Position numbers and translations under genes: made by a program. A stretch of 64,000 nucleotides of DNA, taken from the IMG/VR virus record IMGVR_UViG_3300047299_000128, positions 1-64,000 of that record. The stretch is one strand, 5' to 3'. Below the pieces are notes generated by a model. The model was given only the letters and a program-made list of their open reading frames with translations, did no database searches and was not told the DNA's origin. The number at the start of each line of letters is the position of its first letter. The first letter of the stretch is position 1. The DNA comes from a virus. This document shows positions 1 to 64,000 of this stretch, piece after piece.

Positions 1-17
1 ATAAAACATAATTCTTT

Positions 18-34
18 GTTGTTCTCCGAACAAC
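18..34. other. Small inverted repeat after the hub operon
   Basis: A seven-base-pair inverted repeat (GTTGTTC, three-base loop, GAACAAC) directly follows the stop codon of the leftmost minus-strand gene. It could be a weak transcript end, but no run of U follows the stem on the minus strand, so a rho-independent terminator is not established. Confidence 0.3.
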
Positions 35-277
35 TTAAAATCTATCTTGTGTTAAAGTTTCTTTAGGCTTTATGCCTTTATCTAGACTGATTTTCTCTTT
101 GAGTATTTTAAGGAATATTCGCTTTTCTTCTTCACTTATATTCCATAATTGATCGTAGCTTTGCCCGCTGTATATAGCTAATGTTGCAATGTCTTCGATT
201 ATGGCTTTTGTCTCTTCTTCTAATGTTTTTAGAAGTTTCATAATTTCAGGGCCCGACTTAAGAGCCAAAAGCCTCAT
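35..277 (-). CDS. Small protein after gp26, possible baseplate hub assembly chaperone
   Basis: An 80-residue, charged, helix-rich protein. Its start codon overlaps the stop of the upstream gp26-like gene in an ATGA arrangement at 274-277, which supports this start and indicates translational coupling. Small proteins in this position in T4-like marine phages are often annotated as gp51-like baseplate hub assembly factors, and that is the best guess from position. I cannot see a diagnostic motif; T4 gp51 is much longer. An internal Met at residue 13 is an alternative start but lacks the overlap. Confidence 0.6.
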   Translation of the reverse strand: MRLLALKSGPEIMKLLKTLEEETKAIIEDIATLAIYSGQSYDQLWNISEEEKRIFLKILKEKISLDKGIKPKETLTQDRF

Positions 278-1116
278 TCGAAAAAAGTTGTAGGATTCAA
301 GTCTAATTGTGATTCGTACTCTTGCCCGCAGTGTTTACATTCAACTTTAAACATTTTAGAAACTCCTAGTTCGCCTAAAGCTAGTATTCCGCGTTCTAAT
401 TTTTTAAAGTCTTGGTTGTTTAAATCTTTAACCCATTCGGTTATATGTTCTGGATTAGTAACACTAACTCCGTCTGGTAATAGCACTGTATCGACGCAGT
501 TTGCAACCACTTTTACATTTTGATCAGTTAGAGCTTGATAGCCTTGTTGTAACAAGTCCATTTTTGTTTTTTCGTCTGATCCTTGTTGTTCGGCTAGTTG
601 TATGTTTCGTACTTGTTCATACTGGGCCCAATTTAGATTTAGTAATTGTTTTAAATTAACAGGCTTAACAAATACTTTGATTCCGTCTTTAAGCTCGATG
701 GGATCTAGTACAGTGACAGTTTTAGCAGAAGCGATAAAGTAATCTAAATTCAATCTACTTTCTGTTTCAGCTTGTTCCGCACAATTGTGACTGGTAATAA
801 TATCCATTGATTCGTTATACGTACATCGACGAATAGCTAATAACAATATGTCTAAGTCGATGCTAGGAACTTCTTCGACATTTTTGATAGATGGCACGCA
901 ACTTTCTATCATTTTATAAATGGCAGTTCCGTTTAACAATGCATCTGCATTTTTAAGCATTAGCTCGTCCTTAGCAGTCATAGGGTACACTGGTATTTCT
1001 CCCATGTCATTTAAGTCGCTCGGCTTAACTGAATAAAACTTACCTTGGCTAGGTAACTTGATCCATATGCCAGGCTTTCTAAAATAACTTTTTAAAGGGT
1101 TGGTTTGATTTTCCAT
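274..1116 (-). CDS. 26: Baseplate hub subunit, T4 gp26-like
   Basis: A 280-residue protein resembling the T4 baseplate gp26 family: an N-terminal PGxWIKLPSQGKFY segment, a central 'LLAIRRCTYNE' stretch, and a C-terminal CxHC-type motif (ECKHCGQEYESQLDL) before an aromatic end. It would be part of the central hub on which the tail tube starts. The start has an AGGA-type ribosome binding site. A minus-strand late-promoter variant (CATAAATA) lies at 1155-1162. It forms an operon with the small downstream gene and diverges from the tape-measure gene. It is longer than T4 gp26 (about 208 residues), as in other marine T4-likes. Confidence 0.75.
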   Translation of the reverse strand: MENQTNPLKSYFRKPGIWIKLPSQGKFYSVKPSDLNDMGEIPVYPMTAKDELMLKNADALLNGTAIYKMIESCVPSIKNVEEVPSIDLDILLLAIRRCTYNESMDIITSHNCAEQAETESRLNLDYFIASAKTVTVLDPIELKDGIKVFVKPVNLKQLLNLNWAQYEQVRNIQLAEQQGSDEKTKMDLLQQGYQALTDQNVKVVANCVDTVLLPDGVSVTNPEHITEWVKDLNNQDFKKLERGILALGELGVSKMFKVECKHCGQEYESQLDLNPTTFFE

Positions 1117-1126
1117 AATTTTTCCT

Positions 1127-1134
1127 ACTAAATA
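1127..1134 (+). promoter_or_regulatory. Possible late promoter (ACTAAATA)
   Basis: A two-mismatch match to the T4 late octamer TATAAATA, 39 bases before the tape-measure start codon. The predicted start of transcription is near 1140, so this transcript and the divergent minus-strand transcript from 1155-1162 would overlap by a few bases. Confidence 0.35.
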
Positions 1135-1154
1135 TTGTATAAGATCTACTCTTA

Positions 1155-1162
1155 TATTTATG
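1155..1162 (-). promoter_or_regulatory. Late promoter variant (CATAAATA) for the hub operon
   Basis: On the minus strand this reads CATAAATA, one mismatch from the T4 late consensus. It is placed 39 bases upstream of the gp26-like start codon. Confidence 0.5.
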
Positions 1163-1172
1163 TACGTATATA

Positions 1173-3386
1173 ATGGCTAACTCTGCAACGGCAATAGGTT
1201 TTTTACCAAACGGTGAACGAATTGAATTTACACTAAATGGTCTAGCCATGGCTGATCAAATAGACAAGCTGATTAAATTATCTGCTGCACAATTAAAAGA
1301 ATGGAATATCGACAGTAAAGATGCTCAAGCTGCATTTGATGATCTTGCAAAAGCTACTACTGAAGCAACAGAATCAACAACTACTTTTAGCAAGGGTGTA
1401 AAAAAACAAACTAAAACGGTTGACGATGCATTAACGGATTTACAAACAACGTTACGTCCATTGGTAAGAGGAAATGTTGGACAAGTATTGGAAAACTTTG
1501 GCGGCATATTGCCAAAGATAACACTAGGTATCGGTTCTGTTATTGGCGGATTAGTTGGATACGCAGACAGTATTAAAGACAGCTTACAACGAGGAATAAG
1601 CGGTAATATTTTTGATATAGCTATTGCAGCAAAATCCGCCGGACTTACTATAAGCGAATTTAATAAAGCTATTGCAGAAACAGGCGGTAGCTTTTCGGCA
1701 TTAGGAACAGGCGCAACTGACGGCGCTAAACAATTTGGTGCATTAGTAGGCAATGTCCGAGAAGCAACTAAAAGCGTAGGTAACTTTGGTATGAGCAATG
1801 ACCAATTGGCTCAACTAACTGCTCAGCAAGTTAAAGTAGCAGTAGCCCAGGGATTTAAAGGTAAACAGGCGCAAGAAGTTGTAGTTAGAAACTCTCGAGT
1901 ATTAGGGCAGGAACTAGATAATTTAGCAAACAGAACAGGTAAAAGCACATTAGAGTTAGCACAAGCTGCCGCTAAAATGGCGCAAGACCCATTAGTTGCA
2001 AACTTTGTTAGAAGTGCAAAACAAGGTAGCCAACAAGTGAGTGCTGCATTACAAACATTTACGGCAAGCATTAAAGGATTATTCGGCGAACAAGGTGATC
2101 AAATTGCAAAAGATGCATTGCAAAGTGCATTAAGTGGGCTACCTATGGTTGTTACACAAACAGGTAAGAACATGATACTTGCTGGTTCTAGCATTTATAC
2201 AGAAATAGAACGCCAGGCTCAAGCAGCTAGCCGCGGCGAAAAAGTCACCGATGCTGACCGTGCAAGATTACGTGAAATGATTGTTAGCGAAACAAAAACA
2301 CGAAGTGCAGAGCTTAACCAATTTGCATTATTAGGAGGCGCAGTAGGAGACAGTGCTAAACAATTATTAGCTATGGCAAACGAAGCAGAAAATTATAATT
2401 CTGCAGAAAACGTTAAACGCAGAGCACAAGATAAAACAGCGTTAGAATTTAATGCATCTATTAGAGATTTCCAAGCAAACATGCAAGCATTGGCTATTCC
2501 ATTTTTGCAATTAATAAACAACATCAATTGGGGTGCATTTATTTCTGTAATTAGTACAGTACTGGGGGTATTTAATAAGATAGCAGAAGTAGTTGGTTCT
2601 GTTATAGATGGACTGTTTAATTGGATTCCTGGTTTAGAAACAGTGCATGGAATATTAGGTACATTAGTCGGCGGCTTTTTAGGATTAAGTGCGGTATTAG
2701 TAGGAGGCATTGCATTGCAAAAGTTATATAAAGCAACCACCGAACAAGTAGTTTCGCAATTTCAATTACTATTACCCACTATCAATAAGCTAAGAGCTAC
2801 AATCGAATTGACTCATGCAATGGCAAACGGTCAGTCTCCTGGTAGAGGAAAAATAGGAAGAATAGCAGCAACTGGTGCAGTAATAGCAGAATCAGCTATA
2901 CCAAAAGGCAATACAATGGGTGCAAAATTGGGCAGGATGGGAATGTTATCAATAGGATCTGGATTAGCAGGCGCGGGCATAAGTGCAGCCGGGCAAGCAA
3001 TAGGACCCGAGTCCGCAGCAGGTAAGTCATTGGGCGTATTAGGCGGCGCAGTCGCAGGCGCAGGCACTGGAGCTTCTTTTGGTATGTTATTGGGTCCTAA
3101 AGGTGCGTTAGCAGGCGCTATTATCGGCGGTGTAGTTGGCGGTATTAAAGAAGCATTTGGCGGCTCGAGTGAACAATCTGCTAAAGATGAATTACAAAAC
3201 GAACAATTGAGTGCTGCACAAAAAGCAGAAAAAGACATGAAAGACACACTGTTATTAAACCAACAAGTGCTATCTAGCCTACGAGGAATCCACGAAGAAG
3301 CTCAATATAACACTCAAATTAACTCTCGTGGGGTTAGTTATCAAGCTTCTACAGACCGCAAGATTAGTAACCTGCAGGACCGATAA
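1173..3386 (+). CDS. 29: Tape measure / baseplate hub tail length protein, T4 gp29-like
   Basis: A 737-residue protein, longer than T4 gp29 (590). The N-terminal half is helical and rich in Ala, Lys and Gln. Residues about 440-520 form a strongly hydrophobic block with repeated 'VGSVIDGLF' and 'LVGGFLGLSAVLVGG' type segments, and residues about 580-665 are Gly/Ala rich. Tape measure proteins show this layout: a long helical ruler plus membrane-active segments used at DNA delivery. The position beside the hub gene agrees. No clear Shine-Dalgarno precedes the ATG, so translation initiation may be unusual here. Confidence 0.7.
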   Translation: MANSATAIGFLPNGERIEFTLNGLAMADQIDKLIKLSAAQLKEWNIDSKDAQAAFDDLAKATTEATESTTTFSKGVKKQTKTVDDALTDLQTTLRPLVRGNVGQVLENFGGILPKITLGIGSVIGGLVGYADSIKDSLQRGISGNIFDIAIAAKSAGLTISEFNKAIAETGGSFSALGTGATDGAKQFGALVGNVREATKSVGNFGMSNDQLAQLTAQQVKVAVAQGFKGKQAQEVVVRNSRVLGQELDNLANRTGKSTLELAQAAAKMAQDPLVANFVRSAKQGSQQVSAALQTFTASIKGLFGEQGDQIAKDALQSALSGLPMVVTQTGKNMILAGSSIYTEIERQAQAASRGEKVTDADRARLREMIVSETKTRSAELNQFALLGGAVGDSAKQLLAMANEAENYNSAENVKRRAQDKTALEFNASIRDFQANMQALAIPFLQLINNINWGAFISVISTVLGVFNKIAEVVGSVIDGLFNWIPGLETVHGILGTLVGGFLGLSAVLVGGIALQKLYKATTEQVVSQFQLLLPTINKLRATIELTHAMANGQSPGRGKIGRIAATGAVIAESAIPKGNTMGAKLGRMGMLSIGSGLAGAGISAAGQAIGPESAAGKSLGVLGGAVAGAGTGASFGMLLGPKGALAGAIIGGVVGGIKEAFGGSSEQSAKDELQNEQLSAAQKAEKDMKDTLLLNQQVLSSLRGIHEEAQYNTQINSRGVSYQASTDRKISNLQDR

Positions 3387-3391
3387 CACAT

Positions 3392-3399
3392 AATAAATA
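3392..3399 (+). promoter_or_regulatory. Late promoter variant (AATAAATA) for the head operon
   Basis: One mismatch from TATAAATA. It starts 30 bases before the portal start codon, with an AGGA ribosome binding site between it and the ATG. Confidence 0.55.
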
Positions 3400-3421
3400 T
3401 ACAACAGGATACACAAATACA

Positions 3422-5134
3422 ATGTCGTGGAGAAAACACTTTCAGATTCCCCAAACTGCTAATGAAATAGCCAAGGGTAAAAATAACTCATCTGCTCATA
3501 ACGGATCGAGCACTAAATTTAACAGCTGGTTAAAGGACGTTTATACAGGCGCACCAAACCGTGTTGACCGTTATACTCAATATGAAATCATGGATGCCGA
3601 TAGCGAAGTTAATGCAGCATTAGATACTATTGCAGAATTTTGCACACAATTCGATTTCGAAAGCAATTTGCCTTTTAAAATTGAGCACTTTAACGAGCCA
3701 ACAGACGCCGAAGTAAACGTATTATCAAGAACACTTCGTCAGTGGTGTTTAATCAATGATTGGAACAAGCGTATTTGGCGCATGATGCGTAACGCATTTA
3801 AGTATGGAGATCAATTCTTTATTCGAGATCCAGAAACTTATGAATTATATTATGTAAGTGCTGAAGATGTTAGTAAGTTAATTATTAACGAAGCTAAAGG
3901 TAAAGAAGTAGAGCAATTTATTATGAAAAACATCAGTTTAGATGTTGTTAATAAAGTTGCATCTGAGCCATTAATCACTGATAATAGCTTTGGTCCTGCA
4001 CAATTTTCTAAAACTTCTTTTACTCAATTTGCCAGCCCGCAAGCCGCAGGCAATAGCAATCAAGCAGAAACCGCAGTTAATGCCAGTCACGTAGTTCATT
4101 TAAGCCTAAGTGAAGGCATGGATACTAACTTTCCGTTTGGTACTAGTATTTTAGAAGCGGTGTATAAAGTATACCAGCAAAAGAGTTTGTTGGAAGATAG
4201 TATTATTATCTATCGAGTACAACGTGCTCCGGAACGCCGCGTATTTTACATTGACGTTGGTAACATGCCAGCTAACATGGCTATGTCATTCGTCGAGCGT
4301 GTTAAAAACGAAATTCATCAAAGACGTATTCCAAGCCGCACTGGCGGCGGTACTAGTATTATGGACAGTAGCTATAATCCGTTAAGCATGTTAGAAGATT
4401 ACTTCTTTGCCCAAACAGCAGAAGGTCGCGGTTCTAAAGTTGAAGTATTACCGGGCGGCGACAACTTAGGTCAAATTGATGACTTAAAGTATTTTACTAA
4501 CAAGCTAATGCGAGCTTTGCGCATTCCTAGTAGCTATATGCCAACTGGTCCGGATGACGGCACCGCGGTTTATAATGACGGCCGAGTAGGTACGGCATTC
4601 ATTCAAGAATACAGATTTAACAAATATTGCCAAAGATTACAAAACTTAGTTGTAGGTTCGCTAGATAAAGAATTTAAAATGTTCTTGAAGAAAAAAGGTG
4701 TCGAGCTAGATTCTAGTACATTTAGTTTAAGTTTCTTACCTCCGCAGAGCTTTAGCGAATACAGAGAAATTGAAGTTAATAATGCCCGTGCTGCTGTATT
4801 TGGGCAGTTAGCCGAAGTTCCATACTTAAGCCGTAGATTTGTATTGGCAAAATATTTAGGCCTAACAGAAGAAGAAATTGTAGAAAACGAAACCAAATGG
4901 AAAGAAGAAAATCCAGACGGTACAGAAACTAACGCAGAAGCAGATGCTGCAATGGCGCAGGGAGATTTAAACTCGCTCGGCTTGCAACGCCCTGCTGAAG
5001 AAGATATGAGTCAGTTGGATGATCTAGAACAAGCTCCTCCGACAGAGCCAGGTGCAGAAGTACCTAGCCCATTAGGCGGGACGCCAGCTCCTGCTCCAAC
5101 AGCACCAGGAGGACCCGCAAATGCGCCTCAATGA
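3422..5134 (+). CDS. 20: Portal vertex protein, T4 gp20-like
   Basis: A 570-residue portal protein that forms the dodecameric ring at the unique capsid vertex through which DNA is packaged and ejected and to which the neck attaches. The opening block with YTQYEIMDADSEVNAALDTI and the region around 'APERRVFYIDVGNMP' are typical of T4-like portals. The last 80 residues are acidic and Pro-rich low-complexity sequence. It opens the head morphogenesis cluster 20-21-22-23. The 3' end overlaps the next small gene by 14 bases and supplies its AGGAGG ribosome binding site. Confidence 0.93.
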   Translation: MSWRKHFQIPQTANEIAKGKNNSSAHNGSSTKFNSWLKDVYTGAPNRVDRYTQYEIMDADSEVNAALDTIAEFCTQFDFESNLPFKIEHFNEPTDAEVNVLSRTLRQWCLINDWNKRIWRMMRNAFKYGDQFFIRDPETYELYYVSAEDVSKLIINEAKGKEVEQFIMKNISLDVVNKVASEPLITDNSFGPAQFSKTSFTQFASPQAAGNSNQAETAVNASHVVHLSLSEGMDTNFPFGTSILEAVYKVYQQKSLLEDSIIIYRVQRAPERRVFYIDVGNMPANMAMSFVERVKNEIHQRRIPSRTGGGTSIMDSSYNPLSMLEDYFFAQTAEGRGSKVEVLPGGDNLGQIDDLKYFTNKLMRALRIPSSYMPTGPDDGTAVYNDGRVGTAFIQEYRFNKYCQRLQNLVVGSLDKEFKMFLKKKGVELDSSTFSLSFLPPQSFSEYREIEVNNARAAVFGQLAEVPYLSRRFVLAKYLGLTEEEIVENETKWKEENPDGTETNAEADAAMAQGDLNSLGLQRPAEEDMSQLDDLEQAPPTEPGAEVPSPLGGTPAPAPTAPGGPANAPQ

Positions 5135-5324
5135 AGTTAAATTAGGACACACAGATCCTGCAGAAAACGAGTTTGGTCAAGCAAAAAAACTTGATACTCG
5201 TAGACCAAGACTAACACTCGAGCACTTGAATAAATTAAGAAAAATGCGCGAGATTAGACGACTCGATGTCGAGAAACGCAAAGATTTTTATAAAACGATA
5301 TATCAACGCCCTCCGGCAATGTAA
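5121..5324 (+). CDS. Small basic protein between portal and prohead core genes
   Basis: A 67-residue, Arg/Lys-rich protein (for example LRKMREIRRLDVEKRKDFY). The start overlaps the portal gene and has a perfect AGGAGG eight bases upstream, so it is very likely translated. I do not recognise a function. Its position suggests a head-related role, since this slot holds small prohead core proteins in T4. The strong positive charge could suit nucleic acid or acidic scaffold binding, but that is only inference. Confidence 0.7.
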   Translation: MRLNEVKLGHTDPAENEFGQAKKLDTRRPRLTLEHLNKLRKMREIRRLDVEKRKDFYKTIYQRPPAM

Positions 5325-5343
5325 ATCGTCTATACTTACTCTG

Positions 5344-5369
5344 GTTTTCTTAGAGAAAACTGCGTTTTT
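5344..5369 (+). terminator. Weak terminator-like hairpin
   Basis: GTTTTCT and AGAAAAC pair around a three-base loop, and a T run follows a few bases later. It lies after the portal pair of genes and before the acidic core gene. Weak by eye. Confidence 0.4.
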
Positions 5370-5390
5370 AATGCCATTTTAATAATATTT

Positions 5391-5409
5391 TTTAAATATC
5401 CTGTAAATA
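5391..5409 (+). promoter_or_regulatory. Possible tandem late promoter variants
   Basis: TTTAAATA at 5391-5398 and TGTAAATA at 5402-5409 each differ from TATAAATA by one base, and both precede the prohead core gene by 38-56 bases. Confidence 0.35.
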
Positions 5410-5446
5410 CATTACAGACAAACCACTTTGGCCAAAGGAGATTACA

Positions 5447-6277
5447 ATGTCTAAACATACATTAGAACAAGTTTTAGAGGCCTTAATTAACAAGGAAGAA
5501 GATCGTGCGAGCGAATTGCTACATCAATTTTTTGTTGCTAAAGGCAAAAGCATTTACGAAGAACTAAGTCAGTTCGACGAAACTGCTGAAGAAGAATTAG
5601 ATGAATCCGAAGAGGATTTAGAAGAAGGTATCGGCGGAGCAGCTGGTGACGATTTCGAAGATGAAATCATTGCCGACGAATCCGACTTAGATGACGAACA
5701 ATTATTCGGCGAAGCCGAAGGCGACGACGAAGAAGCCGACGCTATGAGCGCAGACGAACCAAGCGAAGATGAAGCAACTGCTGATTTAGCTATGGGTGAC
5801 GACACTGGTGCAGAAGAACCTGCTGCTGGTGCCGAAGGTGGCGCTGAAGAAGCATTGCAAAAAGTCGATGATGCATTGGCTGATTTGAAAGCTATTTTTG
5901 CTGACCTAATGGGCGGCGAAGGTGCCGACGAACCTGCTGCCGATGCTGGCGCAGAAGATGCTCCTGCAGACGACGAATTTGCAGCAATGGGTGAAAGCGT
6001 TAGCTTAAAATCAGTTAGCAAGCCAACACCAGGCGACAATGGACAAAATACAAAGAGCCCAGTAAGCAATGGATCTAAGATCAGTGCTAATGGTGCTAAA
6101 GCAGTTAACTTTACAGGCGAAGCCGATGCAGGTCAAGCTACTCCAAGCAGCAAGACTGATGACATGGGCAACGTGAACAAAGTTGGCAATGCAAAAGCTC
6201 CAGCATTAAAAGGCGTAAGCGTTCCTAAGAACAGCGATGCCGCTAGCAACAAGACTAGTCCAGTAGCAAAGGCTTAA
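5447..6277 (+). CDS. Acidic prohead core protein, gp67-like N-terminus
   Basis: A 276-residue, extremely acidic protein. Residues 1-35 resemble the start of T4-like gp67 prohead core proteins (a short helix with repeated 'EALINKEEDRASELLHQFF'). Residues about 45-195 are dominated by Glu, Asp and Ala, and the last 80 residues are Ser/Asn/Lys-rich low complexity. T4 gp67 is only about 80 residues, so this one is greatly extended. It probably fills the prohead core and is degraded by the gp21 protease, whose gene follows four bases after the stop. The start has an AAAGGAG ribosome binding site. Confidence 0.65.
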   Translation: MSKHTLEQVLEALINKEEDRASELLHQFFVAKGKSIYEELSQFDETAEEELDESEEDLEEGIGGAAGDDFEDEIIADESDLDDEQLFGEAEGDDEEADAMSADEPSEDEATADLAMGDDTGAEEPAAGAEGGAEEALQKVDDALADLKAIFADLMGGEGADEPAADAGAEDAPADDEFAAMGESVSLKSVSKPTPGDNGQNTKSPVSNGSKISANGAKAVNFTGEADAGQATPSSKTDDMGNVNKVGNAKAPALKGVSVPKNSDAASNKTSPVAKA

Positions 6278-6281
6278 TACC

Positions 6282-6917
6282 ATGTCTTTACCATTAGTAG
6301 AATCTTTAACTTACGATCAAGCAGGTATGCGTACCCAATTGATCGAAAACAGCCATGGCGGCAAGGATCTCTACATGGAAGGTATTTTTATTCAAGGCGG
6401 GGTTAAAAACCAGAACCAGCGTGTTTACCCCGTTAATGAAATTGCCAAGGCATGTAATATCATTGCTGAAAAAATTAAAAACGGTTATTCTGTTTTAGGT
6501 GAAGCCGATCACCCAGATGACCTACAAGTTAACCTAGACCGTGTTAGTCACATGATTACAAACATGTACATGAACGAAAACAACGGTATTGGTAAGCTAA
6601 AAATCCTACCTACACCAATGGGTAACATCGTAAAAACTCTTTTAGAGAGTGGTGTTAAACTAGGCGTTTCAAGTAGGGGTTCGGGTAACGTCAATGAATC
6701 TGGTGGCGTTACTGATTTTGAAATTGTCACGGTGGACATCGTGGCACAACCGAGTGCTCCTAGCGCATATCCGAAAGCAATTTACGAACGTGTAATGATG
6801 GATCGTAGACGTAACGCCCTTATGGACGTTGCAGGCTCTGCAAGATATGATAATGCTGCACAAAAATACCTCAAGGAAGAGGTTCTCAGGTTCATCAATA
6901 ACCTAAATAAAAAATAA
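6282..6917 (+). CDS. 21: Prohead core protease, T4 gp21-like
   Basis: A 211-residue serine protease that matures the prohead by cutting scaffold and capsid proteins. The catalytic elements are visible: His77 in the EADHP motif and Ser130/131 in the GVSSRGSG motif, both characteristic of the gp21 family. It lies between the acidic core gene and the scaffold gene, as expected. The length matches T4 gp21 (212). Confidence 0.93.
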   Translation: MSLPLVESLTYDQAGMRTQLIENSHGGKDLYMEGIFIQGGVKNQNQRVYPVNEIAKACNIIAEKIKNGYSVLGEADHPDDLQVNLDRVSHMITNMYMNENNGIGKLKILPTPMGNIVKTLLESGVKLGVSSRGSGNVNESGGVTDFEIVTVDIVAQPSAPSAYPKAIYERVMMDRRRNALMDVAGSARYDNAAQKYLKEEVLRFINNLNKK

Positions 6918-6927
6918 GGGGACAAAG

Positions 6928-8031
6928 ATGAGCGGAATTAAAGAACTATTCGGCACTGGGATTTTATCTGAGGAAGTTCAAAGCCAACTACAAGAAGCAT
7001 GGGAAAGCCAAGCTAAAGTATTGCGTGAAGAAGTGGAAGCTACTTTACGTGAAGAATTTAGCCAACGCTACGAACATGACAAAGGCTTGATTGTAGAAGC
7101 TGCGGACAAAATGATTTCCGAAGCTATCCGTAAAGAATTAGAAGAATTAACAATTGACAAGCGCGAACTTGTAGAAGCGAAAGTTTCTTACAAGAAGCTA
7201 GTTAAAGAACATGCTAAACTTCTAAACAAATTCGTTATGGAACAATTAGCTAATGAAGTTAAAGAACTTAGAGAAGATCGCACTGCTCAGAAAGCAAACT
7301 TTGAAAAACTTGAAGAATTTGCTCTTAAGAAACTAAGCAACGAACTACGTGAGTTGAAAGAAGACGAAGACAAGTTAGTCAAGGCTCGTGTAGACCTTGT
7401 AAAAGAAGGTCGCAAAGTCATTGCAGAAGCCAAAGCAAAATTCATTAAAGAAGCTGCTGTTAAAGCAGAAAAACTTCTTACTGAAACGCTACGCACAGAA
7501 ATCACCCAGCTACGTGAAGACATTCAAGTTAGCCGTGAAAACGCTTTTGGTCGTAAGATTATGGAAGCATTCGCAGGTGAATTCATGGCAAGTGGATTCG
7601 CAGATGGCACTCAAGTAAAGAAACTTGGTGATCAGTTAGCTGCTATTACTGTTAAATTAGACGAGTCTAAAAAGATCGTCGAAGGTAAGAACGCAGAAAT
7701 TGCTCAAGCGCAAGCAAAAATTCGTATTGCTGAAGACACTGTAAAGCGTCAAGCAATTATGCAAGAGTTGGTAGCTCCGCTAGGTAAAGAAAAGCGCGAG
7801 ATCATGGAAGATCTGTTAAAGACAACTAAGACAGAAACACTACGTGAATCATACAACAAATATCTACCAGCTGTGTTAAATGAAACTACAGTGAAGCCAG
7901 CAGGCAAATCTGTTATTTCTGAAAGCGCAACATCGCAGAAGACTGCGATAACAGGCGACAAAACTTCTAGTGAGAACTCTGCACCAGCAGATATCATTTC
8001 ACTAAGAAAATTAGCCGGTATTGGAAAGTAA
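6928..8031 (+). CDS. 22: Prohead core scaffold protein, T4 gp22-like
   Basis: A 367-residue, highly charged, almost entirely helical protein (long runs of Glu, Lys, Ala and Leu suited to coiled coils) between protease and major capsid genes. It forms the internal scaffold around which gp23 assembles and is then degraded by gp21; several (I/L)xE sites fit that protease. The C-terminus ends in a KLAGIGK motif also seen, with variation, in two other proteins of this window. The ribosome binding site is AAGGGG. T4 gp22 is 269 residues, so this is longer. Confidence 0.88.
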   Translation: MSGIKELFGTGILSEEVQSQLQEAWESQAKVLREEVEATLREEFSQRYEHDKGLIVEAADKMISEAIRKELEELTIDKRELVEAKVSYKKLVKEHAKLLNKFVMEQLANEVKELREDRTAQKANFEKLEEFALKKLSNELRELKEDEDKLVKARVDLVKEGRKVIAEAKAKFIKEAAVKAEKLLTETLRTEITQLREDIQVSRENAFGRKIMEAFAGEFMASGFADGTQVKKLGDQLAAITVKLDESKKIVEGKNAEIAQAQAKIRIAEDTVKRQAIMQELVAPLGKEKREIMEDLLKTTKTETLRESYNKYLPAVLNETTVKPAGKSVISESATSQKTAITGDKTSSENSAPADIISLRKLAGIGK

Positions 8032-8049
8032 TAATTAAAGGAGACTATT

Positions 8050-9225
8050 ATGTCTGAGAAACTTTTCGAAGCCCAAAATTGGACTGCTACTAAAGACGTT
8101 CTACTAGAAGGGCTTAATGGCAACCGTAAGGCTGTCATGGAATCTGTGTTAGAAAACACACGCAAAAACATTATGGAATCTGCTTCTGCAGGTGCTACAC
8201 AATCTGGCAACATCGCCGTTCTTAACAAGGTTATTTTACCTGTTATCCGTCGTGTTATGCCAACAGTTATTGCTAACGAAATTATTGGTGTTCAACCAAT
8301 GACAGGTCCAGTTGGTCAAATCCATACTCTACGTGTTCGTTATGCTGAAACTGCTGCTGGCGTTACTGCTGGTAGTGAAGCTCTAAGCCCATTCAACATT
8401 GCTAAAGCATACTCCGGTAACGGCGATGTAAGCAATCCAGGTGGTGTTTCTACAGCAAGCATGGAAGGCGAAGTTGGTAAAAAACTAAGCATTCAAGTAT
8501 TGAAGCAAACAGTTGAAGCTAAGACACGTAAGATGTCTGCTCGCTGGACATTTGAAGCTGCTCAAGACGCACAAGCTATGCACGGTTTGGACGTTGAAGC
8601 AGAAATCATGGCAGCTTTAGCACAAGAAATTACTGCTGAAATCGACCAAGAGTTACTAGGTAAACTACGTGCTCTAAGTGGTACAGCGGTTCACACATTC
8701 GACCAAGGCGCTGGCGTATTCACTGGTACTGCAACTTATGTTGGTGACCAGCACGCTGTATTGGCAATTCAAATCAATGATGTTGCTAACCGTATCGCTC
8801 AACGCACACGTCGTGGCGCTGGTAACTTCGTAGTTGTTAGCCCAACAGCATTGACAGTTTTACAATCTGCTACTACAAGTGCATTTGCTCGTACTACAGA
8901 AGGTACTTTCGAAGCTCCAACAAACACAAAGTTCGTTGGTACATTGAACAGTTCTGTTCGTGTATATGTTGACAGCTATGCTGATGCAACAACTCCAATC
9001 TTAATTGGTTATAAAGGTCCTAATGAAATGGACGCCGCAGCATTCTACTGCCCATATATCCCATTGATGAGCTCTGGTGTTGTTCTAGACCCAACTACTA
9101 TGGAACCTGTAGTTAGCTTCATGACTCGTTATGGTTATGTTGAGTTAACAAATACAGCTTCTTCTTTAGGTAACGCAGCAGATTACTTAGGTAAGATTGC
9201 TATGGGTACTGTTAAGTACGCTTAA
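8050..9225 (+). CDS. 23: Major capsid protein, T4 gp23-like
   Basis: A 391-residue major capsid protein, shorter than T4 gp23 (521). The conserved block 'VLPVIRRVMP..IANEIIGVQPMTGP' is present near residues 60-90, and the region around 'KTRKMSARWTFEAAQD' is typical. A likely gp21 processing site is the IME motif at residues 41-43, which would remove a short N-terminal delta-like segment. The start has an AAAGGAG ribosome binding site and the gene is followed by a strong terminator. It is the last gene of the head cluster. Confidence 0.93.
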   Translation: MSEKLFEAQNWTATKDVLLEGLNGNRKAVMESVLENTRKNIMESASAGATQSGNIAVLNKVILPVIRRVMPTVIANEIIGVQPMTGPVGQIHTLRVRYAETAAGVTAGSEALSPFNIAKAYSGNGDVSNPGGVSTASMEGEVGKKLSIQVLKQTVEAKTRKMSARWTFEAAQDAQAMHGLDVEAEIMAALAQEITAEIDQELLGKLRALSGTAVHTFDQGAGVFTGTATYVGDQHAVLAIQINDVANRIAQRTRRGAGNFVVVSPTALTVLQSATTSAFARTTEGTFEAPTNTKFVGTLNSSVRVYVDSYADATTPILIGYKGPNEMDAAAFYCPYIPLMSSGVVLDPTTMEPVVSFMTRYGYVELTNTASSLGNAADYLGKIAMGTVKYA

Positions 9226-9252
9226 TCAAGCAACTGGTTTAAAACCAATTAC

Positions 9253-9274
9253 AAAAGGACCGCAAGGTCCTTTT
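9253..9274 (+). terminator. Rho-independent terminator after the capsid gene
   Basis: A perfect nine-base-pair stem, AAAAGGACC and GGTCCTTTT, closes on a GCAA tetraloop and ends in a T run. The same stem with a TTCG loop is found after the giant fibre gene at 17543-17564. Confidence 0.9.
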
Positions 9275-9280
9275 GTTGTT

Positions 9281-9288
9281 TATAAATA
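9281..9288 (+). promoter_or_regulatory. T4-type late promoter (perfect TATAAATA)
   Basis: An exact match to the T4 late-promoter octamer just after the capsid terminator. The ATG of the next gene lies eight bases downstream, so the transcript would have almost no leader. Confidence 0.75.
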
Positions 9289-9295
9289 TTACATA

Positions 9296-9526
9296 ATGTT
9301 TAAAACTGTTGAACACTCTGTTAAATTGCAACGCATGGCAATTTGTAATACATGCGACTTATTTTCTAAAAAATACGAAACGTGTAAATCGTGTGGTTGT
9401 TATATGCCAGCAAAAACAACATTTGCAGAGTCCGAATGCCCAAACGGATTATGGCAAACAGCCGAACCCGGTCAAAGTTTAATAAATAAGATAGAGGAAC
9501 TGATTCTCGAAAGCTGGAACAAATAA
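9296..9526 (+). CDS. Small four-cysteine (zinc ribbon-like) protein
   Basis: A 76-residue protein with a Cys cluster near residues 18-35 (CNTCDLF...CKSCGCYM) plus a later Cys, probably a small zinc ribbon. Upstream in-frame codons back to 9197 run through the capsid terminator and late promoter, so I place the start at the ATG after the promoter. The stop overlaps the next start (TAATG). The function is unknown. The late promoter points to a virion or assembly role. Confidence 0.65.
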   Translation: MFKTVEHSVKLQRMAICNTCDLFSKKYETCKSCGCYMPAKTTFAESECPNGLWQTAEPGQSLINKIEELILESWNK

Positions 9527-9927
9527 TGTCTGAACTATACACACGATTACACGGAACTACAACGGACAGTTTTAAAATCGGCTTTAATAACGAAAGAGTC
9601 ATTGTAAGCGGGCAAACAGTAAATAATTTATCTGCTACTTTGGTCGATAGAAATTCTCAACAACCAGCACTTAAATCGACGGCATTTTTTACGGCAAACG
9701 TTATTGCAAAAGGAGTGACTGGTGTTGCATCTTTTGAATTAAAAGGTTCATACATACAAGGAACTACAGTTGCAGGCGGATATGTAGTTACGACATTTTT
9801 AAACAATGCAAATTTTTCCGAACCAATTGTTACATTTACTGCGCAAGGTATTATGAATTTAATTTGTATTGGTAAGCAAGGCGACACTATTGCATGGACA
9901 GCATTAGTTGATATTGTTTCTATATAA
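9526..9927 (+). CDS. Beta-rich hypothetical protein at the head of the fibre locus
   Basis: A 133-residue protein rich in Thr, Val, Asn and Gly with alternating hydrophobic residues, which suggests an all-beta fold. Its start overlaps the stop of the previous gene by one base, so the two are translated together. It sits directly before the tail fibre genes and is probably a virion component, perhaps a fibre adaptor. I recognise no family. Confidence 0.6.
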   Translation: MSELYTRLHGTTTDSFKIGFNNERVIVSGQTVNNLSATLVDRNSQQPALKSTAFFTANVIAKGVTGVASFELKGSYIQGTTVAGGYVVTTFLNNANFSEPIVTFTAQGIMNLICIGKQGDTIAWTALVDIVSI

Positions 9928-9936
9928 GAGTAAAAT

Positions 9937-11079
9937 ATGGCTATTAAAATAAATCACCAAACAGAAACACTAACGCCAGAATCTGGAATATTGGAAGTAA
10001 ACGCATCCGGGGCACTAAAGCTGCCGACGGGTGTAGCAGTAGACCGTCCCGAGGGAAGCGAGGGTTTACTTCGTTATGCAAAAGATTTAGCTAATCCGGA
10101 ATTTCATGATGGCACATCATGGAAGTTATTAGTTAATAAAGAATATGTAGACTCTAGAGTAGGTACATCTAGCACAAGTATCACTAACGTTATTGCCAAT
10201 TTAGCATTGACAGATTTAGCAGACGTGACGGTTTCAAACCCATCAGTAGGTGAGTCATTGGTTTATGACACTGCTTCTGGTCAGTTTAGAAATCAAACTA
10301 CTAGTTTAACTCCTATTACGAGATACTTCACTGGCGATGGCGTAACATTAGACTTTGATATCCAAACTAATGTTAGTAGCCCGAACTTATTAGTAGTATC
10401 TATCAACGGTATTACACAAGAGCCATATTACAGTTATACTATAGTAGAAGGCAACATATTAGCATTTGACGAACCTCCCGAAGTAAGCGATAGAATTCAA
10501 GTTAGAATTCTTCGTAGCAATACTACAAGCGATAGACCTCGTCCAAAGATCGTTGATATTGCTTATAGCGTATTAGGTGCATATACAACTATTACAGTTA
10601 CTGCAACCGATACGACGTATGGCACAGGTGTCAAAGTTGGCGACAAAACAATATCTAGAATCGATTATCCGTCTCCTAATATGTTGCAATTAATGATAGA
10701 AACGTCATTGATGAATTCTCTTTTTTGGTTAACACCGCAAGACTTGACATTAGTAGATACAACTGGCAACGAGTTTGTTTTTAAAAATTTAATAAACTTC
10801 GGAGCAACAAAACCGCAGTTCTTGGACAGCACATCATATATTGGGCGTTTTAGAGCCGGAGATAGCATTATTTTCCCACTCAAGCTAAATAATGTTACAA
10901 GCATTTCGTTGAGCCCCTCTTATGCAGGGGACGCTGCAATTAGCTGGATAACAGTAAGCGGCACAAGTATCGTAGGAACTGCTCCTAATAATAGCAGCCC
11001 TAGTCGATACGACATCACAGTAACAGCCAGCAATGGTTCTGTTAGCGTAACCAAAAATTACTGGTTACTAATCACATAA
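9937..11079 (+). CDS. Tail fibre-like virion protein with Ig-like end
   Basis: A 380-residue protein. The N-terminal part 'ALKLPTGVAVDRPEGSEGLLRY' followed by 'FHDGTSWKLL' is the common attachment module of marine phage fibre proteins. Residues about 125-190 contain a beta module with INGITQEPYYSYT that recurs near the C-terminus of the 2046-residue fibre. Residues about 315-380 read like a cadherin/Ig-like repeat (SPSRYDITVTASNGS). It probably forms part of the distal tail fibre array and helps in cell binding. Confidence 0.7.
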   Translation: MAIKINHQTETLTPESGILEVNASGALKLPTGVAVDRPEGSEGLLRYAKDLANPEFHDGTSWKLLVNKEYVDSRVGTSSTSITNVIANLALTDLADVTVSNPSVGESLVYDTASGQFRNQTTSLTPITRYFTGDGVTLDFDIQTNVSSPNLLVVSINGITQEPYYSYTIVEGNILAFDEPPEVSDRIQVRILRSNTTSDRPRPKIVDIAYSVLGAYTTITVTATDTTYGTGVKVGDKTISRIDYPSPNMLQLMIETSLMNSLFWLTPQDLTLVDTTGNEFVFKNLINFGATKPQFLDSTSYIGRFRAGDSIIFPLKLNNVTSISLSPSYAGDAAISWITVSGTSIVGTAPNNSSPSRYDITVTASNGSVSVTKNYWLLIT

Positions 11080-11133
11080 ATTATTCTCACGTTGGCGGGC
11101 AACCACACTTAAATTTGCCAAGGAGTTGATAAG

Positions 11134-11340
11134 ATGCCATTAATAAAGTTGAAATCCAGTTCTATAACCGATAGCGTAGCATTACGTGGACAGCCAACTA
11201 CATCTGGTCAAAATCCCGGTATTGCTACAACTCGGCAGGTAACTCAAGAGATAAGCAATGTAGTTGGTTCTACACCGGAGTTACTTAATACTCTAAGTAG
11301 ACTAGCGCAGTCTTTAGGTACAGACCAAAATCAGGCCTAA
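11134..11340 (+). CDS. Short stand-alone copy of the fibre N-terminal domain
   Basis: A 68-residue protein whose start (MPLIKLKSSSITDSVALRGQP) closely matches the start of the 2046-residue fibre that follows (MPLIKARSSSIIESVDLRGQP) and which goes on with the same 'SxPELLxTLxxLA' helix, then stops. It may be a separate attachment or competitor subunit, or a remnant of a duplicated fibre gene. It has a good AAGGAG ribosome binding site and an intact frame, so it is probably expressed. Confidence 0.7.
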   Translation: MPLIKLKSSSITDSVALRGQPTTSGQNPGIATTRQVTQEISNVVGSTPELLNTLSRLAQSLGTDQNQA

Positions 11341-11342
11341 AC

Positions 11343-11360
11343 AAGTTTCACTAGAAACTT
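11343..11360 (+). other. Short hairpin before the giant fibre gene
   Basis: AAGTTTC and GAAACTT pair around an ACTA loop just before the ribosome binding site region of the giant fibre gene. There is no T run, so it looks like a leader hairpin rather than a terminator. Confidence 0.4.
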
Positions 11361-11378
11361 ATATTGAGGATATAAAAC

Positions 11379-14300
11379 ATGCCTTTAATTAAAGCAAGGT
11401 CAAGCTCGATCATCGAATCAGTTGACTTACGCGGCCAGCCAAGTGCTGCAACCGCACCAAACGGTACTAGTACGAATCAATTAGCAAGCACAGCGTTCGT
11501 TAGAACAGCTATTGCCGAGTTGATTAACTCTAGTCCAGAATTGCTAGATACTTTAGCGGAATTAGCTTCTGCGATTAGTAACGATGCAAATTTTGCAACA
11601 ACAGTTGCTAACAGTGTAGCTACAAAAGTCGCATTAGACGGTAGCACACCGATGACAGGTTCGTTAACTTTAAGCGGTGCTCCTACTGCTGAGTTACATG
11701 CAACAACGAAAAAGTATGTTGATGATTTGATCGCTGATCAAATGATTTACAACACAGGAGACGTCCAAGAAGGTACAAATTTGTACTACACAGACGCTCG
11801 CGTTCGCGCAGCCGTAAGTTTATCCAGCGATAACACAAGCGTTTTAAGTTACAATAGTGTAACTGGTGCTTTTGTTTACGTTCATCCAAATAGCGATGGT
11901 ATCTTAGAAGGTCAAACTAACCGTTACTTCTCCGAAGCCCGCGCACGTTTAAGCATTAGCTTAAATAGCGATGACCAACAGATTTTCAGTTACGGTCAAC
12001 AGTCTGGTGAGTTTACATTTGTAACTCCAAGCACAGACAAAATCGTTGAAGGTAGTACAAACAGATACTTTACAACAGGTCGTGCTCGTGCTGCAATTAG
12101 TGCAGGTGCAAACATTAACTATGATCCAGTAACTGGTATTGTTAGTTCTGTTGCTACAGTTGAAAGTGTTAATGGACAAACTGGCGTTGTTGTTTTAGAC
12201 AGTGATGACATTACAGAAGGCGCAACAAACCAATACTTCTTAAACAGCCGTGCTCGCGCTGCTATTAGTTTAACAAGTAGCGACACAAACGTTCTTTCTT
12301 ACAATCCAGCAAACGGAACATTTACTTTTGCTAAGCCAACAACCGATAGCGTTGATGAAGGTACTACAAACTTATACTTCACAGACGAGCGTGCTCGCGG
12401 TGCTGTAAGTTTAACAACTTCTAACTCTAGCGTTTTAGGTTACAATGGTACAACTGGTGTATTCAACTTCAACTTAGGTGCTGTAACAACAGACGCTATT
12501 GCTGAAGGTTCTGCTAACAAGTACTATACTGATGCTCGTGCTCAAGCTGCAAATGCTCCGGCTATTGCTGCTGTACAAACAGCATTAGACAGCGAAGTAA
12601 CTCGTGCTACTGGTGCTGAAAGCATTATTGCTGGTGATTTAGCTGCTGAAGTAACTCGTGCTACTGGTGCTGAAAGCATTATTGCTGGTGATTTAGCTGC
12701 TGAAGTAACTGCTCGTGCTGCTGGCGACCAAACAAATGCAAACGCAATTGCTGCTGAAGCTACTGCTCGTACAAGCGGTGACCAGACAAATGCAACAGCT
12801 ATTTCTAACGAAACAACTCGTGCTACTGGTGCAGAAGCTGGTTTAGCTGCTGACATATTAGCAGAATCTGTTGCTCGTACAAGCGGTGACCAAGCAAATG
12901 CCGACGCTCTTGTAGCTGAATCGACTGCTCGTACAGCCGGTGACCAAACTAATGCTGATGCTATCGTATTAGAAAAATCTCGCGCCCAAAACGTAGAAAA
13001 CGCATTAGCTGGCGATATTGCTACTGAAATTAGTAACCGTGTATCCGGCGACCAAACAAATGCAAACGCAATTGCTGCCGAAGTAACTCGAGCTCAAACT
13101 GCCGAAGCTGGTTTAGCTGGCGACATCTTAGACGAGACAACTCGTGCTACTGGCGCAGAAGCTGGTTTAGCTGCCGATATTGCTGCTGAAACTGCTGCTC
13201 GTATTGCTGCTGTAACAGCCGAAGCTACTGCTCGTGCTACTGCCGATACTGCGTTAGGTGCTCGTATCGACAACTTAGCAAGCAACTTAGACCCAGCTGC
13301 ATTAGACAGCTTGACTGAAATTGTTAGTGCTTTCCAAAATGCTGATGGTAGCTTGACTCAAGCAATCAATGATTTAGCCGCAAGCTCTGCTACTGCATTG
13401 GCTGCTGAAACTGCTGCACGCGAAGCTGCTGACGGTGTTTTAACTTCTGCTGTATCGACTGAAGTTGCTCGTGCAACTGCTGCCGAAGAAGCATTAGCTG
13501 ATTCTATTAGTTTAGAACATGCACACCACGTCGCTGGCGACGCCGCATTAGAAACAGCTATCGGTGATGAAGTAACTCGTGCTACTGGTGCAGAAGGTAC
13601 TATTGCAAGCAACTTAGCTGCCGAAGTAACTCGTGCTACTGGTGCTGAAGGTGCTATTGCTGCAAGCGTGACAGCCGAAACAAGTCAACGCCAAGCTGCT
13701 GACACATTGTTACAAGCTAACGTTGATGCAGAAGCCACAACTCGTGCTGCTGCTGATTTAGTTAACGCAAATGCAATTGCTGCTGAAACAACTCGTGCTA
13801 CTGGCGTAGAAGGTACTATTGCAAGCAACTTAGCTGCCGAAGTAACTCGTGCTACTGGTGCTGAAGCAACATTGACAACTAACTTAGCAACTGAAGTTAA
13901 CCGCGCCCAAGCCGCAGAAACTGCTATTGCTGATGATTTAGCTAGCGAAACTGCTGCTCGTATTGCTGCTGATGGTGTTTTAACAACTGCTATTGCAACA
14001 GAAAAATCTCGCGCAGAAGGCGTCGAAGCTCAGTTACAGACTGCAATTAGTGCAGAAGAAACAGCTCGTATTGCTGCCGTAAGTGCAGAAGAAACAGCTC
14101 GTATTGCTGCTGTAAGTACAGAAGCTACTGCTCGTGCTGCCGGTGATGCTGCTAACTCTAGTGCAATTACTGCTGAAGTTGGTCGTGCTACTGCTGCTGA
14201 ACAAGCTGTTGCTGCTGACTTAGCTGCTGAAGTAACTCGTGCTACCAGTGCAGAGGCAACTATCGCCGCAAGCGTAACAGCCGAAGCTACTGCTCGTGCT

Positions 14301-17300
14301 GCTGGTGATGCTGCTAACGCAACTGCTATTGCTGCTGAAACAACTCGTGCTACTGGCGCAGAAGCTGGTTTAGCAAGTGATTTGTTAGACGAAGCCGCTG
14401 CTCGTGCTGTCGCCGATACAACAAACGCTAACGCAATTACTGCCGAAGCTGCTCGTGCTCAAAATGCAGAAACTGCATTACAATCTAACATCGACACAGA
14501 AGCTGCTGCTCGCGTGACCGGCGATGCTGCAAACGCATTATCTATTACAAATGAAGCTGCTGCCCGTGCTGCTGCTGATACTGTATTAGCTGATGATATT
14601 GCTGCCGAAGAAACAGCTCGTATTGCTGCTGACAATGCATTAGGTGCTCGTATTGACAACGTATTGAACAATATCGATCCTGCTGCATTAGATAGTTTAA
14701 GTGAAATTGTTACTGCATTCCAAAGTGCAGACAGTACAATCAACGGTGCTATCCAACAATTAGCAACTGATTTAGCTGCTGACATTGCAACAGAACACGC
14801 ACATCATGTAGCTGATAAAGCTGCTGCTGATGCTGCTATTGCTGCCGAAGCTACTGCTCGTGCTGCTGGTGACACAACAAATGCAAACGCAATTGCTGCT
14901 GAAACAACTCGTGCTACTGGTGCAGAAGGTACTATTGCAAGCAACTTAGCTGCTGAGGTAACTCGCGCTACTGCTGCCGAAGGTGCTATTGCTAGTGATT
15001 TAGCTGCTGAGGTAACTCGTGCTACTGCTGCTGAACAAGCTGAAATTGCTGCTCGTGCTGCTGCTGTAAGTGCAGAAGTAACTGCTCGCGAAGCCGGCGA
15101 TGCCGTTAATGCTGCTGCTGTAACAGCCGAAGCTACTGCTCGTGCTGCTGGTGATGCTGCTAACGCAACTGCTATTGCCGACGAAGCTACTGCTCGCCAA
15201 TCTGGTGACACAACAAATGCTAACGCAATTGCTGCTGAAACAACTCGTGCTACTGGCGTAGAGGCTGGTTTACAAACTGCTGTAACTGCTGCTCAAGACT
15301 CTGCTGATGCTGCTCAAGCTGACGTAGATGCCGAAGTAACTCGTGCTACTGCTGCTGAAGGCGCATTACAAACAGCTATCGAAGCAGAAGCTACTGCTCG
15401 TAGTTTAGCTGATACTGCACACGCAACAGCTATTAGCAACGAAGTAACTCGTGCTACTGCTGCCGAAGGCGTTATTGCTGGTAACTTAGCTGCTGAAGTG
15501 TTAGCTCGTCAAAACGCTGATACAGGATTAGCAGACGATATTGCTGCTGAAATAGCTTTACGTATTTCCGGTGACGCTGCAAATGCTGCTGCTATTACTG
15601 CTGAGGTAACTCGTGCTACTGGCGCAGAAGACGTTATCGCTGCAAGCGTAACAGCCGAAGTAACTCGTGCTACTGCTGCCGAACAAGCAAATGCTGCTGC
15701 TATCGTAAGCGAAGCAACTGCTCGCGCAAATGCAGATACTGGTTTAAGTACAAGTATCGCAAACGAAGTAACTCGCGCTACAAATGCAGAAGCTGCATTA
15801 CAAACAGCGATTGACGCAGAAGCTACTTCTCGTGCTGCTGCTGTAACTGCTGAAACAACAGCACGTCAAGGCGCTGATACTAACTTGCAGAACCAAATCA
15901 ATGCTATTATTAGCAACGTTGATCCTGCTGCGTTAGACAGCTTATCTGAAATCGTTGGTGCATTCCAAAATGCAGACGGTGATTTACAACAAGCTATTAC
16001 AGACTTAGCTGCAAGTTCTGCACAAGCCGTTGCCGATGAAGCTAATACACGTTTAGTTGCTGATAACGCAATTATTGCTGACTTGGCTACTGAAGTTGCT
16101 CGTGCTGCTGGCGCAGAAGCTGATATTGTTGCTGATTTAGTAACAGAAACTGCTGCTCGTCAAGCTGCTGATACTACGATTGCTACAAGCGTAACTGCTG
16201 AAGTAACTCGTGCTACTGCTGCTGAAGGCGCGCTACAAACAGCTATCAATGGCGAACAAGCTGCTCGTATTGCTGCTGATGCCGTACACACTGCTGCTAT
16301 TGCTGATGAAGCAACGGCTCGTCAAGCTGCTGATGCCGTACACACTGCTGCGATTGCAACTGAAGTACAGAACCGTACTGCTGCTGATTTAGTCTTACAA
16401 GGCAACATCGACAGCGAAGCTGCTGCTCGCACTACAGCCGATACAGCATTAGGTGCTCGTATTGATAGTTTAACAACTGACCAAGTTGCCGAAGGTAATA
16501 ACCAATACTTTACTTCACTACGTGCTCGTAACAGTGTAAGCGCTTCTGGTTCGTTAAGCTACAACGCTGCTAGCGGTGTATTCAGCTATACAACTCCTGA
16601 TACAGACGGTGTTGCTGAAGGTGCAAATCACTTGTACTTTACAGACACTCGCGCTCGTTTAGCAGTTGGTTTAGTAACAGACAACACTGATGCGTTAAGC
16701 TACAACAGTGCAACAGGTCAGTTTACATTCAACTTAGCCAGCGTAAATTCTGGTGAAATTGCAGAAGGTTCTAACCTATACTTCACAACAGGTCGCGCAC
16801 GTGACGCAGTTAGTGGCGGTTCTAATATCAGCTACGACGGCGCAACTGGCGTAATCAGCACACAAGCTGCTGTATGGAGTGTAAACGGACAAGAGCATGC
16901 AGTTGTTTTAAACACTGACAACATCGGAGAAGGTACTACTAATCAGTACTTCACAGATGCTCGCGCACGTAATGCAGTAACATTAACATCTGATAATGCA
17001 GATATCTTAAGTTACAGCGCAGGTACAGGTGCACTTACATTCGTAACACCAACAACAGACGCTATCGACGAAGGCGCAACTAACAAGTACTTTACAGACG
17101 CTCGTGCAGACGCACGCATCGCTGCTGCAAGTATTAGTGACTTAGCAGACGTTGATTTTGTCGGAACAATTACAGACGGTTACTCTTTAGTTTGGAGTAG
17201 CGGTTTACAGAAATTCGTTCCGCAGAACGTGTCTATTACTGCTACAACAGTAAATGCAACAGGTGATGGAACTACAGTAAGTTTCAGCACTGGTGTTGAA

Positions 17301-17519
17301 GTAAGCAGTATTGATAATACGCAAGTATTCATCAACGGTTTAATGCAAGCACCTACATACTCTTACACTATGTCTACAACGGACGGTGTTTCTAGTATCG
17401 TGTTTGACGTTGCTCCTGAGATCAATGACTATATTTTCATCCGTGTAACACCAACATCTAGCTTAAGTGCTGGCGGTGTTCTAAATGAAGGTAGCAACAT
17501 TGACGGTGGTACATATTAA
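11379..17519 (+). CDS. Giant repeat-built tail fibre protein
   Basis: A 2046-residue fibre. Residues 1-100 form an attachment domain (MPLIKARSSS... then 'GSLTLSGAPTAELHATTKKYVDD'). Residues about 120-400 and 1695-1900 carry repeated modules with YFTDARARAAVS and SYNxxTGxF. Residues about 405-1695 are made of an 18-residue repeat (type EVTRATGAEGTIASNLAA) with a few ARIDN..LDPAALDSLxEIV interruptions. The C-terminus has the beta module INGLMQAPTYSYT. The 18-residue period (7+11) suits a trimeric, nearly straight coiled coil, so this is likely a long thin fibre shaft. A strong terminator and two late promoters follow. Confidence 0.88.
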   Translation: MPLIKARSSSIIESVDLRGQPSAATAPNGTSTNQLASTAFVRTAIAELINSSPELLDTLAELASAISNDANFATTVANSVATKVALDGSTPMTGSLTLSGAPTAELHATTKKYVDDLIADQMIYNTGDVQEGTNLYYTDARVRAAVSLSSDNTSVLSYNSVTGAFVYVHPNSDGILEGQTNRYFSEARARLSISLNSDDQQIFSYGQQSGEFTFVTPSTDKIVEGSTNRYFTTGRARAAISAGANINYDPVTGIVSSVATVESVNGQTGVVVLDSDDITEGATNQYFLNSRARAAISLTSSDTNVLSYNPANGTFTFAKPTTDSVDEGTTNLYFTDERARGAVSLTTSNSSVLGYNGTTGVFNFNLGAVTTDAIAEGSANKYYTDARAQAANAPAIAAVQTALDSEVTRATGAESIIAGDLAAEVTRATGAESIIAGDLAAEVTARAAGDQTNANAIAAEATARTSGDQTNATAISNETTRATGAEAGLAADILAESVARTSGDQANADALVAESTARTAGDQTNADAIVLEKSRAQNVENALAGDIATEISNRVSGDQTNANAIAAEVTRAQTAEAGLAGDILDETTRATGAEAGLAADIAAETAARIAAVTAEATARATADTALGARIDNLASNLDPAALDSLTEIVSAFQNADGSLTQAINDLAASSATALAAETAAREAADGVLTSAVSTEVARATAAEEALADSISLEHAHHVAGDAALETAIGDEVTRATGAEGTIASNLAAEVTRATGAEGAIAASVTAETSQRQAADTLLQANVDAEATTRAAADLVNANAIAAETTRATGVEGTIASNLAAEVTRATGAEATLTTNLATEVNRAQAAETAIADDLASETAARIAADGVLTTAIATEKSRAEGVEAQLQTAISAEETARIAAVSAEETARIAAVSTEATARAAGDAANSSAITAEVGRATAAEQAVAADLAAEVTRATSAEATIAASVTAEATARAAGDAANATAIAAETTRATGAEAGLASDLLDEAAARAVADTTNANAITAEAARAQNAETALQSNIDTEAAARVTGDAANALSITNEAAARAAADTVLADDIAAEETARIAADNALGARIDNVLNNIDPAALDSLSEIVTAFQSADSTINGAIQQLATDLAADIATEHAHHVADKAAADAAIAAEATARAAGDTTNANAIAAETTRATGAEGTIASNLAAEVTRATAAEGAIASDLAAEVTRATAAEQAEIAARAAAVSAEVTAREAGDAVNAAAVTAEATARAAGDAANATAIADEATARQSGDTTNANAIAAETTRATGVEAGLQTAVTAAQDSADAAQADVDAEVTRATAAEGALQTAIEAEATARSLADTAHATAISNEVTRATAAEGVIAGNLAAEVLARQNADTGLADDIAAEIALRISGDAANAAAITAEVTRATGAEDVIAASVTAEVTRATAAEQANAAAIVSEATARANADTGLSTSIANEVTRATNAEAALQTAIDAEATSRAAAVTAETTARQGADTNLQNQINAIISNVDPAALDSLSEIVGAFQNADGDLQQAITDLAASSAQAVADEANTRLVADNAIIADLATEVARAAGAEADIVADLVTETAARQAADTTIATSVTAEVTRATAAEGALQTAINGEQAARIAADAVHTAAIADEATARQAADAVHTAAIATEVQNRTAADLVLQGNIDSEAAARTTADTALGARIDSLTTDQVAEGNNQYFTSLRARNSVSASGSLSYNAASGVFSYTTPDTDGVAEGANHLYFTDTRARLAVGLVTDNTDALSYNSATGQFTFNLASVNSGEIAEGSNLYFTTGRARDAVSGGSNISYDGATGVISTQAAVWSVNGQEHAVVLNTDNIGEGTTNQYFTDARARNAVTLTSDNADILSYSAGTGALTFVTPTTDAIDEGATNKYFTDARADARIAAASISDLADVDFVGTITDGYSLVWSSGLQKFVPQNVSITATTVNATGDGTTVSFSTGVEVSSIDNTQVFINGLMQAPTYSYTMSTTDGVSSIVFDVAPEINDYIFIRVTPTSSLSAGGVLNEGSNIDGGTY
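12590..16470 (+). repeat. Degenerate 54-bp / 18-residue repeat array
   Basis: About 1290 codons of the fibre gene follow a period of 18 codons, with units such as ETTRATGAEAGLAADILA and ESTARTAGDQTNADAIVL aligning without gaps. Three interruptions of the form ARIDNLASNLDPAALDSL break the array and share the same sequence. Confidence 0.85.
12601..12708 (+). repeat. Exact 54-bp tandem repeat inside the giant fibre gene
   Basis: Two back-to-back identical 54-base units (12601-12654 and 12655-12708) encode one 18-residue coiled-coil unit each. They are the least diverged part of a longer array (about 12590-16470) of degenerate units. Identical copies mean a recent duplication and a likely site for copy-number change. 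Confidence 0.85.
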
Positions 17520-17542
17520 TCTTAACTGATTAGTATCGAAAG

Positions 17543-17564
17543 AAAAGGACCTTCGGGTCCTTTT
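17543..17564 (+). terminator. Rho-independent terminator after the giant fibre gene
   Basis: AAAAGGACC pairs with GGTCCTTTT across a TTCG tetraloop, with a T-rich tail. The nine-base-pair stem is identical to that of the capsid terminator at 9253-9274. Confidence 0.9.
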
Positions 17565-17569
17565 CCATT

Positions 17570-17588
17570 TATAAATAATGTATAAATA
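17570..17588 (+). promoter_or_regulatory. Two tandem perfect late promoters
   Basis: TATAAATA occurs at 17570-17577 and again at 17581-17588, directly after the terminator and 22-33 bases before the next start codon. Confidence 0.75.
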
Positions 17589-17609
17589 TAATGATAACTA
17601 GACTGAGAT

Positions 17610-18110
17610 ATGCCGATTTTTCGTGGAAAACCCCTTGTTAGTGCTGCATCGGATGCAAAAGACAGCGTCAGACTCGCCACGAAATCAAATATCAATTTGG
17701 CGTCACTTACTTACAGCATAGACGGCATTCCTCTAAAAAATAAAGACAGAATATTATTAGCAGGGCAAAATCCTCCTACTCTAAACGGAATCTACGTTTG
17801 GAATTCGATAACTAACAAATTTACCAGGGCAATTGATGCAGATTCTACCGAAGATTTAACTTCTGGTGCCCGAGTTTATGTTGAAGAAGGCGCAGTATTT
17901 GCCAAAACATCTTGGCTAATGACGACTCCGGGTGACATACACATTGGTACCACTGACATAACATTCACTTTAGAAAATAGAATTGGTAGTACTGACATAT
18001 CAGGAGTTTTCGGCGCCGCAAACAAAACTCTTATAGTAACTATTAATGATGCCGGAGACATAGAAAATATACAAGCAGTTGATTTTGAACTCGACGGCGG
18101 CGAATTTTAA
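17610..18110 (+). CDS. Fibre-associated protein with tail fibre N-terminal-type domain
   Basis: A 166-residue protein. Its pattern of 'VRLATKSNINL', 'YSIDGIPLKNKDRILL' and 'NGIYVWNSITNKFTRAIDAD' matches a widespread phage tail fibre domain ('VRVATTANI..DGV.L..GDRVLVKNQT..NGIYV...TRA.DAD'). Here it stands alone, so it may be an accessory fibre part or adaptor. The last 15 residues (DFELDGGEF) are similar in style to the C-terminus of the giant fibre. It has two late promoters upstream. Confidence 0.7.
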   Translation: MPIFRGKPLVSAASDAKDSVRLATKSNINLASLTYSIDGIPLKNKDRILLAGQNPPTLNGIYVWNSITNKFTRAIDADSTEDLTSGARVYVEEGAVFAKTSWLMTTPGDIHIGTTDITFTLENRIGSTDISGVFGAANKTLIVTINDAGDIENIQAVDFELDGGEF

Positions 18111-18140
18111 TATATTATCTGTTATATAACTAAGAGAAGC

Positions 18141-18148
18141 GATAAATA
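18141..18148 (+). promoter_or_regulatory. Late promoter variant (GATAAATA)
   Basis: One mismatch from TATAAATA. The predicted start near 18154 lies just before the hairpin at 18157-18181, which would be at the very 5' end of the late transcript. Confidence 0.5.
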
Positions 18149-18156
18149 CATTGGGT

Positions 18157-18181
18157 ATAAGCGAACCTGATGTTCGCTTAT
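18157..18181 (+). terminator. Hairpin with T run: terminator or leader attenuator
   Basis: ATAAGCGAAC pairs with GTTCGCTTAT across a five-base loop and is followed by TTTT. It can end the upstream transcript. Because a late promoter lies just before it, it may also attenuate or protect the next mRNA. The AGGAG ribosome binding site at 18185-18189 is outside the stem. Confidence 0.65.
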
Positions 18182-18202
18182 TTTTAGGAGTATATACTCG
18201 AT

Positions 18203-20737
18203 ATGGCCAATCAAATCGTATTAAAACGCAGTGCAACACCTGGTAAGGTACCATCTACCAGTCAACTTGCATTAGGCGAAGTAGCTATTAACACTCACGA
18301 CGGTAAGTTATTCATCAAGAAAGATGATGGAACACCTAGCGTTGTTGAAATTGGTGGTGTTACTAGTGTTAACTCTTTAACAGGTTCCGTTGTTTTAAGC
18401 ACAACAGAAGTTGCTGAAGGTTCTAACCAATATTTTACAAATTCTCGTGCTCGTCAAGCAGTTAGCGCTGGCACAGGTATTAGCTACAATGCTAGTACTG
18501 GTGTTATTAGCACAACTCAAAACTTAAGCACTGGCGGTACGCCTACATTTGCAGGTGTAACATTAACTGGTAATTCGACAGTTTCCGGTAATATCGTTCC
18601 AGGCGCAGATAACGTTTATAGCTTGGGTAGTCCAACTCATGTATGGAAAGACGTTTACGTCGGTCCAGGTACATTGTATATTAACGGTAGTCCGGTTATT
18701 ACCGACAACAGCGGTACAATGACATTTACTGCGGACGTTGATCAAAACATTCGTTTGACAACAGTTGGCGCAGGTGTATTGCAATTAGGTTCTAGTGCAA
18801 CTAACGTTAATATCGACGGTACTTTACAAATCGCTAGCGGTAAGAACATTACTGACAGTGCAGGCGTAGAAGTTAACTTCGGTGACAACATTGACATGAA
18901 CAACAACAAGATTGTTGGTCTTGGTGCACCAAGTGCAAGTACAGACGCAGCAAACAAGGCGTATGTTGATAGTCAAGTTGGTGCAATCAGCACTAGCACT
19001 ATCAGCAGTGGTAACTCAAACATTGCAGTTGTTGACAACGGTACAGGTACAGTAACAGTTACAGTTGACGGTTCTACTGCATTGACAGTAACTGCTGCTG
19101 GTGTTGTCGTAGCCGGTGACTTTACAGTTAGCGGTGTTACTACAACAGTTAACTCTAATACCGTTGCAATTGCAGACAACATTTTAACATTGAATAGCGA
19201 TGCTACAGGCGCTCCAACTCAAAACGCAGGTCTAGAAGTTAAGCGTGGCGATGAAGCAAACGTTCAGTTACGTTGGAACGAAGGTACAGACAAGTGGACA
19301 TTTACTAACGATGGCGCAGTTTATAACGCAATCGCAGTTAACACTGATGACTTAAGCGAAGGCGCTGCTAACCAGTATTTTACACAAAGCCGTGCTCGTC
19401 AAAGCGTAAGCGTTGCAAGTGGTACAGGTTTAAGCTACAACAGTACAACTGGTGTATTAAACTTAAGCGGTATCCCAAACAACAGTTTGGCAAACAACTC
19501 CATCAGCGTTAACGGTTCTACTGTTAGCTTAGGTGGTTCTGTAACAATCGGTTCCGATGCAGTTTCAGAAGGTTCTAGCAACCAATACTTCACAAGTGCT
19601 CGCGCACGTGGTGCAGTAAGTGCCGGAACAGGTATTAGCTACAACAGCACGACAGGTGCAATTAGTGCAGATACGACAGTATTAGCAACTAAGAGCTATG
19701 TCGATACTGCAACAGCTAACGCTACTTTAACAAGTACAGATGATTTGGTAGAAGGTGCAGCAAACCTATACTTTACTACTAGTCGCGCACAAGAAGCTAA
19801 CACAACAGCAATTGCAACAGCCAAGAGCGAAGCAATCAGTGCTGCTGCAAGCGATGCAACTACTAAAGCTAATGCTGCTCAAGCCGCTGCTATTGCTACA
19901 GCATCTGCTGATGCAACTACTAAAGCTAATGCTGCTCAAGCCGCTGCTATCAGTTCTGCTTCAAGCGATGCTGCATCTAAAGTATTAGTCGAAACAAACC
20001 GTGCTATTGCTGCTGAAGCTGCTTTAGGCTCGCGTATCGATAACGTATTAGCTAATACTGATGCAGTAGCATTGAACAGTTTAAGCGAATTAGTTACAGC
20101 GTTCCAAGCTGCTGACGGTAATTTAACAACATCCATCGGAGCATTATCTACAAGCGCGTCTAGTGCATTAACGCAAGAAATTACAGATCGTCAAAATGCA
20201 GTTACTAGCGCAATCAGTGCTGCTGCAAGCGATGCAACTACTAAAGCTAATGCTGCTCAAGCCGCTGCTATTGCTACAGCATCTGCTGATGCAACTACTA
20301 AAGCTAATGCTGCTCAAGCCGCTGCTATTGCTACAGCATCTGCTGATGCAACAGCTAAAGTTGCTGCAGAAGCTGCTGCTCGTGCTGCTGCTATTACAGC
20401 CGCAGTTGCTGGTAAAGATAACACAGACGAAATCACAGAAGGTTCTACAAACCTATACTACACAGATGCTCGCGTAGCAACTCGTGTTGATAGCGGTTTA
20501 ACAAACTTCCACAGTGCTTTCCAATCTGTAACTTCTGCACAAGCTACAACTAATGCAACAGGTACAGTTGCGTTTACATTTGCAGATTTAGCTACAGCTA
20601 AACACTACAATGTTTATGTAAACCGTATGTTGTTACGTCCTACAGAATTCAGCGTAAGCGGTTCTACAGTAACATTTGTTGCAGGATTGTTGACTACAGA
20701 TGATGAAATCGAAGTAACTGGTTTAAAGTTCGCGTAA
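18203..20737 (+). CDS. Tail fibre protein sharing modules with the giant fibre
   Basis: An 844-residue fibre. It starts with a typical fibre attachment module ('IVLKRSATPGKVPSTSQLALGE..INTHDGKLFIKK'). Modules 'SVNSLTGSVVLSTTEVAEGSNQYF', 'SRARQAVS', and several SYNSTTGVxx repeats are shared with the 2046-residue fibre. Residues about 540-740 are an Ala-rich helical array with near-identical 'SDATTKANAAQAAAIATA' units. The C-terminus resembles the beta module of the other fibres ('HYNVYVNRMLLRPTEFSVS'). It probably forms a second fibre or a segment of the same long fibre. Confidence 0.85.
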   Translation: MANQIVLKRSATPGKVPSTSQLALGEVAINTHDGKLFIKKDDGTPSVVEIGGVTSVNSLTGSVVLSTTEVAEGSNQYFTNSRARQAVSAGTGISYNASTGVISTTQNLSTGGTPTFAGVTLTGNSTVSGNIVPGADNVYSLGSPTHVWKDVYVGPGTLYINGSPVITDNSGTMTFTADVDQNIRLTTVGAGVLQLGSSATNVNIDGTLQIASGKNITDSAGVEVNFGDNIDMNNNKIVGLGAPSASTDAANKAYVDSQVGAISTSTISSGNSNIAVVDNGTGTVTVTVDGSTALTVTAAGVVVAGDFTVSGVTTTVNSNTVAIADNILTLNSDATGAPTQNAGLEVKRGDEANVQLRWNEGTDKWTFTNDGAVYNAIAVNTDDLSEGAANQYFTQSRARQSVSVASGTGLSYNSTTGVLNLSGIPNNSLANNSISVNGSTVSLGGSVTIGSDAVSEGSSNQYFTSARARGAVSAGTGISYNSTTGAISADTTVLATKSYVDTATANATLTSTDDLVEGAANLYFTTSRAQEANTTAIATAKSEAISAAASDATTKANAAQAAAIATASADATTKANAAQAAAISSASSDAASKVLVETNRAIAAEAALGSRIDNVLANTDAVALNSLSELVTAFQAADGNLTTSIGALSTSASSALTQEITDRQNAVTSAISAAASDATTKANAAQAAAIATASADATTKANAAQAAAIATASADATAKVAAEAAARAAAITAAVAGKDNTDEITEGSTNLYYTDARVATRVDSGLTNFHSAFQSVTSAQATTNATGTVAFTFADLATAKHYNVYVNRMLLRPTEFSVSGSTVTFVAGLLTTDDEIEVTGLKFA

Positions 20738-20847
20738 TTTAACTGGCTAACGGCAAGGGTTTGACATCCCTTGCCTGTACGTTGGCAACAACGCACTTGG
20801 GAAAACATTAGTTTGTCCTCCGTGCCAGTAAACTCAAAGGAGATAAA
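20738..20847 (+). other. Structured leader between fibre genes
   Basis: A perfect eight-base-pair hairpin (GGCAAGGG at 20752-20759, CCCTTGCC at 20768-20775) lies inside an outer pairing of CTGGC near 20743 with GCCAG near 20824. It lacks a T run. A related stretch (ACGTTGGC..) occurs before the small fibre copy at about 11090. The next gene has a clear AAAGGAG site. It is probably a structured 5' leader. Confidence 0.4.
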
Positions 20848-22104
20848 ATGTCTGAAAATAAACGTAAATTAAAAAGCAGTGGTACTACATCTGAAGTATC
20901 ATTGGACAAAACAAAAGAGTACAAGTACGACAAGTCCGGTGCTCTAGTAGTAGCAACGACAGTCGGCGATAACGATATCGTTTTCTCTGGTAGTAAATCA
21001 AGTCTTCGTCGTATTTCTGACTTAGAGCGTAACGTTTCTATTTTAGCTGCTACATTAACAACTACTGACGGTGACGCAACTGACAGCGACGATAATAGCT
21101 TCGATGGTATTTTTACATCACCTGCTCGTTTCAAGTCTACTACACGTTTTGACGCCGCAGTTGACGTCCGTGCAGCCGTTGCAATGAACAGCAACAAAAT
21201 TACAGGTTTAGGTACACCATCTGCTTCTGGCGATGCAGCTAACAAGTCTTACGTAGACTCTAGTATTTCTGCATTAGTTGCAAGTTCTCCATCTACTTTA
21301 GATACACTAAACGAACTAGCAACTGCATTAGGAAACGATGCAAACTTTTCTACCACAGTAACGGCAAGTATTGGTACAAAATTACAAAAGTCTAATAACT
21401 TAAGTGATTTAACTAACGCTGCTGCTGCACGTTCAAACTTAGGTTTATCCGCAGTAGCATCTAGTGGTTCTTATGCAGATTTATCCGGTAAGCCGACAAT
21501 TCCTACCGCAGTTAGCTCATTGACAAATGATAGTGCATATGTTACTGCCGCAGGCGCACGCGGTGCAGTAAGTTTCGCAGCAGGTTCTGGTGCTTATAAC
21601 AGTACAACTGGTGTAATTTCTATTCCTACTAATACTAATCAGTTAGCCAACGGCGCTGGTTTTATTACTGGATATACAGAAACAAGTACATTAGCTCAAG
21701 TTACGGCTCGTGGCGCAACAACTACTTCGGCACTAAGCACAGGTGCATTAACAGTTAGCGGTGCAATCACTTCTACTGGTGAAATCACAGCTTACTACTC
21801 TGACGTTAACTTGAAGAAAGATATTGTTGAGATCGCAGGCGCTTTAGACAAAGTAGAAGCTATCCGTGGTGTTCACTATCGTCCAAACGAAGCTGCTTTA
21901 GGATTAGGTATCGAAGACAAAGCTGAAGTTGGTGTTATTGCTCAAGAAATTGAAGCAGTTTTACCAGAGTTAGTCGTTGCTTCCGCATTCGAAGGTTATA
22001 AGACAGTTAAGTATGACAAGCTAACAGCATTGTTAATCGAAGCAGTCAAGGAACTAAGTGCTAAAGTGAAGACACTTGAAGCCCAAGTAGGTAAACAGGC
22101 CTAA
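20848..22104 (+). CDS. Tail fibre/spike with C-terminal S74 intramolecular chaperone
   Basis: A 418-residue fibre. Residues about 110-175 repeat the module found at the start of the giant fibre ('NKITGLGTPSASGDAANKSYVDS', 'DTLNELATALGNDANFSTTV'). Residues 310-418 are an S74-type intramolecular chaperone: Ser318 and Lys323 in YYSDVNLKKDI form the expected self-cleaving dyad, followed by 'VGVIAQEIEAVLPELV' and a final coiled coil. This domain helps the trimer fold and then cuts itself off. It is probably a distal fibre or spike that contacts the host. Confidence 0.88.
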   Translation: MSENKRKLKSSGTTSEVSLDKTKEYKYDKSGALVVATTVGDNDIVFSGSKSSLRRISDLERNVSILAATLTTTDGDATDSDDNSFDGIFTSPARFKSTTRFDAAVDVRAAVAMNSNKITGLGTPSASGDAANKSYVDSSISALVASSPSTLDTLNELATALGNDANFSTTVTASIGTKLQKSNNLSDLTNAAAARSNLGLSAVASSGSYADLSGKPTIPTAVSSLTNDSAYVTAAGARGAVSFAAGSGAYNSTTGVISIPTNTNQLANGAGFITGYTETSTLAQVTARGATTTSALSTGALTVSGAITSTGEITAYYSDVNLKKDIVEIAGALDKVEAIRGVHYRPNEAALGLGIEDKAEVGVIAQEIEAVLPELVVASAFEGYKTVKYDKLTALLIEAVKELSAKVKTLEAQVGKQA

Positions 22105-22118
22105 TTAATTTCCAAAAT

Positions 22119-22148
22119 TTAGTTAGAGTTTTAACCGGCTCTAACTAA
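22119..22148 (+). terminator. Terminator-like hairpin after the S74 fibre
   Basis: TTAGTTAGAG and CTCTAACTAA form a perfect ten-base-pair stem with a ten-base loop soon after the stop codon. The tail is A-rich rather than T-rich, so termination may be inefficient, or it may protect the 3' end. Confidence 0.5.
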
Positions 22149-22151
22149 AAG

Positions 22152-22159
22152 GATAAATA
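22152..22159 (+). promoter_or_regulatory. Late promoter variant (GATAAATA)
   Basis: One mismatch from TATAAATA, 29 bases upstream of the next start codon, with an AGGAG site in between. Confidence 0.55.
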
Positions 22160-22180
22160 TCAATAACAGGAGATTAAGAT

Positions 22181-22399
22181 ATGCCTTTACCATCATCGGG
22201 TACTCAATATGTGTTACCAGCAACTGGTTCTGAAATCGTCATGGGTAGAATCAAACAAGCGTACACTAATGTACAAGCAGAAGCAGGCCAAAACATTGGC
22301 TTAAGCGGTACGTTAGGTGGCTATGTCGGACAAGCCTCTGGCACTCAAATTACATTGAGTTCTAGATTCGGTGGCAAGACAACACCATATGGCTATTAA
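22181..22399 (+). CDS. Small glycine/serine-rich virion-like protein
   Basis: A 72-residue protein beginning 'MPLPSSGTQYVLPATGSEI' and rich in Gly, Thr and Ser, with a Tyr-rich end (FGGKTTPYGY). It resembles small proteins found beside fibre genes in marine T4-like phages. The late promoter and AGGAG site before it support late expression as a virion or fibre-associated part. The function is unknown. Confidence 0.65.
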   Translation: MPLPSSGTQYVLPATGSEIVMGRIKQAYTNVQAEAGQNIGLSGTLGGYVGQASGTQITLSSRFGGKTTPYGY

Positions 22400-22420
22400 T
22401 TTTTAACTTAGAAATTAGTA

Positions 22421-22428
22421 CATAAATA
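22421..22428 (+). promoter_or_regulatory. Late promoter (CATAAATA) inside a hairpin arm
   Basis: One mismatch from TATAAATA. It overlaps the left arm of the hairpin at 22424-22454. Transcription from here would start near 22434, near the end of that arm, so late transcripts could not form most of the stem. Confidence 0.6.
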
Positions 22429-22454
22429 CCTCAAACTAACACTTTGAGGTATTT
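22424..22454 (+). promoter_or_regulatory. Ribosome-site-hiding hairpin / terminator
   Basis: A perfect twelve-base-pair stem pairs 22424-22435 with 22443-22454 and contains the GAGG ribosome binding site of the next gene. It ends in a T run, so it can also act as terminator for upstream transcription. In T4, comparable hairpins block early read-through translation of late genes such as e and soc. Confidence 0.7.
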
Positions 22455-22456
22455 TT

Positions 22457-23017
22457 ATGGCTACGAAAAAAACAAAACAAGAACTAAAGCATGCAGAACT
22501 ATTTGCAACATGCCCATATCCAATTAGCAGTGATTTTGAATTAACAAATTTTGAAAACTCGTCTGGCGCAGGATATGCAAGACATATTATTGATATTGTA
22601 AATAAAATTAGAAAAATCGAAAGCGATTTGGCAACAGAGACAGGGGATTTTGAAATAAAATCACTTGAAGCTGAATACACTACATTAGTTGCTTACTTAG
22701 ACACGCAAGAACCTGCAACATTACAACAAGCTGTAGGAAATTGGCAACATACAGAGTCCGAATACTGGATTGAATATTTGGGTAAATTATCCGCAGTTGA
22801 ATTGTTAACATTCGGTAAACCCACGTTAGAAACTATGACCAAAATGGTCAAGCTACCTGAAGATGATTATATTAAAGCAACGCAGATTTGCGTATCTTTA
22901 GCAAATGCAATACAACAAGCAACTGTAGCAGCCGAACAATCACTGGGTGGGGTAGCAGTCCAGCAAGAACCTACACCTGCTCCTAAAAAGAAACTAAACT
23001 TAAAAAAAGTTAAATGA
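22457..23017 (+). CDS. Hypothetical protein with Lys-rich tail
   Basis: A 186-residue protein of unknown function. It starts 'MATKKTKQELKHAELFATCPYPI', is helical through the middle (residues about 40-100, with 'IVNKIRKIESDLATETGDFEIKSLEAEY') and ends in a Pro/Lys tail (TPAPKKKLNLKKVK). Its expression looks controlled by the promoter-hairpin arrangement just before it, which points to late use. The stop overlaps the start of the glycosyltransferase gene by four bases (ATGA). Confidence 0.7.
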   Translation: MATKKTKQELKHAELFATCPYPISSDFELTNFENSSGAGYARHIIDIVNKIRKIESDLATETGDFEIKSLEAEYTTLVAYLDTQEPATLQQAVGNWQHTESEYWIEYLGKLSAVELLTFGKPTLETMTKMVKLPEDDYIKATQICVSLANAIQQATVAAEQSLGGVAVQQEPTPAPKKKLNLKKVK

Positions 23018-23652
23018 AAAATCAAGACGTAAGATTGGCAGTATGTATTCCATGTAGAGATACTATGCACAGTGCATGCTCATTTTCTCTTTATAATTTG
23101 GCAAAAGTATTAACTGAATTTGGTATTACGCATACTATGTTCATGAGCCCTGGAACATTGATTGCCAACCAACGACATGAATTAGTCAAGACGGCGAAAG
23201 AATGGCAAGCAACACATGTATTGTTTATCGACAGCGATATTGAATTCGAAGCACATCACGTATTAAAACTAATAGAGTTCGAAGAACTTATAGTCGGTGC
23301 CGCATATAGTAAACGTGTAGAACCTATTATAACAACAGCGTGGCACACATTATACGACTGGGATAGTTGGGTGCGTGTTGAAGAGCAAACAGATAGTCAC
23401 ATTAAAATACAAGCTATGGGCCTGGGATTTTGTCTTATAGAAACAAAAGTATTTGATCAACTTGATTTGCCGTGGTTCCAATTAGGATTCTATAACGGAC
23501 AATACACCGGCGAAGATATTGAATTTTTTAGAAAGTGTAACGAAGCAGGAATTCCTATTTGGTTAGACATACAAACTACTTGCGAGCTGGGCCATTTAGG
23601 AACTAAATCATTTAAAGTCGTTGACGGTATTGAAGTAAACCTTGCCACTTAA
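23014..23652 (+). CDS. Glycosyltransferase (GT-A / family 2-like)
   Basis: A 212-residue protein. It opens 'VRLAVCIPCRDTMHS', a typical GT-A start, and has a DxD-type metal and nucleotide-sugar site at Asp73-Ser-Asp75 within 'HVLFIDSDIEFEA'. A later 'GEDIEFFRKCNEAGI' block resembles the catalytic/acceptor region of GT2 enzymes. It likely transfers a sugar to DNA, virion protein or host surface; the acceptor cannot be told from sequence. Translation is coupled to the preceding gene, and its 3' end overlaps the convergent minus-strand gene by 41 bases. Confidence 0.75.
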   Translation: MKNQDVRLAVCIPCRDTMHSACSFSLYNLAKVLTEFGITHTMFMSPGTLIANQRHELVKTAKEWQATHVLFIDSDIEFEAHHVLKLIEFEELIVGAAYSKRVEPIITTAWHTLYDWDSWVRVEEQTDSHIKIQAMGLGFCLIETKVFDQLDLPWFQLGFYNGQYTGEDIEFFRKCNEAGIPIWLDIQTTCELGHLGTKSFKVVDGIEVNLAT

Positions 23653-24001
23653 CCAGCCAACGATTTAATCTAATAACGTTCACTTGAGCAGAGCTTTGAA
23701 AATATGCATCTTCGAGCGAACGTTGTATTTCTAAATCACGTTGCGTTGTTTCTTTGAGTAAATCTAGTGTACAATCTGCTTCGCTTAATAATAGTTGCAA
23801 CAGCGGGTGCGAAATATTTTCGTTATTAAGTAAATGTTGGATTTGTAAATACCAACGTTCTACATAACAAGTCTCTGGCTTATAAAGCGTATTTAAAAGA
23901 GGATTGTTAAGCCTACTGTCCCAGCAGTAGTATAAATCTACAGCTTTTGCTGATTTAAGAGGTTGTTCCTTCTTGGGAAACGGTATTATCTCTGCTGACA
24001 T
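23612..24001 (-). CDS. Hypothetical protein downstream of the NUDIX gene
   Basis: A 129-residue helical protein (start MSAEIIPFPKKEQPLK) with no family I recognise. It overlaps the 3' end of the NUDIX gene by 47 bases in another frame and the convergent glycosyltransferase by 41 bases. It is the last gene of the minus-strand 14-15-NUDIX operon. The unusual overlaps make compact packing likely; the function is unknown. Confidence 0.55.
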   Translation of the reverse strand: MSAEIIPFPKKEQPLKSAKAVDLYYCWDSRLNNPLLNTLYKPETCYVERWYLQIQHLLNNENISHPLLQLLLSEADCTLDLLKETTQRDLEIQRSLEDAYFQSSAQVNVIRLNRWLVKWQGLLQYRQRL

Positions 24002-24431
24002 TTTTCTTATCGATCCAAGTATAAAAATTCTTAAATTTAGCCTTGAGTCTTGATGAGCTTAACATTTGTTTGGCTTTTGGATGCATTGGGCTCGGTAAGC
24101 TATCTATGCTGGTCCACGCATAGCCACTATTTTCCCAATTTAGCTCTGGAACAAATTCTTTATTCACTAGCACAATATACGTGTCGTATATAAAATCCTT
24201 GCTACGACTTTGATAACTATGCAGCGGGAGAATTTTTTTAATTTTAGTTAAATTGAGTTCTTCTTTTAATTCTCTCTTAAGAGCATCCACGAGTTGTTCG
24301 TCCGCTTCTACACGGCCTCCTGCAAATGCCCAGGTGTCGGGATAACTTTCGTCCGGACTGCGAAGCACTGTCATGACCCTGCCTGTTTCCTCGCTAACTA
24401 TAATTGCCCCTACACCTTTAAACTGCTTCAC
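23955..24431 (-). CDS. NUDIX hydrolase
   Basis: A 158-residue enzyme with a NUDIX box: Gly39, Glu45, Arg53-Glu54 and Glu57-Glu58 in the order G-x5-E-x7-RE-x2-EE. The usual Gly near the end of the box is Asn60. Such enzymes cleave nucleoside diphosphate derivatives, for example sanitising nucleotides or decapping; the substrate is unknown. The start is best placed at the GTG at 24429-24431: it overlaps the stop of the gp15-like gene in GTGA and has GGAG upstream. Longer in-frame versions would run into the gp15-like gene. Confidence 0.82.
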   Translation of the reverse strand: MKQFKGVGAIIVSEETGRVMTVLRSPDESYPDTWAFAGGRVEADEQLVDALKRELKEELNLTKIKKILPLHSYQSRSKDFIYDTYIVLVNKEFVPELNWENSGYAWTSIDSLPSPMHPKAKQMLSSSRLKAKFKNFYTWIDKKNVSRDNTVSQEGTTS

Positions 24432-25780
24432 AAATAAATTCTCCACCAGCCGTTTTGATAAGTGCCTTCTACTGCACTGATCCATTGACCATTACGCCAT
24501 TCATATAACAAACTGCTAGTTGTATTTAACACTACGGCATTAGAGTTGCTAGCACTATCAAAGCTAACAATCCAACCACTGCCATTATATTCGACAATAT
24601 CATTTGCTTTAGCATTTACTATGCCCCAATGAGTACTATTAGGAATATCTTCTATAACTAGATAACGCTGCCCTAATACTGCTACAGGTAAGCCTAATCC
24701 AGGTGCAACTTTAGTGGGATTTATTACGGCGGTGATTGCAGCCACTGTAGAGTCCGGTAAGCTATTCGAGTCGATAGTTATGTTTACTATGTTAGGAGTT
24801 TCTGGATCTATACTATCCATAGTTGCGATAATATCCTGACTGGCATCGCTTGGATCTAATCCTCTACGTAGTCTAATATTACTAATGCCTAAATTAAGTT
24901 GTCCATACGGGGTTAGTATGTTTTCCCATGTTAGTAAATTTCCATCGTCATCGGTAGTGCCCCCACTTTTGTTTAATAGCGTAGCCCTATCGCCTTCGAT
25001 TCTAACTTGTAGCTTTAAGTTTTCGAACGTGACTAACACCCATTGTTTATGTGGGATAGGATCGCCCGGGACCCATTCTTCTATTTCATTGTCTTTAAGT
25101 TTTTTAATTTCGGTTAAGATAGAATGAATAAGAGTTTGTCTTTTGACCTTTGCTGGAGGATTCATTAGCATTGGAATAACAAAGTTAAGAGCAGAAACAT
25201 CAATAATATCGTCTGTGCCCATTGGCACTTGACGAACGCTCCAAACAGAGTTTACTAATTCAGTATATGTTAAGTTCGACCAATCAAACGGATTGTCATT
25301 AAGTTTTAAGTTGATGCTAGGATTAAACAGCACTAGCATTTGTTCTAATATTTGAAATTTTTGATCTGTATTACTAGTCCATACGTCTACTTGAACAGTC
25401 AAGTCATATGGGACTGGCATGTATCGTTCGATGGTATAAGTGTTCCCAATCTCGCCGTCGATGTATTCTCCTGCGGTAGGATCAAACTTCTTTTCATACA
25501 CTCTGACTTTATCCACGTGAGTTGGATTTAGTCTGCGTTCGGCACTGATTTGCATGTCGGTTATATAGCAGCTAATAAACGGAACAGTGTTGATAGAGTT
25601 CTCACTTTGATTCTTCATTATGTGAGCAGCCATACGGTTAATGTCGCCGTATCTAACAGGTACTTGGATATAGCTTTCGGTGCCATCTCTGCCTTTGCCG
25701 GTTTTAACGCTAAAACCTCCTAGTATTCTCATAAACTGAGTAAGATAGCGTCTTATTTGATCATCGAAAAAATATTGCAT
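24428..25780 (-). CDS. 15: Tail sheath stabiliser and completion protein, gp15-like, with C-terminal extension
   Basis: A 450-residue protein. The first about 250 residues follow T4 gp15: 'FFDDQIRRYLTQFMRILGGFSVK', an 'IQVPVRYGD' motif and 'PVPYDLTVQVDVWT', ending near 'ALNFVIPMLMNPP'. gp15 caps the contractile tail and joins it to the neck. The remaining 200 residues are extra relative to T4 (272) and include beta modules such as 'NDIVEYNGSGWIVSFDS' that look like those of gp14 and sheath proteins in marine phages. It sits two bases after gp14. Confidence 0.8.
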   Translation of the reverse strand: MQYFFDDQIRRYLTQFMRILGGFSVKTGKGRDGTESYIQVPVRYGDINRMAAHIMKNQSENSINTVPFISCYITDMQISAERRLNPTHVDKVRVYEKKFDPTAGEYIDGEIGNTYTIERYMPVPYDLTVQVDVWTSNTDQKFQILEQMLVLFNPSINLKLNDNPFDWSNLTYTELVNSVWSVRQVPMGTDDIIDVSALNFVIPMLMNPPAKVKRQTLIHSILTEIKKLKDNEIEEWVPGDPIPHKQWVLVTFENLKLQVRIEGDRATLLNKSGGTTDDDGNLLTWENILTPYGQLNLGISNIRLRRGLDPSDASQDIIATMDSIDPETPNIVNITIDSNSLPDSTVAAITAVINPTKVAPGLGLPVAVLGQRYLVIEDIPNSTHWGIVNAKANDIVEYNGSGWIVSFDSASNSNAVVLNTTSSLLYEWRNGQWISAVEGTYQNGWWRIYL

Positions 25781-25782
25781 GT

Positions 25783-26829
25783 TTAATAATCCGTTTTTGG
25801 TTTAATAACTTGGCTAAGTGCTTGGCGTTCCGGCATTTCCTCGCCACCTATTACAGTAGTTGCGGTATTGTTGATAAACGGTGCAGCGTTTAGTACGCGA
25901 TCCTTAACGTCAACTGCACCCGATTGCATTTCCATACGTTGCCATCTTGTTCCTCTATATGCAAATAGCGCAGGCGGAGTATAATCTGTGCGCAAGAAAA
26001 AATCTCCTTGCGTTGGGTTTAACGGGAAACTTAAACCCTGATTTAATTCTTCACCGTGATCATATTCTGCATTAGCATATGACTGGTATTGTTTGCTAAT
26101 ATCCTGTACAATGTTTCCGCCTTGGTCCATGATAGTAGGAGCCAGTTGTTCGCCACGTTTGACAATAGCGTTGCTGATTTCCAATTCTTTTTGGTAAGTG
26201 CTTAGTGCGTCTTTTAACGTATCTACTCCATTGTCCGCAGGTTGGGATAAAATATCTCTATATTCCTGAGCATCTGTCATCGGGCTTGCTTTGATACGCC
26301 AAATATGCGGATACCATGTTTGACTAAAACCTTCCGCAGCACGACTAGCATCCTGGATAACATAAAATTTGTTAACTGCGGGCTTGCTAGTGTCTAATAA
26401 CAAATCATCTCTAACGTGAGGAAGTTCGATAACATCGCCTGCCATAAGTTTGCGTCCCATTCTATCTACCATGTCGTTGGTATGGAAACTGACATAGATA
26501 GTATCCGCACTTAAAAACAAACCAAATTGTGTTAAATCAAAGTCCTGGTCGCCTACGTTGTAAACGCCCCTGAGTTCGTAAACATCTGGATCGTAAATCC
26601 TATCTCGATTTTCCAATAGCAACAAGTCTTGAATTTTTGTCTCATTTAATTCGCTTTCTGCTGCATAATTTGGTTTGGTAGGATCATTGCTTGCACCCTG
26701 ATCCGCGGGCTGTAAATATTTGTGGACTAAAACGGCAGTGCCTCCCACCAGGAATTGCTCACGGATGAGCTTGTCCATAAAGTGGAAGTCGTTTGTTCGT
26801 TCATTTTTCCAAAGGCTTAATCTTGGCAT
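25783..26829 (-). CDS. 14: Neck protein, T4 gp14-like
   Basis: A 348-residue protein placed directly before gp15, as expected of gp14. Visible features are a motif like T4 gp14 around 'LMAGDVIELPHVRDD' followed by 'KFYVIQDAS', and a C-terminal 'GDFFLRTDYTPPALFAYRGTRWQRME' module common in gp14 of marine T4-likes. It would form part of the neck to which the tail attaches. The upstream late-promoter variant GGTAAATA (26838-26845, minus) puts the transcript start within about three bases of the ATG. Confidence 0.7.
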   Translation of the reverse strand: MPRLSLWKNERTNDFHFMDKLIREQFLVGGTAVLVHKYLQPADQGASNDPTKPNYAAESELNETKIQDLLLLENRDRIYDPDVYELRGVYNVGDQDFDLTQFGLFLSADTIYVSFHTNDMVDRMGRKLMAGDVIELPHVRDDLLLDTSKPAVNKFYVIQDASRAAEGFSQTWYPHIWRIKASPMTDAQEYRDILSQPADNGVDTLKDALSTYQKELEISNAIVKRGEQLAPTIMDQGGNIVQDISKQYQSYANAEYDHGEELNQGLSFPLNPTQGDFFLRTDYTPPALFAYRGTRWQRMEMQSGAVDVKDRVLNAAPFINNTATTVIGGEEMPERQALSQVIKPKTDY

Positions 26830-26837
26830 AGTATAAG

Positions 26838-26845
26838 TATTTACC
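26838..26845 (-). promoter_or_regulatory. Possible late promoter (GGTAAATA) for the 14-15 operon
   Basis: Two mismatches from the late octamer. It lies nine bases before the gp14 start codon, so the mRNA would be nearly leaderless. No Shine-Dalgarno is visible. Confidence 0.4.
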
Positions 26846-26856
26846 TAAATTTTTAA

Positions 26857-26885
26857 TAGACACAAATTGATTTTGGTTATATAAT
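26857..26885 (+). promoter_or_regulatory. Early promoter (TAGACA-N17-TATAAT)
   Basis: The -35 TAGACA at 26857-26862 and -10 TATAAT at 26880-26885 are separated by 17 bases. The spacer start (CAAATTG) is shared with other early promoters here, for example at 44928 and 45241. Confidence 0.8.
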
Positions 26886-26909
26886 ACACTTATTGCAATA
26901 AGGAACCGT

Positions 26910-27077
26910 ATGAAAAACACCATTTTTTATTTTGCAAATCTTGCACTACTGCCCTTGGCATGTGTGGTGTTTTTTGCTGTGAACATGTTTAAACTGACAC
27001 GGCAAGCGATTCGGTGGACAGTAAGCGATATTACAAGTTCGTATCATGCTAACCGTAGGTATTACAACAGAAAGTAA
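26910..27077 (+). CDS. Small single-pass membrane protein
   Basis: A 55-residue protein starting MKNTIFYFANLALLPLACV, with one hydrophobic stretch at residues 5-25 followed by a basic tail. It is below the usual length cut for ORF calling but has an early promoter and an AGGA site, so it is likely real. It may be an inner membrane protein made early in infection; the function is unknown. Confidence 0.65.
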   Translation: MKNTIFYFANLALLPLACVVFFAVNMFKLTRQAIRWTVSDITSSYHANRRYYNRK

Positions 27078-27082
27078 ACAGT

Positions 27083-27313
27083 ATGCTAACAGCGGCAAAA
27101 ATTAAAACTTTAGTAGACATTAGCCCCGAAGTATTAGCTACTATGTTTAAAACTTTAAAAAAGAAAAAAGTTAAGTTTAAAACTGTCAATTTTTTGGGTA
27201 TTACAAACGGCGGCGATTTTTGTTACCATGTGACATTTTTTGACGACGAACAAGCAGAAAAAGTCTTTGTCAAATACGATCATGTAAACGATAGTATTAC
27301 AGTTGATTATTGA
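27083..27313 (+). CDS. Small early hypothetical protein
   Basis: A 76-residue Lys- and Phe-rich protein of unknown function. Its stop codon TGA lies inside the TTGACA -35 box of the next promoter. It is probably co-transcribed with the membrane peptide from the promoter at 26857. Confidence 0.6.
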   Translation: MLTAAKIKTLVDISPEVLATMFKTLKKKKVKFKTVNFLGITNGGDFCYHVTFFDDEQAEKVFVKYDHVNDSITVDY

Positions 27314-27338
27314 CACAAATTGGCTAATCCTATACAAT
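27310..27338 (+). promoter_or_regulatory. Early promoter (TTGACA-N17-TACAAT)
   Basis: TTGACA at 27310-27315 and TACAAT at 27333-27338 with a 17-base spacer that starts CAAATTGG. The upstream gene ends in the -35 box. Confidence 0.75.
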
Positions 27339-27368
27339 AGAAGTATTGTAAGTAATAAGGCACGACAA

Positions 27369-27779
27369 ATGGAAACCAAAGTAGAAGGCAGTCGCAGAAA
27401 CAGAAAGTTTGTAGAGGCACTACTGCCTTCTATGTTGTCGCAACTCAAACTGGACAACTGCACCAGAGCTTTGCTCGTCCGAGTCGAAGACGAGTGCGGG
27501 GATAACCAAGGCTTTACGCTGGACCTGACACCCGCAACAGGATCTTATTTGGTTATTATCAAACCAAACCGTAAGCTAAAAGAAATTGGACTAACACTTG
27601 CACACGAATTAGTGCATGTTAAACAAATGGCCAAGGGTATTCTCAAAAGCACCAAAACCGGTGCTACGGTTTGGGCAGGTAAACGATACTCTAAAAAAAC
27701 AAAGTATCTCGACCAGCCATGGGAAATCGAAGCGTTTAGTCGCCAAGAACTAATCCTTCGCCGTGCAATAGAAGAATAA
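27369..27779 (+). CDS. HExxH metallopeptidase-like protein
   Basis: A 136-residue protein with a zinc-protease motif His79-Glu80-x-x-His83 (LAHELVHVKQ) and a third possible ligand Glu121 in PWEIEAF. This pattern is typical of short SprT/peptidase-like zinc proteins. I place the start at 27369 because it follows the early promoter (transcript start near 27345); in-frame upstream codons overlap the promoter. The natural substrate is unknown. Early expression points to a role against host proteins or in host takeover, which is inference. Confidence 0.7.
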   Translation: METKVEGSRRNRKFVEALLPSMLSQLKLDNCTRALLVRVEDECGDNQGFTLDLTPATGSYLVIIKPNRKLKEIGLTLAHELVHVKQMAKGILKSTKTGATVWAGKRYSKKTKYLDQPWEIEAFSRQELILRRAIEE

Positions 27780-27819
27780 CAGACTAACAAACATAAACAC
27801 TCTTTTTAGGAATATAAAG

Positions 27820-29007
27820 ATGGCAACCAAACGAACAGTTAAAACAAATGACAAACTGGCATGGCGATTTGAAGCACCGGCCAAAGTGGTACACTATCGC
27901 GAAGCCGACTCTAAGTATGTCGGTGATGAACCAACTTACCCCGAAGTCGAAATCCAGCGCAAGTGGTCTACTAGTGAATACCAAGTGCAATTGATGCGCA
28001 CACTTAATTGGTATGCACATACACAAGATAAAAAGAAAAGCGCAGAATGGATGGCTGCCTTTTTGGAACGCAACCCAAAACGAGCAGAGCTAGCCAAGTC
28101 TATTCGCCGCGGTGATGCATGGCCCGGCCCTACTGTAGGGTTTGCCCTGCGAGCCGGGCGTGTTGGTCTCGAACTTCGTTTTGGCACACTTCGCCGCTTG
28201 GTTAAATTGCTTAAACAAGCCGATGCCGAAAAAACTACTACAGCAACAGTAGAAGAAGTTAAAGACGAAAAGCCAAAGTTTAATATTCAAGAACGTATGG
28301 CAGAAAAAACATCCGAGTTCCTGGGCGAGCTCGAAGGTCGATTTGATGACTTTATGAATGAGTTTAAAGGAGATCCTAAGCTAGTAGAGCTTATGACTAC
28401 AATGAACGTTCCGGCAGTGCAAGTTAAGGCAGTGCAGGAATTTATTAACAAAAAGATTGCAGAGTTTGAAGAAGTTAACTCTACCAAAGACAGTCAAGTG
28501 GTCGAAGCATACAAACACTTGGGCAAACGACAAGTCAATGCCATTATCAAATGGTGGCAACAAGCCCTGACGGATGCTAACAGCTACAACGTGGTTAAGA
28601 AAGCCGCCAAGGCTCCTCGTAAGAAGAAAGCAGTGACTCCTGAAAAGGTAGTTAGTAAACTCAAGTATATGAAAGAGTTTGCAGAGCTTAAGTTGAAAAG
28701 TGTGGACCCGACACAGATTGTCACAGCGACAGAACTTTGGGTTTATAATACAAAGAACCGTAAGTTGGGTCTTTACATTGTGGACCAATATGCAGGAGCG
28801 CTGACTGTTAAGAATAGCTCTATTGTAGGATTTGATGCTACTGCAAGTGTACAAAAGACACTTCGCAAGCCAGCAGATCAACTTAAAGATCTTGCAAGCA
28901 ACGGCAAACCGGCTGCAAAAAAATGGTTTAAGACAGTCAAGGCAACTGAGACTAAACTAAATGGTCGCATTAGCCCTGACATGATCCTTTTGAAAGCATA
29001 CAAATGA
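27820..29007 (+). CDS. Lys-rich hypothetical protein
   Basis: A 395-residue, basic protein (many Lys and Arg) of unknown function. It begins MATKRTVKTNDKLAWRFEAP. Residues about 85-140 carry several aromatic and basic residues, and a Lys-rich linker sits near residues 260-275. The stop overlaps the start of the serine hydrolase gene (ATGA). It is in the accessory block between the neck operons and may be nucleic-acid binding given its charge, but no domain is recognised. T4-like marine phages often have a similarly sized unknown protein. Confidence 0.65.
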   Translation: MATKRTVKTNDKLAWRFEAPAKVVHYREADSKYVGDEPTYPEVEIQRKWSTSEYQVQLMRTLNWYAHTQDKKKSAEWMAAFLERNPKRAELAKSIRRGDAWPGPTVGFALRAGRVGLELRFGTLRRLVKLLKQADAEKTTTATVEEVKDEKPKFNIQERMAEKTSEFLGELEGRFDDFMNEFKGDPKLVELMTTMNVPAVQVKAVQEFINKKIAEFEEVNSTKDSQVVEAYKHLGKRQVNAIIKWWQQALTDANSYNVVKKAAKAPRKKKAVTPEKVVSKLKYMKEFAELKLKSVDPTQIVTATELWVYNTKNRKLGLYIVDQYAGALTVKNSSIVGFDATASVQKTLRKPADQLKDLASNGKPAAKKWFKTVKATETKLNGRISPDMILLKAYK

Positions 29008-30107
29008 AAAAAATTATTACATTAATATGTGTTTTGGTAAATTGTTATATTGGCAATTCTGTTGCAAATGATTTGCCCTTTGCAGACAACATCTCTAAAG
29101 GATACAGGACTCTGGCTAGAGTCGAATATACTAAGTCCCCCAAGGACGAAAAAGTCATAAAGAAAAACATTAACAACGAAACAAAGCCACTATTAGATAG
29201 TGTGTTTCAATATACGGGTGCCCGGGCATTGCTTGTGTCGCAAGGCGATGATTTAATATATGAAAAATATTCTTCTTGGGGAGGAAGTCGCAATACTCCT
29301 TTAGGATATTCCATGTCGAAGAGCTTAACTGCCTTGGCAGTCGGACATGTTATTTGTGATGGACATATTAAATCAATTAATGACCCGTTGGGGAAATATG
29401 TCAAAGACTTAAAAGGAACCACATGGGGTGACGCGAGTATTCGAGACGTGCTCATGATGTCTAGTGGAGCGTTTCAAACTATTCCACAATTTAACGGGCA
29501 CAAACACTTCGAGGGTAGTAAACGACTTGGCGACACCGTTCACACTGCTAGTATGAACGAAAATTTTATTGATATAATGAAAGAACAAGACGACCGGACT
29601 TATGCTCCTGGTTCTCAATTTAATTATTCAAATTTAGATACTATTGCGCTTGGACTCTTGATCCAAAATACAGTAGGCGAATCGTTTGCAAAATACTTTG
29701 AACGCACAGTTTGGTATCATGTTGGCGCCGAAGATAATGGAGCTTGGTTTATTACTAATAAAAATCAAGCGTCGACTTATCATGGGTTTAGTGCTCGCCC
29801 GCACGACTGGATAAGGATAGGTCAGTATGTGTTGCAAGAACGCAAAAAAGATACATGTTATGGTAATTATATCAAAGAAGCAACATCTGCACAAATTGTT
29901 TCTTCCGGATTGGCTCAAAAATACGGATATCAAATCTGGGTAAATTGTGCCCCCGATGTGGATTTTTGTTTTATAGGTTGGGCAGGTCAATATCTATTAT
30001 TCAACCTAGAAAAGAATTTAGTAGTTTACCAGCACGGAGCTTCTCATAGTTCTAATATATACAGCATGCCTCGCAAGGTCCAAACCTTTATAGATAAAGT
30101 AAAGTAA
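29004..30107 (+). CDS. Secreted beta-lactamase-fold serine hydrolase
   Basis: A 367-residue protein with a signal peptide (residues 1-21, MKKIITLICV...SVA). It has the class C beta-lactamase/penicillin-binding esterase pattern: Ser103-x-x-Lys106 (SMSK), the Tyr208-Ser-Asn210 motif (NYSN) and a C-terminal 'QHGAS' near residues 343-347. It would act in the periplasm or be exported. Possible substrates are peptidoglycan peptides, esters or an antibiotic; the sequence does not decide. Its start overlaps the preceding gene, so it is co-expressed. This is unusual cargo for a T4-like phage. Confidence 0.72.
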   Translation: MKKIITLICVLVNCYIGNSVANDLPFADNISKGYRTLARVEYTKSPKDEKVIKKNINNETKPLLDSVFQYTGARALLVSQGDDLIYEKYSSWGGSRNTPLGYSMSKSLTALAVGHVICDGHIKSINDPLGKYVKDLKGTTWGDASIRDVLMMSSGAFQTIPQFNGHKHFEGSKRLGDTVHTASMNENFIDIMKEQDDRTYAPGSQFNYSNLDTIALGLLIQNTVGESFAKYFERTVWYHVGAEDNGAWFITNKNQASTYHGFSARPHDWIRIGQYVLQERKKDTCYGNYIKEATSAQIVSSGLAQKYGYQIWVNCAPDVDFCFIGWAGQYLLFNLEKNLVVYQHGASHSSNIYSMPRKVQTFIDKVK

Positions 30108-30109
30108 TC

Positions 30110-30146
30110 AAAATCTCCCGCTAAATACATTATCGGGAGATTTTTT
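30110..30146 (+). promoter_or_regulatory. Hairpin with late promoter in its loop and ribosome site in its arm
   Basis: AAAATCTCCCG (30110-30120) pairs with CGGGAGATTTT (30134-30144), enclosing a 13-base loop that holds the late promoter GCTAAATA (30120-30127). The GGGAG ribosome site of the next gene lies in the right arm, which runs into T. Late transcripts would start near 30133, after the left arm, and so keep the ribosome site free. It also looks like a terminator for upstream transcripts. Confidence 0.7.
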
Positions 30147-30893
30147 ATGGGCATACGTGACGACATTATTAAAGACATTGAATTGAGACTAGGCGGCGGC
30201 ATGGTTGATGTGGAACTAGATTCTGCACACTATGACTTGGCAGTCAATTCTGCACTTAGAAAGTATAGACAGCGAAGCCAGCGAGGGACACAAGAAAAGT
30301 TTGTTCCGTTAACTATACACGAAGAACAGCAAGAATACCAATTGCCCATGAATGTTGTATTGGTGCGAGATGTTATTATGCGACAAACCGGAACAGCAGG
30401 CACAAGTGGTTCTGGCGTAGATTTCGAACCGTTTAATACATTGTATCTAAATAACATGTTGCTACAAAACAGCAACAGCTTCCAAGGCTTGCTAAACTAT
30501 GAGTTGTATGCAGACCGCAGAGAATTACTAGCACGAATGTTTGGCGGATACGTGACATTTGACTTTAGACAAAACGACAAAAAGATATTTTTACATCGTA
30601 AGTTCAGGGGCGACGATGTTGTATTTGTTTGGTGCTGGGTAGAGCGTGATGACGAAGACTTATTATTAGATCCATACGCAAGCCCTTGGTTGAGAGATTA
30701 TGCATTTGCCCGTGCAAAGTTTATGTTAGGCGAAGCACGTTCTAAATTTGCCAGCATCGCAGGTCCGCAAGGCGGCACTAGCTTAAACGGTGATGCGCTA
30801 AAAGCAGAAGCACAAAGTGATTTGGACAAGTTAGAAGAAGACTTAAAATTGTTTACCGAAGGCGGCACACCTTACGGATTTATTATTGGATAA
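30147..30893 (+). CDS. 13: Head completion / neck protein, T4 gp13-like
   Basis: A 248-residue protein. The start 'GIRDDIIKDIELRLGGGMVDVELDSAHYDLAVNSALRKYRQRS' matches the gp13 family of T4-like marine phages. It would cap the filled head together with gp14 before tail joining. T4 gp13 is 309 residues. Here it is separated by more than 3 kb and opposite strand from gp14/15. Its expression looks controlled by the hairpin/late promoter arrangement just upstream. Confidence 0.68.
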   Translation: MGIRDDIIKDIELRLGGGMVDVELDSAHYDLAVNSALRKYRQRSQRGTQEKFVPLTIHEEQQEYQLPMNVVLVRDVIMRQTGTAGTSGSGVDFEPFNTLYLNNMLLQNSNSFQGLLNYELYADRRELLARMFGGYVTFDFRQNDKKIFLHRKFRGDDVVFVWCWVERDDEDLLLDPYASPWLRDYAFARAKFMLGEARSKFASIAGPQGGTSLNGDALKAEAQSDLDKLEEDLKLFTEGGTPYGFIIG

Positions 30894-30896
30894 TCA

Positions 30897-31190
30897 ATGA
30901 GAGAAATAAGAATAACAAGCGAAACATTTAGGCTACCGGGCGATGATCCAACTATCCCTGATGCATATGTTGATCCAGCGGCATTAGCAGAGGTTAAAAA
31001 GTTAGCGGGCATTTACGATTTTAGAAACAATCAACCATGCACTGCTACACAAGAAGTAGCACAAGAAAAACAACCAAACTTGGGTGCTTACCAACGCGAT
31101 AATGATATTAAACCCGGAACAGAAGAATGGTTTAGGCTTTGGTTCAGCCGTAAAAATCTAACTGGTGAAACTCCTTACGATAAAGACTGA
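30897..31190 (+). CDS. Small protein coupled to gp13 with KLAGI motif
   Basis: A 97-residue protein following gp13 after three bases. It contains EVKKLAGIYDF at about residues 32-42, similar to the C-terminal end of the scaffold gp22 (RKLAGIGK) and to MKLAGV in the acidic protein at 38054. It is probably a head or neck accessory protein. I recognise no family. Confidence 0.6.
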   Translation: MREIRITSETFRLPGDDPTIPDAYVDPAALAEVKKLAGIYDFRNNQPCTATQEVAQEKQPNLGAYQRDNDIKPGTEEWFRLWFSRKNLTGETPYDKD

Positions 31191-31200
31191 AAAAGTCTTT
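31182..31200 (+). terminator. Short hairpin at the end of the gp13 operon
   Basis: AAAGACT and AGTCTTT pair around GAAAA; the stop codon sits at the start of the loop. No T run follows, and the right arm merges into the -35 box of the next promoter. This suggests a compact end-and-start junction. Confidence 0.4.
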
Positions 31201-31226
31201 ACAAATGATTAGTATTGCAGTATACT
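31198..31226 (+). promoter_or_regulatory. Promoter TTTACA-N17-TATACT, predicted leaderless transcript
   Basis: TTTACA at 31198-31203 and TATACT at 31221-31226 have a 17-base spacer. The start codon at 31233 lies seven bases after the -10 box, right where transcription should begin, and no Shine-Dalgarno precedes it. Confidence 0.7.
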
Positions 31227-31232
31227 AGCAGT

Positions 31233-31721
31233 ATGAAAATTTATTTGGATATGGACGATGTTGTAGCCGACTGGCTAACACAAGCCTACGTTATTTTAGG
31301 CAAACGCTGGGAAATGGGAGAACGAATCCCACAAAACGAATGGAATCTTCTCAAAGAAGACATGCGATTTTACCGCACTCTCCCATTAAAGCCTGGTGCT
31401 ACTGAATTGGTAGCACATTGCAAAAATTTAGTCGATCAAGGCAAAGCAGAAGGCTTATTCTTCCTAACAGCTATTCCGCATGATTATTCTGTACCATATG
31501 CAGTACAAGATAAAGTATGGTGGGCAAATGATCACTTTCCCGGTATCCCTGTATTCATTGGACCATTTAGTCATGACAAGTGGCGCCGATGCAAACCGGG
31601 CGACATTTTGATTGATGACAGGATTAGTAACTGCGAAGAATGGCGCAGAGAAGGCGGACTAAGCCATATCTATAAAAACTGGCCGGATTGCAAAACATGG
31701 CTGGAGGCTACAGTAAAATGA
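31233..31721 (+). CDS. 5'(3')-deoxyribonucleotidase-like HAD hydrolase
   Basis: A 162-residue HAD-family enzyme with the signature Asp6-Met-Asp8 in MKIYLDMDDVVADW and a second acidic motif Asp128-Asp129 (ILIDDRISN). It resembles NT5C-type 5'(3')-deoxyribonucleotidases, which dephosphorylate dNMPs. With the next gene (dNMP kinase) it tunes nucleotide pools for phage DNA synthesis. I place the start at 31233, after the promoter, since the longer reading has no ribosome site. The stop overlaps the next start (ATGA). Confidence 0.8.
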   Translation: MKIYLDMDDVVADWLTQAYVILGKRWEMGERIPQNEWNLLKEDMRFYRTLPLKPGATELVAHCKNLVDQGKAEGLFFLTAIPHDYSVPYAVQDKVWWANDHFPGIPVFIGPFSHDKWRRCKPGDILIDDRISNCEEWRREGGLSHIYKNWPDCKTWLEATVK

Positions 31722-32344
31722 TTATTGGAATTTGCGGTTTTATCGGCAGCGGCAAGGACACTGTAGCTGATTACTTGGTTAACATTCATGGCTTTAGACG
31801 AGAAAGTTTTGCCAACACACTCAAGGATGCAGTGGCCGCAGTCTTTGGTTGGGACAGAGTATTGCTAGAAGGTCGTACTAAAGAAGCTCGCGAATGGCGC
31901 GAGCAAGTAGATACATGGTGGGCATCTAGGCTAAACATCCCGCACTTAACTCCTCGTTGGGTATTACAACAATGGGGCACGGAAGTTTGTCGCAAAGGCT
32001 TTCACGATGACATTTGGATTGCTAGCGTAGAAAACAAATTAAGAAAAACTAAAGATAACATTGTTATTAGTGATTGTCGCTTTCCTAATGAAATTTCCAG
32101 TATCAAACAAGCACTAGGTCAGGTTATTTGGGTACAACGCGGCGAATTGCCAAGCTGGCATATCATGGCAGGCAAAGCTAACAATGGCGATATTGTAGCT
32201 GCACAAAAACTTAAACAACTCGGTATACATGCAAGCGAAACCTCTTGGGTTGGTACAAACTTCGATGGCATATTAAATAACAACGCAAGTTTAGACGATT
32301 TATATACGCAAGTTGAGCGTTTAGTGGTGCAACCAAAACCATAA
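31718..32344 (+). CDS. Deoxynucleoside monophosphate kinase (gp1-like)
   Basis: A 208-residue kinase. The P-loop is at the extreme N-terminus (GFIGSGKDTVADY, residues 7-19), followed by a 'FANTLKDAVAAVFGWDRVLLEG' block and an HDDIWIxS motif typical of T4 gp1-like dNMP kinases. It phosphorylates dNMPs for DNA synthesis. The start at 31718 overlaps the stop of the nucleotidase gene by ATGA, so the two are translationally coupled. Confidence 0.82.
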   Translation: MIIGICGFIGSGKDTVADYLVNIHGFRRESFANTLKDAVAAVFGWDRVLLEGRTKEAREWREQVDTWWASRLNIPHLTPRWVLQQWGTEVCRKGFHDDIWIASVENKLRKTKDNIVISDCRFPNEISSIKQALGQVIWVQRGELPSWHIMAGKANNGDIVAAQKLKQLGIHASETSWVGTNFDGILNNNASLDDLYTQVERLVVQPKP

Positions 32345-32387
32345 AAATCAACAATCCGGCTAAATAGCCATCATTTCTCCAAAAAGT

Positions 32388-32395
32388 TATAAATA
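32388..32395 (+). promoter_or_regulatory. T4-type late promoter (perfect TATAAATA)
   Basis: An exact late octamer 33 bases before the tail sheath start codon, with an AAGGAG site in between. Confidence 0.8.
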
Positions 32396-32420
32396 AGTAT
32401 AACTCATAAGGAGACCAAAG

Positions 32421-34817
32421 ATGGCTACATTAGTATCCCCAGGCGTAGCAGTAAGTGTTACGGACGAAAGCCAATATGGCGGTGCAGGACAAGGCACAGT
32501 CCCGTTAATCATTTTAGCTACTCAAACAAACAAAACAAATTTAAGCGGATCCGGCTATGCTCAAGGAACTATCCCTGCAAACGCCGGTAAACCTGTCTTA
32601 TTAACAAGCCAACGAGAGCTTGTTGAATTATTCGGACAACCTCAATTCAGCGTTATTGATGGTACACCTATTCACGGTGCAGAAACTAACGAATACGGCT
32701 TGCTAGCAGCTTATAGCTTTTTAGGCATTGCCAACCGTGCTTACGTTTTACGTGCCGATATTGACTTAGCTCAATTGGATCCATCATTACTAGAACCCGC
32801 AGGCGCTCCTGTAAATGGTACATACTGGTTAGACTTATCTAGCACAAACTGGGGCGTATTTGAATCTACATCTACTGGTACTGCTAGTTGGGTCGCTAAA
32901 TCAGTAACAGTAATCGAAGACAGTGCAGATACAGTTGGCGGCACAGGCTTGTTACCTTTGAACACAAACGGTTCTGATGGCGACTATGCATTAGTTGCTA
33001 CGAGTGCAGTTTCTAGCTATCAACTATACAAAAAGATCGGCGGATCTTGGACATTAGTTTCTGATGCAGCATTAGGTAAGAGTGTTTTTGCAGCACCTCA
33101 CTATTCTATCCCTAGCGCAAGCGCTATTGGCGATGTTTGGATTAAAACTACAACTCCTAACAGCGGCTTAAAAGTTATTGTTAAGAAATATGTAGCAGCA
33201 AATGTCCCTGCAAGTAGCCCTTGGGTTGCACAAAACGTAAGCGTTTATGAATCCGATGTTGCAGCAACTGCTGGTTTTGGTAGTGCATTAAGCGCTGGTA
33301 AAGTGTACGCAAAAGTTGCAAACACTGTAGCAAACTTAGAATTACGTTATTACAATGGCACTAGCTGGTCTGCACTAGGCGAAGTAGCCGGCACACAAAG
33401 CCCAACAGGCGCAACAGCCGATGGTACATTATGGTACAGCAGCGCATTATACGCAGACTTGTATGTAAAAGCCAATGGACAATGGGAACCTATTAGCGGT
33501 TCTGTTACAATTGATTCTACAGCCCCATCTAGCCCGTCGGCTGGTGATGTTTGGGTTGACAGTAGCGATTTAGAAAACTATCCTTTCGTACATCAATATG
33601 ATGGCACATCTTGGGTAGAGCGCGACACTACAGACCAAACAACTCCAAACGGTGTTGTATTTGCAGACTTAACAACTATTGCAGCAGACACAAGCAACGG
33701 TACAGGCGGCGCAACTCCAGTCGACAGCGAAGCTCCTGATGCTTTATTATATCCAGACGGTATGTTCCTATGGAACAGTATTGTTTCTACAGGTAACGTT
33801 AAACAATACAGTTCTGCAACAGGCGTATGGAGTACATTCAGCGGTAACCAAGCTAACGGTCGTCCTTTTACTTTACGTAAAGCACAACGTCAAGCAGTAG
33901 TTCGTGCTATGCAAACTGTAGTAAATGAAAATACACAAATCCGTGAAGAAATGACATTCTTTACACTAATCGCAGCACCAGCGTACCCAGAGTTATTAGA
34001 CGAGATGGTTGCACTAAACACAGACCGTAAAGAAACAGCGTTTATTGTTGTTGACACTCCGTTCCGTTTAGCCCCTCAAGGTCAAACATTGTTAGACTGG
34101 ATGAGCGGTAACAATGCAACGGTAAACGGCGAAGCTGGTTTGATTACTAGCACTAATACAGCCGCAGCATATTATCCAAGCGGTATTACAAGCGACTTAG
34201 CTGGTAACGACGTAGTTGTTCCTGCAAGTCACATTGTATTACGTACTATGGCATACAATGACCAAGTTGCTTATCCTTGGTTCGCACCAGCAGGTTTAAC
34301 TCGTGGTGTTGTTACTAACGCAACAAACGTTGGTTACATTAACGGCGAAGGCGAATTTGTTCCAGTAGCGCTAACTAATGGTCAGCGTGATACATTATAC
34401 GGAGATGGCAGCAGAGTTGGTATTAACCCAATCGCTCGTTTCCCAGGACAAGGCTTATTTGTATTCGGTCAACGAACACTACAAAGCCATGCAAGTGCAT
34501 TAGACAGAGTAAACGTAAGCCGTTTAGTTGCTTACTTACGTGAGCGTTTTGATCCGTTGGCTCGCCCGTTCATATTCGAACCTAACGACCAAATCACTCG
34601 TGCTAATGCTAAACAAGTTTTCGATGGCTTCTTAGGTGACTTATTATCTAAGCGAGCTATCTATGACTTTATCGTTGTTTGCGATGACACAAACAATACC
34701 CCTGCCAGAATTGACAGAAACGAACTATGGATCGACGTTGCTATTGAGCCAGTGAAAGCTGCTGAATTTATCTACATTCCAATTCGTGTTGTTAACACAG
34801 GCGAGTTATCAGCCTGA
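32421..34817 (+). CDS. 18: Tail sheath protein, T4 gp18-like, with enlarged insertion
   Basis: A 798-residue contractile sheath protein. The N-terminus 'LVSPGVAVSVTDES' and the C-terminal half from about residue 478 ('RPFTLRKAQRQAVVRAMQ', 'RDTLYGDGSRVGINPIARF', 'FDPLARPFIFEPND') are conserved gp18 features. Residues about 128-478 form a large insertion with repeated GTSW and GDVW type beta modules like those in fibre and neck proteins; it should be exposed on the outside of the tail. It is preceded by a late promoter and AAGGAG site. T4 gp18 is 659 residues. Confidence 0.9.
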   Translation: MATLVSPGVAVSVTDESQYGGAGQGTVPLIILATQTNKTNLSGSGYAQGTIPANAGKPVLLTSQRELVELFGQPQFSVIDGTPIHGAETNEYGLLAAYSFLGIANRAYVLRADIDLAQLDPSLLEPAGAPVNGTYWLDLSSTNWGVFESTSTGTASWVAKSVTVIEDSADTVGGTGLLPLNTNGSDGDYALVATSAVSSYQLYKKIGGSWTLVSDAALGKSVFAAPHYSIPSASAIGDVWIKTTTPNSGLKVIVKKYVAANVPASSPWVAQNVSVYESDVAATAGFGSALSAGKVYAKVANTVANLELRYYNGTSWSALGEVAGTQSPTGATADGTLWYSSALYADLYVKANGQWEPISGSVTIDSTAPSSPSAGDVWVDSSDLENYPFVHQYDGTSWVERDTTDQTTPNGVVFADLTTIAADTSNGTGGATPVDSEAPDALLYPDGMFLWNSIVSTGNVKQYSSATGVWSTFSGNQANGRPFTLRKAQRQAVVRAMQTVVNENTQIREEMTFFTLIAAPAYPELLDEMVALNTDRKETAFIVVDTPFRLAPQGQTLLDWMSGNNATVNGEAGLITSTNTAAAYYPSGITSDLAGNDVVVPASHIVLRTMAYNDQVAYPWFAPAGLTRGVVTNATNVGYINGEGEFVPVALTNGQRDTLYGDGSRVGINPIARFPGQGLFVFGQRTLQSHASALDRVNVSRLVAYLRERFDPLARPFIFEPNDQITRANAKQVFDGFLGDLLSKRAIYDFIVVCDDTNNTPARIDRNELWIDVAIEPVKAAEFIYIPIRVVNTGELSA

Positions 34818-34823
34818 TAAATA
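34816..34823 (+). promoter_or_regulatory. Late promoter variant (GATAAATA)
   Basis: One mismatch from TATAAATA, overlapping the sheath stop codon and 30 bases upstream of the tail tube start. Confidence 0.5.
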
Positions 34824-34845
34824 AATAGCCGAAGGAGAATAAGAC

Positions 34846-35457
34846 ATGGCAGATTTAACACAATTTGGAGTTCCGACAACAGGCACCAACGCTATGGTAA
34901 TGCCTAAGCTCCAATATAGATTCAGAGTTAACATGTATAACTTTGGTCTAAACAGCGGTAGCACCGTTGATTTTACGCAAAACGTAGTAAGCGTAACTCG
35001 TCCGAGTGTAACACACGACGAAGTTACGTTAGATGCGTATAACAGCCGCGCTTACATTGCAGGCAAGCACACATGGGAACCAGTTACAATTACTTTACGT
35101 GATGACATGAACAATGCAGTTAATAGACACGTTGCAAGTCAATTACAAAAGCAATTGAATCACGGTCGCCAAAGTGCCCCGGCAGCAGCCGCAGACTATA
35201 AGTTTGGTTTAGTAATCGAGCAGTTAGATGGTTCGCAACCGGGTGTTGTTTTAGAAACTTGGAGTTTAAATGGATGCTTTATCCAAAACGTAAACTACGG
35301 TGAAAACAACTATGCAACTAGTGATGTAATGCAAATTACATTACAGATCCGTTATGACAATGCCGATATACACAGCGAAGCTGTAATGTCTGCTACTGAA
35401 TCTGGCGCTTTAACAAGCGGCTTATTAGGTAACAGTGCAATAGGCAACGCAGTCTAA
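34846..35457 (+). CDS. 19: Tail tube protein, T4 gp19-like
   Basis: A 203-residue tube protein. Features are 'PKLQYRFRVNMYNFG', 'FTQNVVSVTRPSV' and the C-terminal 'GENNYATSDVMQITLQIRYDNADI', characteristic of T4-like tubes. It polymerises into the inner tube that carries DNA. It follows the sheath gene directly, with an AAGGAG ribosome site. T4 gp19 is 163 residues. Confidence 0.88.
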   Translation: MADLTQFGVPTTGTNAMVMPKLQYRFRVNMYNFGLNSGSTVDFTQNVVSVTRPSVTHDEVTLDAYNSRAYIAGKHTWEPVTITLRDDMNNAVNRHVASQLQKQLNHGRQSAPAAAADYKFGLVIEQLDGSQPGVVLETWSLNGCFIQNVNYGENNYATSDVMQITLQIRYDNADIHSEAVMSATESGALTSGLLGNSAIGNAV

Positions 35458-35467
35458 GGGATAATAC

Positions 35468-36151
35468 ATGGCGGCATTAACTGACGCTATGAAGTGGTAT
35501 AGTTTAGGCGCGCAAAAATCTGCGCGTCTAAAGTACCATTTTAAAGTAGAGTTCTTTAGTAGTGGATATACTGAAAAGTTAGGAGGGGCAAACGCCCCTG
35601 CCCGTTTGATATTTGATTCGATTAGAACAATCGAACTACCTAAATATACAATCGAAACAGAAGTAGCCAATTCGTATAACGTTAGACAATTGGTTCCTAC
35701 TAAAATTATTTTTGAACCGATTAGTATTGCTTTTAACGATACATTAGACAACAGATTCCAAAATTTTATTAAAGCCTACATGGGTATTATTAGCAATAGC
35801 TTTTCTAAACTTGATAAAAGTGTAAGAACAGGTTTTGATGATTTTGGTCTTAAATTATTAGATACAAATAAAGATTGCCCGATTGATAGAATCGAAATTA
35901 CTAGATTCTATGGTGCCAATCAAGATGCAACAAGTTTAAAGAATACAAGCAAAGTAACATTATGGCGTCCTAAAATAGTAGACGTACAGCACGATACATT
36001 AGATTACAGTGCAAGCGAAGCGGTTACTTGGCAATTAAGTCTTCGTTATGAAAGTGTGACGTATGACGGAGATAAATCATCTGCTCCTGGAGAATTGCGC
36101 ACACAAAAAGAAATAGATTATTCCAAGAGTCTGGGAGATTTTTCGGGATGA
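35468..36151 (+). CDS. Second tail-tube-like protein
   Basis: A 227-residue protein. Its pattern 'KSARLKYHFKVEFFS', 'TIELPKYTIETE', 'IAFNDTLDNRFQNFI' and 'VTWQLSLRYESVTY' echoes that of the gp19-like tube protein just upstream. It may be a baseplate tube initiator or cap in the gp54/gp48 style, or a tube terminator, rather than a second bulk tube protein. It lies ten bases after gp19 and overlaps the next gene by four bases (ATGA). No late promoter is evident between them, so it shares the gp19 transcript. Confidence 0.72.
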   Translation: MAALTDAMKWYSLGAQKSARLKYHFKVEFFSSGYTEKLGGANAPARLIFDSIRTIELPKYTIETEVANSYNVRQLVPTKIIFEPISIAFNDTLDNRFQNFIKAYMGIISNSFSKLDKSVRTGFDDFGLKLLDTNKDCPIDRIEITRFYGANQDATSLKNTSKVTLWRPKIVDVQHDTLDYSASEAVTWQLSLRYESVTYDGDKSSAPGELRTQKEIDYSKSLGDFSG

Positions 36152-36426
36152 CAATAGAAACAATTAAATTTGATTTAGTTTATGGCCAGTTGTTAAAAAT
36201 TGGTATTAATATAGACACAGCTAAAGTCATGGCTAAGACATTGTTAGATATTAGCCATACTATTGGCGTAAACGTTGATGATTTATTAAAACAAATAGAC
36301 CAAAACGGTATGCGTTTTGAAAATGATGTTTATAAGCAATTAAATTTAGCAAGAACAAACAGCAGCCAATTAGGATATTTAGACGCAAGTAACATACCTC
36401 CTGCTATTACACGACAGGTAGTATAA
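36148..36426 (+). CDS. Small hypothetical protein
   Basis: A 92-residue, mainly helical protein of unknown function. It overlaps its upstream neighbour by four bases (ATGA), and the next gene begins on its last base (TAATG), so translation is coupled through this whole tail-packaging operon. Location suggests a tail or baseplate assembly role. Confidence 0.65.
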   Translation: MTIETIKFDLVYGQLLKIGINIDTAKVMAKTLLDISHTIGVNVDDLLKQIDQNGMRFENDVYKQLNLARTNSSQLGYLDASNIPPAITRQVV

Positions 36427-36893
36427 TGGCCAGCAACTATACACAAGGTTATTTTACTCCGCTACATCCAGAGAAGTATATCGGTAGCAACTCGCCCAAG
36501 TATCGTAGCAGTTGGGAATTAACAGTTATGCGATTTTGCGATACTCATCCCGCTATCGTTGGCTGGGCAAGCGAATCATTAAGAATACCTTATAGAAATC
36601 CATTTACAGGTAAAGAATCGACATATTACCCGGATTTTTTAATTTCTTATCAAGATAAAAGCGGAAACAAGATTAGCGAAATTATCGAAGTAAAGCCTCG
36701 TAATCAAGCCTTATTAGAATTAGCCAGAAGCCAGCAAGAAAAAGCAGCGGTAGTTTTGAATATGGCAAAATGGGAAGCATGCCGTGCATGGTGCCAACGT
36801 CATGGGTTAAAATTTAGAATATTAACCGAAGAAGATATATACAATAATTGGCAACCGAGAAATAAACCAAAACAAAAGCGAGCAAGAAAATGA
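36426..36893 (+). CDS. 4: Head completion nuclease, T4 gp4-like
   Basis: A 155-residue protein of the gp4/gp50 head completion family. It has a PD-(D/E)xK-like arrangement: Glu31, Asp70 in YYPDFLI and Glu88-Val-Lys90 in IIEVKPR, a TnsA-like endonuclease pattern. T4 gp4 trims or checks DNA at the packaged end before neck assembly. The length fits (T4: 150). It sits directly upstream of the small terminase. Confidence 0.85.
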   Translation: MASNYTQGYFTPLHPEKYIGSNSPKYRSSWELTVMRFCDTHPAIVGWASESLRIPYRNPFTGKESTYYPDFLISYQDKSGNKISEIIEVKPRNQALLELARSQQEKAAVVLNMAKWEACRAWCQRHGLKFRILTEEDIYNNWQPRNKPKQKRARK

Positions 36894-37411
36894 CAAAAAG
36901 ACTAGAAGATTTTTTTAACGTAGAGCCAACCGAGCCCGATCGTAGCGAAAGCACGAACGAGGACCAAAAACCGCTAGTTGCAACAGAGTTAGTGCCAATG
37001 CCAGATTCGCTCACGCTCATTAAAGACCAATTAAGCGTAGCTAGTAAAATTGATGAAGCACTACCTCAAGTTAAAGGCTTGGATACAGAAGACCGTGCAT
37101 TAGATGATTATGCTGACCAAGCAATGGAACATTTTGCCAGATTGATGGATCTAGGGTTTAACGTAGATGACAGAAACGCAGGCAAGATATTTGAAGTTGC
37201 TAGCACTATGATGGGCAACGCTATTACTGCCAAAACAACTAAGTTAGATAAAAAGTTAAAGATGATTGAGCTACAGCTAAAGTTAGCTAAATTACAAAAA
37301 GATTTGGGCAAAGATGAACCAAGTGACGAAAATAAGCCAGGCGAATTGAGCACAGACCGCAATGCGATTCTTAACCTCATAAACCAAAACTTAAAGAAGC
37401 AAGATAAATAA
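36890..37411 (+). CDS. 16: Small terminase subunit, T4 gp16-like
   Basis: A 173-residue protein similar in length to T4 gp16 (164). The central segment 'LGFNVDDRNAGKIFEVASTMM' and the following coiled-coil (KTTKLDKKLKMIELQLKLAK) match gp16. It forms a ring that recognises DNA for packaging and regulates the large subunit. It overlaps gp4 by four bases (ATGA). Confidence 0.85.
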   Translation: MTKRLEDFFNVEPTEPDRSESTNEDQKPLVATELVPMPDSLTLIKDQLSVASKIDEALPQVKGLDTEDRALDDYADQAMEHFARLMDLGFNVDDRNAGKIFEVASTMMGNAITAKTTKLDKKLKMIELQLKLAKLQKDLGKDEPSDENKPGELSTDRNAILNLINQNLKKQDK

Positions 37412-37427
37412 TGTATCGGAGAACAGA

Positions 37428-38051
37428 ATGAAAACTCTATTTGAATACATAGAAACACTACAACAAAAGCACGATGTCCGCATTAAGCTAGCATGCGAAT
37501 GCAGCGACGACATGAGCGATAAAATCGAAAAGCACTTAGAAAAGTATGATGCTGAAAAGGTTAGCCGCCCTAGCAAGACTATTTTAATGCGCCGTCCAAT
37601 GGATTTCCCAAATTTAGACATGGCGGAAATTTATATTATCGACTTTACTGCACTACTACCAGTTAGCCCTGAAATGCTAAAACAAGAACTAGCCAGCTTA
37701 CTAAACATAAGCGAAGGCGAAATTGTTGTTCGTATGGCAAACGAGCCCCGCGAACTAGAAGCAGAGCACGACGAAGAGGGCGACAAATTCTTAAAAGAAC
37801 CTAAAGAAGCCAAGGCTTTATTGGGCACAGAATACAGCAAAGAAGAACTAGCTAAAGAAAAAGCAGATGAATTATTCGGCGACAAATACAATAGCAAGTT
37901 CTTAAAAGAATTGAAAAAACTTAGCGACGACCGCAAGAAAGAATTAAAAACACCTAAGATTGTCAAGGATCCGGATGTTCCTGCATCGACTCCAGAAATA
38001 GGTGATAGCACAGCGACTAATAAAAAGAGTCCTGTATCAACAAGGAAATAA
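37428..38051 (+). CDS. Hypothetical charged protein between terminase genes
   Basis: A 207-residue protein of unknown function. It starts MKTLFEYIETLQQKHDVRIK, has a beta-strand-like middle (residues about 55-100 with 'MAEIYIIDFTALLPVSPEML') and a long Lys/Glu-rich C-terminal half. The initiation site follows CGGAGA. It lies between small and large terminase genes, where marine T4-likes usually carry unknown, probably structural, proteins. Confidence 0.65.
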   Translation: MKTLFEYIETLQQKHDVRIKLACECSDDMSDKIEKHLEKYDAEKVSRPSKTILMRRPMDFPNLDMAEIYIIDFTALLPVSPEMLKQELASLLNISEGEIVVRMANEPRELEAEHDEEGDKFLKEPKEAKALLGTEYSKEELAKEKADELFGDKYNSKFLKELKKLSDDRKKELKTPKIVKDPDVPASTPEIGDSTATNKKSPVSTRK

Positions 38052-38053
38052 TC

Positions 38054-38887
38054 ATGGATTTAGTAAAATTACTATCTAAACTACAGGCTATCGGCGGCAT
38101 GCCAGGTGCAATGACCGAAGAAAAGAAACCAGACGCCGACAAAGACGGAGTGCCTGATTGGGCCGATAAAGCTGACGGTAAAGATGATAGCGAAGATAAA
38201 AAAGAAAAAGCCAATGAAGATATCTTTAATGTATTAAAAGGCTTAAAAGCTATCCAAGAAGCTAGTTTAGAAGAAGATGATGTCGAAGAAGGCAACGAAT
38301 TCTCTGGAGCATTGACTGCGGCTAAAGCTGCTGGAAAAGAAGAATTTGAAGTCGGCGGCAAAAAATATAAAGTAAATGAATGCGGCGAAATGGAAATGAG
38401 TCCTTTTACTGCTCCTGATGCTGGAATCGAAATGCAACCAATGTCTGCTATCCAAGCAGAATTGCCAGACGACGAGCACGGCGAAGAAATGTCTCCGGAA
38501 GTCGAAGAAGAGAAGCCGAGTTATACATTAAGCATCCAAAACGGCGATAGCAATTTAAATATGACAACTGACATTCCTGATGAAATCATTCACATTATGA
38601 AACTTGCAGGAGTACAAGGTAAAGCAGAAGTTAAAAAATCTGCACCTAGTCCAGAAGGCGAAGAAGCCGGTGAAGAAAAAGAAGTAGACGAAGCATGGGG
38701 TAATACTCCTGCCGCAACTAATGAAAAAGAACCTAAGGCTTATGGCGATATTCGTGACTGGGCGTTAAAAGGTACAGGCAAAGGCAAGCCAGGATACGGC
38801 GACCGTCGTGCTCCGGGTCAGGGTGACAATCCTATGAACGAAAGCACAATGTTTGCAGAGTATAAAAAATTTAAAGCAGGCAAATGA
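38054..38887 (+). CDS. Acidic protein with calcium-binding-like motif
   Basis: A 277-residue acidic protein. Residues 27-35 read DADKDGVPD, matching the DxDxDGxxD pattern of EF-hand or thrombospondin-type calcium loops. A 'IMKLAGVQGKAEV' segment near residue 190 resembles the KLAGI motif of gp22. The rest is low-complexity and rich in Glu, Pro and Gly. It is probably a virion or prohead component. The large terminase start overlaps its last codons (ATGA). The function is unknown. Confidence 0.65.
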   Translation: MDLVKLLSKLQAIGGMPGAMTEEKKPDADKDGVPDWADKADGKDDSEDKKEKANEDIFNVLKGLKAIQEASLEEDDVEEGNEFSGALTAAKAAGKEEFEVGGKKYKVNECGEMEMSPFTAPDAGIEMQPMSAIQAELPDDEHGEEMSPEVEEEKPSYTLSIQNGDSNLNMTTDIPDEIIHIMKLAGVQGKAEVKKSAPSPEGEEAGEEKEVDEAWGNTPAATNEKEPKAYGDIRDWALKGTGKGKPGYGDRRAPGQGDNPMNESTMFAEYKKFKAGK

Positions 38888-40419
38888 GCGGCACCCCGGT
38901 TTTAATTAAACAGCCTTACAAAAAAGAAACGTACACGGACAAGCAGATAGCGGAAATTGTAAAAGCCGCTACTGACCCCGTGTACTTTATCAGCGAGTAC
39001 ATGTGGATCCAGCATCCAACTAAAGGCCGCGTTAGATTTGAGCTTTATGATTACCAAGTTGATTTAATAGGTTGTTATCATAACAATCGTTATAGTATTA
39101 ACATGCTGGGCCGCCAGATGGGCAAGTCAACTTGTGCCGCCGGCTATTTGCTATGGTACGCTATGTTCGTACCTGACAGCACAATTTTAATTGCCGCGCA
39201 CAAATACACTGGTTCTCAAGAAATTATGCAACGTGTTCGTTTCATGTACGAGAACTTACCTGAATGGATTAAAGCAGGTGCTACTAGTTATAACAAAGGT
39301 AGCATTGATTTTGACAACGGCTCACGTATTGTTAGTGCAACGACAACAGAAAATACTGGTCGTGGTATGTCTATTACACTGGTTTATTTAGACGAGTTTG
39401 CGTTCGTTCCGCCTCGTATTGCTAAAGAGTTTTGGACAGCATTGAGCCCTACATTAGCAACGGGTGGTAAGTGTATTATTACAAGCACACCTAACCAAGA
39501 CAACGACCAATTTGCACAAATTTGGAATGAAGCTAACAAAAAGACTGACTCGTATGGTAACATAACAAAAGTCGGTAAAAATGGTTTTGCCAGCATTATG
39601 TATATTTGGAACGATCATCCGGATAGAGATGCAGAATGGGGCGAAACTGAACGTAGTAAAATTGGCGAAGAACGATTTTTACGAGAACACGAATGCGTGT
39701 TTATTACAGCAGACGAAACATTAGTTAGCAGTATGGTGCTGACAAATATTGTGGGCGAAGATCCTATAAACAAAATAGGACAATTAAGAATATACTCGCC
39801 TATAGAAAAAGATCACACCTATGTAGTTGCATGGGACCCGAGTTTGGGAACCGGCAGTGACCCCGCAGCTATCGAGATTTTTAGACTACCAGATTTGGTA
39901 CAAGTTGCAGAATGGCAACATAACAAAACAGACGTTCGCGGACAGCTTAGAACATTAGTAAGTATATTAGAATACATTAGAGATGCTGGAATCGAAAACG
40001 ATAACTTATACTGGAGTGTAGAAAACAATACGCTAGGCGAAGCGGCACTAGTAGCAGTAACTGAATACGGTGAAGAACGTATCCCTGGATACTTTTTAAG
40101 TGAGCCCGGAGCAAAACGTCGTGGCTTTAACACTACGAATAAAAGTAAATTAGCAGCATGCACTAAGTTAAAGTATTATATCGAATCTGGTAAAATGCAA
40201 CCAAAAAGTAAAAACTTCATACAAGAGCTAAAAACTTTCGTTGCCCATGGTGCTAGTTTTGCAGCCAAAGAAGGTGAAACAGACGATTTGGTTATGGCAA
40301 GTTTATTGGTAGTTAGGCTAGTAGAGCATTTGATGAAGTACGACGAAAAGACTTATGCCAGATTAGTAGAGCGGGACAGTAATGACTTCCTGGCTCCGAT
40401 GCCTATTGGCATTTTATAA
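38884..40419 (+). CDS. 17: Large terminase subunit, T4 gp17-like
   Basis: A 511-residue DNA packaging motor. The ATPase has Walker A GRQMGKST at residues 76-83 and Walker B with catalytic Glu (Leu-Val-Tyr-Leu-Asp170-Glu171). The C-terminal RNase H-type nuclease has Asp318 (VVAWDPSLGTG), a Glu in SVENN and a late Asp in ETDDLVMAS. It translocates and cuts concatemeric DNA at the portal. T4 gp17 is 610 residues. It overlaps both neighbours. Confidence 0.93.
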   Translation: MSGTPVLIKQPYKKETYTDKQIAEIVKAATDPVYFISEYMWIQHPTKGRVRFELYDYQVDLIGCYHNNRYSINMLGRQMGKSTCAAGYLLWYAMFVPDSTILIAAHKYTGSQEIMQRVRFMYENLPEWIKAGATSYNKGSIDFDNGSRIVSATTTENTGRGMSITLVYLDEFAFVPPRIAKEFWTALSPTLATGGKCIITSTPNQDNDQFAQIWNEANKKTDSYGNITKVGKNGFASIMYIWNDHPDRDAEWGETERSKIGEERFLREHECVFITADETLVSSMVLTNIVGEDPINKIGQLRIYSPIEKDHTYVVAWDPSLGTGSDPAAIEIFRLPDLVQVAEWQHNKTDVRGQLRTLVSILEYIRDAGIENDNLYWSVENNTLGEAALVAVTEYGEERIPGYFLSEPGAKRRGFNTTNKSKLAACTKLKYYIESGKMQPKSKNFIQELKTFVAHGASFAAKEGETDDLVMASLLVVRLVEHLMKYDEKTYARLVERDSNDFLAPMPIGIL

Positions 40420-41702
40420 TGAAATGGCTAAATACATACATGGCAGTTAATTTTGATACAGTAGCAGATAGAGTATTTGACCAGCTTAAAGGCTTTGGTC
40501 ATAGCATTACTATTTTTGACGAAAACGGTAAACAAACAGTAAACGCAGAATCGGGCCGTTATTTTTACAGCACCGACCAAAAGTTTACAGTAGAGATCAA
40601 CGAAGACGAAAACGTGATCAAGATCAAGTATGGCGAAAATACAGATCCAGAACGTATGCAAAAACTGCAAAGTACCATTCGCAATGGTATCGCAAAGAAA
40701 TATTTAATGGGAGTTGATCTTAGACCTTATACAGGTAAAGACATCGAACTAAAGGACGTGGATAATATGGTAAAAGTTCAAGAAAGTTTAGGACCCGTTG
40801 CTGGTTCTGTAAAAACAAGTTATCAGCAAACAGAAGGTGCTAGATTAATTATTAGACATAGTAAACCGGTGAATGAAGAAATTCGTGGCAGCAGAAGCCG
40901 AAACATTCATTCTTTGTTTATTGAAAATGCACAAGGAGAACGTTTCCGTTATCCGCATACTCATTTGGCAGCTGCCCGCACTATGACACAGCACGTAGCA
41001 GAAGGCGGTACACCGTACGATGAAATCGGGCAAAAAATTATTGGCTTAAGTGAAGAACGCGGTCAGTTATTACAAGTTGCTCGTTATATTAAATCGAACG
41101 GATTACATGAACAAGCCAATGATGTACAATACGCAGTTGGACAACGTTTAAGCGAAATTAAAGGCTTGTTAGCAGGTCGTTATAATTCCGAACGTTTAAT
41201 GGGCGATGTACACGAAGCAGACGAATCCAATTTAGAAGCACTGCAAGAAAAATTAACCAAAAATACATTCGACGAAAGCATTAGTGCTATGCTACCAAAG
41301 CTAAATGGTTATGTAAAACAATACCAAATGCAAATGGAAGCAACTAAAGAATTCAATACTTTAAAGTTGCAAGTAGAAGAATCTATGGATATTGCAGTTA
41401 GTTCTATTCCTGATTTGGAATACACTAGCATGATGGTATATGAAAGCCCAACAGTCAATACGACTGAACTAATCAACATGGTTCTGCCAGTATTAGAAGA
41501 TCAAGCACTAAAAGCATCGCTAACCAAAGTAAGTAAGCACGTTGCAGAAGGTCGTTTAGATCCAATGGCAGTAGAAAACTTAACTCGTAGCATTATTGGT
41601 AAGTGCAGCAAGCAAGTAGAAGAAAGCAACAGCCGTTTTGAAGTTGGTGCTATGTTTGAAAGCGCTTTACGTAAATATACCGTTGAGCAAATATTGAAAT
41701 AA
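40419..41702 (+). CDS. Hypothetical protein after the large terminase
   Basis: A 427-residue protein of unknown function, or 420 residues if translation begins at the second Met (40440), which suits the late-promoter-like octamer at 40427-40434. The first ATG overlaps the terminase stop (TAATG), so both starts are plausible. The middle (residues about 120-190) has 'YQQTEGARLIIRHSKPVNEEI' and 'SLFIENAQGERFRYP', suggesting a beta domain; the C-terminal 200 residues are helical. Comparable proteins occur after gp17 in marine T4-likes and are probably virion parts. Confidence 0.65.
   Translation: MKWLNTYMAVNFDTVADRVFDQLKGFGHSITIFDENGKQTVNAESGRYFYSTDQKFTVEINEDENVIKIKYGENTDPERMQKLQSTIRNGIAKKYLMGVDLRPYTGKDIELKDVDNMVKVQESLGPVAGSVKTSYQQTEGARLIIRHSKPVNEEIRGSRSRNIHSLFIENAQGERFRYPHTHLAAARTMTQHVAEGGTPYDEIGQKIIGLSEERGQLLQVARYIKSNGLHEQANDVQYAVGQRLSEIKGLLAGRYNSERLMGDVHEADESNLEALQEKLTKNTFDESISAMLPKLNGYVKQYQMQMEATKEFNTLKLQVEESMDIAVSSIPDLEYTSMMVYESPTVNTTELINMVLPVLEDQALKASLTKVSKHVAEGRLDPMAVENLTRSIIGKCSKQVEESNSRFEVGAMFESALRKYTVEQILK
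40427..40434 (+). promoter_or_regulatory. Possible late promoter (GCTAAATA)
   Basis: The same octamer as in the gp13 hairpin (30120-30127). It ends six bases before the ATG at 40440, so a transcript from here would be leaderless for the shorter form of the next protein. Confidence 0.35.
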
Positions 41703-41705
41703 GAA

Positions 41706-41713
41706 TATAAATA
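41706..41713 (+). promoter_or_regulatory. T4-type late promoter (perfect TATAAATA) before gene 32
   Basis: Exact late octamer a few bases after the upstream stop codon. It would give a leader of about 140 bases for gene 32, covering all of the structured region. Confidence 0.6.
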
Positions 41714-41717
41714 TTTT

Positions 41718-41753
41718 CAAGAGCAGTTTAGCCAAAAGGACAAATTGCTCTTG
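41718..41753 (+). other. Hairpin at the 5' end of the gene 32 leader
   Basis: CAAGAGCA (41718-41725) pairs with TGCTCTTG (41746-41753) around a 20-base loop. The right arm runs into the -35 box of the early promoter. It could act as a transcript end or leader structure in late RNA. Confidence 0.5.
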
Positions 41754-41780
41754 ATTTAGCAAGCATTAGTTTGCTATAAT
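41751..41780 (+). promoter_or_regulatory. Early promoter for gene 32 (TTGATT-N18-TATAAT)
   Basis: TTGATT at 41751-41756 and TATAAT at 41775-41780. It lacks the CAAATTG spacer of the other early promoters, so it is a separate type. Transcription would start near 41787. Confidence 0.65.
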
Positions 41781-41784
41781 TGTT

Positions 41785-41842
41785 CATAAGACGAGAGTGT
41801 CTTATGATCCAGGCATAAAATAGGTTTACCCCTGGCTTAAAC
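41785..41842 (+). promoter_or_regulatory. Structured gene 32 leader, possible autoregulatory element
   Basis: A perfect eight-base-pair hairpin (CATAAGAC 41785-41792, GTCTTATG 41799-41806) is followed by CCAGG/CCTGG pairing (41809-41813 with 41831-41835) whose loop GTTTA (41824-41828) can pair with TAAAC (41838-41842). This is a possible pseudoknot just before the ribosome site. T4 gp32 represses its own mRNA through a leader pseudoknot. One connecting loop here is only two bases, so the knot is strained and uncertain. Confidence 0.4.
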
Positions 41843-41857
41843 TAAGGAAATAAAAAC

Positions 41858-42862
41858 ATGGCAACATTAGCAGAAATCCGTGCTCGACTATTAGAGCAAG
41901 AAAACCGTACAAGCGGCAACAAACAAGGCGGCGGAGGCGATACCGCAATCTTCCCGTTTTGGAACATCCCAGAAAACTCAACAGCAGTACTTCGCTTCTT
42001 ACCAGATGGCGACGAGTCAAACACTTTCCCGTGGAAAGAACGTCAAATGATTAACTTGGAATTCCCAGGTGTCAAAGGCGGAGATGAAGGCAAGCGAGTT
42101 ACTGTAAAGGTTCCTTGTATGGAAATGTGGAAAGAAACTTGCCCTATTCACGCAGAGATCCGCCCATGGTTCAAAGATAAATCTTTGGAAGACTTGGGTC
42201 GCAAGTATTGGAAAAAGAAAAGCTACATCTTCCAAGGCTTTGTTATTAGCAGCACTTTGGCAGAAGAAAATCTTCCAGAAAACATTATCCGTCGGTTTAT
42301 TGTCAACCCAAGTATCTTTAACATTGTTAAAGGCGCGTTGATGGACCCGGATATGGAAAGTCTATTTACAGACTACGAAAACGGTACAGACTTCCGTTTG
42401 ACAAAAACAACTAAAGGTCAATACGCAGACTACAGCACTAGTAGCTTTGCTCGTAAGGAGCGTGGTTTAAATGAAGTCGAGTTGCAAGCAATCGCTACAC
42501 ATGGCTTGTATAACTTGAACGACTTTATGCCTAAGAAGCCAACTAAAGAAGAAGTTGACATGATCTATGACATGTTCAAAGCAAGCGTAGACGGCGAGTT
42601 GTATGACCCTCAACGTTGGGGAGCTCACTTTAAGCCAGCCGGTGTAAACCTTGGCAACCTTGCTCCGGCAAGCGGCAGCGATGAAGAAGCACCTGCTCGC
42701 CCAGCGCCAGCAGCTACAAAGCCAGCAGTTGTTGCAAAGCCAACCGTAGTGGCAGATGACAGTGACGATGAACCTCCGTTTGATACCGATGGCGCTGCGC
42801 CAGAAGGTAAGAAGAATGTCAACGACATTCTTGCAATGATTCGCAACCGCCAACAAAAGTAA
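41858..42862 (+). CDS. 32: Single-stranded DNA-binding protein, T4 gp32-like
   Basis: A 334-residue ssDNA-binding protein that coats replication and recombination intermediates. The family-typical N-terminal segment 'FWNIPENSTAVLRFLPDGD' (residues 35-52) is clear. Cys87, Cys95 and His98 (VPCMEMWKETCPIH) are probable zinc ligands; a fourth ligand is not obvious. The C-terminus has an acidic patch (DDSDDEPPFD) and then a short conserved-looking basic tail. It has its own early and late promoters and a structured leader. A strong terminator follows. Confidence 0.9.
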   Translation: MATLAEIRARLLEQENRTSGNKQGGGGDTAIFPFWNIPENSTAVLRFLPDGDESNTFPWKERQMINLEFPGVKGGDEGKRVTVKVPCMEMWKETCPIHAEIRPWFKDKSLEDLGRKYWKKKSYIFQGFVISSTLAEENLPENIIRRFIVNPSIFNIVKGALMDPDMESLFTDYENGTDFRLTKTTKGQYADYSTSSFARKERGLNEVELQAIATHGLYNLNDFMPKKPTKEEVDMIYDMFKASVDGELYDPQRWGAHFKPAGVNLGNLAPASGSDEEAPARPAPAATKPAVVAKPTVVADDSDDEPPFDTDGAAPEGKKNVNDILAMIRNRQQK

Positions 42863-42864
42863 GG

Positions 42865-42884
42865 ACAAGGGCGCAAGCCCTTGT
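42865..42884 (+). terminator. Rho-independent terminator after gene 32
   Basis: ACAAGGGC and GCCCTTGT form a perfect eight-base-pair stem on a GCAA tetraloop, with a short T run. The loop is the same as in the capsid terminator. Confidence 0.8.
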
Positions 42885-42891
42885 TTAAACC

Positions 42892-43146
42892 ATGACACTA
42901 CCAGACGAACGATATCGTAGTCTTGTGCAGACAAAAAAGTTTCTCATGGAATTATTAAGTCCGCACATGACTCCAAGAGTACCTAAACTAATACGTCATC
43001 GTGCATCTAGTTTGTTGCGTCATTGGCCGGATGATTATCATTTGGAATTAATGACGCAGCACATGCCCGATCACTTTGCAAAACAAATAGAACCATTGAC
43101 ACGAATGATAATGGTATACGATCAAGAACAAAAGGAAGAACCATGA
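42892..43146 (+). CDS. BPSL0761-family protein
   Basis: An 84-residue protein opening MTLPDERYRSLVQTKKFLMELL, with 'PRVPKLIRHRASSLLRHWPDD' in the middle. This matches the BPSL0761 family as I recall it from Burkholderia and relatives (start MTMPDERTR..., then 'RIRR.A..LLRHYP'). Its role is unknown. It lies between the gene 32 terminator and uvsX and overlaps uvsX by four bases (ATGA), so it belongs to the recombination operon. It is a clue that the host may be a betaproteobacterium. Confidence 0.72.
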   Translation: MTLPDERYRSLVQTKKFLMELLSPHMTPRVPKLIRHRASSLLRHWPDDYHLELMTQHMPDHFAKQIEPLTRMIMVYDQEQKEEP

Positions 43147-44213
43147 CAAAACCCTTCGACGTTTCCAAATTTAGAAAAAGCATTACAAAAAGCATCGACG
43201 GCTTAAGTATCGGCTTTAACGATCCTACAGATTGGATCAGCACTGGCAACTATACACTAAACTATCTCATCAGCGGCGACTTTTTTAAAGGCGTTCCTAT
43301 GGGCAAGGTAACTGTATTTGCCGGTGAATCGGGTGCAGGTAAAAGTTATATCTGCTCAGGAAACCTAATCCGCCATGCGCAAGAGCAAGGCATTTATGTA
43401 GTATTAGTAGACAGTGAAAACGCATTAGATGAAGCATGGTTGCATGCACTAGGCGTTGATACAGACGAAAGCAAGTTGTTAAAACTTAACATGGCTATGA
43501 TCGATGATGTAGCCAAAACTATCACGCAGTTTGTAACAGATTACAAAGCAACTCCAGAAGACGAACGTCCAAAAGTGTTGTTTGTCATTGACTCTTTGGG
43601 TATGTTGTTAACTCCTACAGACGTTAATCAGTTTGAAGCAGGTGACTTGAAAGGTGACATGGGTCGTAAGCCAAAGGCATTGACAGCATTGGTTCGTAAC
43701 TGTGTAAACATGTTTGGTAATCTAAACATTGGTCTGGTTGCAACTAACCATACATACGCAAGCCAAGACATGTTTGATCCAGATGACAAGATTTCCGGCG
43801 GCCAAGGCTTTATCTATGCAAGTTCCATTGTTGTAGCTATGCGTAAGTTAAAGTTGAAATTAGACGAAGACGGTAATAAAACTACGACAGTTAACGGTAT
43901 CCGTGCCAGTTGTAAGATTATGAAAACTCGTTATGCTAAACCGTTTGAATCAGTGCATGTACAAATTCCATATTCGACAGGTATGAGTCCATACTCCGGA
44001 TTGTTTGACATGTTAGAAGAACGTGCATTACTCAAGCGAGAAGGCAACAGTTATCTTTATACAACTAAAGAAGGTGAAATTTTTAAAGCTATGCGTAAAG
44101 GCTGGACTAACGAATTGTTAGATAAAGTTATGGCAGACATTATGCTTAGAGATTTGACAGCGGGTGTAAATACAGCAGAAGTTGATAAGGAGGAGCCAGC
44201 AGATGCTGCATGA
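43143..44213 (+). CDS. uvsX: RecA-like recombinase UvsX
   Basis: A 356-residue RecA-family recombinase. Walker A is GESGAGKS (residues 61-68) and Walker B is VLFVIDSLG with Asp150. It forms filaments on ssDNA with gp32 and UvsY to drive strand exchange and recombination-dependent replication. Its length is close to T4 UvsX (391). It is followed by a small gene whose ribosome site lies within the uvsX end and, next, by uvsY. Confidence 0.9.
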   Translation: MTKPFDVSKFRKSITKSIDGLSIGFNDPTDWISTGNYTLNYLISGDFFKGVPMGKVTVFAGESGAGKSYICSGNLIRHAQEQGIYVVLVDSENALDEAWLHALGVDTDESKLLKLNMAMIDDVAKTITQFVTDYKATPEDERPKVLFVIDSLGMLLTPTDVNQFEAGDLKGDMGRKPKALTALVRNCVNMFGNLNIGLVATNHTYASQDMFDPDDKISGGQGFIYASSIVVAMRKLKLKLDEDGNKTTTVNGIRASCKIMKTRYAKPFESVHVQIPYSTGMSPYSGLFDMLEERALLKREGNSYLYTTKEGEIFKAMRKGWTNELLDKVMADIMLRDLTAGVNTAEVDKEEPADAA

Positions 44214-44469
44214 TGAAGAAGTTAATTTGATTGTTGACGTATGGACAAGTGTTAAGACATACATTGACAAAAAAGAGCGTTATGACGCCGCAAGCGCATT
44301 TTTGCGTAGCTTGGAAAATCACTATGACATGGATAGTGTAAGCGGCGAATTGCGCGGAAACGACAGTGTGCTAGATACAGTAATTAAAGACATTTATGGT
44401 GATGACGACTTGGAAAAAGACGACGACTATGAAGACGATAATTACGACTCAGATTACGACGACGAATGA
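44203..44469 (+). CDS. Small acidic-tailed protein between uvsX and uvsY
   Basis: An 88-residue protein with a Glu/Asp-rich C-terminus (residues 65-88 almost entirely acidic plus Tyr). The ATG at 44203 is favoured since AAGGAGG lies just upstream inside the uvsX end. The stop overlaps the uvsY start (ATGA). The function is unknown. The position suggests a recombination accessory role. Confidence 0.72.
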   Translation: MLHDEEVNLIVDVWTSVKTYIDKKERYDAASAFLRSLENHYDMDSVSGELRGNDSVLDTVIKDIYGDDDLEKDDDYEDDNYDSDYDDE

Positions 44470-44927
44470 GTAATTGGTATAGAAAGGTATCGGACGATGC
44501 TAGTACATTGCCCGATGCCATAACCTACTTTGAATCTGAATTAGCCGGTGCTAGGATGGAAACTAGCCTTAAGGGTAATTTAGAAACAAACTCCAGGCTC
44601 ATGCCGGGTATTGTCGAGCATAGGTTTAACCAATTACAGGAAGTTGAAGCCATCTTAGAATGGCTCAACATCCAACTTAGAAAAAAGCGTAGCGAAGTGT
44701 TTAAGAAGTTTATTGAAAACTACAACAGGGCATTAAGCAGTCGTGACGCCGAAAAATATGTAGACGGTGACGCAGAAGTTTATCAATGGCAATTATTGAT
44801 AAACGAGTTTGCTATGGTGCGTAATAAGTATTTGGGTTTAATGAAAGCAATTGACGTCAAGCAATGGCAAATAACCAATATTACTAAACTCCGTGTTGCG
44901 GGTATGGATGACACTACTTTGGGTTAA
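44466..44927 (+). CDS. uvsY: Recombination mediator UvsY
   Basis: A 153-residue, highly helical protein similar in length to T4 UvsY (137). The segment 'MPGIVEHRFNQLQEVEAILEWLN' and the following basic coiled coil match the family. UvsY hexamers load UvsX on gp32-covered ssDNA. It lies in the order 32-(BPSL0761)-uvsX-uvsY, with tight overlaps. The TTGACA of the next early promoter starts one base after its stop codon. Confidence 0.82.
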   Translation: MSNWYRKVSDDASTLPDAITYFESELAGARMETSLKGNLETNSRLMPGIVEHRFNQLQEVEAILEWLNIQLRKKRSEVFKKFIENYNRALSSRDAEKYVDGDAEVYQWQLLINEFAMVRNKYLGLMKAIDVKQWQITNITKLRVAGMDDTTLG

Positions 44928-44956
44928 TTGACACAAATTGGTTTTGGTTATATAAT
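44928..44956 (+). promoter_or_regulatory. Early promoter TTGACA-N17-TATAAT
   Basis: Perfect sigma70-type boxes at 44928-44933 and 44951-44956. The spacer begins CAAATTGG, as in the others of this set. It starts the run of small, separately promoted early genes. Confidence 0.85.
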
Positions 44957-45010
44957 ACAAGAACAGTAAATAATGTGCTTACTGAATAACAGACAGAGAA
45001 AGGAATTCAT

Positions 45011-45244
45011 ATGTCTAAATCAATTCTCCTTAGTGAAATTATTAACTATCTCCAGCGCCAAAAAAGCATGGGAAAAAAGATCGTTTATCGTACTATTGTT
45101 TACGCGGTTATGGAAGACCGGGTGGGTGCTAATGCAATTGGCACTGGTATTGCAATGACACGTAACGTAATGGATCTTGCCGCAAAAGCTACCGGCGGAA
45201 CTTACATTAGCGATGCAGGCCGAGCTCGAATAGTGTATAATTGA
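45011..45244 (+). CDS. Small early protein 1
   Basis: A 77-residue basic protein of unknown function with its own early promoter and AAAGGAA site. Its TGA stop lies inside the -35 box of the next promoter. It is the first of three consecutive small genes, each with the same promoter type; such clusters in T4 encode host-takeover proteins, which is the inference here. A small hairpin (AGTAA...TTACT) lies in its leader near 44966-44985. Confidence 0.7.
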   Translation: MSKSILLSEIINYLQRQKSMGKKIVYRTIVYAVMEDRVGANAIGTGIAMTRNVMDLAAKATGGTYISDAGRARIVYN

Positions 45245-45269
45245 CACAAATTGGTTTTGGCCTTATAAT
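45241..45269 (+). promoter_or_regulatory. Early promoter TTGACA-N17-TATAAT
   Basis: Boxes at 45241-45246 and 45264-45269, spacer start CAAATTGG. The upstream TGA stop is part of TTGACA. Confidence 0.85.
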
Positions 45270-45301
45270 ACATACATAGCGTAACAAAACAGGAGTTAGT
45301 A

Positions 45302-45538
45302 ATGATTAAGCGTTTTAAACAGTCGCAGAAATTTCGTGTTATTTCTGGCAATACTTGTTTTTATGCTACTGCTAAACAAATTCGCAATGGCATCGGCGAT
45401 ATGTCCGCGTTTAATTCTTCGTTGCAAAAATGTCTTGATGCACTAGAATTCCAGCGTTCCGGTGCAGATATTCTTGCATGCTCTACTGGACTTGCTGGAA
45501 ATTGGACTGGGATTGTTGTGCAGTTGGACATGGCTTAA
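45302..45538 (+). CDS. Small early protein 2
   Basis: A 78-residue protein with three Cys, unknown function. The leader holds an AGGAG site. It stands alone between two early promoters. It is probably a host-directed early protein. Confidence 0.68.
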   Translation: MIKRFKQSQKFRVISGNTCFYATAKQIRNGIGDMSAFNSSLQKCLDALEFQRSGADILACSTGLAGNWTGIVVQLDMA

Positions 45539-45539
45539 T

Positions 45540-45568
45540 TTGACACAAATTATAGCAGACGCTATAAT
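45540..45568 (+). promoter_or_regulatory. Early promoter TTGACA-N17-TATAAT
   Basis: Boxes at 45540-45545 and 45563-45568, spacer start CAAATT. It begins one base after the upstream TAA. Confidence 0.85.
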
Positions 45569-45575
45569 ACAAGAA

Positions 45576-45625
45576 TAGTAAGCAATGACGCTTACTTCCG
45601 GTGTAGGGCGGTAACCCTTCTTAAA
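45576..45625 (+). other. Structured leader of small early gene 3
   Basis: AGTAAGC pairs with GCTTACT in the first part of a 75-base leader, and a second small hairpin (GGG...CCC) follows before the AAAGGAC ribosome site. Such 5' hairpins on early T4 mRNAs often affect stability. Confidence 0.4.
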
Positions 45626-45643
45626 GTCTAGAAAGGACGTAAA

Positions 45644-45925
45644 ATGAGTATTAGTGTTAAACAGAAAAAAGACGGCATTCGTGCCCGCATTGCCGCACAT
45701 ATGGCGGTTAATCTTACTTTGCTTAAAGAAGAAGCAGATAAGTGGGATACAGAAATGTACGGAGATGTCGTAATCAACGGCAATACTAACAATGCCGTAA
45801 AAACGCATGTTTCGGAAATCTTCGAAGAATTCGAAATGTCCGGCGAATATATGCGAACCAGAATCCCCAGTCGTAAAGGAAATGGTCATAAACAACTCTT
45901 GCTAGTCAAGAAGTCAGCTAATTGA
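45644..45925 (+). CDS. Small early protein 3
   Basis: A 93-residue protein, unknown function. It starts MSISVKQKKDGIRARIAAHM and is helical in the first half. Its stop TGA overlaps the -35 of the promoter for the AAA+ gene. It is the third of the separately promoted small genes. Confidence 0.7.
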   Translation: MSISVKQKKDGIRARIAAHMAVNLTLLKEEADKWDTEMYGDVVINGNTNNAVKTHVSEIFEEFEMSGEYMRTRIPSRKGNGHKQLLLVKKSAN

Positions 45926-45950
45926 CACAAATTAGCCTTAGTGCTATAAT
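45922..45950 (+). promoter_or_regulatory. Early promoter TTGACA-N17-TATAAT
   Basis: Boxes at 45922-45927 and 45945-45950, spacer start CAAATT. It drives the AAA+ ATPase gene. Confidence 0.85.
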
Positions 45951-45981
45951 ACATTTTTAGTTAACAAAACAGGAGTTTTAC

Positions 45982-47052
45982 ATGGCTAATGTAACCGTTT
46001 TTGAAGGCGAGTATCGCGGCACTAAGGTTAAAAACGAAACCTTCCGTCTAGTTGCAGACGTTAAGTCGGGCGCCAAAGGCATGTTTGTCACAGTACAAGA
46101 CAACGGAATTTTGGGCTACAAAGGTAAGTCTGTCCGCGTTAAGATTAAATCCATGGAAGATATTACAGTGAGTGGGCAGTCCATTGCAGACATGTCGGAC
46201 AGCGAGCGTAAGGTTGCAAACGACTCTAATGTATTGAGCATTGTCAAACCTGCAGAGCCCGAAGTGTACACAGAAACAGACGAGCAAGCGATTGAGCGTA
46301 TTCGCGAACGTTTTGACATTCTCGAGGAAATGACAGAAGGCACTACAACGGGCGCAGTTCGTGCTATGATTGTTTCCGGTCCTCCTGGCGTTGGCAAATC
46401 TTTTGGTGTTGAGAAGAAGCTGGAAGAAGCCGCTTTGTTTGACAAAATGGCACAACGCCGTAGCCGTTTTGAAGTCGTTAAAGGTGCCATGTCGGCATTG
46501 GGTTTGTATGCCAAACTTTACAAATACAGCGACGAGAATAACGTGCTGGTGTTTGATGACTGCGACAGCATCTTGCTCGACGACTTGTCGCTCAACATTT
46601 TGAAAGCGGCCTTGGATAGTTCTAAAAAGCGTACTATCTCTTGGAACACCGACAGCCGTATGCTTAGCCAAGAAGGCATTCCTGATCGTTTTGACTTTAA
46701 AGGTTCTGTGATTTTTATCACCAACATTAAGTTCGAGCACGTTCGTTCTAAGAAGCTTAAAGATCACCTGGACGCATTGGAGTCGCGCTGTCACTATCTG
46801 GACTTGACAATGGACACTCAACGTGACAAGTTTCTCCGCATTAAACAGATTGTGCGTGATGGCATGTTGGACAGTTATGATTTTGAAGACACTGCCGCCC
46901 AGGAGATTGTAGACTTTATGTGGGAACAGCGTAGTCGCTTGCGTGAGCTGAGCCTGCGTACTGTTCTTAAAATTGCAGACTTGCGCAAAATGAGCGCAGG
47001 CAATTGGAAACGCCTTGCAGAAACAACTATCCTCAAGCGAGCAGAAGCCTAA
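45982..47052 (+). CDS. AAA+ ATPase of unknown role
   Basis: A 356-residue protein. Residues 1-95 look like a separate N-terminal domain. The AAA+ core has Walker A GPPGVGKS (133-140), Walker B VLVFDDCDSI (Asp192-Asp193) and a later 'SVIFITNI' sensor. It resembles MoxR-like/ AAA ATPases seen in T4-like marine phages. It may remodel a host or phage complex early in infection, since it has its own early promoter and an AGGAG site. The partner is unknown. Confidence 0.8.
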   Translation: MANVTVFEGEYRGTKVKNETFRLVADVKSGAKGMFVTVQDNGILGYKGKSVRVKIKSMEDITVSGQSIADMSDSERKVANDSNVLSIVKPAEPEVYTETDEQAIERIRERFDILEEMTEGTTTGAVRAMIVSGPPGVGKSFGVEKKLEEAALFDKMAQRRSRFEVVKGAMSALGLYAKLYKYSDENNVLVFDDCDSILLDDLSLNILKAALDSSKKRTISWNTDSRMLSQEGIPDRFDFKGSVIFITNIKFEHVRSKKLKDHLDALESRCHYLDLTMDTQRDKFLRIKQIVRDGMLDSYDFEDTAAQEIVDFMWEQRSRLRELSLRTVLKIADLRKMSAGNWKRLAETTILKRAEA

Positions 47053-47091
47053 TTGGCTTTAATTGGTATATACTAAACAAAAGGATTTATT

Positions 47092-49188
47092 ATGAATTAT
47101 AAACTTTCCGCAGTAGCCGTTGCCGTAGCAGTATTTTCCGGTAGTGTGCAAGCACAGTATTTTGGCAATCGCGAAACTCAGGCACAGCAACAATACCTAA
47201 ATGCTATCGGTGCCCCGCAGGCCTGGGCACGTGGCATTACAGGTAAAGGTGTTACGATTGCAATCATTGATAACGGCTTTGATCCAACACACTCTGATAT
47301 TGAAAAGAACGTGATTGGTACTGTTAACCTTTCTGCACTTAGAACAGTGCCGGGTTTGCACGGAACACAAATGGCGTCGATTGCAGCTGGTCGGTTGGAC
47401 AAGTATGGCACAGTTGGCGTGGCACCAGAAGCTAGTTTGTTGCTAGCTCAAGTGACTAGTAGCATTAGCAGTGCTAATGGCACCGCAGGTGCAGGCATCA
47501 ATATGGATGTTGTTCTCAAAAGCATGACATGGGCAGAAGCCAACGGCGCAAGTGTTATTAACTTGAGCTTGGGTTCTAACTACGATTCGACATTTAAAGC
47601 AAAGACGGTTGAACTCACACCTGGTTCGGGTGTATACCGTGCTTATTCTGCTTATGGTAATACCAAAACAGGTACGCTGGCCGCATTGTACGGCACTACT
47701 TACCAATCGGTAACTAACTTTGTCAATACAACCAAAAAGTCGGTTATCGTAGCTGCCGCAGGCAACTCGGCTAGTGCATATGCTCAATTCCCTGGCGCAT
47801 TTGCAACTCAAACAGACGCCGCCGGCAATTTGCTACTTGGTGGTCGTGTGCTGATTGTAGGTAATGCCGCATCCGACGGTAAAGGCGGATGGACGATGAA
47901 CGCACAAAGTAGCCGAGCAGGCAGTTTGTGTTCTAATATTGTAGGCAATACTTGCCAAGACAAATACTATGTAAAAGACTTTTATGTAGTTGCACCTGGT
48001 ACAGGTATTTGGGGAGCAGTCCCGGACGCCGCACGTAATGCACGAGGTATCGCAGAAGGCGGCACAGATGGTATCGGTGGAACATCCGGTACTAGCCCAG
48101 CAGCCGCAATGGTTTCGGGTGGCGTTGCACTGATTAAACAAGCGTGGCCGCAACTTACAGCCGCACAAGTCGTTCACTTGGTCAAGACTACGGCTACTGA
48201 TATGGGAGCACCCGGTGTTGATGCAGTGTACGGTTATGGTATGGTAAACTTTGACAAGGCAACACAACCTCAAGGCCTGTTGAAGATTGCTAACTTTAAA
48301 GGTTACGGACTTTCTACTGCCCAAGCAGTTACTACAACTGGTTTGGCTACTAGCGGTGCCGCAAGCCTTAAAACAAGTAGTGTGCTTAAAAACGTGCAAG
48401 GCTTGGACAGTTACAACCGCAACTATGCAATGGACATGACTCGTGCGACTGTAGCAAATCCTGTTATGACATATCGTGCTAGTAGCAGTTACTTGGCAAT
48501 GAGCCCGCAAGGCTATCACGAAGTTGCAGTACCTGTAAATCAAAATTACAGTTTTAAACTAATGCAAAGTCAAGCAGGTAACGCTACAGAAGTTACTTAC
48601 CATCAACGTGATACTAGCTACAGTTTCCAATTTGGTAGCATGCAAGAAAAGTCAGGCTTCTTGGGCACGTATGGCGCTGGAATGATGGCACTAGGCGACA
48701 GTGCTACTAGCTATATGCAACTTGGTACTGAACATAAGTTTGGAGACTTTACAGCATTTGGCGCATATGGTATGGGTGTAACGAATGCAGGAAGTGTGGC
48801 AGACAGCATGGTGCAATTAAACAGTCGTATTGTTAGCCAAACATGGCGCTTGGGTGTTGCTAAGAGTAATGTGTTCCAAAACAAAGACTCGGTTAGTGTA
48901 AGTTTGGTTAGCCCGGTAAGTGTACGTCGAGGTACTGCGACAGTGACAGCGGTAACTGATTATGAATTTACCCAAACAGATGACGGCGCAGATGCTCGCA
49001 GTATTGTTAGCACCGAAACAGTTAGTTTGGTTCCAACTACTCGTCCGCTGGACTTGGTGCTTGGTTATACTGTGGTAGGCAAGGGTTATGATCGAGTTAG
49101 CCTGAACGTAGCACGCCAATTTAATGTAGGCGGAGTTGCTGGTAGCACATCTAGCAGTGTAGGCGTAATGGCAGTTAAATCATTCTAA
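47092..49188 (+). CDS. Secreted subtilisin-like (S8) protease with autotransporter-like C-terminus
   Basis: A 698-residue protein with a signal peptide (residues 1-22, cut after VQA). The S8 triad is complete: Asp60 (IAIIDNGFD), His90 (GLHGTQMA) and Ser332 (GTSGTSP), with oxyanion Asn225 (AAAGNS). Residues about 400-698 are beta-rich with alternating pattern and end in Phe, the hallmark of an outer-membrane barrel, so it may be an autotransporter like those of Proteobacteria. It would act on the host envelope or outside the cell. It is very unusual for a T4-like phage and looks host-derived. Confidence 0.85.
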   Translation: MNYKLSAVAVAVAVFSGSVQAQYFGNRETQAQQQYLNAIGAPQAWARGITGKGVTIAIIDNGFDPTHSDIEKNVIGTVNLSALRTVPGLHGTQMASIAAGRLDKYGTVGVAPEASLLLAQVTSSISSANGTAGAGINMDVVLKSMTWAEANGASVINLSLGSNYDSTFKAKTVELTPGSGVYRAYSAYGNTKTGTLAALYGTTYQSVTNFVNTTKKSVIVAAAGNSASAYAQFPGAFATQTDAAGNLLLGGRVLIVGNAASDGKGGWTMNAQSSRAGSLCSNIVGNTCQDKYYVKDFYVVAPGTGIWGAVPDAARNARGIAEGGTDGIGGTSGTSPAAAMVSGGVALIKQAWPQLTAAQVVHLVKTTATDMGAPGVDAVYGYGMVNFDKATQPQGLLKIANFKGYGLSTAQAVTTTGLATSGAASLKTSSVLKNVQGLDSYNRNYAMDMTRATVANPVMTYRASSSYLAMSPQGYHEVAVPVNQNYSFKLMQSQAGNATEVTYHQRDTSYSFQFGSMQEKSGFLGTYGAGMMALGDSATSYMQLGTEHKFGDFTAFGAYGMGVTNAGSVADSMVQLNSRIVSQTWRLGVAKSNVFQNKDSVSVSLVSPVSVRRGTATVTAVTDYEFTQTDDGADARSIVSTETVSLVPTTRPLDLVLGYTVVGKGYDRVSLNVARQFNVGGVAGSTSSSVGVMAVKSF

Positions 49189-49398
49189 ATGGAACTAGAC
49201 CTACACGGAGTTAGGCACTATGAGGTAGACAGGGTTGTAGAAAACTTTGTCTACCTTAACCAATCTAGTGTGCCATTATCTATTATTTGCGGTAATAGCC
49301 TGCGTATGATGCAGTTAGCCAAAGAAACTTTAGATCGAATAGGCTGTGAATACTACGAACCGAGATTTGGTGTGATCTGCATAATTCGATTAAATTGA
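49189..49398 (+). CDS. Small Smr-domain-like protein
   Basis: A 69-residue protein beginning MELDLHGVRHYEVDRVVENF, the LDLHG signature of Smr domains (MutS2 C-terminal nuclease-like), followed by 'PLSIICGNSLRMMQL'. Similar short Smr proteins occur in marine T4-likes. It may act as a small nuclease. The start codon directly follows the protease stop; its own stop TGA lies inside the next -35 box. Confidence 0.75.
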   Translation: MELDLHGVRHYEVDRVVENFVYLNQSSVPLSIICGNSLRMMQLAKETLDRIGCEYYEPRFGVICIIRLN

Positions 49399-49423
49399 CA
49401 CAAATTGGTTATTATTGTATAAT
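49395..49423 (+). promoter_or_regulatory. Early promoter TTGACA-N17-TATAAT, predicted leaderless
   Basis: Boxes at 49395-49400 and 49418-49423, spacer start CAAATTGG. The next ATG (49430) lies seven bases after the -10 box with no Shine-Dalgarno. Confidence 0.82.
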
Positions 49424-49429
49424 ACTTGT

Positions 49430-49609
49430 ATGATGAATAAAGAACCCGTGGAACTATTCTGTACCGAAGACGATGATGGGCTTTGGCTTGTCTGGTTCCC
49501 GCATCCTCTTGGCGGTATGAATGTGCTAGAAACTTTTAACAACGAAACCGAAGCTCGTGCATTTTGGCAAGAGCAATTGGATTCGGCAGATTTTGGAGAT
49601 AAAGAATGA
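49430..49609 (+). CDS. Small acidic protein ahead of the nuclease-helicase-methylase gene
   Basis: A 59-residue protein (MMNKEPVELFCTEDDDG...) rich in Trp and Phe, with unknown function. The early promoter places the transcript start at the ATG. Its stop overlaps the start of the large fusion gene (ATGA), so translation is coupled and it may be a partner or regulator of that enzyme. An upstream TTG could extend it by five residues but overlaps the -10 box. Confidence 0.65.
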   Translation: MMNKEPVELFCTEDDDGLWLVWFPHPLGGMNVLETFNNETEARAFWQEQLDSADFGDKE

Positions 49610-52600
49610 GTTATGTTAAAAGTCCAGTAGAACTTGGCCTTAAGACAAATTGCCAAGGCATCTACATCGAAACTAATAGTCCTAGAATCGAAGGTCTGCT
49701 AGGTACAGGTTATCTAGAATTTGGTATTGGTGACACTCGTGAAGATGCACAATACAGTACCATTGCAAGCCGAATGAAGGGTCACGAAAGCTCTAAAAAT
49801 CTGGGCTGGCAACATTATCTCTTAGATTCTATCCCAACGCCTGGATATCGAGATTATGCATTGCATAAAGAAGTTCGGCAATCATTTGCGGCACAACATA
49901 AGGACCCAATTACCGGTAAGCGAAACGAAGTTTTTCGTGTAGCGGTAGAAGAGATGTTGGTCCAACAATTTGTTAAGTCTAAGGATTTTGAACCTATCCG
50001 TATTTGGTTGACTGAAAAAGTTCGTAAGTGTGCGGCCAAACTGAATCCCAATCATGAGAAACAGGCAGTGACTAAGCGTGATATTCAGATTCTTGTTATT
50101 AAGAAAATCTTGTCTACTCTGCGACAAAAGGGTCTAGTCACTAACTTCGTTTGCGAACTTGCCGCTCGTATCGGTAAGACTATTTTGTTCTTATCTCTTG
50201 CAAAAGAAATGCGAGAAGAATTCGGTCATGAAGCCATGTTTGTTATGGCCTATGGCGTTGGCTTGAGCGTTAAAACATCTTACAAAGACGAATGTGCAAA
50301 ATACAGCGACTTTGACATGATGCAGTTTATCGATGCCGCTGATAATGATGCCGAAAGTCAATATAAGCAAGCTATTGCAAAAGGCAAAATGCCTGTAGTG
50401 TTTATCAGCCTTAATCCCGACGCAGAAGAAAAATATGAATGGATTAATCAACTAGCAGGTACCTATATTGCCCTGCTAGAAGAAACCGACTTTGGCACTC
50501 ATACAGATAGTCAAGTAGAAAAAGTTGATTACATTTTAGAAAACAAAACAGCTACTCGTATCAATGCTAGTGGCACTAATATTGGTCGACTGGCTAAGGC
50601 GTTTGGCGAGAATGCCATTGATGAGATTATTAGCGTTCCCTACTGTATGGTAGAACAAGATCCAAGCATTCCTAATGTAGTAGTGCGCCGATTCTACAAT
50701 ATGTTGTTTAATAGTCGTATCAATAAACTACTAGAAGACTTTGACAAGGATCTGTTGCCTAACATTACAAAGATCTTGTCTAAGCCTTTGAGTCAGCAAA
50801 AGTTTATTAGTGCATTGTTCCAAGATATCTTTGGGTATCAACCTATCTACGGATTTAATATCAGTGACTGTGCTGGTGAAGAAATTAAACACTCAATGTT
50901 GTTTGTTAATATCTCTAAGCAAGCAATGGATCAACTTGCAGAAGTCATTGAAAAGGCATGCCCTGAGCATAAGGTTCTAATCCTCAACAGCTACTATACT
51001 GACAACAAAGAAGCCGAAGGTGATACCAAAGAAGAACTAGTTCGCCTACAAAACAGATATTATGAAGACCGTGACAAACTGCTAGTGATCACTAACATGA
51101 TGGGCACTCGCAGTTATAGCATTCCGGAGATTCAAGCATGTTTGTTTATGCAAGAAGGCGGAGATGTCTATCCTTACATGCAGAAGTATAGTCGTTGCCT
51201 TACACCCGGTTATGGTAAAAAGTTTGGTCACATCTTTGACTTTGCGTTTGATCAGAGCAAGACTCGTAATACTGTAATGAGTGTTGCAGTAGAAGCGGCA
51301 TTATTGATTCGTCAAAAAGGTAAAACTTATCCCGACGCAGTTCGCGAAGTGTTGAATAGTGTCAACATTAAGGATATGGTTTCTGGCAACTGGATCGATG
51401 CTGACGAAGTTATCAAGCAGTTCGAAGACAACAATAAGTTGTTGGAGATTGCAAACGCACATACACGGATTACCATCGAAGATCTTACTTCTGAAGAGAT
51501 TGAAGCATTTGGAGAGTTGGCTAAACGCTCTTCTGGAAGTAAGGCAGAAAAGTCTAAGATTGATAAAGTTGTTGCTACTGGTAAGACTTTTGATTCTGGT
51601 AATACTGCCTCTGGTAGACCAAAAAAAAATCCTCTTAAAGCAATCGTAGAAAAAGCCATTCGCATGATTAACGGAAGTGCTACCACTGTGCTAGCCTTAA
51701 GCAATTATCAAGGAGAAAGTTTCCTTGAGTGTGTAGATATCATCGATGCTAGTGCAGAAATGAGCCGTGAGTTTGCAGAACTATATGGCGTATATCCCGA
51801 TACAATTAAGCGGCTTGCAAATCGCCTAGAGATTTCTACGCTAGACATGATTGTTAGGATGAGTAAATATAACAACAAACAGAAGCACATCGAGAACAAT
51901 GCACTGGCTATTCTTAAAGATGATCCAAAACTTTGGTTTGATATCTTTGGTAATCGAGAACTAAAGCGTTTTATTAAGAGTAAACATTGCAAACGGATTC
52001 TTGTAGTAGCAGGCGGCCATGGTTCCGAGATCGATGTTCTTGTGGACATGTTTGGTGTTGAAATTGTAGACAAGATTGTGTATAATGACAAATACAGTTT
52101 TCTCTGTAATCAGATTAAACGCAAGTATCCTACTATTGAAGTAGTTAAAGGAGACTTTACAGAATTGGAGTTTAGTATGAAATTTGATGTAGTAGTAGGG
52201 AATCCTCCTTATCAGGATTCTAATAATGATAAGAGAATGTTATGGAATCAAATTCTAGACAAAGCGACCGAAGTTACTAACAACAATGGTTATATTGCGA
52301 TGGTCACACCAACAACCTGGCTTACTGCAAAAACAAATATCCACAATAGTTATAAAATGTTTGAAGAAAAGCAAGTAGAGCGAGCAGTCATTTTTGATAA
52401 AAATGACAAACCGTTTGATGAAGGAACCAGCGTTTCTTATACCATTACTAAAAACATAAAACGAACAGCTCTTACTCCATTGTATTTTGCACAATACTCT
52501 GCGGGAGTAGAAAATCATGTTGCAGATATTGATATCTCTAAAGATAAAATTTGGCCAGGCCAACTTACACCTGTGAATATTGCTATACACAATAAACTTC

Positions 52601-53073
52601 AAACTCACAAAAAGATTAAATTCTTAAAGAGCTGTGAGTTCCATAATCAGAAACTTAAAACAAAAAAGATGGTATCTGACACTAAAGATTCTGTATTCCA
52701 ATACACACATCATGTTAGTGCCGCTATTACAAGATACACTAATACTAAATTTAGTGCCCACGATACTTGGAAAGTAATGGTCCCTGTTACATCGACTATC
52801 GATAAAGCAGTAATTGATAATAATTGCGGCCATGGAGAGGACATGCTGAGTCTGTATGTTAAAGATGAAAAAACTGCGTTAAATATCAAAAGTCTTTTTA
52901 ATACTCGATTTTATAAATTTATAGGTATCTTATATAAAAGCGGCAGAAATCAGCCATTGCAAAATCTATTTCCCGTAATGGATTTTACAAAAGTTTGGAC
53001 TGATGCAGAACTATACGCTTATTTTAGTCTGAAGCAAGAAGAAATTGACTATATCGAAGCCAATGTTAAGTAA
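49606..53073 (+). CDS. Fusion of putative nuclease, SF2 helicase and N6-adenine methyltransferase
   Basis: A 1155-residue protein. Residues about 15-95 resemble a GIY-YIG/T5orf172-like nuclease (LGTGYLEFGIGDT, RMKGH, YALHKEVRQSF). Residues about 180-560 form an SF2 helicase: Walker A-like LAARIGKT, an acidic motif LLEETDFGTHT, SGTNIGR and YSRCLTPGYG. Residues about 800-900 hold a methyltransferase with glycine motif AGGHGSEID and the catalytic Asn-Pro-Pro-Tyr (866-869). This layout resembles single-chain restriction-modification enzymes. A phage copy could modify its own DNA or attack host or rival DNA; that is inference. Confidence 0.78.
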   Translation: MSYVKSPVELGLKTNCQGIYIETNSPRIEGLLGTGYLEFGIGDTREDAQYSTIASRMKGHESSKNLGWQHYLLDSIPTPGYRDYALHKEVRQSFAAQHKDPITGKRNEVFRVAVEEMLVQQFVKSKDFEPIRIWLTEKVRKCAAKLNPNHEKQAVTKRDIQILVIKKILSTLRQKGLVTNFVCELAARIGKTILFLSLAKEMREEFGHEAMFVMAYGVGLSVKTSYKDECAKYSDFDMMQFIDAADNDAESQYKQAIAKGKMPVVFISLNPDAEEKYEWINQLAGTYIALLEETDFGTHTDSQVEKVDYILENKTATRINASGTNIGRLAKAFGENAIDEIISVPYCMVEQDPSIPNVVVRRFYNMLFNSRINKLLEDFDKDLLPNITKILSKPLSQQKFISALFQDIFGYQPIYGFNISDCAGEEIKHSMLFVNISKQAMDQLAEVIEKACPEHKVLILNSYYTDNKEAEGDTKEELVRLQNRYYEDRDKLLVITNMMGTRSYSIPEIQACLFMQEGGDVYPYMQKYSRCLTPGYGKKFGHIFDFAFDQSKTRNTVMSVAVEAALLIRQKGKTYPDAVREVLNSVNIKDMVSGNWIDADEVIKQFEDNNKLLEIANAHTRITIEDLTSEEIEAFGELAKRSSGSKAEKSKIDKVVATGKTFDSGNTASGRPKKNPLKAIVEKAIRMINGSATTVLALSNYQGESFLECVDIIDASAEMSREFAELYGVYPDTIKRLANRLEISTLDMIVRMSKYNNKQKHIENNALAILKDDPKLWFDIFGNRELKRFIKSKHCKRILVVAGGHGSEIDVLVDMFGVEIVDKIVYNDKYSFLCNQIKRKYPTIEVVKGDFTELEFSMKFDVVVGNPPYQDSNNDKRMLWNQILDKATEVTNNNGYIAMVTPTTWLTAKTNIHNSYKMFEEKQVERAVIFDKNDKPFDEGTSVSYTITKNIKRTALTPLYFAQYSAGVENHVADIDISKDKIWPGQLTPVNIAIHNKLQTHKKIKFLKSCEFHNQKLKTKKMVSDTKDSVFQYTHHVSAAITRYTNTKFSAHDTWKVMVPVTSTIDKAVIDNNCGHGEDMLSLYVKDEKTALNIKSLFNTRFYKFIGILYKSGRNQPLQNLFPVMDFTKVWTDAELYAYFSLKQEEIDYIEANVK

Positions 53074-53728
53074 AGTAATTGATCACATTCGCAACCGCAG
53101 TTACATGAGCGGTGTAGATCGAGAGAAGTCTAGGGTAAAGGCAACAGGAGAAGTCTTTACTCCGACTCCTCTTGTGCAGGAAATACTAGATCAATTGCCC
53201 GCTGAAGTGTTTACTGATCCTACTAAAACTTTTCTAGACCCAACTTGCGGTGACGGTCAGTTTCTTGGAGAAGTTTTAATCCGTAAGATGGAGAATGGCT
53301 CAACATTTGAACAAGCATTGTCTACTGTATACGGCGTTGACTTGATGATTGATAATGTAGACTTGTGTCGTGAACGATTGCTCTGCGGCAGGGAAGATCT
53401 GCGTCATATTGTAGAAAAGAATATAGTGTGCTATAATGGCTTGGAATACGATTTCGAATTTTCTAGAAGAAAAAACATAGAAGTTAAGCATGAAAATAAA
53501 GTAAGGAAAGATGCAGAACGTGCAAGAAAGAAAGCAGAAAAAGAATTAGAAGCGGCAAGAAAGAAAGCAGAAAAAGAAAAGTTAAAAATAGAAAAACTTA
53601 AAACAGAAGCAAGGAAAGTTATATGGAACTTGATGGTTCTTAAAACAGGAAAAGCACCAACAGAGACTATAATTGAACGGGAATTAAGAAAACGATTTCC
53701 AGATGTAAAAGGCAAAACTGCTCACTAA
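53063..53728 (+). CDS. N6-methyltransferase-like protein lacking the catalytic NPPY
   Basis: A 221-residue protein. It starts with the classical N6-methylase opening TGEVFTPTPLV and a SAM-binding motif Asp59-Pro-Thr-Cys-Gly-Asp-Gly-Gln-Phe67. After 'GVDLMIDNVDLCRERLL' the expected NPPY motif is missing; instead a Lys/Glu coiled coil follows (residues about 145-180). It overlaps the end of the fusion enzyme and may be a regulatory or SAM-binding partner, or a truncated methylase. The ATG at 53063 is chosen over an upstream TTG. Confidence 0.72.
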   Translation: MLSKVIDHIRNRSYMSGVDREKSRVKATGEVFTPTPLVQEILDQLPAEVFTDPTKTFLDPTCGDGQFLGEVLIRKMENGSTFEQALSTVYGVDLMIDNVDLCRERLLCGREDLRHIVEKNIVCYNGLEYDFEFSRRKNIEVKHENKVRKDAERARKKAEKELEAARKKAEKEKLKIEKLKTEARKVIWNLMVLKTGKAPTETIIERELRKRFPDVKGKTAH

Positions 53729-53755
53729 TCCTAGACTAAACATCTAGGATTTTTT
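53727..53755 (+). terminator. Rho-independent terminator after the methylase pair
   Basis: AATCCTAGA and TCTAGGATT form a perfect nine-base-pair stem around a seven-base loop and end in a T run. It contains the stop codon region of the upstream gene. Confidence 0.82.
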
Positions 53756-53762
53756 ATTTTTA

Positions 53763-53895
53763 AAAGTTAAATAAACATACTCCAGGTCACCGGAGTCGCT
53801 TCCTCCACTCATAGTAGTGTGCAAATTCCAGGGAGCCCAGCTGAGTGCAATGCTCAAATGGTAGGCGATCCTTCTATTCCAGAGATCGTCAACGG
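53763..53895 (+). other. Non-coding region with four small hairpins
   Basis: About 200 bases without a supported gene. Visible pairings are ACTCC/GGAGT (53779-53796), CACT/AGTG (53806-53819), TGAG/CTCA (53842-53856) and GGCGATC/GATCGTC (53864-53890). A minus-strand ORF here has no support. Being more GC-rich than the AT-rich genes around it, it could be a structured small RNA or a relic of another gene. No tRNA shape fits. Confidence 0.35.
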
Positions 53896-53933
53896 CGGTG
53901 GCACATTTTTTTAAACACAAAGGAATGTCCAAC

Positions 53934-54200
53934 ATGACAATCAAATTTTTCAAACCTTCAGACCCACGTCTTTATAAAAATATAAACGATGACTGGGTAC
54001 GAGATAATCTCAAAGTAGAAAGTATAGAACAACTGGATGGTGATCCTAGTGCTTACTTTATTCTTAAATTTAAAGAAGCATTTAACGAAAATACAAAAGA
54101 ATTTAGAATAGTTGTAAAACACAAAAACTTCTTTAGAGAGCATTTTACTAACTACAATGATGCCATGGAGGTAATCAATCGAGTCAAGGAGAAACTATGA
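53934..54200 (+). CDS. Small AT-rich hypothetical protein
   Basis: An 88-residue protein of unknown function, rich in Phe, Lys and Asn. An AGGA site precedes the ATG at 53934 by nine bases; an upstream GTG (53898) is in frame but without a ribosome site. It overlaps the next gene by four bases. Its base composition is more AT-rich than its neighbours. Confidence 0.6.
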   Translation: MTIKFFKPSDPRLYKNINDDWVRDNLKVESIEQLDGDPSAYFILKFKEAFNENTKEFRIVVKHKNFFREHFTNYNDAMEVINRVKEKL

Positions 54201-54868
54201 GTAAATGGTTACCTCCTTTATTATGTCCAATTCCCAAAGGTCACTTTAGTCATTATCAAACGCCCGATCCTAATGCAGGAATGAGCACTTGGGCAAGGTA
54301 TTTCTTAAAGAATAAAAAATTGTTGAGATACCCAAGTAAAGAAAATGGATTTATGGCGTTCCCGCAGCCGGATACTTATAGAAGGTTGTTTGCCCGTAGA
54401 ACTTCTGAAAAACCAAAAGCGTTTAAAAAAGAAAAAACGGAATACATAATGTTTGATCCGACTGGAAAATTTTTAAGAAGGGATCATACATTAAAAGAGG
54501 CAAAACATCGATTATCATTAAATGAGACCATATTTAAAAATAGATATGGTCAAATAACAAAAAGAGAAATTCCCCCGGGATCTTATATATTAAAGAATAT
54601 AAATGAAACAGCGGCATTCAATTGGGATAGACCTACTATCGAGAATACAGAACCAGTTGCAGTCAAACGATGTGCAGAATGTCCTAATAAGACTAGCACT
54701 AAAGGAATTTGTTATTGCGGTTTTTGGTCGGTTATCCGAGATAGCTCAAATCCAAAGGCCTGGTGGCCGATTCATGATAGAAGAATGTTCGAGATACGTT
54801 TACAGAAAGAAAAGAAAAAAGTGATAAACGTTACCGTTAGATTGCAAGATATTCTTCGAAAGAAATGA
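54197..54868 (+). CDS. Cys-cluster hypothetical protein
   Basis: A 223-residue basic protein of unknown function. Residues about 158-173 hold a probable zinc knuckle (CAECPNKTSTKGICYC). The start overlaps the previous gene (ATGA). AT-rich codon use and Lys content set this pair apart from surrounding core genes and suggest later acquisition. A strong terminator follows. Confidence 0.65.
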   Translation: MSKWLPPLLCPIPKGHFSHYQTPDPNAGMSTWARYFLKNKKLLRYPSKENGFMAFPQPDTYRRLFARRTSEKPKAFKKEKTEYIMFDPTGKFLRRDHTLKEAKHRLSLNETIFKNRYGQITKREIPPGSYILKNINETAAFNWDRPTIENTEPVAVKRCAECPNKTSTKGICYCGFWSVIRDSSNPKAWWPIHDRRMFEIRLQKEKKKVINVTVRLQDILRKK

Positions 54869-54874
54869 ATAAAG

Positions 54875-54900
54875 AAGCAACCATAAAGGTTGCTTTTTTA
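54875..54900 (+). terminator. Rho-independent terminator before uvsW
   Basis: AAGCAACC and GGTTGCTT pair around ATAAA and are followed by a T run. It lies directly before the uvsW promoter region. Confidence 0.85.
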
Positions 54901-54910
54901 TTGACATATA

Positions 54911-54919
54911 TGTTATACT
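54911..54919 (+). promoter_or_regulatory. uvsW: Extended -10 promoter (TGtTATACT), predicted leaderless
   Basis: TG-T-TATACT at 54911-54919 is an extended -10 element; a TTGACA at 54901 is too close to serve as its -35. The uvsW ATG lies seven bases after the -10 box, with no Shine-Dalgarno. Confidence 0.5.
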
Positions 54920-54925
54920 ATATCT

Positions 54926-56380
54926 ATGACATCGTGTACAATACATTTACGCGACGAAGTAAATATCAAAATATCCAATTTAGAAGTTGCTACTCGTCGT
55001 CGTTTAGAAAAACAATTTAAATTCTTTCAACCATGGGCTTTTCACAGTCCCGCTTATAAACTAGGACGCTGGGACGGGTGCGTTAGTTTCTTCTCACTCG
55101 GGGGCGCAAGTTATTTTAATTTATTAGAACAAATATTGCCTACGCTAGTAGATGAAGGTTATCATATAGAAATTGATGACCAAAGGGCGCAACATAACTT
55201 TACATTTACTCCTGTTCACGAAGAAACACATGCACAAACTATTTGGCCTAAAGGACATCCAAAAGCAAGTGAGCCTGTTATGCTACGAGACTACCAAGTA
55301 AATGCAGTTAATGAGTTCTTAAACAATTTACAATGCGTACAAGAAATTGCTACGGGTGCTGGTAAAACGGTTATGACAGCTACGCTGAGTAAAAGTGTAG
55401 AAGCATATGGACGCAGTATTGTTATTGTACCTAACAAGGACTTGGTAAAACAAACTGCCGAGGATTATGTGCTATTAGGTTTAGATACAGGCGTTTACTT
55501 TGGCGACAGAAAAGAAACAGGCAAAACGCATACTATATGCACTTGGCAAAGTTTAAACAGTTTACAAAAAAGATTCAAGGATGGAGAAAGTCCCGTTAGT
55601 TTGGAAGACTTTGCAGAAGGTGTAGTTGCATTAGTAGTCGACGAAGTTCATCAAGCCAAAGCCGACGTACTTAAACAATTACTAACAGGCCCATTTGCCA
55701 ACGTACCTATTCGCTGGGGACTAACTGGTACTATCCCTAAAGAGGACTCGGATAAAGTCACGCTACTATCTACATTGGGTCCTGTTATCAATAAAATTGC
55801 CGCAAAAGACTTGCAAGATCTTGGCGTGCTGGCCAATTGCAACGTTAACATTATGCAAGTGCAAGACACGGTAGAATATAAAAACTATCAAGAAGAACTT
55901 ACATACTTAACAACAAACAAAAATAGACTGGATTATATTGCTGGTTTTATTCAAGAATTATCTGCAACAGGAAATACATTGGTATTGGTTGATAGAGTTA
56001 AGTGTGGAGAAATGCTAGTAGAACGCTTACCAGACAGTTCTTTTGTAAGCGGTGCAATGAAAACAAATGATAGAAAGGATCAATATGACGAAGTTAAAAC
56101 GGCAAATAACAAAATTATTGTGGCTACTTATGGCGTGGCTGCTGTTGGTATCAATATACCCCGTATTTTTAATCTTGTTCTTATTGAACCCGGAAAGAGC
56201 TTTGTTAGAGTTATCCAATCTATTGGCCGCGGTATTAGACGGGCTGAAGACAAAGATAGTGTAGAAATTTGGGACTTAACTAGCAGTGCAAAATTTAGTC
56301 GCAGACATATGGCAACTCGTAAAAAATATTACGACGAAGCTGGGTATCCATATAAAGTACAGAAAGTAAAATTACCATGA
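54926..56380 (+). CDS. uvsW: Recombination and branch-migration helicase UvsW
   Basis: A 484-residue SF2 helicase. Walker A is ATGAGKT (residues 142-148) and the DExH box is Asp239-Glu-Val-His242. The motif VI 'QSIGRGIRR' and the N-terminal domain with 'FKFFQPWAFHSPAYKLGRWDG' match T4 UvsW. It resolves branched recombination intermediates and R-loops. The length fits (T4: 503). It seems to start without a leader, and its stop overlaps the next start (ATGA). Confidence 0.9.
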   Translation: MTSCTIHLRDEVNIKISNLEVATRRRLEKQFKFFQPWAFHSPAYKLGRWDGCVSFFSLGGASYFNLLEQILPTLVDEGYHIEIDDQRAQHNFTFTPVHEETHAQTIWPKGHPKASEPVMLRDYQVNAVNEFLNNLQCVQEIATGAGKTVMTATLSKSVEAYGRSIVIVPNKDLVKQTAEDYVLLGLDTGVYFGDRKETGKTHTICTWQSLNSLQKRFKDGESPVSLEDFAEGVVALVVDEVHQAKADVLKQLLTGPFANVPIRWGLTGTIPKEDSDKVTLLSTLGPVINKIAAKDLQDLGVLANCNVNIMQVQDTVEYKNYQEELTYLTTNKNRLDYIAGFIQELSATGNTLVLVDRVKCGEMLVERLPDSSFVSGAMKTNDRKDQYDEVKTANNKIIVATYGVAAVGINIPRIFNLVLIEPGKSFVRVIQSIGRGIRRAEDKDSVEIWDLTSSAKFSRRHMATRKKYYDEAGYPYKVQKVKLP

Positions 56381-56877
56381 ACATATTAACAGTAAACAAC
56401 CAAGCGTTCGAGCTTAATCAATTACCAGACGAAGTAGACGACTTGCGTTATGGTGTACTAGACTGGAATGATCCTAAAAACGTAGACTATCATTTTGTCC
56501 CTTTAATCTTCATGGAAACATTTCATGCACCCGCCGCAGTATTAAAAATTGGCGAAAAGATTATTCAGGTTCCTTTAGATTGGTATGTAGTTATTGGCGA
56601 AAAGGATCACGGCGACCCAGAAATAGTTCCTATTATGAATATCAACGACAGAGGTTTTAGTGCATTTGTATTCAATCCTATTAGTAGTTTTAGACTGGAT
56701 TTTCAACCATTAGAAATCATCAACGTGTTCCAAGACATACGCTGGTTTACGCCAAAACTTAAGCATGGGCATATACTAGCGGTCCCATTGGATAATAGTG
56801 ATAACCCATTGTGTGCTTACTTTGTCAAAGAAACGAACAAGCTACCCGAAGTATTATCCATAGACAAAATGTATTAA
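56377..56877 (+). CDS. Hypothetical beta-rich protein after uvsW
   Basis: A 166-residue protein of unknown function with many Val, Ile and Pro and an aromatic middle ('YHFVPLIFMETFHAP', 'VPLDWYVVIG'). It overlaps uvsW by four bases. Comparable proteins occur at this position in marine T4-likes without known function. Confidence 0.65.
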   Translation: MNILTVNNQAFELNQLPDEVDDLRYGVLDWNDPKNVDYHFVPLIFMETFHAPAAVLKIGEKIIQVPLDWYVVIGEKDHGDPEIVPIMNINDRGFSAFVFNPISSFRLDFQPLEIINVFQDIRWFTPKLKHGHILAVPLDNSDNPLCAYFVKETNKLPEVLSIDKMY

Positions 56878-56889
56878 AGAGTATATAAT
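56861..56889 (+). promoter_or_regulatory. Promoter TAGACA-N17-TATAAT, predicted leaderless
   Basis: TAGACA at 56861-56866 and TATAAT at 56884-56889. The gp62-like ATG lies six bases after the -10 box, with no Shine-Dalgarno. The -35 lies within the end of the upstream gene. Confidence 0.72.
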
Positions 56890-56894
56890 ACACT

Positions 56895-57380
56895 ATGGCA
56901 AAAGCTCCTTTATTAGATATGTTTAAACGAGTTCTCCCCGCGGCAGATGCAAGGAGAAAAGAATTCTTATCTTCGCTTACAGAAGAAGAAGTCAAAGGGT
57001 TCAGCCCTTGGCTTGTTATGCGTTATTTAAGCAGTGCAGAAAGTGCTCATAAAGAAGTTATAGAACATTATCTCATTATGACAAATGAGTTAGTTAACAT
57101 AAATTTTAGTGAGTTTAAAAACGATCCCGAAATGATGTGGAAGCTAATGTCTATCGTCGGCATCGGACAAACAGTAAAGCATCCATACGTTGCCCCTGGT
57201 AAAGGTAAAAAGAAAAAATCTAATGCCTTTAAAGCCTGGTTGCACGAGCAGTACCCCCATTTAAGTGAGCAAGAAATTGACCTTTGGTTCTCAAACATTA
57301 CAAAAGAATTTGCAAGAGATATGCTCGAGCAGTATCAAATTAAAGACAAAGACGTCATCTCCGCAGCCAATGACCTTTAA
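56895..57380 (+). CDS. 62: Clamp-loader small subunit, T4 gp62-like
   Basis: A 161-residue helical protein. The segment 'FSPWLVMRYLSSAESAHKEVIEHYL' and the later 'NAFKAWLHEQYPHLSEQEIDLW' match gp62-type clamp-loader subunits of marine T4-likes, which work with gp44 to load the sliding clamp gp45. Neither gp44 nor gp45 is in this window. T4 gp62 is 187 residues. It appears to start leaderless and overlaps the next gene. Confidence 0.7.
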   Translation: MAKAPLLDMFKRVLPAADARRKEFLSSLTEEEVKGFSPWLVMRYLSSAESAHKEVIEHYLIMTNELVNINFSEFKNDPEMMWKLMSIVGIGQTVKHPYVAPGKGKKKKSNAFKAWLHEQYPHLSEQEIDLWFSNITKEFARDMLEQYQIKDKDVISAANDL

Positions 57381-58050
57381 ATGTAGATACTGCGAAAAGG
57401 ATTTTGTTAGAGAATCTACGCTGGCTAGTCATTTGTGCGAACCAAAACGCAGAATGTTAGCCAAGGATACTAAACAAAATCGTATAGCATATCAAAGCTG
57501 GTTGTTATTTAGGCGATTGACTATTGCTAATATTAAGCATGACAAACAATATGAAGAATTTATTACTAATAGATACTTTACAGATTTTATGAAGCTATCC
57601 AAGCATATTATTGACTTGGGCATAGAAGATCCAGAAGGGTTTGTTAAGTTTGTTATTATGAACAGTGTGCCGATTAGAGATTGGCAAAAAGCAGTAGTAT
57701 ATGAAACATATATCAAAGACCGCACTAAAAAAGAAACAGTAGAACGTGCAGCCGAACGAAGTATATTGAATATGACAGCATGGGCAGAAAAAACTAAAAA
57801 TGATTTAACTGATTATTTTGTACAAGTTAGTACGCCTGAAGCAGTGCAGGATATTAGAATGGGACGAATTAGTCCGTGGTGTTTATTTGCAACTGACCAA
57901 GGCAGCAGACTAGTAGACAGACTAGAGCCGGGGCAAGTACAACAGTTGGTAGATTATATGGAGCCGTTAAGTTGGCGAGCAAAAGTTAAACGACAGCAAC
58001 AAGATGCTGAATGGATACAAAAAGTTTTTAATAAGGCAAATGTAAAATGA
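57370..58050 (+). CDS. Zinc-finger protein of the replication cluster
   Basis: A 226-residue protein. Residues 5-23 form a zinc-finger-like motif (CRYCEKDFVRESTLASHLC; Cys5, Cys8, His21, Cys23). The rest is helical. It overlaps the gp62 end by 11 bases; a longer reading would lie inside gp62. It is probably DNA-binding and part of replication control, by neighbourhood. I do not recognise the family further. Confidence 0.75.
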   Translation: MTFKCRYCEKDFVRESTLASHLCEPKRRMLAKDTKQNRIAYQSWLLFRRLTIANIKHDKQYEEFITNRYFTDFMKLSKHIIDLGIEDPEGFVKFVIMNSVPIRDWQKAVVYETYIKDRTKKETVERAAERSILNMTAWAEKTKNDLTDYFVQVSTPEAVQDIRMGRISPWCLFATDQGSRLVDRLEPGQVQQLVDYMEPLSWRAKVKRQQQDAEWIQKVFNKANVK

Positions 58051-58277
58051 ACCAGTACCAAGAACGCAAACTACCCGCTTTGCTAAAAAGCACTAAAGAA
58101 TCTACAAACTCTTTTAAACTAAACAATGGGTTAGTCGAGTTTACTATAGACGGAGAACGAGTAGTTGTCCCAACCGCCGAAGCATTCCAACGCTTACTTA
58201 AAAAGGTGGCGGTGCTAGAACAACGTTTGTACAGCACTGATAATAAAGTAGCTAGAACCGCAAAGGCCCGCGAATGA
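58047..58277 (+). CDS. Small hypothetical protein
   Basis: A 76-residue protein, unknown function, with a C-terminal coiled-coil-like helix (FQRLLKKVAVLEQRLYS). It overlaps both neighbours by four bases (ATGA on each side), so it is translated with them. Confidence 0.65.
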   Translation: MNQYQERKLPALLKSTKESTNSFKLNNGLVEFTIDGERVVVPTAEAFQRLLKKVAVLEQRLYSTDNKVARTAKARE

Positions 58278-58837
58278 GCACAGATGTAGACATCGACTTT
58301 GCTAATAGAGAACAAGCATTGGCATTGATCGATCATACAGTTGCTATGATTAAAGATGGCGACAAACAAAAGAAGCACAACACCGGTGTTTACTTTCACA
58401 CTGCCCCTGTGAATCCGTTTACAGGTTTGTCGACACTTGATTACAAACAAGCAGAAACTAAAGGTTGGTTTAAGATCGACTTACTCAACGTTGGTATTTA
58501 CGGAGAGTTTGCTTCTAATGAAGAAATAGATTATTTGTTAGAACAAGAACCTGTATGGGAATTGTTAGAACACAGAGAAGTTATCGGACAGTTGTTTCAT
58601 ATACATAATCACGCAGACACTGTTATTAAAATGAAGCCCCGTACTGTAGAACAATTAGCCATGGTGCTGGCAGTTATTCGTCCGGGTAAAAAGCATCTAA
58701 TTGGGCGTAGTTGGAATGAAATAGAGCAGGAAGTTTGGACTAAAACAGATGATGTTTATAGTTTTAAAAAAAGCCATGCCGTTGGTTACTCGATGGCGAT
58801 TGTTTTACAAATGAACAAATTAGCTTATAGCCGTTGA
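58274..58837 (+). CDS. Mini-protein with DNA polymerase III alpha (DnaE) core motifs
   Basis: A 187-residue protein in which several bacterial DnaE motifs follow in the correct order: VDIDFA with Asp6 and Asp8 (like PDxDxDF), KHNTGVYF (like KHAAGVV), 'LDYKQAETKGWFKIDLLN' with Asp69 (like the third catalytic Asp, KFDFLGL), 'KPRTVEQLAMVLAVIRPGK' and 'FKKSHAVGYSMAIVLQ' (like FNKSHAAAYALVSYQ). The PHP, thumb and clamp parts are absent. DnaE is over 1100 residues. It could be a shrunken polymerase core or a decoy or partner of host Pol III. The frame is intact and coupled upstream. Confidence 0.75.
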   Translation: MSTDVDIDFANREQALALIDHTVAMIKDGDKQKKHNTGVYFHTAPVNPFTGLSTLDYKQAETKGWFKIDLLNVGIYGEFASNEEIDYLLEQEPVWELLEHREVIGQLFHIHNHADTVIKMKPRTVEQLAMVLAVIRPGKKHLIGRSWNEIEQEVWTKTDDVYSFKKSHAVGYSMAIVLQMNKLAYSR

Positions 58838-59193
58838 ACTAGTTGTATTTGTCTGCGTTTGATTCGTTTGGTTATGATATTTTGAAGGCTGACAGGCTCG
58901 CCATGGATTATACTAAAATCCTTAACGTTATAAGTGCGTAAGCAGTAGCTGAATTTTTTAAATTTCGGTCCTATAAAAAGATTAACAGGCAGTTGTCTAT
59001 TACTTTGCCACCACCATTCTTCGCCAAATTCTAAAAATTCTTGTTTGTCTTCTTTGCAGTTTAATACGTGATATACATATAGACTAGCTATAGTGGGTGT
59101 ATAATTTTGAATAATCCCCAATACTTCTTCTTCACCGATCTTGCATAAACTTAAAAAGGGAAACTTTTCTAATATTTCTGTGTAGTTTGCCAT
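58825..59193 (-). CDS. Hypothetical minus-strand protein with late promoter
   Basis: A 122-residue protein of unknown function. It is transcribed from a perfect late promoter (minus strand, 59200-59207) that leaves no leader before the ATG. Its 3' end overlaps the DnaE-like gene by 13 bases. Late expression suggests a virion or assembly role. Confidence 0.65.
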   Translation of the reverse strand: MANYTEILEKFPFLSLCKIGEEEVLGIIQNYTPTIASLYVYHVLNCKEDKQEFLEFGEEWWWQSNRQLPVNLFIGPKFKKFSYCLRTYNVKDFSIIHGEPVSLQNIITKRIKRRQIQLVQRL

Positions 59194-59199
59194 CTGTTG

Positions 59200-59207
59200 T
59201 ATTTATA
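59200..59207 (-). promoter_or_regulatory. T4-type late promoter, minus strand
   Basis: TATAAATA read on the minus strand. The start codon at 59193 lies seven bases downstream. It is divergent from the plus-strand promoter at 59222. Confidence 0.75.
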
Positions 59208-59221
59208 ACCAAAAAATCAAA

Positions 59222-59229
59222 TATAAATA
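59222..59229 (+). promoter_or_regulatory. T4-type late promoter (perfect TATAAATA)
   Basis: It ends six bases before the ATG at 59235, so the predicted mRNA is leaderless. It forms a divergent pair with the minus-strand promoter at 59200-59207. Confidence 0.75.
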
Positions 59230-59234
59230 TAAGT

Positions 59235-60017
59235 ATGAGCGACACATTTACATTTTTAAGCTATCCGCAACGAAGTACACTAGTTTATGCGACGGGCTAC
59301 AGTAGGACAAAGAACATGCCATTTAATACCACACGAAAAACAATTTACAAGGGCGTAGACAGTACTCTTGGTTTTGACATTAAGAATCAAGATAGAAAAT
59401 CTATTAACTTATTAGACAAAGATGTTATGATTAACATCATGCGAGTAAAGTCAGGAGAGTTAGTAGTACAACGCCGCGCAACTAAAGTACAACCGGAATC
59501 TGGATTTTGCGAAGTTACTATTTTTGGTAGTGATATATCGGATTTGGACCCAGGCTTGTATCAATTAAGCGCAGTTATATATGGGTCAGACGGTATTGCA
59601 GAAAGTTTATTTACTGATCATAATCGTCGTGCTGCTATGGAATTAGAAATATGTGATGGCGCGTATCCTAAATTTATTCCTAGTATCGATTTAACATTTT
59701 ACCAACAAGGAAATGCTTGGCTGAGTCAACCAATTGCAAGTAACTTACAAAAGAATGGCGCCAATTTTCATACCATTCAATTGACTGTTACTAATTTTAC
59801 AGGCATCGTCGAAGCGTTTATCAGTTTGGAATACGACAGCATCAACGGAATGTATTTTGCCAAGAAGTTTATCGATGACAGTATGCAGATAACATTTAAC
59901 AATACCACCGGAACTCAAGGTTGGAATTTTATCGGTGATGCACGTTGGGTAAAGATAAAATATACTCCGGATCCTTCGAACACTGGAACCGTTGACAAAG
60001 TTAGTTACAGAAGTTAA
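59235..60017 (+). CDS. Late virion-like hypothetical protein
   Basis: A 260-residue beta-rich protein of unknown function. A longer in-frame reading exists but would run upstream through the late promoter, so I place the start at the ATG right after TATAAATA. Residues 90-180 have an alternating hydrophobic pattern. It is probably a structural protein. The primase gene follows after 11 bases. Confidence 0.7.
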   Translation: MSDTFTFLSYPQRSTLVYATGYSRTKNMPFNTTRKTIYKGVDSTLGFDIKNQDRKSINLLDKDVMINIMRVKSGELVVQRRATKVQPESGFCEVTIFGSDISDLDPGLYQLSAVIYGSDGIAESLFTDHNRRAAMELEICDGAYPKFIPSIDLTFYQQGNAWLSQPIASNLQKNGANFHTIQLTVTNFTGIVEAFISLEYDSINGMYFAKKFIDDSMQITFNNTTGTQGWNFIGDARWVKIKYTPDPSNTGTVDKVSYRS

Positions 60018-60028
60018 AATAACAAGGC

Positions 60029-61000
60029 ATGACAGCCTTACAAACAATTTTACGCAGCAGGATAACAGGCAAACCTAGCCCTAAAGGCTGGGTTAGCTTT
60101 AACTGTCCTATGTGCATACAAAACGGGCAAAGTAGAAACGACACCAAACGCCGTGGCGGCTTATTGTTTAATCCAGACGGTGCAGTTAGCTATCATTGCT
60201 TTAACTGTGATTACAAAACAAGCTGGAGCCCTGGAAGAACTCTTAGCTTTAAGATGATGAAGTTGCTCAAGCAACTGGGATTCGAAGAAGCAGAAGTGCA
60301 ACGATTACGTCTCGAGTTACTAAGCCAAGCAGACGTTGAGAATTTAATACAACGAGAACCCGAGCCAGCCTGGACACCTAACTGGGCTGAGTTTAACTTT
60401 ACTTTCCCCATACAAGAATTATCGGACCCTGCAAAGATAGCATATCTCGAGGATAGACAAATATATGATTTATCCGTATGGTTAGAGACTAGTGCTACAT
60501 TTTCCGGATTAAACAATCGTGTTATATTACCTCTAACTTATGACAATAAAATCGTTGGCTTTCAAAGTAGGTATGTTGGACAAGTACCCGATAAATTAGC
60601 CAAATACTATAAACGTGCTCCGGCAGATTATGTATTTGGTCTAGACAGACAGCGCGACAGTAGACAATATGTTATTGTTACCGAAGGAGAATTTGATGCG
60701 TTACTAACAAACGGTTTATCTTTGGGTAGTAACAATTTGAGCGATAGACAAATACAGTTGATAGAAGATTTAAATATAGAACCTATATTGTTACCTGATG
60801 CAGATTCATCAGGTAAAGATTTAGTAGAACGTGCAGCAGATTTTGGCTGGAGTGTTAGTTTCCCAGAATGGGAAGGCTGCAAAGACGTCGGCGATGCAGT
60901 TAAAAAGTATGGAAGATTATTTGCGGTATACAGCATATTGCAAGCGGCGGAACATAGTCCGACGAAAATTAGATTAATGGGAAAGAGGTATTGTAAGTGA
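60029..61000 (+). CDS. 61: DNA primase, T4 gp61-like
   Basis: A 323-residue primase. The N-terminal zinc finger has Cys26, Cys29, Cys57 and Cys60 (CPMC...CFNC). The toprim catalytic core has Glu219-Gly-Glu221 (VTEGEFDAL) and Asp257-x-Asp259 (LLPDADSSG). It makes RNA primers together with the gp41 helicase. The length is close to T4 gp61 (342). Its stop overlaps the helicase GTG start (GTGA). Confidence 0.9.
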   Translation: MTALQTILRSRITGKPSPKGWVSFNCPMCIQNGQSRNDTKRRGGLLFNPDGAVSYHCFNCDYKTSWSPGRTLSFKMMKLLKQLGFEEAEVQRLRLELLSQADVENLIQREPEPAWTPNWAEFNFTFPIQELSDPAKIAYLEDRQIYDLSVWLETSATFSGLNNRVILPLTYDNKIVGFQSRYVGQVPDKLAKYYKRAPADYVFGLDRQRDSRQYVIVTEGEFDALLTNGLSLGSNNLSDRQIQLIEDLNIEPILLPDADSSGKDLVERAADFGWSVSFPEWEGCKDVGDAVKKYGRLFAVYSILQAAEHSPTKIRLMGKRYCK

Positions 61001-62508
61001 GTGAAGAAGCAAAAGAATATACTACAGATTTACAAAAATTATTTTTAGAGTTTTTGGTTAGTGACAGAGAGTTGTTGAGCCGTTGCCAAAACGTATTAGA
61101 CGACTCTTACTTTTCTCGAGGTTTACAAGAAACAGCCAAGTTTATTAAAGACTATGCTAACAAGTACAGCGATTGTCCTACGCTTGAGCAAATTTCCGCA
61201 GTAACAGGAACAGAGCTTAGGTCTGTTCCGGGAGAAGCTAGTAGCCATAAGGAATGGTTCTTAACAGAATTCGAACAGTTCGCCCGCCATAAAGCATTAG
61301 AAAAGGCTATTCTTAAAAGTGCAGACTTGTTAGATAAACAGCGGTATGGCGAAGTCGAGCGACTAATTAAAGATGCTAGTAGTATTGGTTTGCCCAAGAG
61401 TTTCGGTACAGATTATTACGCAGATCCTAGAGCACGTTTGTTAGAACTTAAAAACAAAAACGGCGGAACAAGTACAGGCTGGAAAGCAGTTGATGCTGCA
61501 TTATATGGCGGCTTCAACAGAGGAGAGCTTAACATTTTTGCAGGCGGCTCTGGCGCAGGAAAGTCATTGTTCTTACAAAACTTAGCACTCAACTGGAGTT
61601 ACTTGGGACTAAACGGTGTTTACTTTAGCTTAGAACTATCTGAGGGCTTGTGCTCGAAGCGTATGGACTCTATGGTAACTGGCGTCGAAGCTAAAGAAAT
61701 TTATAGAAACTTAGATGAGGTGGTAGACAAGGTTCTTATTAAAGGTAAAACGGCAGGTAAAATCCAGCTAGTGCAGCTAACGGCGGGTGTAAATGTAAAC
61801 GACTTAAAAAGTTGGCTTAAAGAATTTCAAATACAAACAGGCAAGCCAATTGACTTTGTTGTAGTTGACTATTTGGATTTGATGATGCCAGCAGGGCAAA
61901 AGATCAGCGTAGCAGATTTGTTTATTAAAGATAAGTTAGTATCAGAAGAACTGCGAGCCATGGCAGTGCAAGGGCAGTACTTGTTTTGTACAGCTAGTCA
62001 GTTAAACCGAGGAGCTGTAGAAAGTGTCGAATTTGATCATAGTCATATCTCGGGTGGCTTGTCTAAGATTCAAACAGCAGATAACGTTATTGGTATCTTT
62101 AACAGTATCACCATGCGAGAACGTCAACGTGTTCAAATTCAGTTTATGAAGACACGTAGTTCTAGTGCTGTGGGTACTAAAGTAGAATTGTTCTTTGATA
62201 CTAACAGTTTGCGTATTTCGGACTTAGAAGAAGACTCGCCGACTGCTCCTAGTACAGTTGATGTGTTGCACGACAAACTAAAACGTAAAGCAGAAATGGA
62301 TGGAAAGCCATCCTGGGAACGTGAAGCAGGGACAGCAGTATGGAAAAAGCCGCAAGCCAGAGAAGGATTTGAATTAGGAAAGGCCGCTGGGCCATTAGAC
62401 GTGTTGTCTGCCCCATGGGCGAATCAAGGAGACAAAAAAGAGAGTCCAGCGATTAGAACGATGGACTCTCCGAATAGTAAATTAGCTAATTTGTTAAAGA
62501 AATCTTAA
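60997..62508 (+). CDS. 41: Replicative DNA helicase, T4 gp41-like
   Basis: A 503-residue DnaB-family helicase. Walker A is GGSGAGKS (residues 183-190), Walker B is in 'VVVDYLDLM', and a 'SQLNRGAV' sensor block follows. It unwinds DNA at the fork together with the gp61 primase. The GTG start overlaps the primase stop (GTGA). The C-terminal 80 residues are Lys/Glu-rich and variable. It overlaps the convergent gene by four bases. Confidence 0.92.
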   Translation: MSEEAKEYTTDLQKLFLEFLVSDRELLSRCQNVLDDSYFSRGLQETAKFIKDYANKYSDCPTLEQISAVTGTELRSVPGEASSHKEWFLTEFEQFARHKALEKAILKSADLLDKQRYGEVERLIKDASSIGLPKSFGTDYYADPRARLLELKNKNGGTSTGWKAVDAALYGGFNRGELNIFAGGSGAGKSLFLQNLALNWSYLGLNGVYFSLELSEGLCSKRMDSMVTGVEAKEIYRNLDEVVDKVLIKGKTAGKIQLVQLTAGVNVNDLKSWLKEFQIQTGKPIDFVVVDYLDLMMPAGQKISVADLFIKDKLVSEELRAMAVQGQYLFCTASQLNRGAVESVEFDHSHISGGLSKIQTADNVIGIFNSITMRERQRVQIQFMKTRSSSAVGTKVELFFDTNSLRISDLEEDSPTAPSTVDVLHDKLKRKAEMDGKPSWEREAGTAVWKKPQAREGFELGKAAGPLDVLSAPWANQGDKKESPAIRTMDSPNSKLANLLKKS

Positions 62509-62981
62509 GATTTCAAATCGCGCATTGCAGTAGGTTGTTGCGGGGCAGAAGTTGCAGTTGCCGGAGCACCTACTTCAGGTCCGCTTGTACCGCCAGTTAC
62601 AGGATTTGTAGCAGCAGCTTTAGAGTCTCTTGCTAAATCTCCTTTTAATCGTTGAAATAATGCGTTATCTTCTGCAACATAACTTAAAACGGTTTCTAAC
62701 AGGTCCATAAGGGCAGTCATTTGTTGTAAGTTAGGACGACGATTCATATACAGCGCACGAACACCTGCTCTTAGTGCGTTAAAATGTTCTTCGGCGACAG
62801 CGTCTTTGATAGCGCTTAATCGTTGCATAGTTCTAGTAAAACTAGCGTTGTCGATCTCATTTCCGCCCTTTTCCATACCAGGATCGTGATGAGGTGTAGA
62901 TTGATGATCTTCTGGACCAGCTTCAACAATACTTCTTAGTTTGTTCATTACTGTGCCCATATCGAAATTAGTACTTTGCAT
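62505..62981 (-). CDS. Hypothetical late protein, minus strand
   Basis: A 158-residue protein of unknown function, with a helical middle and an Ala/Thr/Pro-rich tail. The ATG at 62981 is chosen because a GGAG site lies seven bases upstream; a longer reading has none. A minus-strand late-promoter variant sits at 63003-63010. It is convergent with the helicase gene. Confidence 0.65.
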   Translation of the reverse strand: MQSTNFDMGTVMNKLRSIVEAGPEDHQSTPHHDPGMEKGGNEIDNASFTRTMQRLSAIKDAVAEEHFNALRAGVRALYMNRRPNLQQMTALMDLLETVLSYVAEDNALFQRLKGDLARDSKAAATNPVTGGTSGPEVGAPATATSAPQQPTAMRDLKS

Positions 62982-63002
62982 AATATGCTCCAATGTTATC
63001 TT

Positions 63003-63022
63003 TATTTATCTTAAGATAAATA
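63003..63022. promoter_or_regulatory. Palindrome holding two divergent late promoter variants
   Basis: A perfect 20-base palindrome (TATTTATCTTAAGATAAATA) contains GATAAATA on each strand (63015-63022 plus, 63003-63010 minus). The next genes start on both sides with ribosome sites, so it is a shared bidirectional late promoter. Confidence 0.7.
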
Positions 63023-63040
63023 CTTTACAAGGAATTAACT

Positions 63041-63301
63041 GTGCGAAAGCAAACTAGATCACTTTTAGAAGAAATAACAAACATTGTCCCCCAACGAGAC
63101 CGTGAGAGCTTTGTCGAAAATAAAGCCATAAACGTTATAGCCAGTACCAAATATTTGGTTGAATATATACAAGAAAACTTCACCCAAGACGAAAGCGACG
63201 ATTTACTTAAACGGTTATTTAACAGCTTAAAAACCGGCGACGAAATGAAATTTCGCAGGGGAATAAAACAAATTAAAGAAGCAAAACATGGAACAATTTG
63301 A
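63041..63301 (+). CDS. Small helical protein with GTG start
   Basis: An 86-residue, charged helical protein of unknown function. The GTG start has an AAGGAA site and follows the divergent late promoter. It overlaps the next gene by 14 bases. Small proteins at this place in marine T4-likes are unknown. Confidence 0.7.
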   Translation: MRKQTRSLLEEITNIVPQRDRESFVENKAINVIASTKYLVEYIQENFTQDESDDLLKRLFNSLKTGDEMKFRRGIKQIKEAKHGTI

Positions 63302-64000
63302 AGACCTAACAGCATGGGACTTGATGATAGAAAGTCGACAGTACAGAAATTTAGCTAATATTAAGTCTTTGAATTTAAGAAGCGTTGGCGATTTTGCGTT
63401 CTTAGACTTATTAACGTTATTTGTCTTACATAGTGAATATGAAACAGCTCCTATCGCTGCCCGTTATGCAGATAAAACAATTAGCTATAGAAACTTTTCT
63501 AAGCCTAGACTAAGTGGTACGGATTTATATGTTAGCATGAACATATTAAGCGATCCTACCAGTATATTTGCACGTAGGATAGGACAGAACCCTGAAGCAG
63601 ATGCTATACTAAGAACAAAATTATCTGTTAATTTGCCAACAGTGAAGAGATATTTAGAATTATTAGCGGATAGTAAAATCACTGGCGCGGATGCTAGCGT
63701 ATTACTATTACGATTAGAAAAGCAGTTAAACATAACTGATAGCAAACTTAAAAGTCTACGCAGACTAATACAAGACTGGCCTGCGCTGACAACTATGCAA
63801 CGTAGTCTTGCAGTGTCGAAGATGCTACAGTTTTATAAGAGATTCGCTAAACGTAGTGAATTATTTGTTTTCCTAGAAGACATGGGAAAAACAAAAGGAT
63901 ACGAACTTCGTGGTCCTATTGACGCAGAACTTGCAAACTTAGGTTTAGGGACAACTCCGAAGCCAGGATTTTTAGCAAGTGTTGCGCCAGCGGCAGCATT
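63288..64000 (+). CDS. Hypothetical protein, cut by the window end
   Basis: At least 237 residues, no stop before the edge. It starts MEQFEDLTAWDLMIESRQYR and is Leu-rich and mostly helical; nothing in it is diagnostic. Its ATG lies inside the end of the preceding small gene, so it is translated with it, probably late. Confidence 0.7.
   Translation, partial: MEQFEDLTAWDLMIESRQYRNLANIKSLNLRSVGDFAFLDLLTLFVLHSEYETAPIAARYADKTISYRNFSKPRLSGTDLYVSMNILSDPTSIFARRIGQNPEADAILRTKLSVNLPTVKRYLELLADSKITGADASVLLLRLEKQLNITDSKLKSLRRLIQDWPALTTMQRSLAVSKMLQFYKRFAKRSELFVFLEDMGKTKGYELRGPIDAELANLGLGTTPKPGFLASVAPAAA

What the first reader, a model, noticed from the sequence alone, without database searches (positions are those of the whole stretch)
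49606..53728. Phage-encoded nuclease-helicase-methyltransferase fusion plus a second, incomplete methylase
One 1155-residue chain combines a GIY-YIG-like N-terminus, an SF2 helicase and an NPPY N6-adenine methylase, like single-chain restriction-modification enzymes. Next to it lies a protein with the FTP and DPTCGDGQF methylase opening but no NPPY. A coupled 59-residue protein precedes it under an early promoter. This could be a self-modification system, an anti-restriction device or a weapon against other DNA.
Basis: partly seen in the sequence, partly recalled or inferred. Interest (0 to 1): 0.78.

Follow-up and report, generated by a model that had tools for sequence, protein, structure and literature searches.

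The report
Phage restriction-modification enzyme with two-piece methylase
A large bacterial virus carries a motor-driven DNA-cutting-and-marking enzyme whose DNA-methylating part belongs to a widespread, apparently undescribed family in which the half that holds the methyl donor is encoded as a separate, shared subunit.

Summary
One operon (perfect sigma-70 promoter 49395-49423, terminator 53727-53751) encodes SMALL (59 aa), BIG (1155 aa) and HALF (220 aa). BIG's model is Type ISP-like: divergent GIY-YIG-like N-domain, SF2 translocase, coupler, gamma-class adenine methylase with NPPY and target-recognition domain (best PDB match LlaBIII). HALF is not a broken second methylase. It is a conserved stand-alone SAM-binding half (motifs X, I-III) that stops just before motif IV. 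Nearly 500 relatives lie in viral contigs, usually directly behind an NPPY gene. In relatives the NPPY-TRD half is attached to unrelated, degenerate or absent N-halves while HALF stays constant. Some NPPY genes begin at motif IV, so HALF is the only candidate SAM site; in cyanophage ACG-2014f the halves lie 101 kb apart; in Aeromonas phages they are fused in permuted order; actinobacterial chromosomes carry HALF / R+N-half / NPPY-TRD operons. A Shine-Dalgarno-like site precedes the motif-IV Met inside BIG-type genes more often than synonymous codons predict. I read this as an ATP-dependent restriction-modification-type system with a two-piece, exchangeable adenine methylase. Activity, HALF docking and nuclease competence are unproven; BIG's own N-half may also bind SAM.

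The parts
49395..49423 (+). Consensus sigma-70 promoter TTGACA-N17-TATAAT; -10 ends 6 nt before SMALL's ATG
   Evidence: 12 of 12 matches; similar promoter at the same place in most relatives
49430..49609 (+). SMALL, 59 aa, unknown function; conserved acidic tail SADFGDEE-like; stop overlaps BIG start (ATGA)
   Evidence: conserved before BIG in 6 of 7 related contigs
49606..53073 (+). BIG, 1155 aa: N-domain, SF2 translocase, coupler, gamma adenine methylase, TRD
49606..49995 (+). BIG residues 1-130: divergent GIY-YIG / T5orf172-like N-domain, catalytic competence uncertain
   Evidence: GIY..FGIGDT..R..DYALH..NEVF pattern; weak profile match; beta-alpha pattern in model
50059..51330 (+). BIG residues 152-575: SF2 ATPase, two RecA lobes (motif I ARIGKT, motif II EETD, motif VI QKYSR)
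   Evidence: RadD Z 22 and other SF2 proteins; motifs
51331..51897 (+). BIG residues 576-764: helical coupler-like region
   Evidence: AF2 secondary structure; whole-chain LlaBIII match
51898..52176 (+). BIG residues 765-857: in-chain N-half of the methylase (VVAGGHGSE, no FTP), called 'cis half'
52167..52170 (+). GGAG, Shine-Dalgarno-like, 6 nt before the internal ATG
52177..53070 (+). BIG residues 858-1155: NPPY-TRD half starting at internal Met MKFDVVVGNPPY; exchangeable module
53066..53728 (+). HALF, 220 aa: SAM-binding half (FTP, DPTCGDGQF, motifs II-III) ending before motif IV, then charged helical tail
53727..53751 (+). Rho-independent terminator ending the operon
   Evidence: 9-pair stem plus T-run

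Best explanation
The operon encodes an ATP-dependent restriction-modification-type machine whose adenine methylase is two-piece. BIG reads a DNA site with its TRD, can translocate with its SF2 motor, and carries a nuclease-like N-domain. HALF supplies a SAM-binding half (motifs X, I-III: strands 3-2-1 of the Rossmann sheet) that pairs in trans with NPPY-TRD halves (motif IV onward: strands 4-7 plus TRD). In the phage the likely role is to methylate the phage's own sites while the motor/nuclease part acts on unmethylated DNA of the host or of rival elements. Shown here: operon, domain order, family-wide split, constant HALF against interchangeable N-halves, genomes in which HALF is the only candidate SAM half, and non-random SD-like sites before the motif-IV Met. 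Inferred: physical pairing, methylation, translocation, cleavage, and the biological role. For the window itself, BIG's N-half keeps a G-H-G loop and may also bind SAM, so HALF's contribution there is less certain than in relatives without an N-half.
For: LlaBIII is the top structural match over the whole BIG chain (E 3e-21; Z 19.1, 750 residues, rmsd 14.1, probably from different domain placement). HALF has 495 relatives in IMG/VR; of 80 distinct ones, 59 have an NPPY gene within 1.3 kb upstream, usually overlapping, and several of the remainder have NPPY variants, are fused or are cut by the contig end. HALFs keep FTP in 76/80 and D[PNS]xxGxG in 77/80, while of 59 in-chain N-halves 8 are absent, 18 lack a GxG loop and 1 has both motifs. 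NPPY-TRD genes that start at motif IV: L089, L019, L071, S-CAM7 gene 75 and ACG-2014f gene 187, with HALF 101 kb away; all 35 phage records with that M half also hold HALF. Natural permuted fusions in Aeromonas phages. Module swaps: NPPY-TRD 90%, N-half 23%, HALF 81% (L015/L024); 83/27/87 (L034/L035); in BIG's clade the reverse, motor 74-88% but TRD 28-36%; the N-half type needs 37 changes on the NPPY-TRD tree against 43.4 in shuffles. Actinobacterial operons break exactly at the N-half/NPPY border. SD before the motif-IV Met 17 observed, 5.5 expected; 12 against 4.9 without the window's clade (P 0.0002); other internal ATGs 16 against 20. A related R branch pairs with a TRD-like protein and Mom.
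Against: In the window BIG has its own N-half with GGHG, conserved 76-91% in its clade, and the model with it matches complete gamma methylases, so HALF may not be needed for SAM binding. The frame-joined NPPY-TRD-HALF model (pTM 0.57) matches known halves separately, but the tools give no coordinates, so docking is untested. The nuclease domain may be inactive. A few relatives have an intact N-half as well as HALF (L092, L102). The DNA target and methylation are unknown.
Confidence: 0.6

Rival explanations
1. BIG is a self-sufficient Type ISP-like enzyme; its own N-half binds SAM. HALF is an accessory: a dimer partner, allosteric regulator or stabiliser, in the manner of a catalytically dead methylase partner.
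For: BIG's N-half keeps GGHGSE and a motif-II acid and is conserved; the model matches complete gamma methylases; intact N-halves coexist with HALF in L092 and L102.
Against: HALF is the only candidate SAM half where NPPY genes start at motif IV; N-halves are swapped freely while HALF stays constant.
Confidence: 0.25
2. The system is a motor-coupled modifier or anti-restriction device with no cleavage: the N-domain is a dead GIY-YIG relative and the SF2 motor only remodels DNA or displaces host proteins while the methylase marks phage sites. (This concerns the role of BIG and is not exclusive of the two-piece methylase.)
For: The acidic residue next to the histidine of the nuclease motif is Ala/Ser in the window's clade; motif II is EETD instead of DExD; some phages keep M plus HALF without a recognised motor beside them.
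Against: Related R proteins in phages and bacteria carry clear T5orf172 domains (PF10544 1.6e-8), and the N-domain is conserved in the clade.
Confidence: 0.2
3. HALF is a decaying remnant or decoy of a full methylase without function in methylation.
For: It lacks motif IV and has a low-complexity charged tail.
Against: It is among the most conserved parts of the cassette (58-86% in viral relatives, motifs X and I nearly invariant), ends at the same place throughout the family and occurs in bacterial operons.
Confidence: 0.04

Closest known systems
Type ISP restriction-modification enzymes (LlaGI, LlaBIII; PMC4872093, PMC4666363)
   Same: Domain order nuclease-like / SF2 ATPase / coupler / gamma N6-adenine methylase / TRD in one chain; best PDB match over the whole chain
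   Different: N-domain GIY-YIG/T5orf172-like rather than Mrr; about 1155 residues rather than roughly 1500-1570; a separate conserved SAM-binding half follows; in relatives the chain is split into up to three genes plus HALF
Circularly permuted M.EcoKI-like adenine methylases of jumbo phages (PMC7824862)
   Same: A permuted single-chain version was noted in jumbo phages; the Aeromonas phage Ah1-type NPPY-TRD-HALF fusions here look like that kind (not checked against the cited accession)
   Different: The separate subunit, the constant HALF with interchangeable partners and the motor fusions are not described in that section
Naturally split methylase M.AquI (cited in PMC5944983)
   Same: Two polypeptides make one methylase
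   Different: [quoted passage not shown] here the split is between motifs III and IV of a gamma adenine methylase, with a spare N-half often kept in the chain
Type IIG / MTase_II models PDLC03626 and PDLC03375 of PADLOC
   Same: They match the R and M proteins of the bacterial relatives
   Different: They do not match BIG, and no model describes the three-piece arrangement
Mom DNA-modification systems (PF25680)
   Same: The same R motor family sits beside a TRD-like protein and Mom in other phages
   Different: Different chemistry; no HALF found in those operons

Membership tests
Type ISP | SF2 ATPase, coupler, gamma adenine methylase and TRD in one chain, in this order | tested here: met
   Foldseek and VIA match to 4xqk over residues 142-1137
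Type ISP | N-terminal Mrr-family (PD-(D/E)XK) nuclease | tested here: inconclusive
   No Pfam nuclease hit; pattern and weak profile match point to GIY-YIG/T5orf172 instead; N-domain not covered in the structural alignment
Type ISP | All activities in a single polypeptide, no separate subunit | tested here: inconclusive
   HALF is conserved behind BIG, but whether it is required is untested
Type ISP | ATP-driven translocation and cleavage between two unmodified sites | not testable with these tools
   Needs biochemistry
gamma-class N6-adenine methylase (BIG) | Motifs I to IV (NPPY) followed by a TRD in TaqI-like order | tested here: met
   PF07669; TaqI/CamA Z 19-20 over 765-1142
gamma-class N6-adenine methylase (BIG) | Motif X (FTP-like) in the same chain | tested here: not met
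   No FTP before the N-half in the window's clade
complete adenine methylase (HALF) | Catalytic motif IV (D/N/S)PP(Y/F/W) | tested here: not met
   Absent from HALF
GIY-YIG / T5orf172 nuclease (BIG N-domain) | GIY..YIG strands, Arg, and acidic/His motif | tested here: inconclusive
   GIY, FGIGDT, Arg, DxxxH and NE.F kept; acid two before His replaced by Ala/Ser
split (two-polypeptide) methylase | Two chains each lack part of the catalytic core and jointly supply it | tested here: inconclusive
   Met at sequence level in relatives without an N-half; for the window itself not shown, because BIG keeps an N-half
split (two-polypeptide) methylase | Reconstituted activity from the two chains | not testable with these tools
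   Needs expression and methylation calling

The most novel reading that the evidence does not exclude
A half-swapping switch: the NPPY-TRD chain, also made alone from the internal start at 52177, can pair either with the SAM-poor N-half tethered to the motor (site-reading and cutting state) or with free HALF (methylating state). One HALF could serve several NPPY-TRD chains, so target specificity is changed by exchanging that module alone.
Probability: 0.25. Interest if true: 0.87.

Novelty: new variant of a known kind. Interest (0 to 1): 0.72.

Why it matters
If right, hundreds of phage genes now called 'hypothetical protein' or 'DNA methyltransferase' are matched halves of one enzyme family, and a protein fold thought of as one unit is run in nature as interchangeable halves. 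It gives a directly testable way in which phages and some bacteria could change restriction-modification specificity by swapping one module, and it offers naturally split adenine methylases. It also links one motor family to two chemistries, methylation and momylation.

Tried and rejected
Frameshift or sequencing-error origin of HALF: rejected, since the same boundary recurs in dozens of contigs, complete phage genomes and bacterial chromosomes. Intein or intron: no sign; HALF ends at a fixed place with its own stop. HALF as a full methylase with an unusual motif IV: no (D/N/S)PP(Y/F/W). Programmed +1 frameshift between BIG and HALF: the +1 offset is common but the overlaps vary and other loci have +2 or gaps, so ordinary overlapping genes are simpler. 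Docking of HALF by AF2 on the frame-joined NPPY-TRD-HALF chain: folded, but only per-half structural matches can be read without coordinates. Several alignments for that job were discarded because MAFFT put methylase rows on HALF. phmmer of BIG against PDB found nothing. PADLOC models match only BIG's methylase part weakly. No Rfam family reaches its threshold in the operon. Literature searches found the permuted phage methylases but no description of this split; most subscription papers are not covered.

Full report
What is there. The window lies in an IMG/VR virus record of 74,740 bases. It encodes portal, major head protein, tail sheath and large terminase, so it is a contractile-tailed phage. 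Between a perfect sigma-70 promoter (49395-49423, 12 of 12) and a terminator (53727-53751) lie three overlapping genes: SMALL (59 aa), BIG (1155 aa) and HALF (220 aa). SMALL's stop overlaps BIG's start by 4 nt and BIG's stop overlaps HALF's ATG at 53066 by 8 nt. Seven viral contigs carry BIG at 65-81% identity. HALF follows it in all but the one contig that ends inside BIG, and SMALL precedes it in all but one. Most relatives also have a similar promoter before SMALL.

BIG. Pfam sees only the Eco57I-type methylase domain (2e-13). An AF2 model made from 37 aligned sequences (mean pLDDT 75.8, pTM 0.55) matches SF2 proteins over residues 152-745 (RadD, Z 22.0) and gamma adenine methylases over 765-1142 (CamA Z 19.9, TaqI Z 19.0). 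The best PDB match by Foldseek is Type ISP LlaBIII (E 3e-21; VIA Z 19.1, 750 residues, rmsd 14.1). LlaGI and LlaBIII consist of an Mrr nuclease, SF2 ATPase, coupler, gamma methylase and TRD (PMC4872093). The motor is unusual: motif II is EETD and motif VI is QKYSR. The N-domain keeps GIY, FGIGDT, an Arg, DYALH and NEVF. Other R proteins of the family have certain T5orf172 domains (PF10544 1.6e-8 in L128; phage type against bacterial type 98% probability), but the window's clade matches only at 36% (E 4e-4), with the acid two before His replaced by Ala or Ser. Nuclease activity is therefore open.

HALF. It holds motif X (FTP), motif I (DPTCGDGQF), II and III and ends before motif IV, then has a charged helical tail. 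It has 495 relatives in IMG/VR. In 80 distinct loci, FTP is kept in 76 and D[PNS]xxGxG in 77; two of the exceptions are full methylases caught by the search and two others carry an extra residue in the loop. An NPPY gene lies within 1.3 kb upstream in 59, mostly overlapping. Among the rest, several have NPPY variants or contexts that my pattern missed, several are fusions, several are cut by the contig end and a few are true orphans.

The partner's own N-half is expendable. Of 59 NPPY partners, 8 have no N-half, 18 have one without a GxG loop, 32 have some glycine loop and 1 has both FTP and the full loop by my patterns. On a tree of 64 NPPY-TRD halves, the N-half type needs 37 changes (shuffled labels 43.4), and absence of the N-half needs at least 5 on supported branches. 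Close pairs show the exchange directly: L034/L035, NPPY-TRD 83%, N-half 27%, HALF 87%; L015/L024, 90%, 23%, 81%; L042/L048, 59%, 22%, 77%. In the window's own clade the reverse happens: motor 74-88% and N-half 76-91%, but NPPY-TRD either 73-95% or only 28-36%. So the NPPY-TRD half is an exchangeable module with its border at MKFD-NPPY, and HALF is the constant part. G009 (L047) has five tandem M genes and one stand-alone HALF.

HALF as the only candidate SAM half. In cyanophage ACG-2014f (KJ019152) gene 187 starts MKFDVVIGNPPY directly behind an unrelated gene, and HALF (gene 51) lies 101 kb away. All 35 phage records that hold this M half also hold HALF; most are isolates of one species, so this is not 35 independent cases. 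In Aeromonas phages (Ah1 and relatives, 415 aa) NPPY-TRD and HALF form one chain in permuted order. Iyer and colleagues noted circularly permuted M.EcoKI-like methylases in jumbo phages (PMC7824862) but that section does not mention a split.

Bacteria. The one genome scan found HALF relatives on bacterial contigs. In Corynebacterium, Janibacter, Gordonia, Rhodococcus and Kribbia the order is HALF, then R (T5orf172-like start, SF2 motor, N-half at the C-end: TFADLFSTAGLF, a degenerate loop), then M starting M[ST]KKFDVVIGNPPY. The gene border is exactly the module border seen in phages. Other arrangements are HALF + M + R in Lachnospiraceae and others, and HALF beside a 1450-1488 aa helicase-methylase protein (ResIII-Eco57I, with a weak DUF4145 match) in Lactobacillus and Streptococcus.

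Internal start. In the window GGAG stands 6 nt before the ATG of MKFD (52177). Over 40 partners with an N-half and this Met, GGAG/AGGA/GAGG stands 4-10 nt upstream in 17, against 5.5 expected when synonymous codons are redrawn from local usage (none of 20,000 simulations reached 17). Leaving out the window's clade, in which I first saw it, gives 12 against 4.9 (P 0.0002). Six hundred other internal ATGs give 16 against 20. The other loci are not fully independent of each other, and NPPY genes without an N-half often lack such a site, so this supports a free NPPY-TRD chain without proving it. A relic of a former separate gene is possible.

Mechanism and doubts. In class-I methylases strand 1 (motif I) lies beside strand 4 (motif IV); HALF offers strands 3-2-1 and NPPY-TRD offers strands 4-7 (established fold knowledge). 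The frame-joined NPPY-TRD-HALF chain of the window (GCCA read as one step, an analysis device and not a claim about translation) folded with pLDDT 75.9 and pTM 0.57. Its first 290 residues match M.BseCI (Z 12.9) and TaqI from residue 99 on, and residues 324-424 match the SAM-binding part of RlmL (Z 8.4) and Trm14. The contact between the two cannot be read without coordinates. BIG's own N-half keeps GGHG and a motif-II acid and may bind SAM, so for the window the two-piece reading is likely, not shown. A related R branch (L173-L182, L196) stands beside a 290-aa protein distantly related to NPPY-TRD (profile probability 81%, NPPY lost) and, where it was scanned, a Mom protein (PF25680, up to 6e-36). 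This fits a recognition module that borrows its chemistry from a separate subunit.

Verdict. A Type ISP-like phage enzyme with an added, conserved SAM-binding subunit: a new variant of a known kind. The family-wide two-piece adenine methylase is the surprising part and can be tested with two genes in E. coli.

Noticed in passing
L173-L182, L196 (R genes e.g. L176:4982-7267): The same helicase-nuclease family sits in operons with a 290-aa NPPY-less TRD-like protein and mostly a Mom-like protein, i.e. a momylation version of the system.
   Followed up: partly
L015:474-2743, L026:2523-4777, L189-L195, S-CAM7 genes 53-54 (L009): The SF2 motor is encoded as two genes split between its two RecA lobes.
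   Followed up: no
L199:812-7850 (G009, about C1:3311-10349): Five tandem methylase genes with nearly identical N-halves and different NPPY-TRD parts, followed by a single HALF: looks like a specificity store.
   Followed up: partly
L133, L149, L155, L157, L160; L128, L124; L135, L140, L146: Bacterial operons with HALF plus R and M, not matched as a system by PADLOC or NCBIfam models; candidate defence systems.
   Followed up: partly
window 47092-49188: Subtilase (PF00082, 4e-30) with a signal-like N-terminus and a C-terminus ending in Phe like outer-membrane autotransporters, in a phage genome; 57% identical copy in L006. Phage records show only partial, under-60% identity matches.
   Followed up: partly
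window 53786-53902: Non-coding gap behind the operon folds into a closed multi-arm structure (-41.2 kcal/mol, z -2.1, 7 of 200 shuffles as low); no Rfam match. Possible small RNA.
   Followed up: partly
window 54926-56380: Second SF2 helicase, a phage DNA helicase of phrog_16 (8e-72); ordinary.
   Followed up: no
window 49423-49436: SMALL's ATG lies 6 nt after the -10 box, so its mRNA may be leaderless or the true start is further in.
   Followed up: no
L020:6608-6778, L025:7459-7632, L027:344-514: SMALL relatives also occur behind HALF instead of before BIG; its function and C-terminal SADFGDEE motif are unexplained.
   Followed up: no
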